A stretch of DNA of 64,000 bases, from positions 1,364,001 through 1,428,000 of the forward strand of contig JAHBBC010000010.1 in the NCBI GenBank assembly GCA_019915015.1. The letters are read 5' to 3'. A program made the translations under genes and the position numbers. Under the pieces are notes generated by a model. That model ran no database searches. It saw only the letters and a list, made by a program, of their open reading frames with translations, and was not told the DNA's origin. Positions 1 to 64,000 of the stretch are shown here, piece after piece (positions within the stretch are counted from its first letter, which is position 1; every line of letters starts with the position of its first letter). The DNA is from Auriscalpium vulgare. Taxonomy: Eukaryota; Basidiomycota; Agaricomycetes; Russulales; Auriscalpiaceae.

Positions 1-610
1 AGTTGTTGTCGGTGATATCCTCGACTCGGAGTTCACAGAACTGGTGTCAGATTCGTGAGTCCCCGGTTGCGACAAGTGACTGCGAAAAGTAATAATGGAC
101 CCGATGGCGGGGCCAAAGACGCTCGCTGCGCGGGTGGAGCGGCACTGCCTGTTACCAGTGCCAATTAAATGGATATCGTGCCACACCTACGTTCTGCACA
201 GTGCGGATAGTAAACATAGTCCTTTGATGCTACTTGGACGCTATCCACTTGGCGAATATGAGCCACAACATTTGCATACATTCTACAGGCCGAGCGAACG
301 TCCTCTGCCAAACCACATGGAGGCATTCAGTGACCAACCTCGATCAAAAGGTCACAGCACACTCGACGCACCTTATACCCCGTAACTCCCACCGGCGGGG
401 ATGTGGCACAGAGGGCTGCATACCATCTGTGAAAGTCAGCTGCGGAGACTATGTAGCGACTTCGGGGTGATGCCAACATCAGCAGGCTGCAGCACTGCCT
501 GTTGCTAGTGGCAATTATAAAGATATCGTGCAAAACGTTGGACGCTATCCACTTAGTAAATTTGGGTGAAAAACCTTGCATACACCCTCTAAGAAATTCT
601 ACTGGCTGAA
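1..610. repeat. dispersed repeat, copy A
   Basis: This stretch recurs at 23,285-23,703 and continues at 37,257-37,340 on the far side of the LTR retrotransposon. It begins GTTGTTGTCGGTGATATCCT. A block near 140-185 is repeated in altered form near 487-530 (the shared core reads GCACTGCCTGTT). I see no convincing gene; the short open frames here have no recognisable family. It may be a decayed transposon or a non-autonomous element. Confidence 0.7.
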
Positions 611-891
611 GAAAAGGCATGTTTGCACGGAGCACGCGTGAGGTGCTGTTCAAGAAGGCGAAGCGCCGGCCGCAGGTCAGATGGTTGGTGGGCAGACGGC
701 ATGACGAGGGCAGGTGCCCGTTTCCGTGAGGCTGGCAGTTTGGCATTGGACGAGCGATCGGTGGGACGCAGGTGGATGGGGTGCAGCACCGGCACCGTTC
801 AGGCCCAGGAGGATGGTACACCTGCGTTCAAAAGCAGTCAGAGCTGCACATCCACCAACGAAAGGATTCTCACCTCCATTGGCGAACATTC

Positions 892-2179
892 TCACTCATC
901 CAAGAACACCGTCACGCTGTCGATGACGCCCTGCGGCTTGAGCAACAAGGTGCGCTCGAGCTCGCCCTCCGCACTCGAATCCGCTCCCTTCCTCCGCGCG
1001 CGCACCATCTCCAGGCCGAACGCCGTCGTGCACAGCACGCCCGCCTGCTCGCTCCCAAAGCCCGCATATACGTTCTGCGTCGTCGCAGGGTCGAACATCC
1101 CCACCTCCCCGTCCCCCTGCCCGTCGTCGCCGTCCTCGCTCCCGACGTCCTCCGCCCAGCCCCGCGGCCCGCGCAGCGTGAGCCCGCGCGGCGCCGTCAC
1201 ACGCACGGGCGCCGCGCGCACCTCGAACCACGCGCTGCGCACGCCCTCGCGCACATCTCTTGCAAGCTTCTCCGCGCGCTCGCCGATGTGCGCCAGCGCG
1301 CCGCCGAAGCGGTCCCCCCGAGCGGCTCCGCTTGCGCGGCGGGGTCCGTGCAGCCCGCGAGCGCGAGCAGCGCGCGCAGGGCGTGCACGCCGACGGTGGA
1401 TGATGGAGACGCGGAGGATGTTGAGGACGTGGACGGCGCGGAGGCGAGCGCGGGCGCGGGCGGGAGGAGGAAGATGTGCGGCGCGGGGGTGTTGTTCGTC
1501 GTGGCGGGCGGGGTCGGCAGCGGGTTCAGGGCGATGGGGGAGCACAGCGCGGACGATGCGCCGCTCATGCTCATGCCCGAGTAGCTGAGCGAGAGCGCGG
1601 GCGCGACCGTGCGCGCGTGCTTGTGCGTGAGCGCGCACCAGCGCGACGTCACGGGCTGCAATTCTGGCGACCAACGAACAGATGAGTGGGGGGTTTTCTG
1701 GTGTGGAGCAAGGCTGACCACGTACCAGACGCCTGCATCTCGCGGAAGACGGCCTGCATGAAGCGGTCGGCGTCGGGCGGCATGCCCGCGCAGAACGCGT
1801 CGAGCGTCTGGCGGCACGCCCACACGGCCCACGCCTGCACGGCGAGCTGCACGACGGTCGGGTCGTCTGCATGGTCGCGGTCGCGCAGCAGCGCTAGCAG
1901 GCCCGGGCCAAGCGCGTCGCCTACGAGTGCGCAGTCCGCACTGGCGTCCGCGTCCATGTCCGTATCCGCGCACCGCGCGAGCGGGAACTCGTCGGCGACG
2001 GCTGCGGCGAGCTGCATGATCTCCGTGTTGACGTCCTGCGCGGACTGCACGAGCTCCGCGCCGGTGAGGTCGTCCGTCTTGTCATGGAAGGAGCGCAGCG
2101 CGGCGAGCTCGGCGTCGCGCTCGTCCGCCGCGGGAGGGGGTGGAAATCGGAAGGATGCGTACGGGCCCGACGTAGACAA
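892..2179 (-). pseudogene. coiled-coil protein gene, broken copy 1
   Basis: This is a close paralogue of the intact gene at 39,345-41,221, and the match continues about 280 bp past the stop codon (611-2,130 against about 39,066-40,580). The same intron can be seen, with a GTACGT donor near 1,725. Two things show it is broken. At 1,314-1,319 there is a run of six C where the intact copy has four, which shifts the frame in the C-terminal half. The N-terminal half, including the coiled coil, is missing: homology stops near 2,130 and is replaced by unrelated sequence also found near 21,850-21,960. The function of the family is not known. Confidence 0.75.
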
Positions 2180-2647
2180 GGCCGGGATGCCGCGCGGTGA
2201 GCTGGGAGGGGGCGGCGAGCAGCGGGGAAGAGGGCGCGAGGGCGACGGTGAGGTAGGTGTGGGTGTCGTAGTTTGGGTGGGAGGACGCCATGGGGGAAGA
2301 GGAAGAGATAGGCGGAAGACGAGATCACGTGGGCATCAACTTTATGAACCAGACTCGGAGGGCCGGAGCCTGTCAGAGGTTCTACCCACCAACTCTATAC
2401 GAACTACGTATGTATAAGTTTTCTGGGTAACAACAGCATATCCACCAAGATAGGCAGAAAGTGGTCCTCTGGACGCTTTCGAGACCTTCAAGTTGTCATT
2501 TCGACTATGGGGCGCATCCGATAAATACTACCTCGTGCGCAGACGGACACCCAACTCCTCATTCCGTTGCAGCAGAAGCTCTCCAGTATGCACATTGACG
2601 TTTATCGTTTCCTTCCTGGAATGCTCATGTGGTCGTGTACCAGAACC

Positions 2648-3991
2648 ATGGCCGTCATATCTGTCCTCGCCTTTCCCGCAGAGTTCCAAGAGGCCATTAT
2701 CGATTGGATGGATGACCCTGAAGACCTCCATTCCTTCGCTCGCACTTCCAAGGCCTTCTACTCGCTCCTAGTCCCTCGCCATACCCAGGCACGCATCCTC
2801 TGCCTCCCCCTCTATGCCCGTTGCGCTTGGTTGGCTCTCGCCAATGACCCGCGACTCGCAAGAAATATACGCTCCCTCGACATCGTCAGCCTTCACCCAG
2901 TGGACGAGAAGCAGAGTCTGTTCCCGAATTTCGATGATGACTGCCTGCACTGCAGTGCCCGATTGAGTTCGGGCTACGTCGATATACCCAGCGGGAACAA
3001 GTTCCAGCAGGACAGCGAGACTCTTTTGATGGCCGCTATCGAGAATATGGCCAACCTCACATCTTTCCGCTGGAAATCAGACCTCTATTCGAACCACTTG
3101 AAGCCCAGCGAGGATTTATGGTCACAGTTGGCGTCGTCGTGCCCAAACCTCACCGAAATATCTGTCCGCGAGAGCACCGGGGGGGTATCCTATCTGTGGA
3201 ACCGTGAGGTGCGTGCCGTTGTGGTGTGGCTGCTGGCGGAAACTTGATGTGCTGACCCGCATCGACAGATCCTCTCCATGTCCAACTTGACCGTGTTGGA
3301 ATTCGAGACGACAAATGTGCCCTGTTATCCTCCTTGGGACTTTACGAGGATGGGACCCATGCTTCGAGAGAGATGCCCCGGTCTGCAGGTTTGCTCGCCA
3401 CCTCGCTCTCGAAATGCAACGCGCACTGACCGGCTCTGTCGTTAGCGACTCCACCTGATCTTACAATACGACTATTCCCTTGAAGTACTGCCGGCAGACA
3501 TCTCCGACGCTATCCTAGCGGGTCGCTGGCCGCATCTATCTTCGTTGAAGTTCAGCAACGTTTCGAGCACTCCGGAGGCGTTCGTGGCGTTTCTTCACGC
3601 GCACCCAGGCATCGTCAACCTTGCCTTCGATAACCTTATCGCATGCTATCCTGTTCCAGATTTGGAGGATGATGGCCCTTTTGCGGAGGATGACCCGCTG
3701 CCTGCCCCGCTGGCATGCGATCTGGGGATCCTTCCAAATTTGAACGATTTGGTTTGCTGCCCAGGCCCTGCGATTGACATCCTCGCAGCCACGCTGCAGT
3801 CGACCGCCGGCGAGCGTAGAATAGCCGTGAAGATCTGGCTCATGGACGTCAATCCTCGCCTCCAAGCATTCATCGATTTCGCGAAGGAGAACACTTCGTT
3901 GGAGGTGTCGAGCCTAGAACATTTGGAAAAGGCTGTGGATCTCCGAGATGATAGTATGCTTGCCGAAGTGGCTCATCACTATCATGTATAG
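2648..3991 (+). CDS. F-box-like protein, subtype 2
   Basis: Three exons (2,648-3,208, 3,269-3,388, 3,446-3,991) are joined by 60- and 57-bp GT-AG introns, both in phase 0, giving 408 aa. The N-terminus has the F-box pattern of agaricomycete families: LAFPAEFQEAIIDW, then a segment ending in LVPRHTQARI. A long divergent leucine-rich-type region follows, as in proteins thought to choose substrates for SCF ubiquitin ligases. The start at 2,648 matches the paralogue at 47,209-48,538; an upstream in-frame ATG at 2,588 is possible. The fold and role are inferred from family resemblance only, and no substrate is predictable. Nearby F-box genes at 43 kb, 56 kb and 61 kb belong to a different subtype. 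Confidence 0.75.
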
Positions 3992-4339
3992 GGCGGTTCG
4001 GGCTTTTCTGTTAGTTTTGATTTGTTTTTTTCGAATGCAGATTGAATCGCGACGCCTACTGTCGCGGTGATGGCCTGCCTACAGCTCTTTCCATCCGAAC
4101 AAGACATTGGTTTGTCTTTGTCGTACTCGGGCTCCGTAGTCAGGCCCACAGCCTTCTTTTCCTGTAATACTCAAGTAGCTCACAGATTGCACTTGCGTTT
4201 GACAAGACATATTGTCGACGTCCGTTGCCAGGCCCACATGGTTTGGGAACTGGCAAAGGGATTCCAGGGAGCGGGAACATGAGCATGGGTCGCGGACTTT
4301 CCCGACAGGCGGGCGCTCACTGGCATGATGGCTTTGTTA

Positions 4340-4650
4340 TCCGTACCAGAGAACAAACGGAACTCGGATACGGCGGTCATAAGTACATGGCCAAGCGATG
4401 TATGTAACTTTCCCGAATCTTTGGTAAGTATGTGGCATCGGCCTCCTGCATTTAAACCTGCCTGTCTTGGTCAACATTGACTCATCGGTTGAGGCAGTGT
4501 CTTAACGCCCCATTATATCTCGGCCATGTTGACGCCATGCGCTCCAGAGAACAAATACGTGCCTGGTATGATGGTCTCCGAGTCTATGCGATGCATGTAG
4601 CGTTCTGAAATCACGGATAAGTACTAGGCATCGGCTCTCAGTCCTTGTAG
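4340..4650. repeat. imperfect direct duplication in a gene-free stretch
   Basis: A block of about 110 bp near 4,340-4,450 recurs degenerately near 4,536-4,646. The clearest shared pieces are CCAGAGAACAAA and, at the end, GGCATCGGC. The wider interval 3,992-5,048 holds no gene that I can recognise. It contains the 3' flank of the F-box gene and the likely promoter of the next gene, with a TATTTAA box near 4,883. Confidence 0.45.
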
Positions 4651-5048
4651 GACTGCTTACGTTGATAAATAGAAGCGACGCATGTTCAGCCTATTGACGC
4701 CTTGGTAAATCTTGTATTCACGGCGATGGCGACATGTTTCAAAGATGGTAACGAGGACAGGGCAGGAGTCTCCTGATTCTGACGGTAACGGACGTCCGTG
4801 GTGCGAGCAAAAAACAACAACAAAGGTATGGATATGTGAGTTGCACCCTTGCCCTTGTTCCTCGTCCCCGGTCTGTGTGCTGTATTTAACAACGATCCGC
4901 CCACCCACCACTGAAAAACATACTCTCCCATCAGCGGCGTCGACAACGATCTCAACCAAGCCAACTCACAGTAAGCTTAAGTGCCTAGTGACCGTACCAA
5001 CGCAGCTCATCCCTAGTCAGAACAGTCTATCTTGCCACGCATCTCACC

Positions 5049-5623
5049 ATGACCTCTAGCTACACTTCACCGATTGTCGTCAACGAGTACTACGGTGCCA
5101 AGTCTCGAATGATTGGCGGAACCGCTGCAATTGTCCCGCGCACGGGGAACATAGGTGCTTAGATTCTACCATCGGTTACACACGCGCAGAATTGCTCACC
5201 TATACCGCGAAACCAGTCCCGACTATCGTTGACCAACACTGGGCATCTGTGGCCACATCCGCCGCCCCCGTGTCCCAAGTGTATCACCCAAGCAGGGAGA
5301 CCCAGATTCCTGCCGATGAGCGACGGTTCAGCAGGCTGGATGTCGACTGGCGCAGGCAGCCCGTTGCAACCAGCTATCCAACGCCGTGGCTCAAGGACAC
5401 GCTCAAGCGCGACGACGACGATGCAATTAATGCCTTCTACGACCGCCGTGGTACCATCGACTACTACGAGGGTGATCGTGGACAACTGTTTCGAGGCGTT
5501 GTCGAGTCGCAGAAGGGTACGCACGAGTCACGCGGAGACGTAACGGGGGATGTCGGCGGGGAGGGCGGGGAGGGGACGTCGAAGGGCGAAGCCGGACTTC
5601 CTGAGCAAGCCCGTGGGTATTGA
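5049..5623 (+). CDS. hypothetical protein, 179 aa
   Basis: Two exons (5,049-5,154 and 5,190-5,623) are joined by a short 35-bp intron, phase 1. The protein starts MTSSYTSPIVVNEYYGAKS. The ATG sits in the context CACCATGAC, and a TATTTAA box lies about 165 bp upstream. It has no signal peptide or membrane segment. The middle is rich in charged residues, with the run KRDDDDAINAFYDRR, and the C-terminus is Gly/Glu-rich and looks disordered. I do not recognise the family. The donor GTGCTT is weak and the intron is shorter than others here, so the gene model is tentative. Without the intron, the first exon would stop after 37 codons. Confidence 0.4.
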
Positions 5624-6159
5624 GATATGTTCGATTACAGCGGGAGGCAGGACCTCTGCCAAGCGACGCATTCCAGGGCCGGCCCGGTGTCTCAAGCGCG
5701 CAGTGCACAGTTTCTGTATTTGTGTCTGAGGGTCGATGTGTGCGTTGTGTGTACAGTGTATGGCAGAAAACGGCTTTTCTGGGATCCTGCGTATCAACCG
5801 CCATTGTCAGATATAGGATTGAGGACACGACTCATTGTGCTTACCCTCGATGGCGTCTCAGCCAGTGTGAAAAGGTTCAGACTGTTTACCCGCGCAGACG
5901 CTGTGTCCGAGCTGAAGAATAACACTCGTAGCTCGCGACAACTTTATGCCACAAGTCGCGGAGCTAGTAAGAACGCGGTCGTCCATCGAAAATAATTCTT
6001 CCACAGCAGAGATGCCAAGTGTTGGGATAAGAGGGTGAGAGCACCTGAGGGGCAGAAATAGCGTCCAGCCAGGTGCTGCCTGCAGATTGAGGAAGTCTGG
6101 ACGTTGCTGACATCACTCTATGCGTAACTGGCGAACAGCGAGCAAGAAACTTACTCGTC

Positions 6160-7025
6160 CGGGAGTCGTGAAAATCTCCGAGATTTAACATCGCGCGCGT
6201 ATAGATGCGGATCACAGGGCGAGATGCTCGATAAGTACAGCAATGGTGATGGGGTGGATGGAGCGCGCGTGCACAATCTGGAGCCTGGAAAGCACGCATG
6301 CTGATTGCGTCGCTGCAGGGTCAAACATCCCCACCTCTCCCATGCCATTCCTGTTCCTCCACCCTGTCGCCGTCCTCGCGCGTCCTCTGCCCAGTCACGC
6401 ATCTTGCATAGCGTGAGTACGCGGGGCGCTCGCATAGGCGCGGGCACCGTGCACACCTGAAAGCACACGCTGTACAAGCCCTCGCCAAGCGCGCATGCGC
6501 GGCAGAGTCAGTGCAGCCGGCAAGCGGATACATGGCGTGCACGTCGGCAGGAGACGCGGACGCGGAGGATGTCATGGACGAGGAGGGGGCGGAGGCGGGC
6601 GCGGGCGTGAGGAGGAAGACACGCGGCGCGGGAGGAGGAAGACACGCGGCGCTGGAGGAGGAAAACAGGCGGCGCGGGAGCGCAGTTCGTCGTAAGAGGC
6701 GGGGTCCGGAACGGGTTCAGGGTAATGGGCGAGGTGATCGGCGAGCAGAGCGTGTAGCACGGGGCGGACGACAAAGGAGACGGAGCGAGCGTGCTTATAC
6801 GCAGTTGTCCACGAGGGCGCGCCAACCGACTTCACGACATTCTGGAAGCCAGACAGCAGATTAGCGAAAAAAAACATCTCATGAGGGTCACCGCCGCCGA
6901 CGCACCAGACACCTGCCTCTCACAGAGGAAAGATGGCGCCGACCATGGCCATGGCCCATGGCCCGCGACTATCATCCAGCGCTCGGTGTGTCTTCCGCTG
7001 CCATGCAGCCTATCGTGGAAGGATT
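6160..7025 (-). pseudogene. coiled-coil gene copy 2, 3' half (split by the Plavaka element)
   Basis: Degenerate minus-strand sequence matches the second exon and the intron region of the intact gene at 39,345-41,221; it includes a counterpart of the HALRALLALAGC segment and of the Pro/Ser-rich block before it. The last 15 bases before the transposon (TATCGTGGAAGGATT) align with 40,530-40,545 of the intact copy. The matching 5' half resumes at 21,075. The copy was therefore cut in two by the element at 7,026-21,074, and it already carries many frameshifts. Confidence 0.65.
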
Positions 7026-7050
7026 CATCTGGAAATCCCTCCCCTCCTTA
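7026..7050 (+). repeat. left terminal inverted repeat of the Plavaka element
   Basis: It begins CATCTGGAAATCCCT and pairs with the reverse complement of 21,050-21,074, with three mismatches in 25. It abuts the TT target duplication at 7,024-7,025. Confidence 0.75.
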
Positions 7051-7111
7051 TAAGCCCCCAACATGCTCCTATAAGCGCTTATTGGTCTAAGCATGATTTA
7101 AGGTTAATACA

Positions 7112-7285
7112 TACTAAGTCAGGGCTTATTAAGACGTTATTGTGTGCATAATCAGGTGCTAGGGCTAGGTCCTCCCTGCCCGGTCGATCAGCCTCAGAGC
7201 CCGTTCAGACATCCCTCAGCACATATTAAGCCCTCCCTCAGATCTTGTTAAGCTCGCCTTCAGACCATATTAAGCTAGCCCTCAT
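7112..7285. repeat. subterminal repeats of the Plavaka element
   Basis: Three head-to-tail units of about 22 bp at 7,219-7,285 share the pattern ATATTAAGC or TTGTTAAGC followed by a pyrimidine-rich stretch ending CAG/CAT. A further TATTAAG copy lies at 7,127-7,134. Arrays like this next to the ends of CACTA-type transposons usually serve as transposase binding sites; that role is inferred here. Confidence 0.5.
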
Positions 7286-7478
7286 GCTCATGCAGTCATC
7301 ACTCAGTACGCAATCAGAGCACAACACGATCAATTTATGGCACTAGACGCGACATGGGATACACACAGGGGACCCAGAAATGAGACACAAGCAGCCCCAC
7401 ACGACCAGGGCCCTGTTGAAGAGCACCTGCAAGATCCTGACTCGGAGCACAGCACGCCACATACCGCCATCGCCTGGC

Positions 7479-10339
7479 CTACTGCCCAATACCGAAAGTC
7501 TTCCCGAAGGCGTCGAGGTCGATAAAGTCGTCCGAGTCACTGCCAGAGCTGCTGGCGGCGTCGTCCGTGTCGTCACGGTTGCTCTTCTTGTTGTCGCGGC
7601 CCTTCGACCTAGAAGCCAGACAGGAGTCAGCAGGCACAGACCGAACAGAGGAGGATACGCACGCCTCGTCGTACAGCTGCGCCATCAACACAGTGTACGC
7701 GTCGGCGTTGTTCCTCTTGAGGCGCCGCAGACGGCCCCAATGATACTCGTACACCTTGCTGAAGATATCTCCGGAGAAGTCGATATGCGAGGCGGTCTTG
7801 GGATCGAGGGCAAACGCCTTCAGCCCTGCCTCAACCTGCCCTCTGTCAGCGACGATCGATGATACAGCCATTCACCCTGCCAAAATATGTACCGCCGTCG
7901 CCGCCATGGCCACCATCGATCGTGGTAGCTCCGGCTTTTCCTTGTTCTTGGCGATCGCGACATAATACGAGCGCGGAAATCTTGGCTTTGCGCGCGGGCC
8001 GAAGCAGACCTCGTGTATGATGTTGATGATGGCAGGGTGGCAGTACGGACTTCCGGTGATGAGCTCCACCTTGGCGGTCTGCGAGAGAATCGCCCGAGTG
8101 AGTCCGCCTCGCATCAGCCCCAAATGGAAACAAACCACTCACCTGAAAAGACCCCGGGAATATGTACCAGCGCGCCTTTGGCGCCAGGATCTTCTGCATC
8201 CGCTGGACATACTTCTCCTCGGGGATCTCCTCCAGGTTGTACATGTATTGCACCATGTCGTCGGCAGCTTCCTTGAACTTCTTTCGGTAGTTCGACACGC
8301 GCGCCTCAGGCTGATTGCGGACAGGGCCATGGCAATCAAACGATGTCAGCAGAACATAGACAAAGGAATGGTGGCAGCAGGGCACGCACGATTTTGACCA
8401 TCAGCTTCATATAGTGCTCGTCCAACCGAAGGCGCTCCGCGATGGCCGTCCTGTTGAGCCTCTGTGCCGTCCGAATGAGCCCGTTGCGGAGCAGCTCCAC
8501 GCGTCGCTCTTCGTCGGGATACCCGCTCTCGAATGCGATTGTGTAGGGCACTTCGTCGGCCGCCGCGTCAGAAATCACCTCTCTGACCTCGGGCGACTGA
8601 TCTCCCAACGTCAGGCGCGCCCCGCTGACGCGCATGAAGTTTGTCCACGCAGGCCAGGCCCTGGCTGCTGCGGTACGCGCCTGTGAGGCTGCTCCTGCTG
8701 GGCCGAGGGAGCGACCACGCTCCGTGTCTTCTCGCCGGGATGCAACCTCGAGGCCACGATGGTCAGCATCACGCACACGCACTGAGACAGACTGTGGCCT
8801 ACCTTGGACCTCCCGCCCTGCTCGTTCGCCACCTCCGCCTCTCTTGTGCCCCCTCCCTCGGCCTCCTGCAGCGAGCGTGCATAGAAGGTTCGTCAACCAG
8901 GCCCGCTGGCAAGACACTAGCGAGCTTACCTCGTCCCGTGGTCCCGGCATCCGCGCGACCGGAGCTCGTTGCGTCGGCACCTCTACCAGCGTCCCACCAG
9001 CAGACAATGCCGACTGGCTCCTTGCCTCCTGCGCGAGCGGACCCTGCGCCTTCGTCTTCGTCTGCTCCGCAGTCAGCGCTGCTCCAGGCACGACAAAAGG
9101 CGTCGACGTACCTTCCGCGCCGCCCCGCTGGGCCCTTTCGGATCATGTCCCTTCGTGTGCGTCGAGTGGGAGGGTGCGCTGCGGGGTGTGGGGGCGCTGA
9201 TGAAGTCGAACTCTGGCGCCTCGGCTTCGGCGAGCGCCTCGAGTTCCCTTTCACGGGTGCTGAGTGGCTGCGCAGAGGCGTCGTCACTGCCTTCCCATTG
9301 CGGGACCTATGTCACAAGGTCAGCGCTTCTGTACTCTCTTGTGACGACGAAGCAACAGACTTACCCCTGCCTTGAACTTCCTGTCCAGTCTCGAGCCCTT
9401 GCTCACTTCCTCATCGCTCCCGGGCTCGACCCACACCTCGTCCGTCTCGGGCAGCGCGCCATCTTCGTCGGCCTCGCTGTCCTGCTCCTCGTCGCTCTCC
9501 TCGACGTAGTGGCCCTTGGCTTTCTGAGACAGTGGTGCAGGTCCTGCCGACTCGTAGCCGCCCTCGTCTTCGTCCATGCGATCTGCCTCTATGAAGCGCG
9601 ACGGTGAGCCCCTTCGCCCTCGTTTTATGCGGCGAGCACTCACCCGCGGTTCCTCTATCAGGACTGGCGGCGCGTACAGCGGCATCGCCATCCTCGGCGC
9701 TCCTATAGCCCCGCTCACCATGCACTAGTTTGGCAATCAGTGAGCTGTCAGCCATGCACGCATGCAGGATGCTCGACTCACTGTCCTCCTGCGCAACCTG
9801 CTTCGCCTTCCCAGACCTCTTGCCTGCCGAGTGGGCCTCGTCATCACCCACAGCCCGTCTTTCCTCCTCGCCTGGCGCGCGCGAGCCAGCTGTGCATAGT
9901 AAGACGAACGACTGTACTGCGAGCGGTGCGTGTGCTCACCGACGTCCCGCGCATCTTGCGTAGCCTTCGCAGCCTTCTTGCGTGTCGACGGGGTCTTGTC
10001 AGTGGCCACCTTACGCCTTCGTTCCTCGCCTGGCGCCCGCGAGCCAGCCGTGTATAATGACATGAGCAACTGCATTGCGACCGGTACATCTACTCACCTT
10101 TGTCTGTGCCTGCACTCGCTGACCCCCGTGCGGTTCGTCAGCGTCACAATGATTCAACATGGCAGCTCTGGACGCTGACCTTTCTTCCGGCGGCCGCTCC
10201 CTGTGCGTGCCTCAGTGTCGCCCTTCTTTGCAGCCAGTGTGCGCGCCCGTTTTTGAGACGGAGTGAGGTCAGGTGACGGCGAGCGGCTGGTGACGTGGGC
10301 GTCCGTGCGGGTAGAGCGTTTCGGGCGCTTGGAGGCCAT
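7479..10339 (-). CDS. DUF6532-like nuclear protein carried by the Plavaka element
   Basis: About 14 exons can be chained without a frame break, from ATG at 10,339 (MASKRPKRSTRTD) to the stop at 7,479. The first 1.3 kb encode a basic then acidic, disordered region with NLS-like runs (KRPKR, RRKK). Two neighbouring exons are paralogous (EERRRKVATDKTP and EEERRAVGDDEAH). The C-terminal domain, from about 8,640 down, contains SNYRKKFKEAADDMVQ, APKARWYIFPGSFQ and SPYCHPAIINIIHEVCFG, which is the arrangement of the fungal DUF6532 domain (function unknown, expanded in agaricomycetes). It ends in an Asp/Ser-rich tail. It is divergent from the transposase gene, 213 bp apart. A role in transposition or in binding the ends is possible but not shown. 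Confidence 0.75.
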
Positions 10340-10552
10340 GGTATGCTGGCGCGAGAACGACGGCCTAGGTGAGTTGACGGGAGAGAGTGGGAGGTAAGTC
10401 AGCAGCTCACCGCCCATCTTTTTCCTTTTATTGAGTGGCACAAAATTTTCAGGTTGGTCAGTGGAGACGGTACCTGATCGGGCGCGGCGCATCCCCTCAT
10501 CCTGCGTGTCCTGCAAGGTCCTGCACCGCCGTCCAGCCCGTCCAACGCCTCC
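10340..10552. promoter_or_regulatory. shared divergent promoter, DUF6532-like gene / transposase
   Basis: Only 213 bp separate the two start codons on opposite strands, so both transcripts must start here or inside the neighbour. I see no clear TATA box; the interval contains AAAATTTT near 10,441. Confidence 0.5.
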
Positions 10553-13500
10553 ATGCCCCGCCGCAAACCCACGGGGATCAAGAGAAAGAGCACCGCCGGG
10601 CCCCGCGTCGCCTGTCGCGGGTGCCACAGGCTGTTTTGGCCATCTGGCCTCACGAAGCACCTCCGGCGCACGGCGCGCCCGCAATGCGTCCAATATTCCC
10701 GGGAGCGCCGCACGCCCTCCTCCGAGGAGGACGCGTCCACCACAGAAGCCTCCCAGTCAGAAGGCGAGTCGACCAGGCGCTCTCCTACGCGCTCCTCCCC
10801 GCCTTCAGAAGCTGCGAGCAGCGGCCGCCTTTCGCCGGACGACGAGGAGCCCGGACCTGCAGACCATCTGATGGACGTGGACCGTGGTACGCCCCCAACG
10901 TGTCTGCTGCTGTAGAGCCGTTCTCATGCCGCCTCTTGCAGTGGACGCTGCTATGCTCGCGCTATGGCCTGAGGGCAATCTGGCATGGGGCGAGGAGGAC
11001 GAAGACACTGTGCAAGCGGCAGCGCCCGACGAGGAGGATGGAGAGTCGCTGGGGTACGCATCCGACGATGCGGCGATGCAGGCCGCGTTCAACAACCCCG
11101 ACGGCGAGGTCCCTGCCGTGTTCTCCCCAGACCTTAACGCTGCCGATGCGCCAGAGCCCGAAGAGGACTTCCCGCTGCTCGACGAGGAGGAAGCCAACGC
11201 GCTCGCAGACCAGCAACGGGCGGCCGCAGACGAGCAAGTTCACGCGGACCCAAAGATTGTTCACTTCGGTGGCCAGGCTGGGGCGCCCCTCGCTCAAGAT
11301 GGTCAAGACGCTGCGGGGACGTACGCCGCATACCAAGGCGACCTGGCCGCCCACGACCCTGTGAACCTCTGGGCCCCATTCAGAAACAAGATGGAGTGGG
11401 AGATTGCACGGTGGGCGAAGATGCGGGGGCCCACGTCGACGGCATTCACCGAGCTCTTGCAGATCGCCGAGGTGCGCAACGCTGCCCTGCTGGCGTCTTC
11501 CCTGACATTGACCCGTCTCTCACTCCGCCAGGTCCGCGAAAGGCTAGACCTGTCGTTCAAGACCACGGGCGATATCAACAAGATTGTTGACACACAGCTG
11601 CCACCATGCGCCGAGTTCACCTGCGACGAAATCACCGTGGATGGCGAGAGCTACGAGCTTTACTCACGCGACATCATGCAGTGCATCCGGGAGCTCTACG
11701 GCAACCCGGAGTTCCTTTCTACGATGAAGTTTGCGCCAGAGCAGCACTACGCAGACGACGAACATGAGGTCCCGATCTACAGCGAGATGAACACAGGCCG
11801 CTGGTGGCATTCGATGCAGGTGCATCCACCTCCCTTCGTTGCGTTGCCCCTCCATGTCTAACTTGGGTGCAGACGCGCCTCGAGGCTCACACGCCAGGCG
11901 CTACGGTCATGCCCTTCATCCTGTCGTCGGACAAGACACAAGTGACCGACTTCCGTAACAAATCTGCGTATCCCCTGTACTTGACCATCGGCAATATATC
12001 CAAGGACGTCCGCCGACAGCCCTCCAAGCGGGCGCAGATCCTAATCGGCTACCTCCCTTCTGCTCGACTGTCCCACATCAAGGACGACGACACGCGCCGC
12101 CGCGCGATTGCAAACCTTTTCCACGCCTGTGTCCGCAAAATCACCTCTCCGACCCGCCCGCACGCCTTGGCAGGCATTCCGATGGCCAGCGGTGACGGCG
12201 TCGTGCGTCGCTGCCACCCTATCTTTGCGGTTTTCATCGGCGATTACCCAGAGCAGGTTCTGGTGGCCTGCGTCAAGTCGGGGGAGTGCCCCAAGTGCCA
12301 AGTCGACGCAGAAGACCTCGGTGTGCATGCGCAGGCTCCCACGCGAAGCATCGCGGGGGCGCGTGCCGCCTTGGGTACCCTGGACGATGGGGTGCAGGCG
12401 TACGTTCGGGCATGTCAGCATGCAGGCATCAAGCCTGTCTACCATCCCTTCTGGGAGGATCTGCCGCATTCCAATGTGTTCCAGGCCGTCACGCCGGACA
12501 TATTGCACCAGTTACACCAGGGCATTGTCAAACATCTACTCAGCTGGCTGACCGATGCATTCGGGGCGGAGGAGATCGACGCGCGGTGTAGCCGACTCCC
12601 GCCGAACCACAGCATCCGCATTTTCAAAAACGGGCTGTCCGTTCTCTCTCGCGTGTCTGGACAAGAGCACAAAGACATCAGCCGCATTCTCCTAGGCCTC
12701 ATTGTGGATCTCAACCCCCTCGCAGGCGTGCCGGCAGCGCATGTGGTCCGCGCCGTCCGCGCCCTCCTCGACTTTCTGTACCTTGCGCAGTACCCTTCCC
12801 ACAGCGAATCCACCCTCAAGTACCTCGAGAAAGCCCTGAAGGCCTTCCACACGAACAAATTCATATTCGAAGAGCTCGGCATTCGTCAAGGTTTCAATAT
12901 ACCAAAGCTTCACTCTCTCCTCCACTACGTTGCGTCCATCCGAGCGTTTGGCACAACCGACAACTACAACACGGAGGCCACAGAGCGCTTGCACATTGAC
13001 TACGCAAAGGACGCGTACCGCTCAACGAACCACAAGGACGTCTACCCCCAAATGACGCGGTGGCTGGTGCGCCGGGAGCAGATCCTTCGCCACACCAACT
13101 TCATCCGGTGGAGGGTTCAACAGGCCGCCAATGCCGTGGCTGCACCCGTCGTACGCCCACCCCGCCCCCGCTTCCATATCGCTCGCATCCCGAGCTTCAA
13201 GTCTGTGTCCTTCACGCAGCTAGCCACCCGCTACGGCGCCGTTGACTTTCGCGAGGCCCTGGCTGCCTACATCATCAAGGAGGTACACCCGCAATATTCG
13301 CCGGCGCACGTAGCTAATCTTGCACGCGACTACGACCTAACATTCCGTGCGGTCGCCACTTATAACTCGGTCAAGTTCTCGCTGGGGGACCCTCAAGACC
13401 GCGACGATGCGCCCGCCGTGCGCGATGCTGTGCACACGCGGCCCTCCTACCGCGATACGCGCGGGCGCGCTGTCCCTGGCCGCTTTGATACCGCGCTCAT

Positions 13501-13947
13501 CAATCAGGGGGAAGGCGGAGCATCTACGGTGTCAGGTACATCGCGATATCCTGCGTGCGCAACTGAGACACTAATGCTGCCGCCACAGGGTATCAGGTCG
13601 CCCAGGTGCGCGTCATCTTCAGCCTGCCCGTAAAAGCCCGAGCAGCAGCATTCCCGCAGGGCTATCAAGGGCCCGTCCACCTGGCCTACGTGGAGTGGTT
13701 CACCCCCTTTACGCCCGCGGCGGAGCCTAATCATCAAATGTACCGAGTCGCGCGGAAATTTCGCGCAGGGCTGCGCAGGCATGCCAGCGTCATCCCGGTC
13801 AAGGACATCCACCGAAGCGCGCACCTCATACCGCGGTTTGGGCCCCAAGCTCCTCGACACTGGACGTCAGCCAATGTCCTAGACAAGTGTAGAATTTTTT
13901 ATGTATCCTCCTTCGTAGACAGACACACATATATCACTGTCTATTAA
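10553..13947 (+). CDS. Plavaka transposase, 1,077 aa
   Basis: Four exons (10,553-10,886, 10,942-11,819, 11,873-13,535, 13,589-13,947) are joined by introns of 53-55 bp, and the frame is open throughout. The N-terminus has a zinc-finger-like motif, CRGCHRLFWPSGLTKHLRR followed by a final Cys (C-x2-C...H...C). An acidic linker comes next, then the Plavaka core: WWHSMQTRLEAHTPGAT, SSDKTQVTDFRNKSAYPLY, TIGNISKDVRR and GDYPEQ, followed by a CPKC pair. The C-terminal part HLAYVEWFTPF is also typical. These elements use an RNase H-fold DDE nuclease to cut and paste the element; I did not assign the three acidic residues with certainty. It is full-length with no stops, so probably functional. Confidence 0.9.
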
Positions 13948-14051
13948 CGTTCCGGTTGCCGGTCTCATCCCTGGCATCGCAGAGCAACGCACGCGCACGC
14001 AGGCAAGCTGGGTTTCGAAAGAAGGTAGTACAGCGTGGCGACGCGCTTTCC

Positions 14052-14508
14052 CTAATCATCCGAGTCGGAGCCCGCCCCCGCGTTGCCCCAGCTCGCGCCA
14101 GTGTCACCCCACGGCTGCCCTGCCCAAGCCCCCCAGCCGCCCTGCGCCCCTCCCTGCCCCATCGCAGGCATCGCCCACTCATCCGGGTTGTCGGGCTCCG
14201 TCGTCGCGCACTTGGGCTTCCGCGGCAGCGGTCTTAAAGGCCCCGGACCGTCGCGGACGCTGTGCTTCATCCCGCGCATCTTCTCCAGATACCTCGCCTT
14301 CTCCGGATCCCACACGGCAAGTCCGCCCGCCCAGACGTAGTTCGAGCCGGGCTGGCCGATGAAGCTGTTCGGCCGCGGTTAGCAAGCCTCTGCGGACGAT
14401 CTGGAGGCGGGCGCACTATTGCTTGTGGATCATGTTGCGCCGGTGCTTCTCTGCGGCAATCTTTCGAGCGTTACGCCCCGACTTGGGCACGGTGGTGTTG
14501 ATGCACAT
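14052..14508 (-). CDS. WG/GW-rich small protein (R), 134 aa, Plavaka cargo
   Basis: Two exons (14,508-14,417 and 14,364-14,052) are joined by a 52-bp intron with a GCTAACC branch site. The start MCINTTVPKSGRNARK is basic; the middle holds WDPEKARYLEKMRGMKHS. The last 40 residues are low in complexity, with tryptophans next to glycine (GWGAWAG, PWGD, SWGN) and an SDSDD tail. Closely spaced GW/WG pairs in a disordered, acidic setting are the feature of Argonaute-binding 'hook' proteins; here that is only a resemblance. It is convergent with the transposase (104 bp apart) and divergent from P1 (103 bp). I do not recognise the family. A longer start 35 codons upstream exists but overlaps the P1 start. 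Confidence 0.6.
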
Positions 14509-14611
14509 GGGGGATGGTGGTGATGGTGGAGATCTGGGGGTGCAGGGATGGGGCTGCCCACGCACCGCGCGCGGTTTTTGCCGGCGCGCTTTTTCCTCCG
14601 TCGCCGCAACC

Positions 14612-15442
14612 ATGGCCGCACCCCGCCAGCCGCCAAACCCAACCGCCTTTCGCAGCCTCGACGTTGCGCTGGCAGGAGCTGGCGCTGTGGACGTTCAATA
14701 CAGGCCAGGCCGCAGCACGCGCGTTGCAACGGTGCGTCCCCGCCCATCGCCCGCCCACTGCAGCTGACTTGACGCCCCAGCGTATACGATTCGTCGCACT
14801 ACCCGCTGAAGACAGCGTCAGCGACGACAGTGACACCAACGCTCCCGAGCGCTCCGTGTCAAACGAGCCGACGCAAAGCAGCGCCGCCGTGCCAGGCGCA
14901 CCAAATGCACTCACTCAAGGTGGCGCTGACGACACGCCAGCCAACCGAGCCAGCAACCCGCAGGCGGCAGCCGACCCGCTCGATGATTCGCAGGCGACGC
15001 TAGACTCGCTGACGCCCCGGCGCACGGCCTCGCCAACCTCATCCCACACCGAGCCAAGCACCCCGGCGCCGCGACGCACGCCCTCTCCTACCCCCTCGCC
15101 CACCGAGCCAAGCACCCCCCTCGGCCCAATCACGCGCGTGCCGCGGCCTCCGCCCCGCCGCTCGAGCGGCCATCGCCCTCTTCGGTCGCCTGCCAGGAGC
15201 CGCCCGATGTCTGCCGATGGCCCACCGCCTGCCAGTGGTTCTCAGACCCAGTTCTTCGGACCCGAACCCTTTGCGAGCCCTAGCCCCACCCCTGGACGCA
15301 AACGCACGCTGGAGCGCCTTGGAGGCATCGGCGCCTCCGCCAAACGCCAAACTCGCGAGGGTGAGTTCTTACCGGCGCCTTGTAATTTGCCGATGCATGT
15401 GCTAAGAGGTACACAGATCGAACCTACAGGGACGCGCGGTAA
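14612..15442 (+). CDS. Pro/Ser/Thr-rich protein P1, 241 aa, Plavaka cargo
   Basis: Three exons (14,612-14,731, 14,781-15,360, 15,417-15,442) are joined by 49- and 56-bp introns. The start MAAPRQPPNPTAFRSLD is followed by a short ordered segment ending RIRFVALPAED. A long disordered region comes next, with degenerate repeats of the kind SPTPSPTEPSTP, and then a basic C-terminus (GRKRTLERLGG, AKRQTRE) that could be a nuclear localisation signal. It is paralogous to P2 (16,357-17,046): similar size, intron position, short N-terminal domain and basic tail. The function is not known. It converges on Q1 and shares a 103-bp divergent promoter with R. Confidence 0.65.
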
Positions 15443-15558
15443 TGGCGCGGTAATGCGAGTGAGGGGGCGGCATCAGCGTGTTGTAGCGTAGTCAGGCGAT
15501 CCGTAGCGTAGATGAATGAAAAGCCGCCCACGCGGAGGGGCCGTGATCTCGCAAGGCG

Positions 15559-15609
15559 ATTGCGCTGGCAGACACATTGCGCTGGCAGACACATTGCGCT
15601 GGCAGACAC
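15559..15609. repeat. 17-bp tandem repeat, three copies
   Basis: Three perfect copies of ATTGCGCTGGCAGACAC lie in the 374-bp gap between the convergent genes P1 and Q1. No other feature is visible in that gap. Confidence 0.9.
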
Positions 15610-15816
15610 GATCTAGGCGTCTCCAAACAATGCTGTAGATTGACGGCGCATACATGATGTACAAGTACTACTTGGGGGCGGGGATGCGCAGGCGCCGCGA
15701 TGCACTGCGGAGGGAATGATTCCTGTGTGGGCTGTCAGTGCTCTAATCTGCGGGATGAAAACGAGGAGTACGCACCCATCGGGCAGCCAGCGCTGCGCTT
15801 TCCCGGGCCCGCTCCG

Positions 15817-16210
15817 TCATGCGCTCGCCCCTCGTAGCACCTCCTCCACACCCGCGACGAGGTGGACATCTTCTTCCCACTTAACGCGGGAAGCACGGTT
15901 GGCGTCGCCGGGGACAGCGACGACGACGGCCAGGGTGCGCACGACAGGGGGCCCGCCCGCTGGCGCTGTTGACAGCCTCTCTGCCAGGCCGGGCGGGGGA
16001 GGGACGACTCTCATGGGCTGCTCGGGAGACTCCTCGGCGCCTGCGCGATGCCATGACAGAGTCAGCGTGCCATTGGGAAGGACGACTATGTCGATAGTCT
16101 GCAGGTGGGCTGCATCAGAGAGGGCTGATTGAAGACGAGCAAGTACGCACGATAAGGTCCCCAAATTCCAGGCCGACGTCCAGTAGCAGGTGCGTGAGTG
16201 CGTTGGGCAT
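15817..16210 (-). CDS. small protein Q1, 113 aa, Plavaka cargo
   Basis: Two exons (16,210-16,151 and 16,098-15,817) are joined by a 52-bp intron after codon 20, phase 0. It starts MPNALTHLLLDVGLEFGDLI and continues TIDIVVLPNGTLTLSW. The alternating hydrophobic pattern suggests a small beta-rich domain, followed by VPPPPGLAERL and a second beta-like segment (VVRTLAVVVAVPGD). It is clearly paralogous to Q2 (17,360-17,736), with the same intron position. I recognise no known family and see no signal peptide or catalytic motif. It is divergent from P2 across 146 bp. Confidence 0.65.
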
Positions 16211-16356
16211 GGGTAGGCAGATGTGGTGGCGATCAGAGCAGATGTGATCAGAGCAGATGTGGTACATATCAGAGAACAACGCGACAAGCTCACCCGCGCG
16301 ACTTCCTTCTCGGCGCCTACGTGTCAACTTGTCACCCACTCCACTGCTCAACGACA

Positions 16357-17046
16357 ATGTCGGGAGACGCTGCAACCAGCCCTATCGACGAACACGAGGT
16401 CCGTCCAGCATCACAAGCTGCCGACAATCTGCTGACATGCGAGGATGGGCAGCTGCTTGGCGACAGGGTTGACATCCGCCTCAGCGCACCCGCCCGCGTT
16501 CAATTGATGTACACGCCGCTCTCCTCGCACCGGCCGTCGCGCCTTGTAAGTCACACTGAAGCCTGGCCAGTACGGTGACTCATTGGCAAGATAAGTACGT
16601 TACTTTTGAAGCAGCAGCGCAGGAGCCGGGTCCCGCGCCCGAGGGCTCACAGGCGCGGCCTGGGGCGAACGTACGCCCCCCACCCCCCGCCGCAAACACG
16701 GGCGCGCCAACGACGACGGACACGGGCGCGCAAACGAGGGCGGCTGCACCCCGCAGCTCACAAGAGAGCCTTGCAGCGACCCACTCACCGGAGGCACAGA
16801 CGCCGTACGCCGCCAGTGAGACTCTCTCAGCGTACGTTCTAACCAGGTCGTAGGGCCTGCACGACCAACCAGGGCCCCCCCGATGGGGCGGAGGCTCCCT
16901 CCCACCCCAAGCGTAGGCTGGAAGAGACTGGATGGGACTCCGATCACGGAACGGGGTCGCAGGCGCGACGGAGCGACGACGACGGTGCTGCATCTCGCGT
17001 AGTAGCTAAGCGGATGCGGGGCCAGTGCGGGTGTGAGCATGTGTAG
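16357..17046 (+). CDS. protein P2, 202 aa, paralogue of P1, Plavaka cargo
   Basis: Three exons (16,357-16,545, 16,596-16,815, 16,847-17,046). The first intron is 50 bp; the second is only 31 bp, but it has a GTGAG donor and a CTAAC branch site. It starts MSGDAATSPIDEHEVRP. The short ordered part (VQLMYTPLSS, then YVTFEAAAQEP) aligns with the corresponding part of P1, as does the basic C-terminus (HPKRRLEETGWDSD, VAKRMRGQCG). The linker is Ala/Pro/Thr-rich. If the 31-bp intron is not used, the protein ends at 16,853 without the basic tail. The function is unknown. Confidence 0.55.
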
Positions 17047-17359
17047 ATGCCGGAGGCTCTGAAATAAAATGGCTGTTTGAGGCACGCTGTTCTGGTCAGT
17101 TGAGGCCGGGGTGTATTGAGGCGTGGCAAGGTATCAAAACTTAAGTCAAGAATGCATGGATTGGTAGCGCGAGGTATAGCTAGTGTACATAGCTAACACA
17201 ACACTGTGGGAGCATGCATAGGTGGAGTGCACATAATGGGAGACGGAGCGGCGATGTTTCGAGTGGCTCGCGGCGGACCTGGCGTTGCGAGATCAGCATG
17301 GGCAGGGACGGTAGCAAAAAAGGACCGACCGACGGCACAGGGTGCGCCTGCGGCCAGAT

Positions 17360-17736
17360 CTAGTCGTCCTCGACGGCCTCCAGTCTACACCAGGCGTCCT
17401 CGTCCTTGGTGAGAACTGAGAGGGCGTCTGAATCCGCGGGCACCTTGAGCTCCAGGGTGATGGTTCGGATGACGGGCGCGCCTCGGAGGCGCAGCGCAGA
17501 AATCGTCTGAGCCAGGCCCGGGGGAGGTGGCATGGGGCCCGAGGAGTGGTTGGGTGTATCTTCCGCACCGGCACGCGCCCAGGATATCGCCAGTGTGCCG
17601 TACGGGGAGACATGGATGTCGATTGTCTGCGGACGCGTCAGGCTGTGTGACAAGGAAAGAGAGGGCTGCGACACACAATCACATCCCCGAGCTCCAGCTC
17701 AACTTCAAGGACTATGTGGTAGACAACGTTGGGCAT
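17360..17736 (-). CDS. small protein Q2, 108 aa, paralogue of Q1, Plavaka cargo
   Basis: Two exons (17,736-17,677 and 17,626-17,360) are joined by a 50-bp intron after codon 20, exactly as in Q1. It starts MPNVVYHIVLEVELELGDVI, then TIDIHVSPYGTLAISWARAGAE, then PMPPPPGLAQTISAL. The same pattern of hydrophobic strands and a PPPPGLA linker is shared with Q1, while the C-terminal tails differ. The family is not recognised. It is convergent with P2, 313 bp apart. The interval 17,047-17,359 shows no other feature. Confidence 0.65.
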
Positions 17737-18303
17737 GGTAGGTCCCGGTAGGTCGTGGTTGCGAGGCGAAGGGGAGGCGGGGTGGATGTGCTACGCGAAC
17801 GCAGCTGCCCCATGCACTGGGGCACCCGGGCCGACGGGGTTCTCGAAGGTTGCAAATGGGAAGCTCGGCGATGCATTGCGTCGGCGACACGACATATTGA
17901 GCGTGGAGGGCGGCCAGGGCGGCCGATTGGCAGCTCTGAAGGGAGGGCTGCGGGCGCTTCAGCGATGGGCGACAGCGAACCCCGCTGCCGGCGCCTTCTG
18001 CGACTCTTATTAAACTGCCCTCACGCTCTACTGCTTCGCCCCCAACCCCTCCCCTAGCCCCTCCGCCACTACTCTACGTGGGTGTGCGCGTGCCCCTAGC
18101 ACGCTTGCACTCCAGCGACCTCTACAGGTGCCTGGGCTATAACCAGGGGCCGCCTGCGCCACTCCGCCTCGTCTGTTCGCCTCGACACGTTTCTTCGCTC
18201 CCCGACGCGACACCGCCCCCGCCCGACGTGTATCGTCCCTCGCCAGCCTGTCTCTTCGCGTGCCGACGCGTCCCCGTGCGTTCCAACGCCTCCGCCACCC
18301 TCG

Positions 18304-18908
18304 GTGAGTTTCCCCCCGCCCGCGCACCGTGTACGCAGCCAATCCCGGCCGCTCCTGGCGTGCGGGCTCGCTCTCCTGGCCAGTCTCGTTGCTAACCACG
18401 CGACCCTCTCTCTGCGCAGACACATCGGCCTCCAGGCCGGCCCCTGTGCGCCCAGCGCGCACCAGCTTCGGTGAGCACCCGCCAGCGCGCGCGTCTTGCA
18501 CGGCGCCAATCCCGGCCCCTCTCGACGCGTGCGCTGCCCTTCCGCTGGCTACTTTCCATGCTGACTCGTTCCGCGCAGGGACCCCGCCACCCACGCCGCA
18601 CCCAGGCTGCGCAGCGCGCCCCAGCACCCGGTGAGCACCCGCCAGCGCGCGCGTCTTGCACGGCGCCGATCCCGGCCCCTCTCGACGCGTGCGCTGCCCT
18701 TCCGCTGGCTACTTTCCATGCTGACTCGTTCCGCGCAGGGACCCCGCCACCCACGCCGCACCCAGGCTGCGCAGCGCGCCCCAGCACCCGGTGAGTGCCC
18801 GTCTGCGCGCGCGTCTTGCACGGCGCCGATCCCGGCCCCTCTCGACGCGTGCGCTGCCCCTCCCCTGGCTGCCTTCCATGCTGACGCCCTGCCGTTCTCC
18901 ACCTGCAG
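18304..18908 (+). repeat. tandem exon-intron repeat in the leader of the dioxygenase gene
   Basis: Two nearly perfect 160-bp units (18,471-18,630 and 18,631-18,790) are each made of a 108-bp intron with GTGAGC donor, CTGAC branch and CAG acceptor plus a 52-nt exon. A third, partial unit (18,791-18,908) and a diverged one upstream (18,304-18,470) follow the same plan. A TATTAAA box lies near 18,007. After splicing, the leader from there to 18,954 contains no ATG; the only ATGs are inside the introns. The interval 17,737-18,303 holds no other convincing gene. Confidence 0.7.
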
Positions 18909-18954
18909 AATCTCCGCGGCACACGCTGTGCTCCCGCGCGTCCAGTTTGAACGG

Positions 18955-20728
18955 ATGGGTCCGCCCTTGAAGACGGTGAGCACAGCGAACGGCTAGAGTG
19001 CGCGCCATCCTGACGCGCGCGCGCGAGCACAGCTGCGCTCTCGAAGGCTCTACGGCGCCGAGTCGGAGAGGCTTTTGAACGACGCAGTCGTGATGTACGC
19101 GGCGGAGGACTTCGACCTTGAGGCGGCGTTGGCGGCGTCAGTCAAGGAGGCGGCCGCACTCGACGAGGCGACGCCCGCAGCGGCCCCGACGGAAGGAGGT
19201 GTGGGCGCCATCAACAGGCCCATGCACCAGCAAGTTGAAAAAAGCCCGAGCCATCGGAACCCGCCCCAACAGAGGAGAACCAGGCGCTCCGCTGCAGCCC
19301 CGAGGCAGGCGCAGGAAGCAGCGCAGCACGCGCGCATTCGCATCAGGCGGGCTGAAAAAAGGCGCAAGGACCGCGAACACGCACCGTACGGGCTGCCGCC
19401 TGCGACCGCTCGGAAGACCGCCGCCTTTTGCCGCCAGCCCGCGGCGACGGCGCCCGTGCCCGTGGACGCAGCAGACCTGCCAGCAGCGCGAAAGGCCTTC
19501 GTCGCGCGGGACGGCGTACACCCCTCCGCAACGCCCTACCTCGGCAAAGAGGTCGCGCTGGAGACGCTCGTCAGTGTGCTGGGGTTCCAGGTAAAAAAGT
19601 GGGATGGAGGGTACGTACTCTGCCTGCCAGCCTCTCTGCCTGCGTTGATGCGAGGTGTGCAGGCAAAACGGCTCGATACTCGACTGCAGGGGTCGAATCC
19701 TGGCGCAGCTGGTCGCACCGCCTCGGAAAGATCCCTCCTGGCCTCGCGTGCGCATTGGCGCTAGCGCGGAACTGCGGGCGGCAGCTGAGGTCTGTCCGTT
19801 CTCGCCTGACCAGCTTCGCCATGCGCGGGGCCGCTACCCTGCGCTCTCTGCTGGATACTTTTGGGGAGGAGGGGGGACGGTGCGTACGCGCGAATACTGC
19901 ACATGCGTGCGGCTGCTGACGTGCTCCTTTTGAGTCTCAGAAGCCCCACAACTTGAGCTTTTACAACGACGACCAGGCAGCGATTGCGCAGCGCCTGCTC
20001 GACAGCGAGAACATCGGCCGCATATTGGGGCATGGCAGCAGTGCGTACCTTAGCCCCCTGCGCGCGACTGCCGCCTGATGACCTTGGCCACTCGCACAGG
20101 CGCCTTCGCCACCTACAACTACGACACCTTTGTGCACTACGGGGACGTCCTCCAGGACATCCGTACAAGACAGCCGGAGCTGCGAGCACCGTCGCTCAAC
20201 AGCGTGTACCCAACGGTCACCTTCAACTTCGGCCCGCGCGCCGTCACCACGCCACACCGCGATGCGAAGAACGTGCCATACGGGTGGTGTGCCGTCACCG
20301 CCCTTGGCGACTTCGACCATGAGCGCGGGGGCCACCTGGTGCTCTGGGACCTCAAGCTGGCAATCGAGTTCCCAGCAGGCGCGACCATCCTGATCCCATC
20401 TGCCCTCATCACACACAGCAACGCGACCATCCAGCCCGGAGAGACGCGTCAGTCAGTCACCCAATTTTGTGCAGGGGCCCTCATGCGCTGGCACGCGTAC
20501 GGCTTCTGCAAAGAGGAGACGATGCGAGGCCGGGACCCAGCGCTTGCCCAGGCGTTCGACGCCACCGCCGACACTCGATGGGGTGAAATGCTTTCTTACC
20601 TGCCCTCCTGGGAGGGGCTACCGGGGCCTGCAGCTGACGACGAGGCTGCGTTGCAGACGCCTGGGGCCGGGCCTTCCAGGCTGCCGTCGTCGAGTGCCGG
20701 AGATGGCCCATCAGGCCAAAAAAAGTAG
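18955..20728 (+). CDS. 2-oxoglutarate/Fe(II) dioxygenase, Plavaka cargo, 514 aa
   Basis: Five coding exons (18,955-18,975, 19,033-19,610, 19,663-19,879, 19,941-20,040, 20,100-20,728), with all joins in frame. The N-terminal half is charged and mostly disordered. The C-terminal half is the dioxygenase: HRDAKN supplies the HxD iron ligands, PSALITHSN the distal His, and RQSVTQFCAGALMRWHAYGF the Arg that would hold 2-oxoglutarate. The stretch GGHLVLWDLKLAIEFPAG is typical of a family expanded in agaricomycetes and reported next to transposons, distantly related to TET/JBP enzymes that oxidise modified bases. The substrate is not known here. The first ATG of the spliced message has a weak context; a non-ATG start further upstream stays open in frame and cannot be excluded. 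Confidence 0.8.
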
Positions 20729-21049
20729 TGTATGATGTATAGCTGCCTGTTTCTATCGGCCCACATGTAATATATGTTCTTGAGCAACGTGGGTGCGATG
20801 TAGAGGCCAAGTTGAGTGGCATGAGCTGCGCATGTGACGGCGGTGGGTCACATGTGACCGGGGTGTGACTGAAGTCTCTACAGATATGCCTGACTTTCGA
20901 ATGGCATATTGCCGGCCTTCCCGAGCCTCGTTTGAGCTGATATTTGGTGACAAGTGAGCAACATATGCCTCCGAGCTACTGTCAAATTTACTAAGCTCAA
21001 AACCATGATTTAAATTCTGAGGGGTGGTAAGGTCCTGGTAAGTCGCTGG
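20729..21049. other. right subterminal region of the Plavaka element
   Basis: No gene. It holds a perfect 14-bp palindrome GGTCACATGTGACC at 20,846-20,859, with related ATGTGAC pieces nearby, and a run of TAAG-containing motifs near 20,990-21,045. These could be transposase binding sites. Left-end style 22-bp units are not obvious here. Confidence 0.4.
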
Positions 21050-21074
21050 TAGGGAGGGAAGGGTTTTCCAGATG
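21050..21074 (-). repeat. right terminal inverted repeat of the Plavaka element
   Basis: The reverse complement begins CATCTGGAAAACCCT and matches the left end in 22 of 25 positions. It is followed by TT and then by the interrupted coiled-coil pseudogene. Confidence 0.75.
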
Positions 21075-21477
21075 TTGCAACGCGGCGAGCTCCGCGTCGC
21101 GCCCGCGTCGCGCTATTCGTGAGCTCTGCGTTCCAGAGTTCGAACCCGCTGGAGCGCGGGCTCTGAGGCGCGCGAGGCCCGGTGACGGGCAGAGGGTCGA
21201 GCGGGCGTAGATGTCGGACATTCGATGGTGGTATTGGCCATGCGGGGACGCCGAGGCGTATTCGGGTTGGATGGGGAGGGGAGATGGGTGGTAGAGGTGT
21301 GCGGATTCGTGTCGGGTCGTACGGGAGTCCAAGGGCGGTGGGGGTGGTCGTGGGCGTCGGTGTCTGGGTTGGTAGTGCCGTCGTTGGACTCTGCGTCGTC
21401 AAAGTCGCTACGCAGATGAAAGGAAGGTAGGAGGAGATGACAGCGCTGCTCAGCCTGCAGAGCGCGGTGAGCGGCAT
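21075..21477 (-). pseudogene. coiled-coil gene copy 2, 5' half (split by the Plavaka element)
   Basis: The sequence matches the N-terminal part of the intact gene at 39,345-41,221, including counterparts of ASASPHGQYYDRMSDIY and of the region around RGFELWNAEL. The segment for the coiled coil is deleted, and frameshifts are present. The first 35 bases align directly with 40,544-40,580, just inside the point where 6,160-7,025 stops. Confidence 0.65.
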
Positions 21478-21849
21478 GGCAGGAGGTGAAATAACTAGGG
21501 TGGAGATTTCGGTTCGCGTCGAGTGATAATCGGGTGAGATACGGTCGCTGTGCGCAAGCCGTGCGTGGAAGAAGAAAAGCGGGAACGGGCGAACAAAATC
21601 TGGGGAAGGAAAAGAGAGCTGAGGTCTGATTTTCCGCGCGGCCAGGCGCTGCTCGTCTTGGTGCGCTCTGCGTCTCGGCTCCTGCACATCCACCCTCCCT
21701 CGCTGTTTGCGAGCACCCGCGATGAGGCCCACCGGCTGCATCCGCACGTCCTTAGAAGGCAGACCACCTGCGCGTCATGCAGCTTGCCTACTGTACCTGT
21801 TGCCGACGCCATCAGTGCGTGTGCTGCGGGAGCAGGTGGGTGTCGGCAA

Positions 21850-21965
21850 GATCCATTCAGGGCCGACGTAGACGACCGGGATGCCGCGCGGTGAGCTGCC
21901 AGGTAGGCGTGGGTGTCGTGTGTGGTATAATGTAGGTGGAAGGCTAGGTTCCAAGAGGCAGAAGG
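21850..21965. repeat. segment shared with 2,150-2,290
   Basis: Both places contain GGGATGCCGCGCGGTGAGCT and a following GTGGGTGTCGT. On the minus strand it reads like the start of an exon (an HPNYDTHTYL-like peptide in the copy near 2,290). It is probably a fragment of another duplicated gene. The rest of 21,478-22,230 shows no intact gene. Confidence 0.5.
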
Positions 21966-22230
21966 ATCGAGATCCATACGCCACCTGTGGCGTTTCTTTG
22001 GCCTTGTTTGGATAGGATAGGATACGCGACATGTGGCAACTCAGCACGTCCTCTATTCCGAAGTCAACTTGGCACGAATCTCAACGTAGTTTGTGCGTGG
22101 TCGACATCCGCACAGCCATTGCTCACGCTTTTACGATGGAAACTTTGAGACTTCGCGACTCCTATTCACCTTAGCGTCTGGGCGCATAGGAAGGAACGTC
22201 CAAACAACTCCAGATCCATTCTGTCCCCCC

Positions 22231-22808
22231 TCAAATGAACGACCAGGTGATTGGGATACTCGAGACGGAGGGGTCCGCGAACACGCCAAATGCTGCCGGC
22301 GAGAGTGCCAGATCGTACGCAGCGCATGCACTGCACCGGTCCAAAACGGTGACCGTCACAGACTTGCCTCCGGCTGTTGATAAGCGGGGTCAGTTTGACT
22401 GCCATAGGCGAGGAAGGCAACATACAGCTCGCTGTAATCACCTTGCCACAGATAGGGTTGGCGCTTGAGTCCGTGGCGTTGGCACCGCTGTGGAGAAGAC
22501 GTTTAGAAGAACGGAACATGGCCTGCCAATTTACGGCGTGTGTCAACTCACGGGAAATTATCAAACACCGGTGCGGGCACGGAGACGACGCTGTCGGCAT
22601 CTGTACTGTTGGTACCACATGCGCTCAAACCCAAACCTGGCGAAAAGAAAAAGCCTGAACGGATGAATAAGAACAATAATCAATGCATTGCACGCTCATA
22701 TTCCGTGCTCTGCATACCGTTGCCTGACTGTAGGCCTGTCGGCGCTGAGCTCACAAAGACTGCGAGCGCCGTGACAAGGGCCATGAACTTGTGCGTCAAC
22801 GCAATCAT
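22231..22808 (-). CDS. small secreted expansin-like (double-psi beta-barrel) protein, 132 aa
   Basis: Four exons (22,808-22,718, 22,654-22,552, 22,487-22,426, 22,373-22,231) are joined by canonical introns of 63, 64 and 52 bp; no single frame shows it. The protein begins with a signal peptide (MIALTHKFMALVTALAVF, then VSSAPTG). The mature part has GLGLSACGTNSTDADSVVSV, ICGKVITAS, VTVLDRCSACAAYDLALSP and a final SIPITWSF. This is the order of motifs in fungal RlpA/expansin-like DPBB proteins of the cell wall or secretome, and the length fits the small single-domain type. The paired Cys residues fit disulphides. The usual Asp of lytic members appears in VLDRC. An enzymatic role is uncertain; wall binding or loosening is likely. 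Confidence 0.8.
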
Positions 22809-22892
22809 TCTGGACTAGAGAGAGATTGGAGGCAAAGAAAGGTTGAGGAAACGCTGAGTGAGATGGATGTCGGAAGGCGCGGCTTCACGAGG

Positions 22893-22902
22893 GTTTATAT
22901 AG
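22893..22902 (-). promoter_or_regulatory. TATA box of the expansin-like gene
   Basis: CTATATAAAC on the minus strand, about 85 bp before the ATG at 22,808. Confidence 0.6.
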
Positions 22903-23110
22903 TCCCCTCTGCCTGAAGACGTCAACTCATCGGCCGTTTGTCATGGGCGTCCAGCGGTGCAGAAGGGTCTATGATGCCACTGACACATGCGAGCGCGATC
23001 CAAATTCCATATGCAGCGCCGACTCGTATGCGCCAGTGTGCGGGTCCTGTTATACGAATAATTTATGACTGGCGCGAAGTACGTACTGCCATGAAGGGAA
23101 GTGAAGGCGA

Positions 23111-23703
23111 GTTGTTGTCGGTCGGTGATATCTTCGACTCGGAGCTACAGAGTCGGATTCGCACTGAGTCACCGGTTGCGATGAGCGGCTTCTAATACTG
23201 GAGCCTTCGGTGGGACCAAAGAGGCTCGCCGCTGTGTGGGCAATGTAAGACTAGCGCGAAGGTACATGGAGAGAAGTGATGGCGAGTTGTTGTCGGTGAT
23301 ATCCTCGACTCGGAGTTCACAGAACTGGCGTCAGATTCATGAGTCACCGGTTGTGGCGAGTGGCTTCGAAAAGTAATAATGGAGCCTACGGCAGGGCCAA
23401 ATACGCTCGCTGCGTGGGTGCAACAGCACTGCCTGTTACTAGTGTCAATTAACAGGATATCGTGCCACACCTACGTTATGCACAGTGCGGATAGTATTCC
23501 GAGTCATAGACCTTGGATGCTACTTGGAAGCTATTCACTTGGCGAATATGAGCCACAACGTTTGCAAACATTCTACAGGCCGAGCGAACGTGCCAAACCA
23601 CATGGAAGCATTCAGTGACCAACCTCAATCAAAAGGTCACGGACGCACCTTATCCCCCGTAACTCGCACCGGCGCGTATGTGACACGATGGACTGCATAC
23701 CGT
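23111..23703. repeat. dispersed repeat, copy B, with a 174-bp tandem duplication
   Basis: Positions 23,285-23,703 match copy A at 1-430. A related unit at 23,111-23,284 precedes it, with a period of about 174 bp. The copy is interrupted at 23,703 by the LTR retrotransposon and resumes at 37,257. Confidence 0.75.
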
Positions 23704-24360
23704 TGATAGGTTCAGGCCGCGGGCAAGCGTGTAGCGAGACGTCGCGAGACGGGGAAGCAGCATGCGAGGCGCAGGGTCGCGGGAGCGGGGGTGATGGGAA
23801 CGTGGTCCGGCGACCCAGGAGCAACCGGGACTGGCGACGGAACGGATCACCGGAACGGGCTAGATCGGGAGGGCTTAGCGACGTAGGTAGAGCCACTACT
23901 TAGGGAGCTGCGCGAGACGTAGCAACCCAATCAACCTGTGGGCGGCGCAAGCCACCCACACCCTTTACCTCACAGAAACTGTAGCCTGAGGCGCTACCAG
24001 ACTTAGGAAGGAAGGACCCCACCGATGTGGGAACAGGTAGGCAGGCGGACAGGCAAGAGGGGGTGCGACGGCCCATAGGCGGATGCTTCGCACACGGGTG
24101 CGAAGCACTCGGAGGAGGATCCCGTAGGGGGCATCCCCAGGCAGGTGAGTGTTTAGTTTGGTGTTTAGGCGGTAGGAGGTGGCCCCGCACGACCGCGGGG
24201 AGGGCACGAAGCGCAACAGCGACACGAACACCTTCCCCCCTCAGCAAGACTAGTCACCCGGACTGGATCGCGACGTATAGGAGGCAGTGTTGGTGGTTGT
24301 TGTCCCGTGAGGCACTCGCCGCACGCCCCGCTAGGGTCCGTCCCGGGTGATAGCGTATCA
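23704..24360 (+). repeat. 5' LTR, 657 bp
   Basis: It starts TGATAGGTTC and ends GCGTATCA. It contains a 9-bp perfect hairpin (GCTTCGCAC, loop ACGG, GTGCGAAGC) at 24,085-24,106, and an intron-like GTGAGT...CCCCCCTCAG pair at about 24,146-24,245 that could splice the leader RNA. Confidence 0.93.
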
Positions 24361-24363
24361 TTT

Positions 24364-24380
24364 TGGAGCCCACCGCGAGG
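24364..24380 (+). other. candidate primer-binding site
   Basis: TGGAGCCCACCGCGAGG starts three bases after the 5' LTR. The leading TGG fits pairing with the CCA end of a tRNA, but I cannot say which tRNA. Confidence 0.5.
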
Positions 24381-24450
24381 GGTATGGTGATGACGATCGT
24401 GTTCGAGCTTTAAAATCAGCCTCGTAGACGGCACCCGGTCGCTGATCAAC

Positions 24451-27243
24451 ATGGCGCCGAAACCCAAGATAGCCCACCTCCCAACGCGAACACAGCCGCA
24501 GAGGACCACGAGGGCGGACGCTCGCAATACGTCGCGACAGGCGGCCATAGAGGCAGAAATCGAGGAACCACAAGACGAACAGGGGGAAGTCTCATCGCTA
24601 TCAAGCCTGCCATCAGAAGAAGAGGATCCGCATGGACCGACCCTCAGTAGGGAGATCCGACGCGCCGGAGAGGACCCTAGGTCCCTGATCACAGGAGGGG
24701 ATCGCGTCACGATCGAGGGACTAGAAGGCTTGCTTCTGAATTCTGATGGTGGCGATAGCGACCATCACACACGGCATGATCCGGAAGGGGAATGCTCGAG
24801 GAACGAACGGGTCAGTCCGGGATGGGGACGGGCCGTTTCCTTACAAGATAGGACTTCGCGAAACGTCGCGGAAGCTAGCAACAATCCCCAAGAAGCTCCA
24901 TCAAGCCGTTCGAACCCCAGCAACCCAAAGTCGCCAACACAGTCAGGAATGAGTACACAGCAACAAGGAACAGGAACGGGTGGAGGAGGCGGCGGCGGAG
25001 GCGGAGGCGGTGGAGGAGGGGGAGGCGGCGGACAACAGGCAATACCGCCTCAGCCCAACGTCGCGCCAGTCGCAATGCCTACCCGTGGGGACCGCAACGC
25101 ACCGTCTTTCAATCAGAAGGCCCGCGAGTTACCGCGTTACTTCGACGAGCTGAACCATCTCTTTGCCCGGGCTCAACTAGCGGATGATACGGCAAAGAAG
25201 GGCCATGCAGTGCGTTACCTAGACGTCGCGACGGCTGAGGAGTGGGAAGCGAGGCCGGAGTTTAAGGATCCCACCAAGACCTACCAAGACTTTCAGGACG
25301 CCATTGTTAAACTGTACCCAGGAGCCGACGAGGACCGCAAGTATACCATCGCGGACATGGACGCGCTCGTAGGCAGTCGGTACCGTCTGGGCATTGCGTC
25401 CGGCGGCGAGCTCAGCGAATTCTATCGGCAGTTCTTCGCGATCACCGACTTCCTGGTTAAGAAAAGCAGGATCTCGACCCGTGAGCGCGATATCGCGTTC
25501 CTTCGCGCTTTCCAGGACAGCCTCATGAACAGGGTGGCGACGAGACTGCAGATCAAATTGCCGGACCACGATAAAGAAACACCGTACCCCATGGCCGACG
25601 TGCTAGAGGCAGGAGAGTACGAGCTGAGGGGCACTCCCTCAATCGTACCAGCGGTCAGCGCAGGACCGGCAGTGGCGGTTGCAACGACGGAGCCTGTAAT
25701 CAAAATAGAACAGTTTCAAGAAGCAATCAAAGCCGCGGTTGCCGAACAGTTCGCGCGGATGCTCGTCAACCAGGGGAACGGCGGAGGTCAGAGGGGTTAT
25801 GGGGGTACCTCGGGAACTCAACAGCCGCGCGCCACGCAAGGAAATCAAGGCGGACAGGGAGGGCCGGCAGGATGCCTTTTCTGCGGCCAAACGGGGCACT
25901 TCGTCAGGGAATGTATGGTGGTCCAGGACTACATCGCGACGGGTCGCGTATCTAGGGACCACAACAACCGGGTCGTTCTGAAGGGTGGAGGGCTTATCCC
26001 GCTAGGAGAAGGCCCGCTGAAGCAGCGTGTGGATGCGTACTACGCCGGGAATCAACACGGACAGTCAGAAGCCATGATGCTGACGACGATGGACTACGAG
26101 CCAGTGCCGGCCAAAGTGCAGACGGTCGCCGGCCTAATCCAACTGACGCCGCAATTGACCGACGAAGACAGAATGACGGAGCTCCAGCAGGAGATGGCAG
26201 TGCTCCTGACGGCCCGAGCGGAAAGGCAAGCTCAGAAGGAACGCCGGCAGGCCGCACTGGACGCGGGCGAGTTTCCCCAGGCAATAGGGCTGCTGCCTGG
26301 CGAGCGCGAAAGATCGCGACGAGTTCCAGAGGTGGTCATTCCGAAGAGGAAGCCGTTTACGCAAGCCAAGAAGCAGGTTTCCTTCGAGCCGGAGGCCGTC
26401 GACCGACCAGGGGAGACGGGGGATAGCGCAGACAAACCAAGGCAGGCCGACGAAGACACCACAGCGGGTGAGGAGCCGTTAACACCTCCGATCCACCCTT
26501 TCGCGAAGGTGCCCGACGCGACGTACATAGGGCCGGCAAGTTACCAACGAAGCGCGGGGCAGCGCAAGGCGGACCCAGCATACAATAAGGTCGCCCCGGT
26601 CCGCGACCCCGTAATAGCAAGTAAGGTTTATGAGAGGGCCATGAATGCGGAGGTCACCCTGACACAGAGGGAGCTCATGTCCATTGCCCCGGAAGTACGC
26701 GCTCAAGTTCGCAACGTGGTGACCCCTAAGCGGGTCCCAAACGAGGCAAGAGTACCAGTAGTCCAGGCGATGGTGGAAAGCGAACCAGAGCTCTTTCCGT
26801 TCGACTTTGACCAGGACGAAGGGGAAGGAGAGGACGAGAAGGTGGTGAGGGGATTCGCGGACCATATGCCCGAAACCTTTCTGCAAGCCCTGGGACACCA
26901 GCCAACGGAGTTGCCCGAGGGGACGCGTGTAGGAGAAGTCATTGTGGAGGTTCTGATGGGAGATCTAGGAGAAGCAGGAGAAGGGGAACCAGCCCCTGAG
27001 CCGTTGGAAGTCGCCAAGGAATCGCTGGCCCTCCGTTCGATCTTGCCACTAGTCGACAACCAAGCGCACATCGAGGCAGTCGTGGATCCCGGGTCGCAGA
27101 TTATTTCCATGTCCGAGGACGTATGCCATTACCTCGGGCTGCATTACGATCCGAACGTTCGCCTGGATATGATATCGGCCAACAAAAGTCGCGATAGGTC
27201 GCTAGGCCTGGCTAGAAACGTCCCGATGAAGATTGGGGTATAA
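24451..27243 (+). CDS. gag: gag and N-terminal part of protease
   Basis: 930 codons from ATG (MAPKPKIAHLPTRTQPQ). The first 170 residues are charged and disordered, then comes a run of about 20 glycines near 24,977-25,032. The capsid-like region follows (RELPRYFDELNHLFARA, TYQDFQDAIVKLYPG). A CCHC zinc knuckle, CLFCGQTGHFVREC, sits at residues 475-488 and would bind the genomic RNA. A long acidic linker leads to the aspartic protease, whose active site reads VVDPGS near residue 879; DPG in place of DSG occurs in fungal gypsy elements. The frame stops at 27,243 in the middle of the protease; the rest continues in another frame. Confidence 0.9.
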   Translation: MAPKPKIAHLPTRTQPQRTTRADARNTSRQAAIEAEIEEPQDEQGEVSSLSSLPSEEEDPHGPTLSREIRRAGEDPRSLITGGDRVTIEGLEGLLLNSDGGDSDHHTRHDPEGECSRNERVSPGWGRAVSLQDRTSRNVAEASNNPQEAPSSRSNPSNPKSPTQSGMSTQQQGTGTGGGGGGGGGGGGGGGGGGQQAIPPQPNVAPVAMPTRGDRNAPSFNQKARELPRYFDELNHLFARAQLADDTAKKGHAVRYLDVATAEEWEARPEFKDPTKTYQDFQDAIVKLYPGADEDRKYTIADMDALVGSRYRLGIASGGELSEFYRQFFAITDFLVKKSRISTRERDIAFLRAFQDSLMNRVATRLQIKLPDHDKETPYPMADVLEAGEYELRGTPSIVPAVSAGPAVAVATTEPVIKIEQFQEAIKAAVAEQFARMLVNQGNGGGQRGYGGTSGTQQPRATQGNQGGQGGPAGCLFCGQTGHFVRECMVVQDYIATGRVSRDHNNRVVLKGGGLIPLGEGPLKQRVDAYYAGNQHGQSEAMMLTTMDYEPVPAKVQTVAGLIQLTPQLTDEDRMTELQQEMAVLLTARAERQAQKERRQAALDAGEFPQAIGLLPGERERSRRVPEVVIPKRKPFTQAKKQVSFEPEAVDRPGETGDSADKPRQADEDTTAGEEPLTPPIHPFAKVPDATYIGPASYQRSAGQRKADPAYNKVAPVRDPVIASKVYERAMNAEVTLTQRELMSIAPEVRAQVRNVVTPKRVPNEARVPVVQAMVESEPELFPFDFDQDEGEGEDEKVVRGFADHMPETFLQALGHQPTELPEGTRVGEVIVEVLMGDLGEAGEGEPAPEPLEVAKESLALRSILPLVDNQAHIEAVVDPGSQIISMSEDVCHYLGLHYDPNVRLDMISANKSRDRSLGLARNVPMKIGV

Positions 27244-27473
27244 CGCTATACGTACAGGTGCATATCATCCGCAACCCGGCGTACGACATGCTCCTGGGGA
27301 GGCCCTTTGACGTTCTCACGGGAAGTACCGTGCAAAACTTTGCAGACGAGAGGCAGACAATCACGATCACGGACCCAAACACGGGAGTCATGGCGTCAAT
27401 CCCCACTATTCCACGCGGCCGCAAGCGCATCTCGCGAACCCAGAAGCAGGGGGTGGAGGGTTTTCGCGACTAG
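27237..27473 (+). CDS. C-terminal part of the retrotransposon protease, in a different frame
   Basis: It reads through VQVHIIRNPAYDMLLGRPFD, the second half of a retropepsin (with the ILLGRPF-type flap), and ends VEGFRD at 27,473. It joins the gag frame at the GGGG run at 27,235-27,238 by a -1 shift. No classical slippery heptamer is present at that point, so a one-base deletion is the simpler reading. It has no start codon of its own at the join. Confidence 0.75.
   Translation, partial: GITLYVQVHIIRNPAYDMLLGRPFDVLTGSTVQNFADERQTITITDPNTGVMASIPTIPRGRKRISRTQKQGVEGFRD
27458..27464 (+). promoter_or_regulatory. candidate -1 ribosomal frameshift site, protease to pol
   Basis: GGGTTTT lies in the protease frame as G GGT TTT, nine bases before the stop, and fits the X XXY YYZ rule. 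A -1 slip leads directly into the pol frame. A 6-bp inverted repeat (GACCAG...CTGGTC) begins 23 bases downstream, further away than usual for a stimulator. Confidence 0.6.
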
Positions 27474-30400
27474 AGGATTTGTTGGAGGACCAGGAGGAGG
27501 TAGGGCTGGTCGTGGGGTTCGAGCCCGATAAGCCTGATACTCTTAGAATGGAATCCCTGGTGTACCTCGAATCCTCGCCTACAATCGAAGATGTGCAGTC
27601 AGCTTATTTGTCAGTGTGCGACCTACCGGAGGAATACGCGGGAGTGTTCGCGAAGCGAGCGGAAGAAGGAGAGGAAGAGGAGGAACGAGCAAGAGCAGGG
27701 ACGTTTATTTGGACGGCGGCAGACTGGGGAGACGGCGAGAGTGGGAGAGAAAGAGAGGAGGAAACGGACAGAGGTGAGCTACAGCCGACCGCGATGCAGC
27801 GGGAAGTCTTTGCGGCCACGAAGAAGCGTTACAAGCCAGCACACCTCAAGGTAAAGCCCATTCGTACGGACCTGCCGGAGCACTTCCGGATCCTCAGAGA
27901 GATCAGCGGGGACCCCCTGGCGGATATGCCGCCGCTCCCAGAGAAGCCACCGGACTTCGTACCCACGGGAAGGTACACCGCGGAACGTCGCGAACAATTT
28001 GACCGAGTCCACGACGGAGATTTCCTATGGCCGGAAGAAAGGAAGCTCATGCATGCGTTTATGTGCGCACAAAACGAGGCATTTGCCTGGGACGACTCGG
28101 AGCGGGGGCGCTTCCGAGAAGACTTCTTCCCCCCCGTCACAATACCAGTAGTTCCGCATCGGCCGTGGGTTCAGCGAAATATTCCGATTCCGCCAGGGAT
28201 ATACGACAAGGTCATGGCGCTCATCAAGACCAAGATCGCCGCGGGAGTCTACGAGGACTCAAACTCGTCGTACCGCTCTAGGTGGTTCTGTGTGGTTAAG
28301 AAGGACGGGACCAGCCTCCGTATAGTCCATAGTCTGGAACCCCTGAATGCGGTGACCATCGCGCACTCAGGAGTACCCCCCTTCCCAGATCATTTGGCGG
28401 AGCAGTTTGCGGGGCGGCCGTGCGGGGGAATTCTGGACCTCTACGTGGGCTATGACGAAAGGAGACTAGATGAAGCCTCAAGGGACCTCACGACTTTCCA
28501 GACGCCGTACGGCGCAAAACGGCTGGTGACCCTGCCTATGGGGTGGACGAATTCCGTCCCGATCTTCCACGACGACGTGACCTTTATTCTCCAACCGGAA
28601 ATCCCGCATATTACGGTGCCTTTTATAGACGACGTCCCCCTGAAGGGGCCGGACTCGGACTACAGGACGGAAGGCGGAGGATACGAAACGATCCCCGGCA
28701 ACAACGGCATAAGGCGGTTCGTATGGGAACACTTTAACAACGTTAACAGGGTAGTCCAACGAATGCGCTACTGTCATGGCACGTTCTCAGGATGGAAATC
28801 ACAGCTGTGCGTACCAGAATTCTACGTGGTAGGGCATCGCTGCACACCGCAAGGAAGGATGGCAGACGAAGAAAAGGTCGCGAAGATTCGCAATTGGGGG
28901 CCGTGCACGGACCTCTCAGACGTACGGGCTTTCTTGGGGACAGTCGGAGTCCTGCGCATCTTTATCCGTAACTTTGCGCACCGAGCCCATGCCTTGACAC
29001 ACCTGACGAGGAAGGACGTCCCGTTCGAATGGGGACCCGAACAGTCGCGAGCTATGGAGGACCTCAAGGAGGCAGTCCTCGCATCACCAGCGCTCCTACC
29101 GATTGATTACACGTCGGAGGCCCCCGTGATCCTAGCGGTAGACACCTCGTACATCGCGGTGGGTTTCCTATTGAGTCAGGCGGACCCCAACGTTCCCCAA
29201 GACAGGAAGAGACGCCGATATTCTCGATTTGGTAGCATCGCGCTAAACGATCGCGAAGCGCGGTTCTCGCAGCCCAAGCTGGAGCTCTATGGCCTTTTTC
29301 GAGCCCTGCGGGCCCTTAAAGTCTACCTGATAGGGGTGAGGAACCTGACCATTGAGGTCGACGCCAGGTATATCAAAGGCATGCTGGAAAATCCTGACCT
29401 CGAGCCATCAGCCAGTATGAACAGGTGGATTATAGGCATCCTGATGTTCCATTTTGAGCTAGTGCACGTGCCGGGACTCTTCCACGGGCCCGACGGCCTA
29501 TCCAGGAGGCGTAGGCAACCAGGAGACGCTCTGGAACAGGAAGACGACTTCGACGACTGGGTTGATGCGGTGTATGGTTTCGCACATATCGTAAACATGG
29601 TAGTCCCGAAGACAGCGCAAGAGAGAGCCTCGCGACGGCAAGATGGATGGACGGGGCCAGGAAGCATACCAGACGAACATGGGGCTGGTTCAAGCCAGGA
29701 CGCGATACGTCGCGAGGAGGCCCGGCGCTCCCACGATGAACCGGCCGACGTCTGGGCAACTACGGTCCAAATGCAACCCGCACCAGTACAGGACGCGACG
29801 TATCGCGATGTTCCCAGATCAGACAAGGCTCATGAAGCTGACAAGCGGCTGGAACTAGTCAGGGACTGGTTAGGGACCCTGGCGCGGCCGGCGGACTTGA
29901 CCGACGAACAGTTCGCTCGTTTCGCTCGATACGCGCTCCAGTTCTTCAAGGATGGGGACCGCCTTTTCAAAAGGCACCACCAAGGCAGGCACCAACTCGT
30001 GCTGGGAGGAGACCGACGTATCGCGGTCCTCAAAGCAGCTCATGACGATGTCGGACACAAAGGCGTCTACGCGACGCGGATGATGCTGTTGGAGCGTTTC
30101 TGGTGGCCATACGTGGACGCAGACGTGGCCTGGTGGGTGAGAACGTGCCATATTTGCGAAACCCGACTAGTTCGCCACAGCCTGATACCGCCAACGGTGG
30201 CAACGCCGGCGAACCTTTTCGCAAAGATGTATGCAGACACCATGCATATGCCAGCAAGCGGCGGATTCAAATACATCGTGCAAGGACGCTGCTCCGTAAC
30301 CCACTATCCAGAGTGGAGAATGCTAAGGGCGGAGACGGCGGACGCCATCGCGAAATGGATTTTCGAAGACGTCTTGTGCCGGTGGGGCGCCCTGCGAGAA

Positions 30401-31249
30401 GTGGTCACGGACAACGGCGCACCGTTCGTGTCGGCCTTGGAATCCCTGTCGCATAAGTATGGAGTCCGGCACATTCGAATATCGGGATATAATTCGCGAG
30501 CCAACGGAATAGTCGAGCGGTCTCACTTCGACGTACGTCAAGCGCTCTACAAGGCAGCCGATGGAAATGCTGCAAAATGGTCATCGGTTGCGTACTCGGT
30601 ATTCTGGTCGGACAGGATAACGATCAGGCGGAGGATGGGCTGCTCGCCATACTTCGCGGTAACAGGAACGCAGCCGCTAATGCCGCTGGATATCATCGAG
30701 GCTTCATACTTGATGCCTCCGCCCGAGTCTCTACTGTCTTCCACAGACCTCATAGCGCGCAGGGCAATGGCCCTACAAAAGAGAAAAGCCCAGTTAAGGA
30801 CCATCCACGACAAAGTCTTTGAAGCGCGACGTATCGCGGCGGTAAAGTTTGAACGTGACCACGAAGCGACGATTCGCGACTACAATTTCAAGAGAGGCGA
30901 CTTGGTCCTCCTACGGTTCACGCGGTACGAGAAGTCATTAGATCGAAAAATGCTTCCGCGCTACGATGGACCGTTCGTGGTAATTGGCCGACGGAAAGGA
31001 GGACCTTACGTGCTTGCGGACCTCCACGGTGCGCTCTTCGACCGACCGGTCGCGGAGTTTCGCGTCCTGCCTTACTTCGCGCGAACGAACATTGCGCTGC
31101 CAGAGTTGCCCGAATTTCTGGACGTCCCACAGTCCAGGGTGGACGAGCTACTTCATGAAGATAGGCAGGATCACGATGCCATTCATGAAGAGGAAGCAGA
31201 CGACCCCACCAGGGAAGACGATGACCAGGACGACGAGATCACCGTCTAA
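27464..31249 (+). CDS. pol: pol: reverse transcriptase, RNase H, integrase
   Basis: The frame is open from upstream of 27,464 to 31,249; the first ATG is at 27,548. In order: an acidic linker; reverse transcriptase with LRIVHSLEPLN, LPMGWTNS and the catalytic FIDD at about 28,622-28,633 (equivalent to YxDD); RNase H with ILAVDTSYIAVGFLLSQ and LELYGLFRALRALK; integrase with the HHCC zinc motif (HDDVGHKGVYATR through CHICE), then DDE residues in YADTMHMP, VTDNGAPF and NGIVERSHF. The C-terminus is acidic; I see no chromodomain. It has no own start near the frame beginning, so expression by frameshift is likely. No stops interrupt it. Confidence 0.9.
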   Translation, partial: SRLEDLLEDQEEVGLVVGFEPDKPDTLRMESLVYLESSPTIEDVQSAYLSVCDLPEEYAGVFAKRAEEGEEEEERARAGTFIWTAADWGDGESGREREEETDRGELQPTAMQREVFAATKKRYKPAHLKVKPIRTDLPEHFRILREISGDPLADMPPLPEKPPDFVPTGRYTAERREQFDRVHDGDFLWPEERKLMHAFMCAQNEAFAWDDSERGRFREDFFPPVTIPVVPHRPWVQRNIPIPPGIYDKVMALIKTKIAAGVYEDSNSSYRSRWFCVVKKDGTSLRIVHSLEPLNAVTIAHSGVPPFPDHLAEQFAGRPCGGILDLYVGYDERRLDEASRDLTTFQTPYGAKRLVTLPMGWTNSVPIFHDDVTFILQPEIPHITVPFIDDVPLKGPDSDYRTEGGGYETIPGNNGIRRFVWEHFNNVNRVVQRMRYCHGTFSGWKSQLCVPEFYVVGHRCTPQGRMADEEKVAKIRNWGPCTDLSDVRAFLGTVGVLRIFIRNFAHRAHALTHLTRKDVPFEWGPEQSRAMEDLKEAVLASPALLPIDYTSEAPVILAVDTSYIAVGFLLSQADPNVPQDRKRRRYSRFGSIALNDREARFSQPKLELYGLFRALRALKVYLIGVRNLTIEVDARYIKGMLENPDLEPSASMNRWIIGILMFHFELVHVPGLFHGPDGLSRRRRQPGDALEQEDDFDDWVDAVYGFAHIVNMVVPKTAQERASRRQDGWTGPGSIPDEHGAGSSQDAIRREEARRSHDEPADVWATTVQMQPAPVQDATYRDVPRSDKAHEADKRLELVRDWLGTLARPADLTDEQFARFARYALQFFKDGDRLFKRHHQGRHQLVLGGDRRIAVLKAAHDDVGHKGVYATRMMLLERFWWPYVDADVAWWVRTCHICETRLVRHSLIPPTVATPANLFAKMYADTMHMPASGGFKYIVQGRCSVTHYPEWRMLRAETADAIAKWIFEDVLCRWGALREVVTDNGAPFVSALESLSHKYGVRHIRISGYNSRANGIVERSHFDVRQALYKAADGNAAKWSSVAYSVFWSDRITIRRRMGCSPYFAVTGTQPLMPLDIIEASYLMPPPESLLSSTDLIARRAMALQKRKAQLRTIHDKVFEARRIAAVKFERDHEATIRDYNFKRGDLVLLRFTRYEKSLDRKMLPRYDGPFVVIGRRKGGPYVLADLHGALFDRPVAEFRVLPYFARTNIALPELPEFLDVPQSRVDELLHEDRQDHDAIHEEEADDPTREDDDQDDEITV

Positions 31250-31272
31250 AAAGTACCGCCCAACACTACGGC

Positions 31273-31308
31273 GACTGAGGACAGTCGATATTTCAGTTGG
31301 GGGGAGGA
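31273..31308 (+). other. internal polypurine-tract copy after pol
   Basis: 36 bases match 36,563-36,598, just upstream of the 3' LTR, in 29 positions, with an uninterrupted 16-base core TTTCAGTTGGGGGGAG. It sits just after the pol stop. It may prime a second plus strand or mark where the cargo was inserted. The rest of 31,250-31,721 shows no gene. Confidence 0.7.
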
Positions 31309-31721
31309 TTAGACGGTGGTATTTAGGACTGAACAGCTGGAAGTACGAATGGAGACGAGTCAGGACGATAAGTCGAGGTCGCGAGCGCTAGCGAAGCTCG
31401 GACTGGGCAGGCACCGACTAAGGCTTCAAGGGTCTGGAACAAGGCTGAGGTCGCGCCGGAAACGCGATAGGACACGCTCACACTGTGACACAAGCAATGG
31501 ACTCTATTCACAACATAGCAGGATAGCGAATTCTATGTACACAGCAAAGAGGTAGCGACGGATAGCGAACAACTATGAACAGACCGATAACGAGCGGACA
31601 ACACGACAGCGAGACGCCGAAACCCCCACCTAGGACACGAGGAACGCCCCCCGCATCGAAGCACCAAGGCCCTCTGCTGTTGAAGCAGGGGCGACTCCTT
31701 TTGAAGAAGGCTCGCAAGCGG

Positions 31722-33422
31722 CTAAGCGGCGGGCGCGGGGTCAGCGGGACCATCAGCCGCGGCGGAGGGCGGCGTGCCGACATCCTCGAAGAAGGGAGCG
31801 GCGGCGGTAGGCATGGTAGGGCCGGGGGCAGGGTCCGACGCGGGAGGAGCGGCAGCGGCGAGCGGCGAGAAGGGCGCGGCGGGAGCAACCGGAGGCACGG
31901 GGGAAGGAAGGCGAGAGGCGCGACCGACGAGAGGCACGACGGCGGCGCTAGGCAGCGGGAGGGAAGAGGCGATGAGAGCCGACGAGGGTGGCGCGAGGAG
32001 GAGGCGCGAGGCAGGCCTGGCCGGCGCGGGAGAAGAGGCGCGCAACGCGGGGGGAGCAGGGAGAGGGATGCGGCGCGGCGGATCGAAGGGGCCAACCTGC
32101 GGCGAGATGAGGCCCCCAGCAGGCGCAGGGAACGCGGGGTCGCCGAGCTGCTGCAGGGTCTGCCAGACCCAGTTCCGCTCAGCGACGATGCCGCGGGCCC
32201 GGGCGTCGAGCGTCGCGTAGTTGACGCTGATGGTGTTGAGCTCCTCCGTGAGCGCGTTGTAGGTCCGGAAAAGCTGCGGCGGGGAGTCGTAGCGGAGGAT
32301 GGGGACGGCGCCGGCAGGGTCGGGGTGGTCGGCCCAGTCGAAGGCGGAGGACCGGGGACGGACATGGATGCCGGCAGGGTCGACATCCTGCGAGACTCCG
32401 TCGCTGCCCACCACGTAGAAGTGCGTCCCGCGGACACCGTCGTCGCACTTGTGGTGGCCCACGAAGCAGCGATGGCACTGGCGGCCGCTGACGTCCGTGA
32501 AGAAGCACGTGGGGTGGGAGTCCATCGTGGCGCAGCGGTAGCAGGGGGCGGAAGCCTGAGGGTCGGAGTGTGAGCGGCGCAACACGACGGACAAGAAAAG
32601 GGCGACGTACCTGAAGGCGGCGGCCCGGGAAGGTGTCAGCGACGGGGATCTTGGCGCCCTTGACGGAGGTGGAAGGGTCGGCGGCGGGCGCGGGGGAGCC
32701 GGCCTCGGAAGAGGGGACAGTGGCGGCGGGCGGAGGCACGAGGGAGCCGGAGGGGACGTTGGCAGGGCGCTTGGAACTGCGGACGGCTTTGCCCTTGCCC
32801 TTCGTCTTGGCGGCGGCGGGGACTGATCGGGGGGCGGGGAGTTTGGTGGCGCCGCGGGTGCGCTGCGCGACGGGCTCCTGCGGGTCCCCCGCCTCATCTA
32901 GCTCGTCGACCTCGGCCTCGGCGTCAGCCTCGGAGGGGGCGGACTCGCGGTTGCGCTTGGTGGGCGGCGGGGAAGCGCGGGCGGCGGCGCGGTGAGGCGT
33001 GGAGGAGACCGGGGGGCGGACAGAAGGCGCGGGGAGGGCACTGTCGGCGCGGGCCCGCTTGCCAGCCTGACGGGAGAGAGGAGCGGCGACGGGAGTGGAG
33101 TAGGGGATGGCGGGTGAGGACGGCGTGGGGGAGGGGCCGGAGGACGGCCAGGCGTCGACAACGGCGGACACGGCCCCGATCCTGTCCAGCACCTCGGACG
33201 GCGGGGGGTCCTCCCCCAACGCCTCAGCATAGGCGGACTGGACACAAGGGAGGGTCAGCAGAGCGTCGGGAGCGAGAGGCCGTGGGCACTCACCGTGGCC
33301 GACTCCCAGTTCGCGGCGAACTCGCCGTAGTGGGCGGAGTCGACTGTGGGGAGGGAGGCGACGAGCGCTTCTACGGCGGACAGCCGTTTCCTGAGGTTGA
33401 TGGGGCGGGAGAACGCAGACAT
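31722..33422 (-). CDS. antisense cargo gene C: Zn2Cys6-like protein, 529 aa
   Basis: Three exons (33,422-33,294, 33,237-32,611, 32,555-31,722) are joined by 56- and 55-bp introns with CTGAC/CTCAC branch sites, all phase 0. The N-terminus MSAFSRPINLRKRLSAVEAL is probably helical. A long Pro/Ser/Ala-rich linker carries basic patches (KRARA, KTKGKGKAVRSSKR). At residues 257-289 there is CYRCATMDSHPTCFF...CHRCFVGHHKC, spaced CX2CX8CX9CX2CX6C. This is close to the fungal binuclear Zn2Cys6 cluster, but with 8 rather than 6 residues in the first loop. The rest is Pro/Ala-rich. DNA binding is inferred. The start was chosen at the ATG following a CT-rich leader; an in-frame ATG lies 23 codons upstream. 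Confidence 0.7.
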
Positions 33423-33701
33423 GGCCAGGGACGGGGGGAGATAGGGAGAGGTGAGGGGAGGAAAGAGAGAGACGGAGAGGTCGAGGCGCAACGCGTCGCG
33501 TTAAGACGGGGCGCCGCGCCAGCGTGTGGGTTTTTGCTTCCGACGTGGAAGCAGAGCGGGCCCGCCGGGCCGCGACAGGTGCGGCGCTTACCTTCCCACG
33601 GCTTAGCGAGCGTTCGCGCGCGAGTCAAGAAGAAGGGATAGGGAACGGAATGGCATTACTGGGCCCTAAGGGCGCCTTGGGCAAATTACAGGAATCGCTC
33701 G

Positions 33702-34883
33702 CTACGCGGGCGCACCGGACCCAGACGCACCATTGGGCGCGGGAGTCCGGGCGCGGTTACCCCCATTCCTACGACCAGCCCGTCGACTCAGGGCATCAGG
33801 AGGCCTCGGGCCCACGACCTCAACAAGGTTGGGGACCCCCCACGAGAACGCGATAGAGCCGCGGCGGATGACTCGGTGAGTAAGCGGCGGGAAGGGAAGG
33901 GCGGTAAGCATACGGCGCATAGGACCGGCACCGGCGAGGTGGTCGAGGACCGCGGCAACTTCGCAGGCATCGTACAGCAGCTTTCCCGCGGTGCCTTCGA
34001 GGCGAGTGACGGCGTGGCGCAGGTGGCTGGCGTTCAATTGGTCCGCCCAAACGAAGTCGCGAAGCTCCGCGACCAACTTGAGGCCGGGAACGAGATAGTC
34101 GGCGGCTTCACGGACGTTCGCACGATGGGCAGCCTGCAACGAGGGACTCGCGGCCGCAAGGAAGTCGAGGACGCCAATGTCGCGGGGGTGGGTCATTCCG
34201 ATCACGGCGCGGTTCAAGGGGAGCATGAGGGCCCCGACCAGCCCGTCGGCGTGGTCGAGGTCGTCACTCAAACGATCGAGGTCGCGGAGGAATAACTCGG
34301 CAACGCGGGTGGCAAGGCCGTCGGGACGGGGGGCAAACTCGGGGCCGAACAGCGCTGCCAAGTTGACCTCGAAAGTTGCCCGGCCGTGAAGTTGGTGACG
34401 GTACAGCAACCAAACGGAGCGCTCCACCAGGTGGGCCAAGGAGTCCACATGGACCACGTGAGGAAGCAGAGCGACGCTGGGTGGCTGCCCCGGGGCGTTG
34501 TCCCCTCCGAACGGAATATTTCCTACGATATTCGCGCGAATGGGGGCGGTTTGTTCGAACGTTTCGGGAAAGCGCTCCGCTAGGTAGGAGAGCGTCGAGA
34601 CGACGGTCATGGACGCGAGGGCCGGTAGGGTAAAATGCGACGTCTCGCGATGGTCCTGCTGAAAAGGGGGGAAGAAGCGAAGACAACGTCAGTACGAGGC
34701 CGGGATGAGGGAAAAGAGGGCCGCGGGACGACGCACCAATAGGTCGGAGATCTCCTGAAGCCAGGCAACGGCGGCCGCGGGAAACGAGGAAGCGTCGGCA
34801 CCAGGCAAGGGCACCTCAACCGGATGTATCAACAGCTGGTACAGCCGGAAACGCGAAAACGCGCGGAGTAGGACGGCCTGCAT
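33702..34883 (-). CDS. antisense cargo gene B, 367 aa
   Basis: Two exons (34,883-34,737 and 34,658-33,702) are joined by a 78-bp phase-0 intron (GTGCGT donor, CTGAC branch, TTTTCAG acceptor). A TATA-like CTATATGAGG lies about 70 bp upstream on the same strand. It starts MQAVLLRAFSRFRLYQLL and is mainly helical and leucine/alanine-rich (LAHLVERSVWLLYRHQLH, TRVAELFLRDLDRLSDDL), with a disordered basic C-terminus (RRAGRRNGGNRARTP). It has no signal peptide, membrane segment or catalytic motif that I recognise. It could be a distant relative of gene A, which has a similar helical layout and size. The function is unknown. Confidence 0.65.
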
Positions 34884-35222
34884 GTGGAGGAGGTAGTCGG
34901 GCGGACTGGGGCGTTGAGGGTGTTTTTGGAAAAGGCCATCGTCGCAGCCCCCTCATATAGGCGGCGCGAGTAGGGAAAGGGGCACACCATCGCGGCGTCG
35001 CGATACAGCGCGAAGACCAAAACATGAGGGTCTCGCCGGAGTTCCGGCCAACGTGGGTTATCGCGACAGATCGCGACCCAGACGGAGCCTCCGGCATGGG
35101 CCCAGGAGCTTATCGCAAGGCATCGCGAAACGTGGCACAGGGACAGGGGGAAGCCGCACATGGCTCCTGGTTCCATTTCAATAGCTATGGAACATTCTAC
35201 AGACATTGGCCCGGGAATATAC

Positions 35223-36471
35223 CTATTCCTCGCGCTCCATCAGAAGCTCGATCACCTCCCCCTCCTCGACTTCTTCCGAGCTGGCGATGGGCGGCGGTAT
35301 CTCCCCGGCGTAGGTAGGAGACGCGGAGGGGGCCGTCGGCGCTGGTACCGTGGGGTGCGCGGGGAAGGGAAGAGGGCCCGGCTGGTCCGAGGGATGGACT
35401 ATGGCATCGAAGCCTAGGGGTATCTCAGCTATGGCTTGGGAAGAGGAGATGTGCGAGAGGCGCGCAGAACTGATCTGCTCGATGGCGCGAATCGAGGCCA
35501 CGCTGATATCCTGGACCAGGAAGTCTGCGGGCTGGAGGTTGGCCAGGAGGCGGGACCCTAATCCCCATGCGTCCAGCATCCCGCCCATACAGGTTGCCAT
35601 CGCGGCCCAGCGCATGTCGAGGCGATCCAACACCAGTGGCCAGTCCGCCCAAATATCGCGAAACGTGTCGAAGGCCTCGGAAATGGTGGTAAAGTCCCGT
35701 AACATATCCACCGAGTCCTCCGCGAGGCCCCCCAATAGGTAGTACACCACGCCCGTGGTGAGGCGGCCCGCGTAGGCACGAGAGTGGGGGGAGCTGGAGG
35801 CACCACGGACGTGGTAGGCCAGGGCGCGGCACACGGCGTCTTCGCGGGTAATAACAAACATCCCATGGACGGCCCGGGCGTCGAAATCACGTAGGAGCCA
35901 GCTCTGCATCCCCTGAGGACGCAGGGTGGGGAAGGCGCCATGCAACTCCGTGATTTCATGGAGGTAGGATTCGACAGAACCGTCTCCGAAGTAGTACACG
36001 GTCCAGAGCCCAGCCTCCACGATGGTGATCAAGACGTGGAGTTCCGCGTCGGTAGCGTCGGCAGGGAAGGGGGAGAACATCTGGGACCACCGCGGGCTGG
36101 CGCGCGCTGAGTCGGGGAGGGTACGCATGAGGGTGCCCTCGAAGCGCTGGGCGAGAGGGGCGGACGCTGGAACGAGCTTCACCATGAACTCGAGGATCGG
36201 CGAAGTGAAGTGGAAGGCAAGATCGCGCAGGCTGCGGGACGCGCGGATTGAAGAAAGGGTCTGGAATTGAGTTCATCATCAGCCAATCCGGGAAAAGACG
36301 CGGTCGGGGACCAGCACGCACCACGAGCTGGTTGACTTTGTCGGCCCACTCTAGACGTAGCGCAACCTCCCGTTCGGCATCCCCAAGGTCAAAACCAGCG
36401 AAGGGGGCCTGCGTCAACAGGCGGAGGAGGTCGAGGTTGTCGGCGGTGGCAGACGCTGCGGGGAGGGACAT
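35223..36471 (-). CDS. antisense cargo gene A, 395 aa
   Basis: Two exons (36,471-36,322 and 36,260-35,223) are joined by a 61-bp phase-0 intron (GTGCGT donor, CTGATGA branch, CCAG acceptor). The TATA box CATATAAGGG lies at 36,531-36,540, 60 bp upstream of the ATG. It starts MSLPAASATADNLDLLRLL. The body is helical with hydrophobic stretches (VLITIVEAGLWTVYYFGDG, GVVYYLLGGLAEDSVDML), then a Pro/Ala-rich segment and an acidic end (SSEEVEEGEVIELLMEREE). I do not recognise the family. It is the cargo gene nearest the 3' LTR and is transcribed away from it, so minus-strand promoter activity would start just inside the LTR. Confidence 0.7.
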
Positions 36472-36562
36472 CGCGGGACAGAAATCGGCAAAGGGATGCT
36501 ACAAGCGACGTTATCGCGAAAGGTCGCGACCCCTTATATGCCGCTTCCGCACGGTTCCTGGC

Positions 36563-36599
36563 AACTGGGGACAGTTGCAGTTTCAGTTGGGGGGAGAAA
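36563..36599 (+). other. polypurine tract before the 3' LTR
   Basis: GGGGGGAGAAA (36,589-36,599) directly abuts the 3' LTR, the standard place for priming plus-strand DNA synthesis. It is preceded by the block repeated at 31,273. Confidence 0.8.
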
Positions 36600-37256
36600 T
36601 GATAGGTTCAGGCCGCGGGCAAGCGTGTAGCGAGACGTCGCGAGACGGGGAAGCAGCATGCGAGGCGCAGGGTCGCGGGAGCGGGGGTGATGGGAACGTG
36701 GTCCGGCGACCCAGGAGCAACCGGGACTGGCGACGGAACGGATCACCGGAACGGGCTAGATCGGGAGGGCTTAGCGACGTAGGTAGAGCCACTACTTAGG
36801 GAGCTGCGCGAGACGTAGCAACCCAATCAACCTGTGGGCGGCGCAAGCCACCCACACCCTTTACCTCACAGAAACTGTAGCCTGAGGCGCTACCAGACTT
36901 AGGAAGGAAGGACCCCACCGATGTGGGAACAGGTAGGCAGGCGGACAGGCAAGAGGGGGTGCGACGGCCCATAGGCGGATGCTTCGCACACGGGTGCGAA
37001 GCACTCGGAGGAGGATCCCGTAGGGGGCATCCCCAGGCAGGTGAGTGTTTAGTTTGGTGTTTAGGCGGTAGGAGGTGGCCCCGCACGACCGCGGGGAGGG
37101 CACGAAGCGCAACAGCGACACGAACACCTTCCCCCCTCAGCAAGACTAGTCACCCGGACTGGATCGCGACGTATAGGAGGCAGTGTTGGTGGTTGTTGTC
37201 CCGTGAGGCACTCGCCGCACGCCCCGCTAGGGTCCGTCCCGGGTGATAGCGTATCA
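36600..37256 (+). repeat. 3' LTR, 657 bp
   Basis: Same length and, as far as I can read, the same sequence as the 5' LTR, with the hairpin at 36,981-37,002. It is followed by the CCGT target duplication. Confidence 0.93.
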
Positions 37257-37340
37257 CCGTTTCAAAGTTAGACGTTAGCTACGGAGACTATGTTGCGAAG
37301 GCTCCGGCGTGATGCCAACATCAGTCGGAGTCGTGCTGGC
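37257..37340. repeat. continuation of dispersed repeat copy B
   Basis: The sequence after the CCGT (for example ACGGAGACTATGTTGCGA and TGATGCCAACATCAG) matches copy A at about 430-482. The LTR element therefore inserted inside this repeat. From 37,341 to 37,916 I see no gene, only the hairpin listed next and an A/T-rich stretch. Confidence 0.7.
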
Positions 37341-37688
37341 GCCGTGCACAAAAGCGTACGGCATTGTAGGCTTGTACCCATCACCCCTTCGAGATTCTAG
37401 GGGTATTGGGTAGAGGGATGCCGATGAGTCAAGACACGATGAGACCAAATCCGAAGACAACTTCAATTCGACTGGGAGCCGCGAGCAGTGACGGCGCGGA
37501 GACGAGATCACGTGGGGCGTCAACTTGATGACGTCGTTACAGTCTACTGTGCCGACGGGCGGTAAGAGGTTTGGCGCGCGGCCGGCCGGTCGATTGGCAC
37601 CACACAGGACCTCGGGTCCAATATCCGACGCCGGGCATCCTCCGGGCATTCGATATTCCCGGCGTCTGCCCGCACCCTGCCCAGGTCC

Positions 37689-37738
37689 GGGCATCCTCTG
37701 GGCATCCTCAGGATTTTCCGCGTGTCCAGAGGATGCCC
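37689..37738. other. 13-bp inverted repeat (hairpin)
   Basis: GGGCATCCTCTGG at 37,689-37,701 and its perfect complement CCAGAGGATGCCC at 37,726-37,738 are separated by 24 bases. Shorter GGGCAT copies surround it. It may be a small decayed element; no gene overlaps it. Confidence 0.5.
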
Positions 37739-37916
37739 TGAGCTGGTCGACGGAGCGCAGGTCAAAATCAGGTCCGGGCCTTGCTCGCTGTTCCCAAATA
37801 TTTTTGCTCATTTTCATTCAAATTACGCTCAAAATACGATTTAAATAGTGCATATATTCGCAAATTCTAGTTACATGCTACAGAGCGACTATACTACACA
37901 ATTGTATCCCTAGTAG

Positions 37917-38313
37917 CTACAGAAATACAGTTCCTGCCTGCTGACGGAGGAGTTCAGTGACATGCGAGTGAAAGGACCGACGAAAAAGGTGCTTACCGGC
38001 CGCAACACGTACAAAATTTCGGTGGCCATTGAGGTCGACTGCAAAGAACCAATTGAGCTCGAGCACTCTACAAGGGGTGGGTGCTCACCGTTGACGTCGA
38101 CTTCCGGCGCATATACGCTGCAAATTGCAGGAGTTAGCAGCCTGCTTTCTGGAAGACTCGACGCAGCACATACCTCTCGGCGGCGAGTCTCGGATGTCAA
38201 GCCTTGCTGAGACACTATATAGTCAAGTGTCAGTCCGGGTGCTGGCTGATACGAGTTGAAGCTGCTCACCAACGACGCATACGATGGCGAGGGGAGTCGC
38301 GGAGTAGCGGCAT
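37917..38313 (-). CDS. five-exon micro-gene, 58 aa, or a spliced non-coding RNA
   Basis: Exons 38,313-38,270, 38,214-38,174, 38,117-38,089, 38,038-37,997 and 37,937-37,917 are joined by four canonical introns of 55, 56, 50 and 59 bp, two with clear branch sites (CTGAC, CTAAC). The ATG frame stays open through all joins: it starts MPLLRDSPRHRMRR, is basic, and ends EILYVLRPAGTVFL. A TATA box (CGTATATATAG) lies about 70 bp upstream. The arrangement of promoter and introns is persuasive, but the peptide has no family that I know, so a spliced long non-coding RNA is an equal possibility. Confidence 0.45.
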
Positions 38314-39344
38314 GGTGGCGGGGAAAGGTGGGAGAAGTGGGGAAAGAGCGAACGAAGGGGACGGGCGACGCAGTGACGCTATATATACGGCCCCATCCCC
38401 AGCTTTCGCACGGGGTCCAGATGGCCGTTGCGGCGCGACTGGGCGGGCAGCGCGACTCAGACTTGGGGGGACGCGTCGCCTCGCGTCACGCGTTGTTTGG
38501 CTATGTGTAGGAGACCAAATAAAGGCCACTGCGCCCTGCTCTGGACAGCTCACGACTTCCTCTGGATCTGGTGCGAGAGCGGATCAGTTCCGGACAGCTC
38601 AGCGCCTTCCGTATTCCCTGAGCTCCACAGCTCCGGACATTTTGGGCCGATGTGCTGTGCCAGCAGTACTGCACCGGCGTGTACCCAGTTCAAAGTCGAT
38701 CGAACAAGCGTGCTGTGATTACCAGTGTATCGTACTGTACTTTTTCCACTTTATGGAATGTCGTGAGGGATTATGCATGTGCGGCGCGGAGGGTAAGGTC
38801 GTGAAGGAGTACGAGTACAGTACAGGATACAGCGGTCGTCAATTTATTTCGAGAAAGTCGTAAGAGTGCAAGTGCAAAAAAACATGTTTCAAAGCAGGCA
38901 AGGCAGGCGGGATGGTGCGTAGGGATGACAAGATGACTGGTATCGAATGCGGCGGGGTAAGGTTTACAGAAAGACAAGATTGAATGAAATGACGCAATGA
39001 CGAACCAGCCCTTTGGAAGAGAAATCGAGAACAAATGCGCGGAGAATAAATAGTGAGATGATGTATACATCATGTTTGCACGGAGCACGCTTGAGGTGCT
39101 TTTCAAGAAGGCGAAGCGCCGGCCGGAGGTCAGATGGTGGGCAGATGACATGACGAGGGCAGGTGCCCGTTTCCGCGAGGCTGGCAGTTTGGCATTGGAC
39201 GAGCGATCGGTGGGACGCAGGTGGATGGGGTGCAGCACCGGCACCGTTCAGGCCCAGGAGGATGGTACACCTGCGTTCAAAAGCAATCAGAGCTGCACAT
39301 CCACCCTCCAACGAAAGGATGCTCACCTCCATTGGCGAACATTC

Positions 39345-41221
39345 TCACTCGTCCAAGAATTCCGTCACGCTGTCGAGGACGACCTGCGGCTTGAGCAACA
39401 AGGTGCGCTCGAGCTCGCCCTCCGCGCTCGAATCCGCTCCCTTTCTCCGCGCGCGCACCATCTCCAGGCCGAAAGCCGTCGTGCACAGCACGCCCGCCTG
39501 CTCGCTCCCAAAGCCCGCATATACGTTCTGCATCGTCGCAGGGTCGAACATCCCCACTTCCCCGTCCCCCTGACCGTCGTCCCCGTCCTCGCTCCCGACG
39601 TCCTCCGCCCAGCCCCGCAGCCCGCGCAGCGTGAGCCCGCGCGGCGCCGGCACACGCACGGGCGCCGCGCGCACCTCGAACCACGCGCTGCGCACGCCCT
39701 CGCGCACATCTCTTGCCAACTTCTCCGCGCGCTCGCCGATGTGTGCCAGCGCGTCGCCGAAGCGGTCCCCGAGCGGCTCCGCCTGCGCGGCGGGGTCCGT
39801 GCAGCCCGCGAGCGCGAGCAGCGCGCGCAGGGCGTGCACGCCGACGGTGGATGATGGAGACGCGGAGGATGTTGAGGACGTGGACGGCGCGGAGGCGAGC
39901 GCGGGCGCGGGCGGGAGGAGGAAGATGTGCGGCGCGGGGGTGTTGTTCGTCGTGGCGGGCGGGGTCGGCAGCGGGTTCAGGGCGATGGGGGAGCACAGCG
40001 CGGACGATGCGCCGCTCATGCTCATGCCCGAGTAGCTGAGCGAGAGCGCGGGCGCGACCGTGCGCGCGTGCTTGTGCGTGAGCGCGCGCCAGCGCGACGT
40101 CACGGGCTGCAATTCTGGCGACCAACGAACAGATGAGTGGGGGGTTTTCTGGTGTGGAGCAAGGCTGACCACGTACCAGACGCCTGCATCTCGCGGAAGA
40201 CGGCCTGCATGAAGCGGTCGGCATCGGGCGGCATGCCCGCGCAGAACGCATCGAGCGTCTGGCGGCACGCCCACACGGCCCACGCCTGCACGGCGAGCTG
40301 CACGACGGTCGGGTCGTCCGCGTGGTCGCGGTCGCGCAGCAGCGCTAGCAGGCCCGGGCCAAGCGCGTCGCCTACGAGTGCGCAGTCCGCACTGGCGTCC
40401 GCGTCCATGTCCGTATCCGCGCACCGCGCGAGCTGGAACTCGTCGGCGACGGCCGCCGCGAGCTGCATGATCTCCGTGTTAAGGTCCTGCACGGACTGCA
40501 CGAGCTCCGCGCCGGTGAGGTCGTCCGTCTTGTCGTGGAAGGAGCGCAGCGCGGCGAGCTCGGCGTCGCGCTCGTCCGTCGGTGCAGGCGGTGGCGGGGG
40601 CTGGGGCGTCGGGGCGGGGGCAGGCGTCGGGGCGCGGCGGCGCTCGGCCCAGGCGTATGCCTCGGCGAGCTGGCGGTGCAGCTGGCTGTTCTGGTGCGCG
40701 AGCTCCTCGTTCGCCTCGCGCAGCATGCGGAGCTCCTCGCGGTCGGCGTCGGACTCGCTCTGCATCTCGGCCATCTCGTCCTCGAGCGTCTTGAGCTTCT
40801 TCATGAGCTCTGCGTTCCAGAGCTCGAAGCCGCGCGAGCGCGCAGGCTCTGGGAGGCGCGCGAGGCCGGAGGCAGGGGAGCGCGGGGGTTCGCAGAGCGT
40901 CGAGCGGGGGTAGATGTCGGACATTCGGTCGTAGTACTGGCCATGCGGGGACGCCGAGGCGTATTCGGGGTGGTGGGGGTCGAAGAGGTAGTCGGGCTCT
41001 GCGGGGTGGATGGCGGGAGGGGAGATGGGGGGTGGAGGTGTGCGGATTCGCGTGGGGCCGTACGGTGGGAACGGGCTGCGTGGGCGGTGTGTGGGGAGGT
41101 CGTAGGCGTCGGTGTCGATGCTGGCGGTGCCGTCGTCGGACTCTGCGTCGTCAAAGTCGTTGTAGACGCGGATGGACGGGAGGTAGGAGGAGATGACGGT
41201 CCAGAGCGCGGTGAAGGACAT
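39345..41221 (-). CDS. coiled-coil protein, intact copy, 604 aa
   Basis: Two exons (41,221-40,177 and 40,114-39,345) are joined by a 62-bp phase-1 intron. It starts MSFTALWTVISSYLPSIR; an acidic, Pro-rich region follows, then a strong coiled coil (LMKKLKTLEDEMAEMQ, DREELRMLREANEELAHQ). After a Pro-rich hinge comes a helical domain (TGAELVQSVQDLNTEIMQL, LARCADTDMDADASADC). The C-terminal part (ALAHIGERAEKLARDV, AWFEVRAAPVRVPAPRG, CTTAFGLEMVRARRKG) seems folded and ends TEFLDE. It is cytoplasmic or cytoskeletal in style, but I do not know the family. Two broken relatives lie in this window (892-2,179, and 6,160-7,025 with 21,075-21,477). Confidence 0.75.
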
Positions 41222-42060
41222 GGCACGAGGTGAAATAGGACGGGGACTTTGGTTCGCGTCGGGCGATAAGCGGTGAGAGTCGCGGTGCGTGGATTCGGTG
41301 GAAGCAGAAAAGCAAGAACGGGTGGGAAGACAAGTTGAAAAGCTGGACAAGAGAAAGCTGAGAGCGGCGCTTTTCGCGTGTTCGTCTCGGTGCGCGTGTC
41401 CGCCTCGTGTCGCTGCTCGCCGTGCTCACCGCCCTTCCGGTCTCGCCGGCTACCCGTTCTGCCCCTCTTCCCCTCCCTTTCCTCCCCCAATCTTCCAGAT
41501 AAACATATCTCGGGGCGCTCGCCCGCGTCCCACGTTGCCCGCATATTTTTTCAGGCTCTGCTTCTCTGTCCGATCTCCTCTCCTGCGCAGCCAGCCCGTC
41601 CAGAACCAGGTCCTCGTGTCCCCGTTGAGGCACTAGCGAAGTGATGTCAGGCTATGCCCATGCTGCGCCGCGTCACCAACGCGCGCACATTGTTGCAGGG
41701 TATGCCGTGGTCCGCACAAAAGAGGACATCCTGTCGGCGCATTGGCATGCAGCATCGATGGATGCCGCGCGGTTGGCTGCGCACCTGCGACCTCCCCGTG
41801 ACCCAGGGCGGGAAGGGCGGGTGATAAGCTGCGAGCTAGGCTTCTGTGCCCGTCTTTCTCAGGAGATAGTGTCGGTCGCCCAGAGGAGATGTGTTCGTTG
41901 GATTCTACCGACGCTTCACCTGACCAGCAGGTGATTGAGCTTGAGGCGTCTGCGAGAAGAGGCTCAGACGGGAAATCTGTCTCGTGGAATATGGCTAGCA
42001 TTATCTCCTATTTACTCTCGACAGGCTCCAGGGGCTGGCAGAATTCGAGAAAACCATTGG
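41222..42060. other. upstream region of the coiled-coil gene, no clear gene
   Basis: About 400 bp of GC-rich 5' flank is followed by sequence with short open frames only (for example 41,633-42,001 minus). None shows a recognisable motif. Confidence 0.4.
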
Positions 42061-42069
42061 AACTCAATT

Positions 42070-42990
42070 GAATTTCAGATCCCAGGTACTAGAGGCCGAT
42101 CCACATTCATCGGCCGCATTCACGGGCAAGTGCATGCGAAGAACCGGTACCCGACACCGATCGAGGGCCATTTGACTGTAGATAAGTTGCAACATGGTTG
42201 GTCCATAGCATGTCCTTCGGACCTGGTTCCTCCGAAGGGTGTCTGCCCACGTCCCCCGGGGTGCCCAGCCGTCGTAGCCCCACCCGCAGTGCCGACAATA
42301 ACTCCGTGCCTGTGTGCTCGTCAGTGATATTGACCCATCGCTGGAAATGCAGGACCATCGTGTCCGCCACCTCTGGGGTTGACGATGAGCAGACTTTGAT
42401 CCACGTAATATATGCGGCAGGCACCGAAGAGGTGTTGTCGGTGACATTGTTGAAGTGGATCCTGCGTCGATAGCGTTCTGGCTCCGGATGGCGTAGACGG
42501 TCCGGACCGCACACGCCAAAATTGCAGTCAGCAGCAATGTTTGAACAACCCACCTATTCTGTCCACAGCTCCTTCAGGTCCTGGTGCTGGCGCGCGGGTT
42601 CCCAGTGCCGCAGGGTCCATGACGTCCTGAGAGTCGCTGACCGGCTGGCGCAGATATCTGCATGCGCGTATCGCTCGCTGATCCCTGGCGACACTGACGT
42701 GCAATTGCGAGCGGCGCCCAGTGCTCGGAGAGTGTGCCGCTGTAACCTAACATGGCACATTCACTTGAGAGAGGAAGCGGTAAAAGTGCCTTTCGCGGAG
42801 GGATGAGCCTCAGGAGCGAGTAGCAAGCACAGTAACGCACCGTCTTCATGAAAATCGGGCGCCGTGACGACGTCACGCTGCGCTATGCTGTGCGAAGTCA
42901 AGGGTAGGTCCACGGTATGAAGGGGCTCGCCGTCCTGGTCGAATTCGATGGCATTTTCGCCGTTGAAGGTGCTGTGAGAATATGGTTGCA
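42070..42990 (-). CDS. possible multi-exon gene, unknown
   Basis: Two minus-strand stretches look protein-like: 42,991-42,845 (MQPYSHSTFNGENAIEFD, then TVDLPLTSHSIAQRD, ending at a GTGCGT donor) and about 42,500-42,150 (RRRIHFNNVTDNTSSVP, AYITWIKVCSSS). A piece between them (ECAMLGYSGTLSEHW) lies in another frame, after an acceptor-like TCTCAAG. I could not join these without a frame conflict. Part of it (42,080-42,290) is duplicated at 45,375-45,600. It may be a decaying gene. Confidence 0.25.
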
Positions 42991-43662
42991 TGCGGGAGGA
43001 TGGAGGAGGCAGAGCTGCCTGTCGTCATGACCTACACAGGGAGTTCACGACGACGTCTGAAAGCTGCGCGCGCCCGGGCTGTTCAAAGAGTCAAAAGGTT
43101 GCATACATGGAGGAAACAGTGCATACGTCGAGATCCTAATGATCGAGGCCGGGTTACACAATCACGTGATACACTCACCAGACCCGGCCGATAGACGCCT
43201 ACGCACTGCAGTTGCAGCCGTATGTCGCGCTCAACAGCCTCGCGAAAGGCATCGCACAGCACCGCCATTCCCAGACATAGTCGGACACGCCAGTCTCCAC
43301 TCCACTGTGATAGGAAGCCGAAAATCCATGTGATCACAACGCGGATAATTGAATGACTACAGGTCGGTGAGTTGCCAACATTATGGGCAAACGTTCAGCG
43401 CACCGACTCGGACTCCCCTCCACCGCAATATCAAGGCGTTCCGGCATATAATCACACGCTTGCAGCGGCCCGGGTACGTGTCAAGTCCCGAGTCAAGCGT
43501 TAAGGATCTTGACTGCCCTTGTCTTCTACATCTAGTTCCTTGTGTCGTTTACTCGGTGCTTCGGTGAGTTACAAACGAAACAGTGCGCTATCCCCTTCAT
43601 AGGGCCTGACTGTCTCATGCTGTAGCTATACAGATACTCAACTTCTCCCATACGCCACAGCC

Positions 43663-45038
43663 ATGCCTGAGCTCACGACTCTACCCCCGGAAGTATTGGA
43701 CGAGATCGTGTCCTGGATTCCGTTGCCGGAGGACATAGTTCCCTTCGCGCTCACATCGAAGACCCTCGCCTCCGTCGCTTCACCTCGCCATACCCATCTT
43801 CGAGACATCGCATGCTCCCGCGCTGCCCTTTGCGTATGGCAATTGTTGTCGTCGGATGCCTCGCTGGCGCGCAACGTCCGCTACCTGACCATATGTCACA
43901 ACTACTCGTCTGACTCCATTGTGCCGATGCCCTACATGAAGTGTGCATCGGGTTGCTCCCACAACTTTGCCCTAGGCGCCGACTTCGCGGGGACCAACGA
44001 TGTCGTGAGACAGGGCGAGCGTCTCATGATCGCTGCTTTGAAGAACATGTCAAACCTCATCCTATTCGAATGGGAAGATATTGGCTTCAACGAAATCATG
44101 GCACACGAGGAGCCTGATAAACAGGACATCTGGTCGGCCCTGGCGACTACTCCGGTCGAGCGTCTTATCATCTCCGAGGATGGCGGATGTGTCATATGGT
44201 ATAGCCAGGTAGTTGTATGGTCACCTTTCTATGCCATCATTAGCTCATGATCATCGTATCGCCCCAGGTCTTTAGTGTTTCAAATCTAGTGATTTTCGAT
44301 TACACCACGGAAGTCATGGTTTGGGGAGCCGAACCTCCTGTGTCGCCAGATTGTTCGCAACTCGTCGCGCTGCTCAGAGATCGCTGCCCGCGACTGCAGG
44401 TGGGTTTGTAAGAAGGCTTTTTGTGTGCGTCGCTCATCCCTTAGCTCTTACAGGAGCTATTTCTTCAATTCACAGCGCATCCCGAAGAGGGCTTTGCGCC
44501 CCCGAACCTTGGGGAAACCCTGTTCACGACGCAATGGCGCGACTTGAGAGCGGTGCGGCTGCAGACTGTTGCCAGCACGCCCGCTGCCGTCGCTTCATTC
44601 ATTTCCGCACATCCTGGACTGCGCAGCTTGTGGATTGACGATTGGTTCGGCTGCTCCGAGTCCAGTCTCCTCCCTGACAATTTCCAATACAATTGGGAAA
44701 ACACCATCGCGCTGAGACTCCCATTACCTCCTGGAGCTTTCCCGAATCTAGAGTCCCTACATTGCGCTCCAGTACAGGCAACCGGCATCATCCGGTCTAT
44801 TTTGTCATCGAATCCAGCCGGTCGCATGACGGACTCAACGCTCTCAGTGACTGTCAATGTGAGACCGCATCTTGGAGACGGTGGAATAGAGGATCTGGAA
44901 GAGTTCATATTATTCATGAAGGACCTTCCGCCAACTATAATTGTGGAAAATCGTGAAGATGTAGAGGAAGCACTTCATCATCGGCGGTGGTTCAGAGAGA
45001 GAAGGCGGGAGAACACTGCGGCCACATTAGCGCTGTAG
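43663..45038 (+). CDS. F-box-like protein, subtype 1 (copy a), 420 aa
   Basis: Three exons (43,663-44,208, 44,268-44,399, 44,454-45,038) are joined by 59- and 54-bp introns; all are phase 0. The F-box is N-terminal: MPELTTLPPEVLDEIVSWI, then FALTSKTLASVASPRHTHLR. The rest carries leucine-rich-type strands (MSNLILFEW, GLRSLWIDDWFG, PNLESLHCAPV). Proteins of this kind are substrate receptors of SCF ubiquitin ligases; the target is unknown. It is a close paralogue of 55,608-56,980 and 61,320-62,691, and the duplication includes about 200 bp upstream and the first 3' flanking bases. Confidence 0.8.
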
Positions 45039-45374
45039 AGTATTGCTTTGGGTACCTTCCTTTACTTCTCCACTCGCTCTGTTTTCTTACCTTTCCGTGT
45101 CTATAGGCACACCGATCAGGGCGTATGGGTACCAGCAAAGGCGGTCATCGAAGAGGAGACGCGCGGCACAATATCGTTCAAATTGTACAAGCAGTCCCTC
45201 TCAAGTTCTTTTAATGTCAATATCATCACCGCCGCGCGGCGCCGTACCGAGTCAGGCGCATACAATATAACCGCATCTCAATAAATCTCCCTCTCGGATG
45301 AAAGACTATGTTTTTCAGTGGTCGGTGAGCGGATAGTTGTTAAATTTCCTATGCCGGGTGAGAGCGAGGAACAA

Positions 45375-45600
45375 CTAGAGGCCGATCCACGGCCGCATTC
45401 ACAGGCCAGTACATGCGAAGGACCGGTACCCGACACCGATCGAGGGCCAATTGACTGCGGAGAAGTTGCAACATGATTGATCCATAGTATGTCTTGTAAT
45501 TCTGTCCACGTTCCTCCGAAGTGAGTCTACCCACGTCCCCCGGAATTCCCAGCCATTGTGGGCCCACCAGCAGTACTGAGAACTCCGTGCCTCACATGAG
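45375..45600. repeat. duplicated segment, related to 42,080-42,290
   Basis: Both copies contain CTAGAGGCCGATCCAC, GGTACCCGACACCGATCGAG and AGAAGTTGCAACATG-like sequence. No intact gene is here. The interval 45,039-46,570 otherwise holds only F-box 3' flank and the fragment near 45,890. Confidence 0.6.
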
Positions 45601-45889
45601 CTGCTCGCAGAGTCCGAGAATTTACCCAATCGGAACTGCCCAAGAACTCTCGCCCCACAGAAGAAGGATGCTGCACATAGTCTCCGAAAAACAAACTAAT
45701 ATGGGAGATCTGTGTGTCCCAGCCTTGACAATGCGCGGCGTCCAAGCTCGCGGGCTTTCCTCCACTCCGGACTTTGACTTTGACTCGACGAGCCGTGGGG
45801 CCTACGATCAAGCGGCCTCACTCACAGATCGTCGTTTGTGATTCGGACTCATAGTATGCATGTTGCAGTTACGGTGCGTCCATCCGGCA

Positions 45890-46110
45890 TCCCTTTGGCG
45901 CGCCGTGGCACCTATAATTGTCCGATGCTGATTTTCTTGTCCAGGTTGCCCGCTTCTTCATGAAGAACTGAGGACGATGGAGAGTCGGCTGGAACTCTGT
46001 CGACTCGAGCAACTTGCCGAATGCATTTCGTCCCCAAATCTGTGCTGCTCCCTCTTCTCAATGCCCAAGCCGCATGCACTTGCCATGAAGTTGGACATCT
46101 GATCTGTCCT
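45890..46110 (+). repeat. duplicated segment, related to 57,430-57,650
   Basis: It shares CTCTGTCGACTCGAGCA and TGTGCTGCTCCCTCTTCTC-like stretches with 57,510-57,605. In the 57-kb copy the frame reads RALADLCRLEHIARVHSFRK. Both lie next to subtype-1 F-box genes and seem to be remnants of a neighbouring gene copied with them. Confidence 0.5.
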
Positions 46111-46572
46111 GAGCTTGTGATAATCAAGACTCATGCTCATTGTAGACCACGCCGGTTCTTTCTTTCCGCGTGGACGAACCGCGCACAGGGACTAAATTCC
46201 CGCTGCCGCTGCGAAAAGTAGTACAGTATGCTGAAATTTCGGATGTCTTGTGACACTGGCACAGTCCCGGTCTTGTTGAACACATCTTTGTCTCCGTGGC
46301 ACACGCGGATATGCTCACGGCCACCGAGTCGGCCATCGCGGTTGTTTCAGCTTTCACTATGGGGTTCTTCTACATTGACTACGGCCAATTTGTTCCATCT
46401 GCATGCATGGTGGGCAACTGGTGGGCCTCGTGGACTACTCGGACCCTGGTCATCTGCAACAGTACTCGGCACCTCTTGCCTCTACCCTCGGTGTATTTGC
46501 GACCATGAGGTACCCAGGATCTTTAACAGGGCCGTAGTTTCACCACGGCGAATGCGGCGACGGGCAGCGGTC

Positions 46573-46935
46573 GTATAAAATGTCGCGAGCTGTAGGGTAA
46601 CTTTGTTCATAGGAGACGATTTCCTATGGCTTCCCTTCGTACAATCGCTTACCTCTTGACTCTGGCGACGGCGATGCCGGCCGTCTTAGGTTCTTAGGTG
46701 CTGCGTTGTCAACGCCCACCACCACGAGCTCTGACCCCGCTGCTACGGTGGTCACTGACCCTTATGGATTATGCGGAGGTGCGCAACACACCGTGCCTGC
46801 CGTCGAGCGACGGATCATTGACCTCTGTACAAAGGCATCAACTACAGCAGACCGACGACGTGTCAGGATGGGTGGTACTGCCTATACCTCGACCCCGGTA
46901 CGTTCTACTTGCCTCCATGGTGGACAGGCCTAGCT
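46573..46935 (+). pseudogene. remnant of a secreted CBM1-type (cellulose-binding) protein
   Basis: A TATA box (GTATAAAA) near 46,573 precedes an ATG at 46,626 that encodes a signal peptide (MASLRTIAYLLTLATAMPAV). The frame then stops. In another frame follow a Thr/Ser linker (TPTTTSSDPAAT) and DPYGLCGGAQHT, which resembles the YGQCGG start of a fungal cellulose-binding CBM1 domain; the rest of that domain is scrambled. The enzyme once attached cannot be named. Confidence 0.4.
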
Positions 46936-47208
46936 GAATGTGAGCGCAGAGAGATCGTTTTGCTTGCCAGATGGTGAAAGCATACCGGAGGCCCCCGGGC
47001 AGTCGTAGCGCCGCTGCGCGCGGCAGCTACTTCCCCACTCGGAGGCAGGGTAATTCGGTGGCAATTATTGCAGGGAGCAGTTGCGGATAGTAGCGGTCCC
47101 TAGAGAAAGCTCCCTCATGTGTTACATTGATGTTGGGACAAATGTTATTTGGGTGTCCGACACGATTTTGTGCGAACTTCACGAGAAACAATTATTACCT
47201 TATCCTAT

Positions 47209-48538
47209 CTATTCGAACAGACTATCTAGGGGATCCAAAAGATCTCCCAAAGATTCTAGGTTCGACACATTGAACGATGTATTTTCCTGCGCGAAACCAA
47301 TGAAGGCTTTGAGGCGAGGATTGACCCCCTGCCTCCTGCTCCTGATCCTGACGGCTATTTCGCGCTCGCCGGTGGTCAACTTGGGTGTCGCTGAGAGGAT
47401 GTCGATCGCGGGGCCCGGGCAGCATGCCAATTGTTTCAAATTGGGGAGGATTCCGGGGGCGCAAGCCAGCGGGGCTGGAAGTGGCCACTCCTCCGCGCGA
47501 GGGCTTTCATCCTGCCAATCAGGAACAGGATAACAGGCGAGAGTGTGGTCAAAGGCGAGGTTGACGATGCTTGGATGCGCGTGAAGAAACGCTACGAGCG
47601 CGTCCGGAGTGCTCGAGACACGGGTGAGCATCAACGAAGATAGTTGCGGCCAGCGACCTGCAAGGATAGTGTCGGAGATGTCCGCCGGCAGCATCTCAAG
47701 GGGGTAATTGTAGATAAAGCTCAGGTGGAGTTGCTATAGGAGCCAGAGTCAGTGTGGTTGCATTACGAGATGTAAGAGTGCACGAGCCTGCAAGCCGGGA
47801 CATCTTTCTCGGAGCATCGGCCCCAGCCTCGCCAAGTCCCAGGGATTGCAGGGTATATCAAACATTTCGAAGTCAAAGACGGTTAAGTTGGACATCGAGA
47901 AGATCTGTTGATGTCCGGGTCAGTGAACTGCGTTCTCTTCAGTAGTTCATCATAAGACGCACAGCAGAATCCCACAAACCGGAATATGATCCCAGACGCT
48001 CGTGTACAACAAGTTCAGTGAGATGTCGGCACGACGCAATCGCAGTCCATACGTCCCGGAGTCCGCTGGGCTCCGATTCTGCATGGACAACCGACGAAAG
48101 GCTGTCTTTCCAGCTGAACGACGTGAGGTTCGCCATGTCGGTTATCGCACCCGTTAGAAGAATCTCGTTCTCCCGTTGACAAACGTCCTGGTATATCCTA
48201 TCGATGGGTCCAAATCGACGGGTGCAGTGCCAGCAGTCAGGATCGAAGGCCGGGAAGAGAGTCCGCGGGAAACGCTTCTCGTCGACTTCGAAAGAGGAGA
48301 CGATGTTGAAGGAGCGTATATTTCTTGCAAGTTGCGGGTCATTAATGAGTACTGACCAAGCACAACGGGCAAAGAGAGGGAGGCGGAGGATGCGTGCGTG
48401 GGTGTGGCGAGGAATTAGCAGCGAGTGGAAGGCCTTGGAAGTGCGAGCCAAAGAACGAAGGTCTTCGGGGTTATCCATCAAGTCGATGACCGCCTCTAGG
48501 ATCTCTGCGGGCAAGGCAAGCACGGAGACAACGGCCAT
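47209..48538 (-). CDS. F-box-like protein, subtype 2 (second copy), 405 aa
   Basis: Three exons (48,538-47,963, 47,904-47,788, 47,733-47,209) are joined by 58- and 54-bp introns. The F-box is N-terminal: LALPAEILEAVIDLMDNPED, then FHSLLIPRHTHARI. It matches the gene at 2,648-3,991 along its whole length, with the same intron positions. The second intron starts GC instead of GT (47,787), whereas the paralogue has GT. GC-AG introns exist, so the gene may still work, but splicing could be weak. An in-frame ATG nine codons upstream (48,565) is an alternative start. Confidence 0.7.
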
Positions 48539-48689
48539 GTGCTTGAAACACTTAGAGGTGAGCATTCATGGAAAGAGAACTTGACGTTGACGTACATACT
48601 TGAGAGTCGCGAATGCAGCGTAGCTGGTTCAACGTTTGTCGCTGCGCCGGCGCCGGGCCGAGCAAAATATAAATGAATAGCGGTTGAGT

Positions 48690-48945
48690 CAGCACCTCTG
48701 GTCGCTCAGGCTACCAAAGGCGGCGTCCCTACGAACTTGAGCCTGTACACGGCCATCGGCGGCACCGCGTCGCCCTCACTGCCCCCAACGTGAACGGACC
48801 GCGACAACAACCTCATCTTCCGCACGAGCTACACATGCAGCACCCCCAACGCGTACACAACCTTCGAGCCCACCTTCGCGTACACGCCCGGCCTCGCAAG
48901 CAGCCCCCTGCTCGGATGCCAGACCGACTTCAGCAAAGAACACGT
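48690..48945 (+). pseudogene. gene remnant, unknown family
   Basis: The plus strand reads NLSLYTAIGGTASPSLPP, a stop, then NNLIFRTSYTCSTPNAYTT and AYTPGLASSPLLGCQTDFS. The peptide style is that of a real exon, but it is interrupted and has no start. I do not recognise it. Confidence 0.35.
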
Positions 48946-49454
48946 GCGGTGCCCTTCCTGTCGATGGTGCAGGCCTGGCGTCCTTGACGGGCGGGGCCCA
49001 GCGCTCCATTGATGCTCTTGGGGGTCCGTGCTGGCCGCCGCTGCCGTAGGCCCGTAGGCATCTGAACAGCATCTTAGCGTCTATAGGCCGCTAGGGATCG
49101 ATGCCCAGATGCCGGAGTCTCCCAGGCTTCCATCATATCGTTACAGGTATGGGCGTTACAGTGCTGCTATACATGCGCCTAGTCTCTCTAACTCTCTCAT
49201 GATCATTCCATATCGCGGAAAGCGTACAGCACAGAGCACGTACGATAATTCACAACGCGGTTTGTTCGCGCCGTACCGCGCAATCGGACCTGGACTCGCG
49301 CCCCCGCCTAACCCCCGCCAGCGTCAATCATCTGCTTCTCCTAGTACCGCTTGTCGACACAGCCTACCACGAGGCAGATGCAAGTGTGGGAATACATCCA
49401 TCGGCAGTACTTGTTTTCGCGTTCTCCTACTACCCTCACGCCGTTCAGCATGCC

Positions 49455-52400
49455 ATGTCCTCCCCCAATGGTCCTTTGATGCCTACGGCGATCTCGAATT
49501 CGATCTTCGACAAGGCGCTTGAAGAGCACCGACAGCGTCTCAAGGACTGGGAGCTTGCCGACTTCGCCAAATCCACGCCTGAGGGTCTGCGCAGCGTCGT
49601 TGCCGAGTACCACTCCACCCATGCAAAGAAGAGCGGCCTTCTGCGCTGCGTGCAACGCATCAGTCGAGTCATCGCGCCGCTGGAGAAGTTCTTCAGCGCG
49701 GTGGACAATGGCGTTTCGTCGCACCCTGAAGTCGCAGGGATCGTGTGGGGCGCGCTGAGATTCGTGATGCAGGTGAGTAACGTGTCTTCGCATTATTGTT
49801 TCAACTGACGTATCTGCAGAGCATTCACAGCTTATCGGCGTACTTTGAGAAGATCGGAGACGTCCTGGAAGACATCGCAGAGACACTTCCCCATTACCAA
49901 GACTACGCCGACACCCTGTTCGCGAAGTCCCAGAGAGTGATGGAGGTGAGTTGTCTGAGGCAGCACCCGTCCTTGCAGCCCTTCATTGGTCCACGAGTAG
50001 GGTCTTGCAGGTGTCTACGGCGACATTCTGTTGACGTGCACTACGATCCGACGGACATACAAGAACGCTCAGGGCAGACGCGGTGAGCCATGCTTCAGTA
50101 GAACCCTTTCGCAAAGGTTGACAATAGCATCCACAGGATCGATAATTGTCTCTCTTCGCGCTCTGAACCCTTGGGACCGCGCTTTCGACGACGTTGTGAA
50201 CAGCCTGAAGCGCCGACGCGAGAGACTGGATAAACGTGTCCTACACGAGGAAATGATAGCCGCACATGAACAGCGGCGGAAGGACGGCGAAATTGAAGCC
50301 GAAGAGAGGAAGTGGAGAGAGGAGATAGAGCAGCGTCGTTTAAGAGAGGAGAAGGAGGCGCGCGAGAAGGAGAGGCTGCGTGTGTTAGACCGGCGCAAAC
50401 ACGGTGGGCTGTCTTCGTCCGTTCATGTGTGCGCCATGGCTAATCCATCGCCTCAAAGGGTTACTCGGACGGCTTCAGCAATCGGTGTATTCTGAATGTC
50501 ATTCTAAACACGAAGCCTGTAGTCGCGTCCTTTCAAAGCATCTGGACGCTGGACGCTGGCTTCTCAACCGATCGGAATTTGCAAATTGGGAGAAAGGTCC
50601 GGTTTCCTCGTCCGGTATGCTGTGGCTGCGTGGCAAAGGTGTGCCTCCCCAGCACATGGAGTGATTGTCAGTCAGCTAACCCCACTCACGCAGCCGGAGC
50701 CGGCAAGACGATACTCTCGTAAGTGACACGCAGGCTTGACCTCTATCATGCGCTTACATGCAGCAGCTCCATCGTGGTGAAGTCGCTTAGCGTTGAACTC
50801 GCCGATGGAAAGACCGTGGCATATTTCTACTGCCAGTTCGATGACCCTCTGAAATGTTCGGACCCACGCATCGTCATCGGCACACTCCTCCACCAAGTCA
50901 TCTCGCAGCTACCCGCAGACGATCGCTACATGCCGGCTCTCGGTTCATCAGACGCTACGTCTCCGGATCTTGACACCTTGCGCGACGCACTATCTTCCAT
51001 CGCCAAACAGGCCAACAATGTATTCCTCATCGTTGATTCCCTCGACGAGTTCGATGACAGCAGCCGCTGGAAGCTCGTACAAGCCCTGAAACGCGTCTCG
51101 CACGATGCGAAGGTCTTTGTGACGAGCAGGGACCTACTACCGAGTCAATACCAAGATGATACACTGGCCCTCCTTCGCGATGTGCCTTTCGTTTCTGCCG
51201 ATCCCAAGCATGTCAAGGGAGACATCGCTGATTTTGTGGAGCGGAATGTTCGATTCGTCGAGGAGGATGGGTTGGATACATCCGACGATCCCGAGCCGCC
51301 GCTCAAGGTCGCGAGTCTTCCTTTGCGCGATGAGATTAGGAAGGTGCTCTTGGAACGGGCTGATGGAATGTAAGTAAATAAGACTACGGATGCCCAGGAC
51401 GGCGCTGACACATCACGCTAGGTTTCTCTACGTGCGATTGCAGATACTGCACCTTCGGAGGCAGGGCACGGATCATGAGCTTCGGGTTGCTCTGCAGTCG
51501 CTGCCGTCGGGCATCAGCGTAACGTTTATCAGGGCCTTACAAGATATCGAGGCACTACCACCGCAGCGACGCGAGCGTGTCAGGAGGCTGTTTCGATGGC
51601 TGGCTTGCTCACCGGATCCACCTACCGTCAGGGATATCATGGTCGCCGTCGTGATCGACGATATGGATGACACATGGGATGAATCTAGAAGTATCACACA
51701 GCCTTCCTCTCTTCTCGAGGACTGCGGAAACCTGGTCAAGGCAAAACTGCCATTTTTTTACCACAGCGAGCAAAGTGAGGAAGTTCGGTTACTTCAACTA
51801 CTTGGGTCTACGATTCAGTTTGTCCACGCTTCCGTCAAGGAGTTCCTGGTCTCAAGGCCCTCAACACCCGAAGAGGCACCTCTACCAGCTTATCATTACT
51901 ACCCTCTATCGGAAGCACGTTTGCCTCTCGTCCTTACCGGATTCAAATATTACGACGTGGCGGATCCAACCTGGGGGAATGGCTTAATCGCATGGGAAGT
52001 CCAATTGCGATTAGCAGGAGAACATGGACAACATCTACTCTCTGCCTTCCGCCAGTTCTTGGACCACACATCGTCGGCAAGAAAGAAATGGAGAGCCCAC
52101 TATCAGTCCAGGGTGTATAGTCCGGAAAGCGATCGCTACTTCGACGAATCCATGCCCCTTCACCACATTGCCATCTCCCTCCGCCTACCCCACATTCTAC
52201 CAGAGCTTGTCAAGCATAATAGTCATACAACGGAGTCCGTCGTGACCGCAGACCTCGAAGACATGAACAAGCCCAATAGTTATGGAGACACGGCGCTTCA
52301 CGTTGCGTGCGTGGCGGCAACGGAGTTCAATAGCGGCGACCGCGTAATGCGATTCCTGTTAGAAGAGGGCGCGGATGTTACCGCAGTCGATCGTGATGGA

Positions 52401-53126
52401 CGGACGGCGCTTCATGTCGCAGCAATAGGTCACTGGAGCACCATCCCTCTACAGTTACTTCTAGACCACCGGTCGGATGTGCACGCTACCGACAAAACAG
52501 GGCAGACAGCACTGCATCTCGTGGCGAGCCCGGGCGGGTTTGACGGGTATATGGCAGTCCCGATCCTGATGCGCTGTGGAGCAGACGTGAACGCCAGGGA
52601 TCATCGCGGCCGCACACCGCTGCTCGGACTCGCAGCATCCCCCGATTATCATTTTTTGGATCGGGATGGAAGGCTTAACTCTGCGCGCGTGCTGTTCGAG
52701 CACGGCGCCTCGGGTGCCGTGGTCGACGCCGCCGGCAAGACTGCACTCCACATATTCGCGGAGGCTCATCGCAGGGTAGATTGGTTACCGGACAAGGCTG
52801 CCTGGTGGCGGGTGACGGAGAAGCTGCTGCAGATGCTGCACGCGCACGGAGCGGACCCGCAAGTCGCCGATTCGAGTGGCAAGCGTGCAGCCGACTATGC
52901 GCAATTTGCGGAGCTTTATCTATTCCTGCAGGGAGCAGTCGGGGAGGAGCCAGATATGCACAAGCTACGAGACCTTCCCTCGGCACTGGACCCAGACCTT
53001 CCCTCGGCACTGGACCCAGACCTTCCCTGGGCATGGGACACACCTCCCTCGGCACTGTATTTAGACCCTCCCTGGGCACTGAACCCTTGTGGGACACAGT
53101 GGCTAGATTCAGAGGGGGTAGACTGA
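49455..53126 (+). CDS. NLR-like protein: DUF7708-type N-domain, NACHT, ankyrin repeats
   Basis: Eight exons from ATG 49,455 to stop 53,126, with introns of roughly 44-55 bp at about 49,773, 49,946, 50,083, 50,404, 50,639, 50,719 and 51,370. In order: a helical N-domain with SHPEVAGIVWGALRFVMQ (DUF7708-like); a charged coiled coil (EAEERKWREEIEQRRLREEK); a NACHT ATPase with P-loop GAGAGKT split by an intron and Walker B LIVDSLDEF; a winged-helix-like linker; about five ankyrin repeats (YGDTALHVACVA, DGRTALHVAAIG, TGQTALHLVAS, RGRTPLLGLA, AGKTALHIFAEA); and a tail of short repeats. Fungal proteins with this plan act in self/non-self recognition and cell death. It appears intact. Confidence 0.85.
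52972..53085 (+). repeat. 24-bp coding tandem repeat at the NLR C-terminus
   Basis: About 4.5 units encode DLPSALDP-like octapeptides; the first two are nearly perfect and later ones drift to DLPWAWDT and DPPWALNP. Repeats this young may vary in number between strains. Confidence 0.75.
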
Positions 53127-53209
53127 TGAGTGCAGAGGAAACCAGCAATCCTAGGAATTGGTAAGGCTATGTCTTCGCAAAAGCGGGCCACATGAAATAC
53201 AATCATAGT

Positions 53210-53740
53210 CTTGACCTGGTTACTCGACAGAGTATCTCCAGGGACTCAACAAGATCTTCTAGAATTCGAAAGGATAACATGCGAAATCGTGGTCGAAGGT
53301 CGACCATATGTGCCTGGGTACGCATGAAGAACTAACGCCACGAAGTACCCAGGAACGGGCGTTGCTGAGCTTCAACGAAGATAGATTGGCAAGAAAGTCG
53401 CAAGGATAGCGTCTGAGAGGTTCGCCGAGATCAATGCGAGAGGTAACCGTAAGCCAAGCTCCGGCTAAGTTGCTATCGACAGAGCCGGTCAGTCTGCGTT
53501 ACATTGTGAAATGCGAGCGACGCGCGAACCTGCGGACCTGGGCACCTGTCTCGAAGCATTGGCCCCAGCCTCGCGAATTCACAGTGAGTGGGTATACCTC
53601 GCGTTCCGAAGTCAAACACGGTCCAGTTGAACATGGATCTGTCGACGCGAGTCAGCACGCCAAGTTTCCGTCCTACACACATACCGACGCTTTGAGCAGA
53701 AAATTGCCCGCGAACAAGTGATTGCGCTACAGACGTAAGA
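53210..53740 (-). pseudogene. F-box subtype-2 fragment
   Basis: It matches exons 2 and 3 of the subtype-2 F-box genes; the best piece is a counterpart of RMGPMLRERCPG (here RLGPMLRDRCPG). There is no start, no F-box, and several frame breaks. Confidence 0.55.
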
Positions 53741-54194
53741 ACTTCGCCTTTCCAGGCACCTGAGAAGATACTTGAACGACCCTGTGCGAAGAAGGGGATT
53801 AGCTACTAAGGTGGGAATACCGCAGGGTGCGCCGCTTACAGGTTGCCTACATTTCATTTTCCTCCGTTATACAGCAGTGGCCGACTTTTCCGGACCCCGA
53901 ACTATATGATATCGTGCCTTCAAAGACCCATCGGCGATCCAAGAGCTGAGGTCCTTCAGTGCGCGAGGGTACTCCTTGACGTAGTCGAACCTGTTTGTAG
54001 AGTGGTGACCAAAATCCACGGTGGTGAACTTCTTACACGATGAATCCCTCGATTTTCGCTCGCTGAGAAATGAGGTTCATGTATCCAGAGAGGCCATTTG
54101 GCCGGATGACATGTAGGGTGTCCTGTTAGCTTGTCGCGCGCGGGATGCGAGATGCATGCCTACTGACTGCAATCGTGCCTATGAGACATGATAG

Positions 54195-55500
54195 TCAGAG
54201 AAAATCGTCGTTCACGTAGTCGTTGGTAAGCATACCGCAGGGAACGACACCGGAGTTCTTCTGCATACTCGACGAGGCGAGATCCATCATGATACCACCG
54301 ACATTGTCGAACAAAATGTCAAAGTTGCCGGCAGCCTCCATAAACTCTACCGCAAAGGTTTGGCTCATGTAGTTGACGGCCTTGTCCTCACCGAGGTCCT
54401 TCTCTAGTCATTGGCATTTTTTGTCCGTGCCCGCGATGGCGATCACCTGTGCGCCCTTGATCTTGCGAGGAGCCGACGGCGCCTGCAGCGCCCGACAATA
54501 TGAGGGTCTCACCCGCCTAGATCTTTCTGACGTCATTGCGGCCCTACTAGCAAGTTGTCAACACGAATGATGAAGGAGCGAAGGCACACAATAGGCGGTA
54601 AGACCTGGACGGGCTGTTATAGTTGACGGCCTTGTCCACACCGAGGTCTCCTTCTCTAGCCATGGGCATTTTTCGTCCGTGCCTGCGATGGCGCTCACTT
54701 TCGCGCCCTCGATCGTGCCAATCTGGCAGGCAAAGAGCCGACAGCGCCTGCAGCACCAGACACCACGAGTGTCTCGCCAGCCGTGATCTTTCCGACATCA
54801 ATGAGGCCCTGGACGAGCAAGTCGTCAACTTGATGCGGTCAGGAACGATGGATGAGCGAACGCACAAAGTAGGTGCTCAGACCTGAACGGCGCCATGAGT
54901 GTGATCGTCCGAGCAAATACAAACGAACCCATCATGCTCAGCGGACCGACGAAGTCCAACGCCTGAGTCCCAGGCGGTACCCTACAAGACAAGGTCAGTA
55001 AACCAACCCAACGCAGTCGGCGTGTGCGCACGCACTGCAGCCTTTCTCCTTCAGCAACGCATACTCGCTCCGTCCTGCTCGCACCGTCGAAGCTCCCACA
55101 GGACAACCACGGATAACATCACGCGCCTGGAGTCGCCTCCACGACATCGCCAACCCGCAGCCGCGCCCCGTCGCCGACCGCGACAACCGTGCCAAGCCCG
55201 CCCGCATGCCCTCCCCAAATTTGACGGGCTCAATATAGCTGGTACAAGAGCATGGCGAGTTCGATTGACAGTCAGTCCGTATGCACGAGCACCTCGCCCC
55301 TCCCGGACTTTAAGCCTTCAGGCACGACCTCCTTGCGAAGCGTGGTGGGCTCGTTGTGTGCCTGTGACCGTTCGTTGAGGACGATGCGCGTGAGTCGGCA
55401 CAAAGCTGAAGAAGATATGCAAGTGGTTGCTGAACCGCGGAGCTGCGGGGCTATTGTCATGACGGTTACTTATGGCTTGCTGAGAAGACGAGTTGGTGAC
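54195..55500 (-). pseudogene. medium-chain NADP-dependent reductase (quinone/alkenal reductase type), broken
   Basis: On the minus strand, pieces in different frames follow the order of a zinc-independent medium-chain reductase: AHNEPTTLRKEVVPEGLK; SYIEPVKFGEGMRAG; YALLKEKG; ALDFVGPL; AGETLVVSGAAGAVGSL (the nucleotide-binding loop); KVSAIAGTDEKC; DKAVNY. The block from the nucleotide loop to DKAVNY occurs twice (about 54,840-54,620 and 54,555-54,375); the second copy continues to FDILFDNVGGIMMD. Stops and frameshifts show it is dead. The stretch 53,741-54,194 holds nothing else recognisable. Confidence 0.6.
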
Positions 55501-55607
55501 CATTTCGACTCGGGGGACCTCACGACGTGCCCGAAGCACAATCTGTCATGCTATAGTAAGAAAACGGAGCAAGTGGAGAAGTAAAGGAACATAACCAAAG
55601 CAATACT

Positions 55608-56980
55608 CTACAACGCTACTGTGGCCGCAGGGTTCTCCCGCCATCTCTCTCTGAACCACCGCCGATGATGAACTGCTTCCTCTACATCTTCACGATTTTC
55701 CACCGTTATAGTAGGCGGAAAGTCCTTCATGATGGATATGAACTCTTCCAGATCCTCTATTCCACCGTCTCCAAGGTGCCGTCTCACGTTGACAGTCACT
55801 GAGAGCGTTGACATGCGACCGGCTGGATCCGATGACAAAATGGACCGGATGACGCCGGTTGCCTGTACTGGAGCGCATTGTAGGGACTCTAGGCTCGGGA
55901 GAACTCCGGGAGGCAATGGGAGTCGCCGCGCGATGGTGTCTTCCCAACTGTATTGGAAATTGTCACGGAGGAGACTGGACTCAAAGCAGCCGAACCAATC
56001 GTCAATCCACAAGCTTCGCAGTCCAGGATGTGCGGAAATGAATGAAGCGACGACAGCGGGCGTGCTGGCAACAGTCTGCAGCCGCACCGCTCTCAAGTCG
56101 CGCCATCGCGTCGTGAACAGAGTTTCTCCAAGGTTCGGGGGCGCAAAGCCATCTTCGGGATACGCTGTGAATTGAAGAAATAGCTCCTGTATGGGCTAAG
56201 GGATGAGCGACGCGCACAAAAGGCCTTCTGGCAAACCCACCTGCAGTCTCGGGCAGCGATCTCTGAGCAGCGCGACGAGTTGCGAACAATCTGGCGACAC
56301 AGGAGGTTCGGCTCCCCAAACCATAACTTCCGTGGTGTAATCGAAAATCACCAGATTTGAAACACTAAAGACCTGATGCAATGTGATGAGCTATGAATGG
56401 CATAGAAAGGCGACCATACAACTACCTGGCTATGCCAAATGTCACATCTGCCGTTCTCGGCTATGACAAGACGCTCGACCGGAGTAGTCGCCAGGGCCGA
56501 CCAGACGTCCTCTTTATCATCAGACTCCTCGTGTGCGATGATTGCGTTCGAGCCAGAATCTTCCCATTCGAATAGGATGAGGTTTGACATGTTCTTCAAG
56601 GCAGCGGTCATGAGACGTTCGCCCTGTCTCATGACATCGCCGATCGCCGCGAAGTCGGCGCCCAGGCCAGCTGCAAAGTTGTGGGAGCAATCCTTTGCAC
56701 ATTGCATGAAGGGCGTCGGCACAAAGTAGCCACGCGACGCTGCGTGGCATATGGTCAGGTAGCGGACGTTGCGCGCCAGCGAGGCATCCGACGACAGCAA
56801 TTGCCATACGCAAAGTGCGGCGCGGGTGCATGTGACGTCCCGAAGATGGGTATGGCGAGGTGAAGCGACGGAGGCGAGGGTCTTCGATGTGAGCGCGAAG
56901 GAAACTATGTCCTCCGGCAACGGAATCCAGGACACGATTTCGTCCAGAACTTCAGGGGGTAGAGTCGTGAGCTCGGGCAT
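55608..56980 (-). CDS. F-box-like protein, subtype 1 (copy b), 421 aa
   Basis: Three exons (56,980-56,426, 56,372-56,241, 56,186-55,608) are joined by 53- and 54-bp introns, with splice positions identical to the copies at 43,663 and 61,320. The N-terminus is the same MPELTTLPPEVLDEIVSWI. Differences from copy a are scattered substitutions and small indels (for example FAAGLGADF). All three copies are intact, so they either duplicated recently or are kept by selection. An SCF substrate-receptor role is inferred. Confidence 0.8.
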
Positions 56981-57399
56981 GGCTGTGGCGAAAGGGAAAC
57001 GTTGAGTATGCGCGCTGTTCGCCCATGATAAGTTCATGTTTCGATGCACTCACCGACTTCTCCGAGGCTAGCCAGTGAGACCACGATCACATGACCTGCC
57101 CTCCCGTCGATCTCGGCATCACCTTCCCGGCCCATCGATCCTTCTGTTCGCAAGAAAAATTCTGCTGGCGACTCTCACCTCTGCTGCGTCCTCCTCCATC
57201 TGCACCTCGTTCTTTGGGACTTGTGCCGGCTTTTTGTGTGCTCAGGAGCCTCGAGTCACGGTAAGCGCCCGAGCACCACAGCGTCTGACTCGAGGTGGGG
57301 ATACAAAAGGGTGCAACGCCTCGCCACCCCTCTGCTGCCACGTCTTCTTCATCTCGGACTCACAGTGCGTCTGCTGCAGTCACGGTGCGTCCGTTTGAT

Positions 57400-57730
57400 A
57401 CCCTCACAACCCCGCTACCCACTTGCCATCCGATGCTGACTCCCTCTCGACATCGTCCAGATCCCGCTTCATCGTAGAGCACCTGGACCCTAGGACGAGG
57501 GAGCGTCGGGCACTTGCGGACCTCTGTCGACTCGAGCACATCGCCCGAGTGCACTCGTTCCGCAAATCCGTGGTGCTCCCTCTCCTCGACGCCCAGGCCG
57601 CCTCCATGCTTGTCGCTGTGCTCTTCTGGCTTGCGACTGACCCACGATTGAAGCCATTCAATTTGTGCACCGACCTATCTCGGCAAAAAAGACAACGCCC
57701 GGTATCGAGTAAAATCATGTGCATCAGGAA
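57400..57730 (+). repeat. duplicated segment, related to 45,890-46,110
   Basis: The frame reads IVEHLDPRTRERRALADLC, then LPLLDAQAASMLVAVLFW, suggesting an exon of an unknown protein. No complete gene could be assembled in 57,050-58,025. Confidence 0.4.
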
Positions 57731-58025
57731 CGACTAGGACATAAATATAGGGCAAGAGGTGACCGGGGCCATAAGGTAGGAAAATCGACGCATCCAGCAA
57801 GTACACGTATGTTACATATGTTACACTCCGCGGTGCGGACAACTAACGAGACCCGGGGAACGTGCATGGGGCCGTCAAGGGCGGGGATATGATCAAGCAT
57901 AGCAGGCAGGAAGAGAAGAGGCATGTCCGTGGATGTGATGCAAGAGGATGTGTGAATCTACAGCCCAGGTCAGTCCAGCTCAGCAGGCAGGGAATGCGCC
58001 AGGCTCACCATAGAACCACGCCAGC

Positions 58026-59084
58026 TCACGCCGACGCGCTGAGGCCCATCGCGCGCGCGCCCGCACCAATCGCGCCCTCCCAGCCCAAGAAACGCTCCCC
58101 CGATATCGACGGGAGCTTGTCCGCGCTGCTGTATAGCGGCTTCCCGCCCAAAGCACCCGCCTCTGCCCACCGCGCCGCGCCGCGCGCCCGCGCCCACACG
58201 GACACGAACAATATGCGCTTGAGCTTGCGGTTGAGGAAGAACCAGTGGGAGCTCCAGAGCAGCGCGCCGTGGCGGCGGCCGTACATGCGGGGCGCGGCGT
58301 CGTCGGGGGACCACGGGCGGGCGGGGCGCTCCTCGTCGACGTCGTAGTCATCAAACGCAAACGGGCCGTCGGAGCCGTCGTCGTCGCTCGAGTCGCTCTC
58401 GCCGGCGCTGGCGACGTCGTCCTCGTCGTCAGAGAAGTCCGCGGCGTGCGGGTCAGCCTCGAGGTCGGGCGCGTACGCGAAGACCTCGCAGTCGGGCAGC
58501 CCGATGGCGTCGTCGAGCAGGCGGTAGAGCGAGGGGTGGGTGCCCGCGACGATGGGCGGCGGGGCGAGCGGGCTGGCGAGCGGCTGCGCGGGCGACGAGG
58601 ACGTCGGGCGCGAGGACGGGAAGAAGTCGGTCGAGGTGGGCGGGTACGCGGAGTAGGTGCGCGGCGCGCGCTCGCCGGCGCGGTGGGGCGCGATAAGCGT
58701 CGTGCTGAGGGCGTTGAGCACGGGCGCGCCGCTCTTCTCCTTGGTGAAGTGCGCGGGCTTGACGTCGGAGAACTCGTGGTCGGGGAAGGCAACGTTGAGG
58801 GTCGCAATGAGGAGGTAGAGCGTCTTGCGCGCGGCGTGGTCGGCGAGGGGCCCGAAGGGCGTCATGTCGGCCTCCTCGCGGTCGAGCGCGGCAAAGGATG
58901 GGACGGGCGGGGAATGGGAGACATCGTCATTGTATGCGGTCTCGAGCTGCTTGAAGAGCTTCTTGTCGCGCTTGATGTTCTTGCAGCTGTAGGCCTCGAT
59001 GCGGGTGTGTACCGAGCACTCGGGGCCCTCGTGGGTGAGCTGCTGGGCAAGGCGCGCGAGGCCGGGGATCTCTATGTACTTCAT
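58026..59084 (-). CDS. maf1: Maf1, repressor of RNA polymerase III transcription, 352 aa
   Basis: A single uninterrupted frame from ATG 59,084 (MKYIEIPGLARLAQQL). The conserved Maf1 blocks are all present: CSVHTRIEAYSCKNIKRDKK near the start; MTPFGPL and ARKTLYLLIATLNVAFPDHEF in the middle; and LLWSSHWFFLNRKLKRILF, which corresponds to the C-terminal block. Between them are a disordered Ser/Pro-rich segment and an Asp-rich stretch (DFSDDEDDVASAGESDSSDDD), usual for fungal Maf1. The protein binds RNA polymerase III and Brf1 and shuts down tRNA and 5S synthesis under stress, controlled by phosphorylation. The ATG was chosen because the family begins MKY; the frame remains open upstream. Confidence 0.92.
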   Translation of the reverse strand: MKYIEIPGLARLAQQLTHEGPECSVHTRIEAYSCKNIKRDKKLFKQLETAYNDDVSHSPPVPSFAALDREEADMTPFGPLADHAARKTLYLLIATLNVAFPDHEFSDVKPAHFTKEKSGAPVLNALSTTLIAPHRAGERAPRTYSAYPPTSTDFFPSSRPTSSSPAQPLASPLAPPPIVAGTHPSLYRLLDDAIGLPDCEVFAYAPDLEADPHAADFSDDEDDVASAGESDSSDDDGSDGPFAFDDYDVDEERPARPWSPDDAAPRMYGRRHGALLWSSHWFFLNRKLKRILFVSVWARARGAARWAEAGALGGKPLYSSADKLPSISGERFLGWEGAIGAGARAMGLSASA

Positions 59085-59834
59085 CGCTGGTGGCGATGTT
59101 GAGGGCGGTGGGCTGAGTGGCGGGGAGAGAGAGGTAGGTGGAGTGGGAGGGCGGAGGCGAGATGGTGGGCTGAGACAAAGGGTCTCTGGCCAATCAGCGC
59201 GCAGCGTTCCTTCACACGCCCGTCTCCTGCGCGCGCAGCATACAATCCTCCCGCTTTGAACGTTCGTTACCCAGGCTGTTCTTTCTTCTCTCTGCACCCT
59301 CACGTGCGTACGACTGCGCCGCATACCTGCAGCTGCGAGGAGGACGACGACTCGTGCTGCGCTGTTCTTCCTAGAAGCTATCGAGCCTTGGACGGTCTTC
59401 TCATCTCGAGGCATCATGCACACAAAATGAATGTCTAGCCATTGAGCGAGAAGTCTAGATTGGGCATCATTGATGACATAGGGTGGTTCTTTGGCTGCAC
59501 TCAGCCGCTCCCAGGGCTGCTGCTGCCGACCCTAATACACTTCAATATATTCCTGTACTCCTGACCTTGATCATCTGGCAAGCCCAAGGTACGTATCTTA
59601 TTTCAGGTGGCTTTATCTAAATTTATAAAGTGCCTTCCTTCCAGTCAGGTCGGACGAACTTCGTACAGGGCGGTCCACCAGACTATACAGTACTGCATCC
59701 TAGATGCCTATACTGTCAGATGGTAACACCTCAGCGTAGGACGTCTCGAGGAGGGATGCCTTTTGCTACGGCTCACATCACTCCTAGTATGTGCATGTAG
59801 ATATATGAGTTCGCGTATTTGCTGATCTTATCGT

Positions 59835-60197
59835 ATGCAGATGGTGCCCCCAAGCCCCCATCACGGTGTCGTGACTTCGCTCCAACCACTACAGATCAAG
59901 TACTCTCTCTACAGGCCCATCATCAATTCCACAGCGCTGAAGTTTTTCATAGTACTTGGGCTCTACGCCCTCTTTGGCCGCATCACGCTGGAGTACTTGA
60001 TACATGCTGGCCGACCAATGTGTTCCTACCGGAACGCGCGGTCACACGTCGCCGCGGTGTACCGGCGGGTCCGCACCGCAGGGCTCTCGCAAAACGTCTT
60101 GCGCTACTTCTTCTACCTGGTCGTAGTATCGGTGTGGGATGGTTGCTTCTTCGTCCGCGTCGGTGTTTACTTGGTGCCCGGGAGTCACGGAAGCTGA
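59835..60197 (+). CDS. hypothetical, 120 aa, doubtful
   Basis: An open frame with one hydrophobic segment (ALKFFIVLGLYALFG). It has no known family or introns, and competing frames exist on the other strand over 60,042-60,251 (MLVLENALSGSALPTMGAS). It is listed because the interval 59,085-61,319 otherwise has only an acidic exon-like piece at 60,664-60,839 (GEDSDEDEEEQDAVGPQAP), possibly left from a gene. Confidence 0.2.
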   Translation: MQMVPPSPHHGVVTSLQPLQIKYSLYRPIINSTALKFFIVLGLYALFGRITLEYLIHAGRPMCSYRNARSHVAAVYRRVRTAGLSQNVLRYFFYLVVVSVWDGCFFVRVGVYLVPGSHGS

Positions 60198-61319
60198 TGC
60201 CCCCATAGTTGGCAATGCCGAGCCAGATAATGCGTTTTCCAGCACCAGCAAAGGAAAGGACCATTCGCCCAGCCCGCGAGATGATGAAGAACGTGCAAGG
60301 CTCCGGTGTGGGTGTCGGCTGTGGCAACTTCCACGTGTACAAGGCCAGCCAGACGGAGCGAGTACGAGCGGCTCAAGCTTCTCAGCGACACATTGCAGGA
60401 GGTAGTCACCGTGTCTCGTCCGTGCTACTCAAGCTTACACGACGAACAGACGAACAGCAGCAGGATGTGCTCTAATTCGAGACTCGTAAACGGCAGAGAG
60501 ACGAGGGGTCAGAGGCAAGGACCGCCAGTGACTGAGCGAAACGGCAGAATAAGAAGGGGCGCGCGAAGGCTGGGAACACTTCTGCAGGCTCCTTCAGGCT
60601 CCGCGCCCGCTGGCTAGGGCTCGTCCGCCATGCCAGAGGACATTATGGAGAAAAAGCGGCATGTTAGCGGCAAAGAGCGGGCCTGGGGAAGACAGCGACG
60701 AGGATGAGGAAGAGCAGGACGCTGTCGGGCCCCAAGCACCCGTAGATGATCTTCCAGCTCAAGACCTGGAACACCGCCTGTCGTTGACGCCGGGTCCAAG
60801 AAAATCATCGGCTGACCACCCACCGGACCGTGGTACGTAGGTGTGCCCTACCGTCGCAGCCGCCACTCATGTCTCCTGCTTCTTACTCTTTTCATTGCCG
60901 TGCTAGTGGTTGACTCTCTTCCAGGGACAGCACGGAATAGCACGCAAACGAAAGAATACATCGAGGGCTCTCGTAACATGCACGAGTTGGTCTTTTCTGT
61001 GGCGCTCATATTGTGACACTGCTTAAGTATCCCGATACCAAGGACATTGCACGTGCGAAGACAGCAACTAGTAAGGCGTTGCAGTTGCGTGCCAGAAGTC
61101 CAGATGCCGGCACGGCGGCATATGATCACACGGTTGCAGCGCCCGTGGTACGTGTTCAAGCGAGACCGTGACTTTTGTCTTCTACGTCTAGTTCCTTGTA
61201 TGGTACACTCGGTGCTTCGGTGAGTTACAAACAAAACAGTGCGCTATCCCCTTTATAAGGGCCTGACTGCCTCATCCTGTAGCTTTACAGATACTCAACT
61301 TTTCCTATTCGCCACAGCC

Positions 61320-62691
61320 ATGCCCGAGCTCACGACTCTACCCCCTGAAGTTCTGGACGAAATCGCGTCCTGGATTCCGACGACGGAGGACATAGTTTCC
61401 TTCGCGCTCACATCGAAGACCCTCGCCTCCGTCGCTTCACCTCGCCATACCCATCTTCGGGACGTCACATGCACCCGCGCCGCACTTTGCGTATGGCAAT
61501 TGCTGTCGTCGGATGCCTCGCTGGCGCGCAACGTCCGCTACCTGACCATATGCCACGCAGCGTCGAGTGGCTACATTGTGCCGACGCCCTACATGCAATG
61601 TGCATCGGATTGCTCCCACAACTTTGCAGATGACCTGGGCGCCGACTTCGCGGCGATCGACGATGTCATGAGACAGGGCGAACGTCTCATGATCGCTGCT
61701 TTGAAGAAAATGTCAAACCTCATCCTATTCGAATGGGAAGATTCTGACGCGAACACAGTTATCGCAAACGAGGAGACTGATAACCAGGATGTCTGGTCGG
61801 CCCTGGCGACTACTCCCGTCGAGCGTCTTGTCATCTTAGAGAACGGCGGATGTGCCATATGGTATAGCCAGGTAGTTTTACGGTCACCTTTCTATGCCAT
61901 CCATAGCTCATCGCATCGCCTCAGGTCTTTAGTGTTTCAAATCTGGTGATTTTCGATTACACCACGGAAGTTATGGATTGGGGAGGCGATCCTCCTGTGT
62001 CGCCAGATTGTTCACAACTCGTCACCCTGCTCAGAGATCGCTGCCCGAGACTGCAGGTGGGTATACCAGAAGGCCTTTGTGCGCATCGCTCATCCCTTAC
62101 CTCATACAGGAGCTATTTCTTCAATTCACATCGCATCCCGAAGATGGCTTTGCGCCCCCGAACCTTGGGGAAACTCTGTTCACGACGCAATGGCGCGACT
62201 TGAGAGCGGTGCGGCTGCAGAATGTTGCCAGCACGCCCGATGCCGTTGCTTCATTCATCTCCGCACATCCTAGCCTGCGCAGCTTGTGGATTGACGATTG
62301 GTTCGGCTGCTCCTCTCTCTTCCATGACAATTTCGAATTCCCCAGTTGGGATCCCACCATCGCGCTGCGACTCCCACTGCCTCCCGGTGTTCTCCCGAAC
62401 CTAGAGTCCCTCCATTGCGCTCCAGTACAGGCCACTAGTATCATCCGGTCCATTTTGTCATCGGATCCCGCCGGTCGCATGACGGACTCAACGCTCTCAG
62501 TGAGTGTCAACGTGGCACCGCACCTTGGAGACGGTGGAATGGAGGATCTGGAAGAGTTTATATCCATCATGAAGGACCTTCCGCCAACTATAACGGTGGA
62601 GAATCGTGAATATGTAGAGGACGCGGTTCATGATCGGCGGTGGTTCAGAGAGAGATGGCGGGAGAAGCTTGCGGCCACAGCAACGTTGTAG
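61320..62691 (+). CDS. F-box-like protein, subtype 1 (copy c), 421 aa
   Basis: Three exons (61,320-61,871, 61,925-62,056, 62,110-62,691) are joined by two 53-bp introns at the conserved positions. F-box MPELTTLPPEVLDEIASWI, then FALTSKTLASVASPRHTHLR. The leucine-rich-type body is like copies a and b. About 200 bp of promoter sequence is shared with copy a, including a CTTTATAAGG box near 61,252 (CTTCATAGGG in copy a). The target of the predicted SCF complex is unknown. Confidence 0.8.
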
Positions 62692-62869
62692 AGGGTTGCT
62701 TTAGGGTACGTTCCTTTACTTCTCCGCTCGCTCCGTTTTCTTCTATAGCATGATAGATTGTGCTTCGCGCACGTCGTGAGGTAGACAGCGTAACGCTACA
62801 GAGGTTATAAATTGTCACGGAATCGCAAAGCCTACGCGCGGCCATGCGCCACGAGACGGTGAGATTGGC

Positions 62870-63583
62870 TCAGTCGCCGTTACAGTACGGATTAGTGTTT
62901 CCGTAGAAGCAAACAGCGATGCTGACGCAGTACTGAAGGCGGCGGCGTTAGAGAAAGCCACATGATATCGCAGTGCGACTTACTGGGTTCCCAATCAGGA
63001 GGTTATCACATGCACTGTCAACATTGTTGTTGAGCCCGTAGAAATCCGCGGTCGTCAGGTTGTAGAATGTGGCAATTGGCACACAAGACGTCTCAGTCGC
63101 GGTAACGTTGAGCGTGCAGGCCGGCTTCAGTTCGCGTGAGCACAACATGTTCGACGCTTCGTGCTGGAAAGATTACTTACATCCTAAGCAGACGAATTGT
63201 CCAGGAGTGAGAGAGTTGCCTGGAGAGAAGGGTCAATTCTCAACCTGCGTCCGCATTACGTCTGGAATCTCACATTGAACGTCCGGGTTGAGCGATTCAA
63301 TCTGCGAAGCGGTGATCCCTGACCATGCGTAGATGGTGCTGCACGTATCGCCCTCCCTGCATAAAGAAAAGGCTGTCGATGAGGGCCAATCTAGCATCCT
63401 TCCATCATCCAAACATGCGAGATTTTGTAGGTTTCTGGTGTCCAGATTAGCGTGCAGGCTAGGTCGTGCATCATAGCACTCACCAAAGCACGTCGGCCTC
63501 GGCCCATCAGCCTTCACGCTGCTGAGAGACATCCCCCATAGGAAGAGGCAAAGCAAGGCTACAGCAGTTGTAGAGGTGAGCAT
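62870..63583 (-). CDS. secreted LysM-domain protein
   Basis: It starts MLTSTTAVALLCLFLWGMS, a signal peptide ending near VKADG. A LysM domain follows: CREGDTCSTIYAWSGITAS, ESLNPDVQ, then CNSLTPGQFVCLG after a 54-bp intron (63,273-63,220). A second LysM-like part (ACTLNVTATETSC, FYNLTTADFYGLN, CDNLLIGNP) is spliced across a 51-bp intron (62,983-62,933) to YCVSIAVCFYG and the stop at 62,870. LysM domains bind chitin or its fragments, and such proteins protect fungal walls or hide chitin. Two joins are unsure: a GTGAGT donor near 63,484, and the GTAAGT donor at 63,180, for which no acceptor keeps the frame. Confidence 0.65.
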
Positions 63584-64000
63584 GATGACAATCGGAAGCG
63601 TAAAAGTGGAATCCCCAGTACAGAGATAGAGATCCGAGTGACGAGGCGACGAGTATTTATACCGCGTCAGACCGAGTAGATCATCTTTGAAAGCCACGCG
63701 GAGGATTTCTCCAAAACGTACGGCAGAGGTCGAAGAGGCAAGGCAATAATTCGGAACGACAGCAGCGCATATGCTTCTGCTTGCTACTAATGTCCATCAT
63801 GATTGCGAAGACGCGACACATGTTAGGCCGCATGGACAACCCCTGCACATTCACCTCGGAGGTAGTCTCCGTAGCTTGACCTTATGGTATCAGAAAGATA
63901 GTCGTTCTGAATATAAGCCTCGGAGGTGAATTTCATCCGACCAAGCATACGAGGCAACGCTAGCTGGATGTCCGTCATGAAATGACAAACGTTAGATGCC
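63584..64000. other. upstream of the LysM gene, no gene seen
   Basis: Promoter region, with TATTTATA near 63,654-63,661 about 70 bp before the ATG, then about 330 bp in which I see nothing recognisable. Confidence 0.5.

What the first reader, a model, noticed from the sequence alone, without database searches (positions are those of the whole stretch)
31250..36599. Ty3/gypsy element carrying three antisense genes between pol and the 3' LTR
Three multi-exon genes (A 36,471-35,223; B 34,883-33,702; C 33,422-31,722) lie head to tail on the minus strand inside the retrotransposon. All have open frames of 367-529 codons across well-formed introns, and A and B have TATA-like boxes. Most gypsy elements have at most one extra ORF. 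Preserved frames in an element with identical LTRs suggest the set is mobile and useful to the element, for example in control of expression, targeting or host defence.
Basis: partly seen in the sequence, partly recalled or inferred. Interest (0 to 1): 0.93.

Follow-up and report, generated by a model that had tools for sequence, protein, structure and literature searches.

The report
Retrotransposon with three antisense accessory genes
A fungal retrotransposon carries three intron-containing genes on its opposite strand, and two related element families in the same genome keep the same three genes in the same order, so they look like a lasting part of the element rather than an accident, although what they do is not known.

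Summary
A 13.55-kb Ty3/Gypsy element (identical 657-nt LTRs) carries three antisense spliced genes of 395, 367 and 529 codons. The 5.35-kb segment is present in 28 scored places of this genome at 99-100% identity. Two further Ty3 families (pol 69% and 66% identical) hold antisense A-, B- and C-like genes in the same order inside their LTRs, although A is only 22-31% identical between families. A and B are paralogues with one shared phase-0 intron; C has a conserved six-cysteine cluster. Changes shared among copies are mostly synonymous in A and B; the signal for C is weaker. [quoted passage not shown] Function is inferred: most likely regulation of the element. No transcript data; homologous proteins elsewhere were found only in Auriscalpium vulgare, by a search limited to close relatives.

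The parts
23704..24360 (+). 5' LTR, 657 nt; CCGT target-site duplication at 23700-23703 and 37257-37260
24451..27243 (+). gag ORF with weak zinc-knuckle and aspartyl-protease matches (below Pfam cut-offs)
27479..31249 (+). pol ORF: RNase H and integrase zinc-binding domains over cut-off; RVT_1 and rve below cut-off
31272..31307 (+). first hairpin (31272-31287) plus polypurine tract (31294-31307), just after pol
   Evidence: identical in 25 of 28 copies
31722..33422 (-). gene C, 529 codons, exons 33422-33294, 33237-32611, 32555-31722
32445..32543 (-). six-cysteine cluster of C, the only cysteines of the model
33702..34883 (-). gene B, 367 codons, exons 34883-34737, 34658-33702; TATA-like box at about 34952-34959
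35223..36471 (-). gene A, 395 codons, exons 36471-36322, 36260-35223; TATA-like box at about 36531-36538
36561..36599 (+). second hairpin (36561-36578) plus polypurine tract (36584-36599), abutting the 3' LTR
   Evidence: identical in 24 of 28 copies
36600..37256 (+). 3' LTR, 657 nt

Best explanation
This is a long-standing accessory-gene module of a fungal Ty3/Gypsy lineage. SHOWN: genes C, B and A lie antisense between pol and the 3' LTR in three families of one genome; A and B are paralogues with the same phase-0 intron; frames are kept under selection (clear for A and B, weaker for C); the block lies between repeated hairpin+polypurine-tract modules. INFERRED: the genes are transcribed from their own minus-strand promoters. 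The antisense orientation lets their introns and promoters survive passage through the sense genomic RNA, in which antisense introns are not spliced. C, whose only cysteines form one cluster, is a nucleic-acid-binding regulator, A and B are helical partners, and the set tunes expression or integration of the element, able to act in trans. The repeated tracts give reverse transcriptase homology to jump between, so that the block can be lost, and perhaps was gained or duplicated, as a unit.
For: Same arrangement in three families with LTR pairs around it. A/B paralogy: SW z 22 (A_33/B_c), 17 (A_c/B_c), 15 (A_w/B_c), and the intron after codon 49 or 50 in six of six genes. Shared changes nonsyn/syn: A 3/11 (p 0.0014), B 2/8 (p 0.0032). 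Introns kept: GT-AG in 28 of 28 copies at three introns and 27 of 28 at the fourth. Cysteine cluster conserved in three families, only cysteines of C in two of three models. Hairpin covariation: 3 of 6 pairs changed on both sides, 89.6% of cells paired against 21-45% when slid. Tract pattern 266 times in the genome, 3 times reversed. Block-less geometry at C88 and C18.
Against: No transcript data. C: shared changes 22/18, p 0.06, 5 of 28 copies with broken C, and weak similarity of window C to the others (z 5.5 and 4.3; N terminus not alignable). Window B is only weakly similar to the other B genes (z 4.3 and 4.2), and A_w/B_33 is not above shuffles (z 1.8). No Pfam family for A, B or C. Structure models are poor (pLDDT 56) and fold searches gave nothing to rely on. 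The hairpin was derived from the sequences on which it was counted. The window family lacks the middle tract.
Confidence: 0.55

Rival explanations
1. Captured passengers: host genes were caught once by an ancestor and ride along without use to the element.
For: No function was found; two copies seem to lack the block; C is weakly constrained in shared changes.
Against: Purifying selection on A and B among recent copies; the same order and introns in three families with A only 22-31% identical; no host-gene-like single-copy homologue stood out among the 120 A rows, 50 B rows and 74 C rows, though only exon pieces were searched and not every row's context was read.
Confidence: 0.15
2. Counter-defence: the proteins protect the element against silencing (small RNA, methylation or related host defences), which drives their fast divergence.
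For: A diverges much more than pol (22-31% against 66-69% identity).
Against: Within the family A and B are constrained, not fast; no domain match to any known factor. Fast divergence also fits ordinary accessory proteins.
Confidence: 0.2
3. The conserved feature is the antisense transcription or the DNA itself, not the proteins.
For: Antisense transcripts of other retroelements can be non-coding regulators (passages of PMC7264820).
Against: Changes avoid amino-acid replacement in the predicted frames; protein similarity between families where the reading frames and intron position are kept.
Confidence: 0.05

Closest known systems
Retand-lineage and related plant Ty3 elements (Retand, Grande, RIRE2)
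   Same: Ty3 elements with antisense coding regions between pol and the 3' LTR, in every recently active cluster surveyed; conserved, function unknown, own promoter and nuclear product reported for Grande (PMC11963269, abstract and three sections plus a term search; PMC7264820, passages and two sections).
   Different: Plant proteins mostly carry TRP28 (PF04195); A, B and C match no Pfam family. The terms intron and its derivatives do not occur in those two texts; here all three genes have introns. Here three genes, two of them paralogues.
Boty-like elements of Botrytis and Sclerotinia with antisense gene brtn
   Same: A fungal Ty3 element with an antisense gene between pol and 3' LTR (stated in PMC7264820 section 5; mentioned in passages of PMC8365987 and PMC4227169; the original 2011 paper was not seen).
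   Different: One gene there, three here; ascomycete host; sequence relation to A, B or C not tested.
Elements with extra polypurine tracts (Sireviruses; Athila4 and Calypso; Ty1; HIV-1)
   Same: More than one PPT; an inverted repeat at the terminal PPT in Sireviruses (PMC2829016, passages).
   Different: In Sireviruses the upstream PPTs cluster near the 3' LTR and lack the inverted repeat; here each tract, also the internal ones, has a covarying hairpin and the tracts flank antisense genes.
Bdelloid rotifer LTR retrotransposons with ORF3
   Same: Accessory ORFs acquired after pol (PMC5408684, abstract and outline only).
   Different: The abstract describes enzymatic or env-like ORF3s; no antisense trio is mentioned there.

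Membership tests
Ty3/Gypsy (Metaviridae) LTR retrotransposon | direct LTRs with TG...CA ends and short target-site duplication | tested here: met
   657-nt identical LTRs, TGATA...TATCA, CCGT
Ty3/Gypsy (Metaviridae) LTR retrotransposon | pol order RT, RNase H, integrase | tested here: met
   RNase H at 518-652 precedes integrase zinc-binding domain at 847-896; RVT_1 at 307-387 and rve at 917-1005 match below cut-off
Retand-type element with antisense ORF | antisense coding region between pol and 3' LTR | tested here: met
Retand-type element with antisense ORF | TRP28 domain (PF04195) | tested here: not met
   no PF04195 match in the window's A, B, C pieces at E 1 or in four A/B sequences of the other families at E 10
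Boty/brtn element | antisense gene homologous to brtn | not tested
fungal Zn2Cys6 binuclear cluster proteins (PF00172) | match to the family profile | tested here: not met
   no Zn_clus match for C pieces; cluster spacing C-x2-C-x8-10-C-x9-C-x2-C-x6-C has a longer first loop than the recalled C-x2-C-x6-C pattern
fungal Zn2Cys6 binuclear cluster proteins (PF00172) | six cysteines binding two zinc ions and DNA | not testable with these tools
   six cysteines conserved; binding needs an experiment

The most novel reading that the evidence does not exclude
The region after pol is a modular gene array. Each block is delimited by a hairpin+polypurine-tract repeat, and reverse transcriptase gains, duplicates and drops whole antisense, intron-bearing gene blocks by switching between these repeats. 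B plus its tract was duplicated to give A plus its tract, block-less copies joined at a tract are products of the same process, and the proteins serve full and block-less copies alike in trans.
Probability: 0.35. Interest if true: 0.85.

Novelty: new variant of a known kind. Interest (0 to 1): 0.7.

Why it matters
The origin and function of antisense accessory genes in LTR retrotransposons are open questions, as the plant reviews say. A fungal lineage that keeps three of them, two of them paralogues, with introns and with a repeated structured primer site around them, gives a comparative system in one genome: recent insertions, three diverged families, and apparently block-less copies. It would let one test what such genes do for an element and whether polypurine tracts are joints through which elements lose and gain genes.

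Tried and rejected
Chance ORFs in GC-rich DNA: rejected (and homologues in two families). A Ty1/copia RNase H piece at L038:1-426 first suggested sharing between superfamilies; it lies outside the LTR of that element, so the idea was dropped. Whether 31308-31560 is an old LTR remnant was noted as an idea and not tested. TCGCGA motifs occur all over the element and led nowhere.

Papers: searches listed no report of three antisense genes in a basidiomycete Ty3 element; I saw listings, and opened only the papers named under Closest known systems. The library lacks most subscription journals.

Rows dropped: L036; for pol also L016 and L034, whose sequence left of the segment is not of the family. 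One search, without these drops, gave 87 single-copy changes in A (59 not synonymous) and 472 in the pol end. One search also showed a tract with two mismatches and no hairpin inside family 33, not counted as a module.

Full report
The window lies in a 51.6-Mb genome of 96 contigs (G000, contig C10). The element runs from 23704 to 37256: LTRs of 657 nt, 100% identical, with ends TGATA...TATCA and flanked by CCGT; gag 24451-27243 and pol 27479-31249. Identical LTRs point to a recent insertion.

Splicing the minus strand gives A 395, B 367 and C 529 codons with GT-AG introns. The 5,350-nt segment was found at 28 scored places of 95 candidates, 27 of them over at least 5,348 query bases and one over 5,015, at 99-100% identity. 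Among these 28 copies, the window's own included, A is intact in 24, B in 28, C in 23, and all three in 19; splice sites are GT-AG throughout except the intron of A in L036, which is not aligned there.

Selection was tested on 27 copies (25 for pol) against random placement of the same changes at sites of the same three-base context. For changes shared by two or more copies the nonsynonymous/synonymous counts are A 3/11 (p 0.0014), B 2/8 (p 0.0032), C 22/18 (p 0.06) and pol end 4/9 (p 0.010). For single-copy changes they are A 19/15 (p 0.065), B 9/12 (p 0.029), C 23/23 (p 0.001) and pol end 10/23 (p 0.0002). Of six frames per gene, the predicted one has p 0.002 in each gene; the opposite-strand frame that shares its third positions has p 0.004, 0.010 and 0.038; the other four have p 0.85 or more. 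So A and B are constrained, and C is constrained less clearly.

A search of the genome with A exon 2 gave 120 rows: 67 at 73-100% identity, 10 at 32-33% and 43 at 24-31%. One place of each distant kind was read (families 33 and c below). In both, a Ty3 pol lies on the opposite strand to A-, B- and C-like genes in the same order, 69% identical to the window pol over 1,228 aligned positions and 66% over 722. In local matches A is 29% and 26% identical, and over whole alignments 22-31% between families. BLAST did not find B or C of the window in them; B rests on its similarity to A and B of these families, its intron and its place, and C on its cysteine cluster, intron and place. LTR pairs enclose the genes: family 33 has eight pairs, about 13.4 kb apart; family c has a pair 13,517 apart at C10, and 18 rows of that second-LTR kind in all. 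The family c B exon was found again at 85-100%, and the family 33 B exon at nine places.

A and B are paralogues. One phase-0 intron follows codon 49, or 50 in window A, in six of six genes; for family c the intron was chosen among several possible ones. Smith-Waterman z against 100 shuffles: A_33/A_c 69, B_33/B_c 57, A_w/A_33 30, A_w/A_c 28, A_33/B_c 22, A_c/B_c 17, A_w/B_c 15, B_33/A_c 11, A_33/B_33 10.5, B_w/A_c 7.6, B_w/A_33 6.1, A_w/B_w 5.1, B_w/B_33 4.3, B_w/B_c 4.2, A_w/B_33 1.8. C has exactly six cysteines in the window and family c models, all in one cluster; the partial family 33 model has one more. The cluster is in all three, and an intron ends shortly before it. Similarity around it is strong between families 33 and c (z 38), weak to the window (5.5 and 4.3) and absent at the window's N terminus. 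No Pfam family fits.

The gene block sits between repeated primer sites. After pol and before the 3' LTR lie copies of a hairpin followed by a tract of the form CAGTTGGGGGGAGR; families 33 and c have a third copy about 115-120 nt upstream of the B start, between B and A. Over the eight modules 3 of 6 hairpin pairs change on both sides and 89.6% of cells pair, against 21-45% when slid; 0 of 500 shuffles reach the covariation score and 11 of 500 the number of both-sided pairs. The structure was taken from these sequences, which favours it. The tract pattern occurs 266 times in the genome and 3 times read backwards. The first 100 places, the only ones listed, form 48 groups: 16 triples, 20 pairs and 12 singles; 13 pairs have spacings of 5,281-5,292 nt as in the window. 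In 28 copies the first module is identical in 25 and the second in 24.

Two pol copies seem to lack the block. At C88 both LTRs are listed, 7,556 apart against 12,896-12,900 in nine other pairs; the pol match ends at 11,975 and the LTR begins at 12,039. At C18 the pol match ends at 977,612 and the LTR begins at 977,548 on the minus strand. Both put the LTR 64 nt past the end of the pol match. In the window the first tract begins 48 nt past it and the LTR follows the second tract by 16 nt from its start, so the register is that of the first tract joined to the LTR. The pol match at C88 is also 51 nt shorter. These are coordinates only; the letters could not be fetched, and only 37 of 663 pol and 40 of 160 LTR candidates were scored.

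Interpretation. Genes with introns and promoters on the minus strand are carried whole through the sense genomic RNA, because antisense introns are not spliced from it (established retrotransposition biology, recalled). A/B paralogy with a tract beside each gene in two families suggests duplication of a gene+tract unit. Repeated tracts offer homology for template switching, which would explain the block-less copies. Function stays inferred: C as a zinc-cluster-like nucleic-acid binder, A and B as helical partners; the structure models are too poor to go further (pLDDT 56).

Other species: A has a homologue in Auriscalpium vulgare of the window type (P0001, 88% over 170 residues) and three of the family c type (P0002-P0004, 73-87%). 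P0001 and P0003, as annotated, are spliced at the junction predicted here. Their genomic context is unknown.

Known precedents: plant Retand-type elements (PMC11963269: abstract, background, part of the results, discussion, term search) with antisense coding regions in all clusters surveyed and TRP28 in 97%; Boty with brtn in Botrytis and Sclerotinia (PMC7264820 passages and sections 5 and 7; PMC8365987 and PMC4227169 passages; the original not seen); extra PPTs in Sireviruses, Athila4/Calypso, Ty1 and HIV-1 (PMC2829016 passages). Three spliced antisense genes, two of them paralogues, with hairpin-bearing tracts around them were not reported in what those searches showed me.

Noticed in passing
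G000 C88:4483-12695 and C18:976892-981379: Two copies of the window family that, by coordinates, lack the antisense block with the LTR in the register of the first tract.
   Followed up: partly
G000 C1:3697895-3699781, C7:74304-76126: A subfamily (A 86-88% identical) with tracts only about 1.8-1.9 kb apart around an A-like gene that overlaps a C-tail-like match, in the same frame at C1; perhaps an internal deletion joining A to the end of C.
   Followed up: no
G000 C19:162604-163083, with LTR-like rows at C19:163471 (71%) and others at C10:333018, C44:93939: Probable further related element families with an A-like gene or LTR similar to family 33.
   Followed up: no
window 21116-21407 and 40800-41159: Direct repeats 87-90% identical about 19.7 kb apart on either side of the element; nature unknown.
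   Followed up: no
L038:1-426: End of a Ty1/copia RNase H, a neighbour outside the family c element.
   Followed up: partly
window 27243-27479: gag and pol are in different frames and do not overlap as listed; how pol is expressed was not studied.
   Followed up: no
window 31575-32573 (+): A 332-residue sense-strand ORF overlaps gene C; probably a by-product of GC-rich coding, not tested by itself.
   Followed up: no
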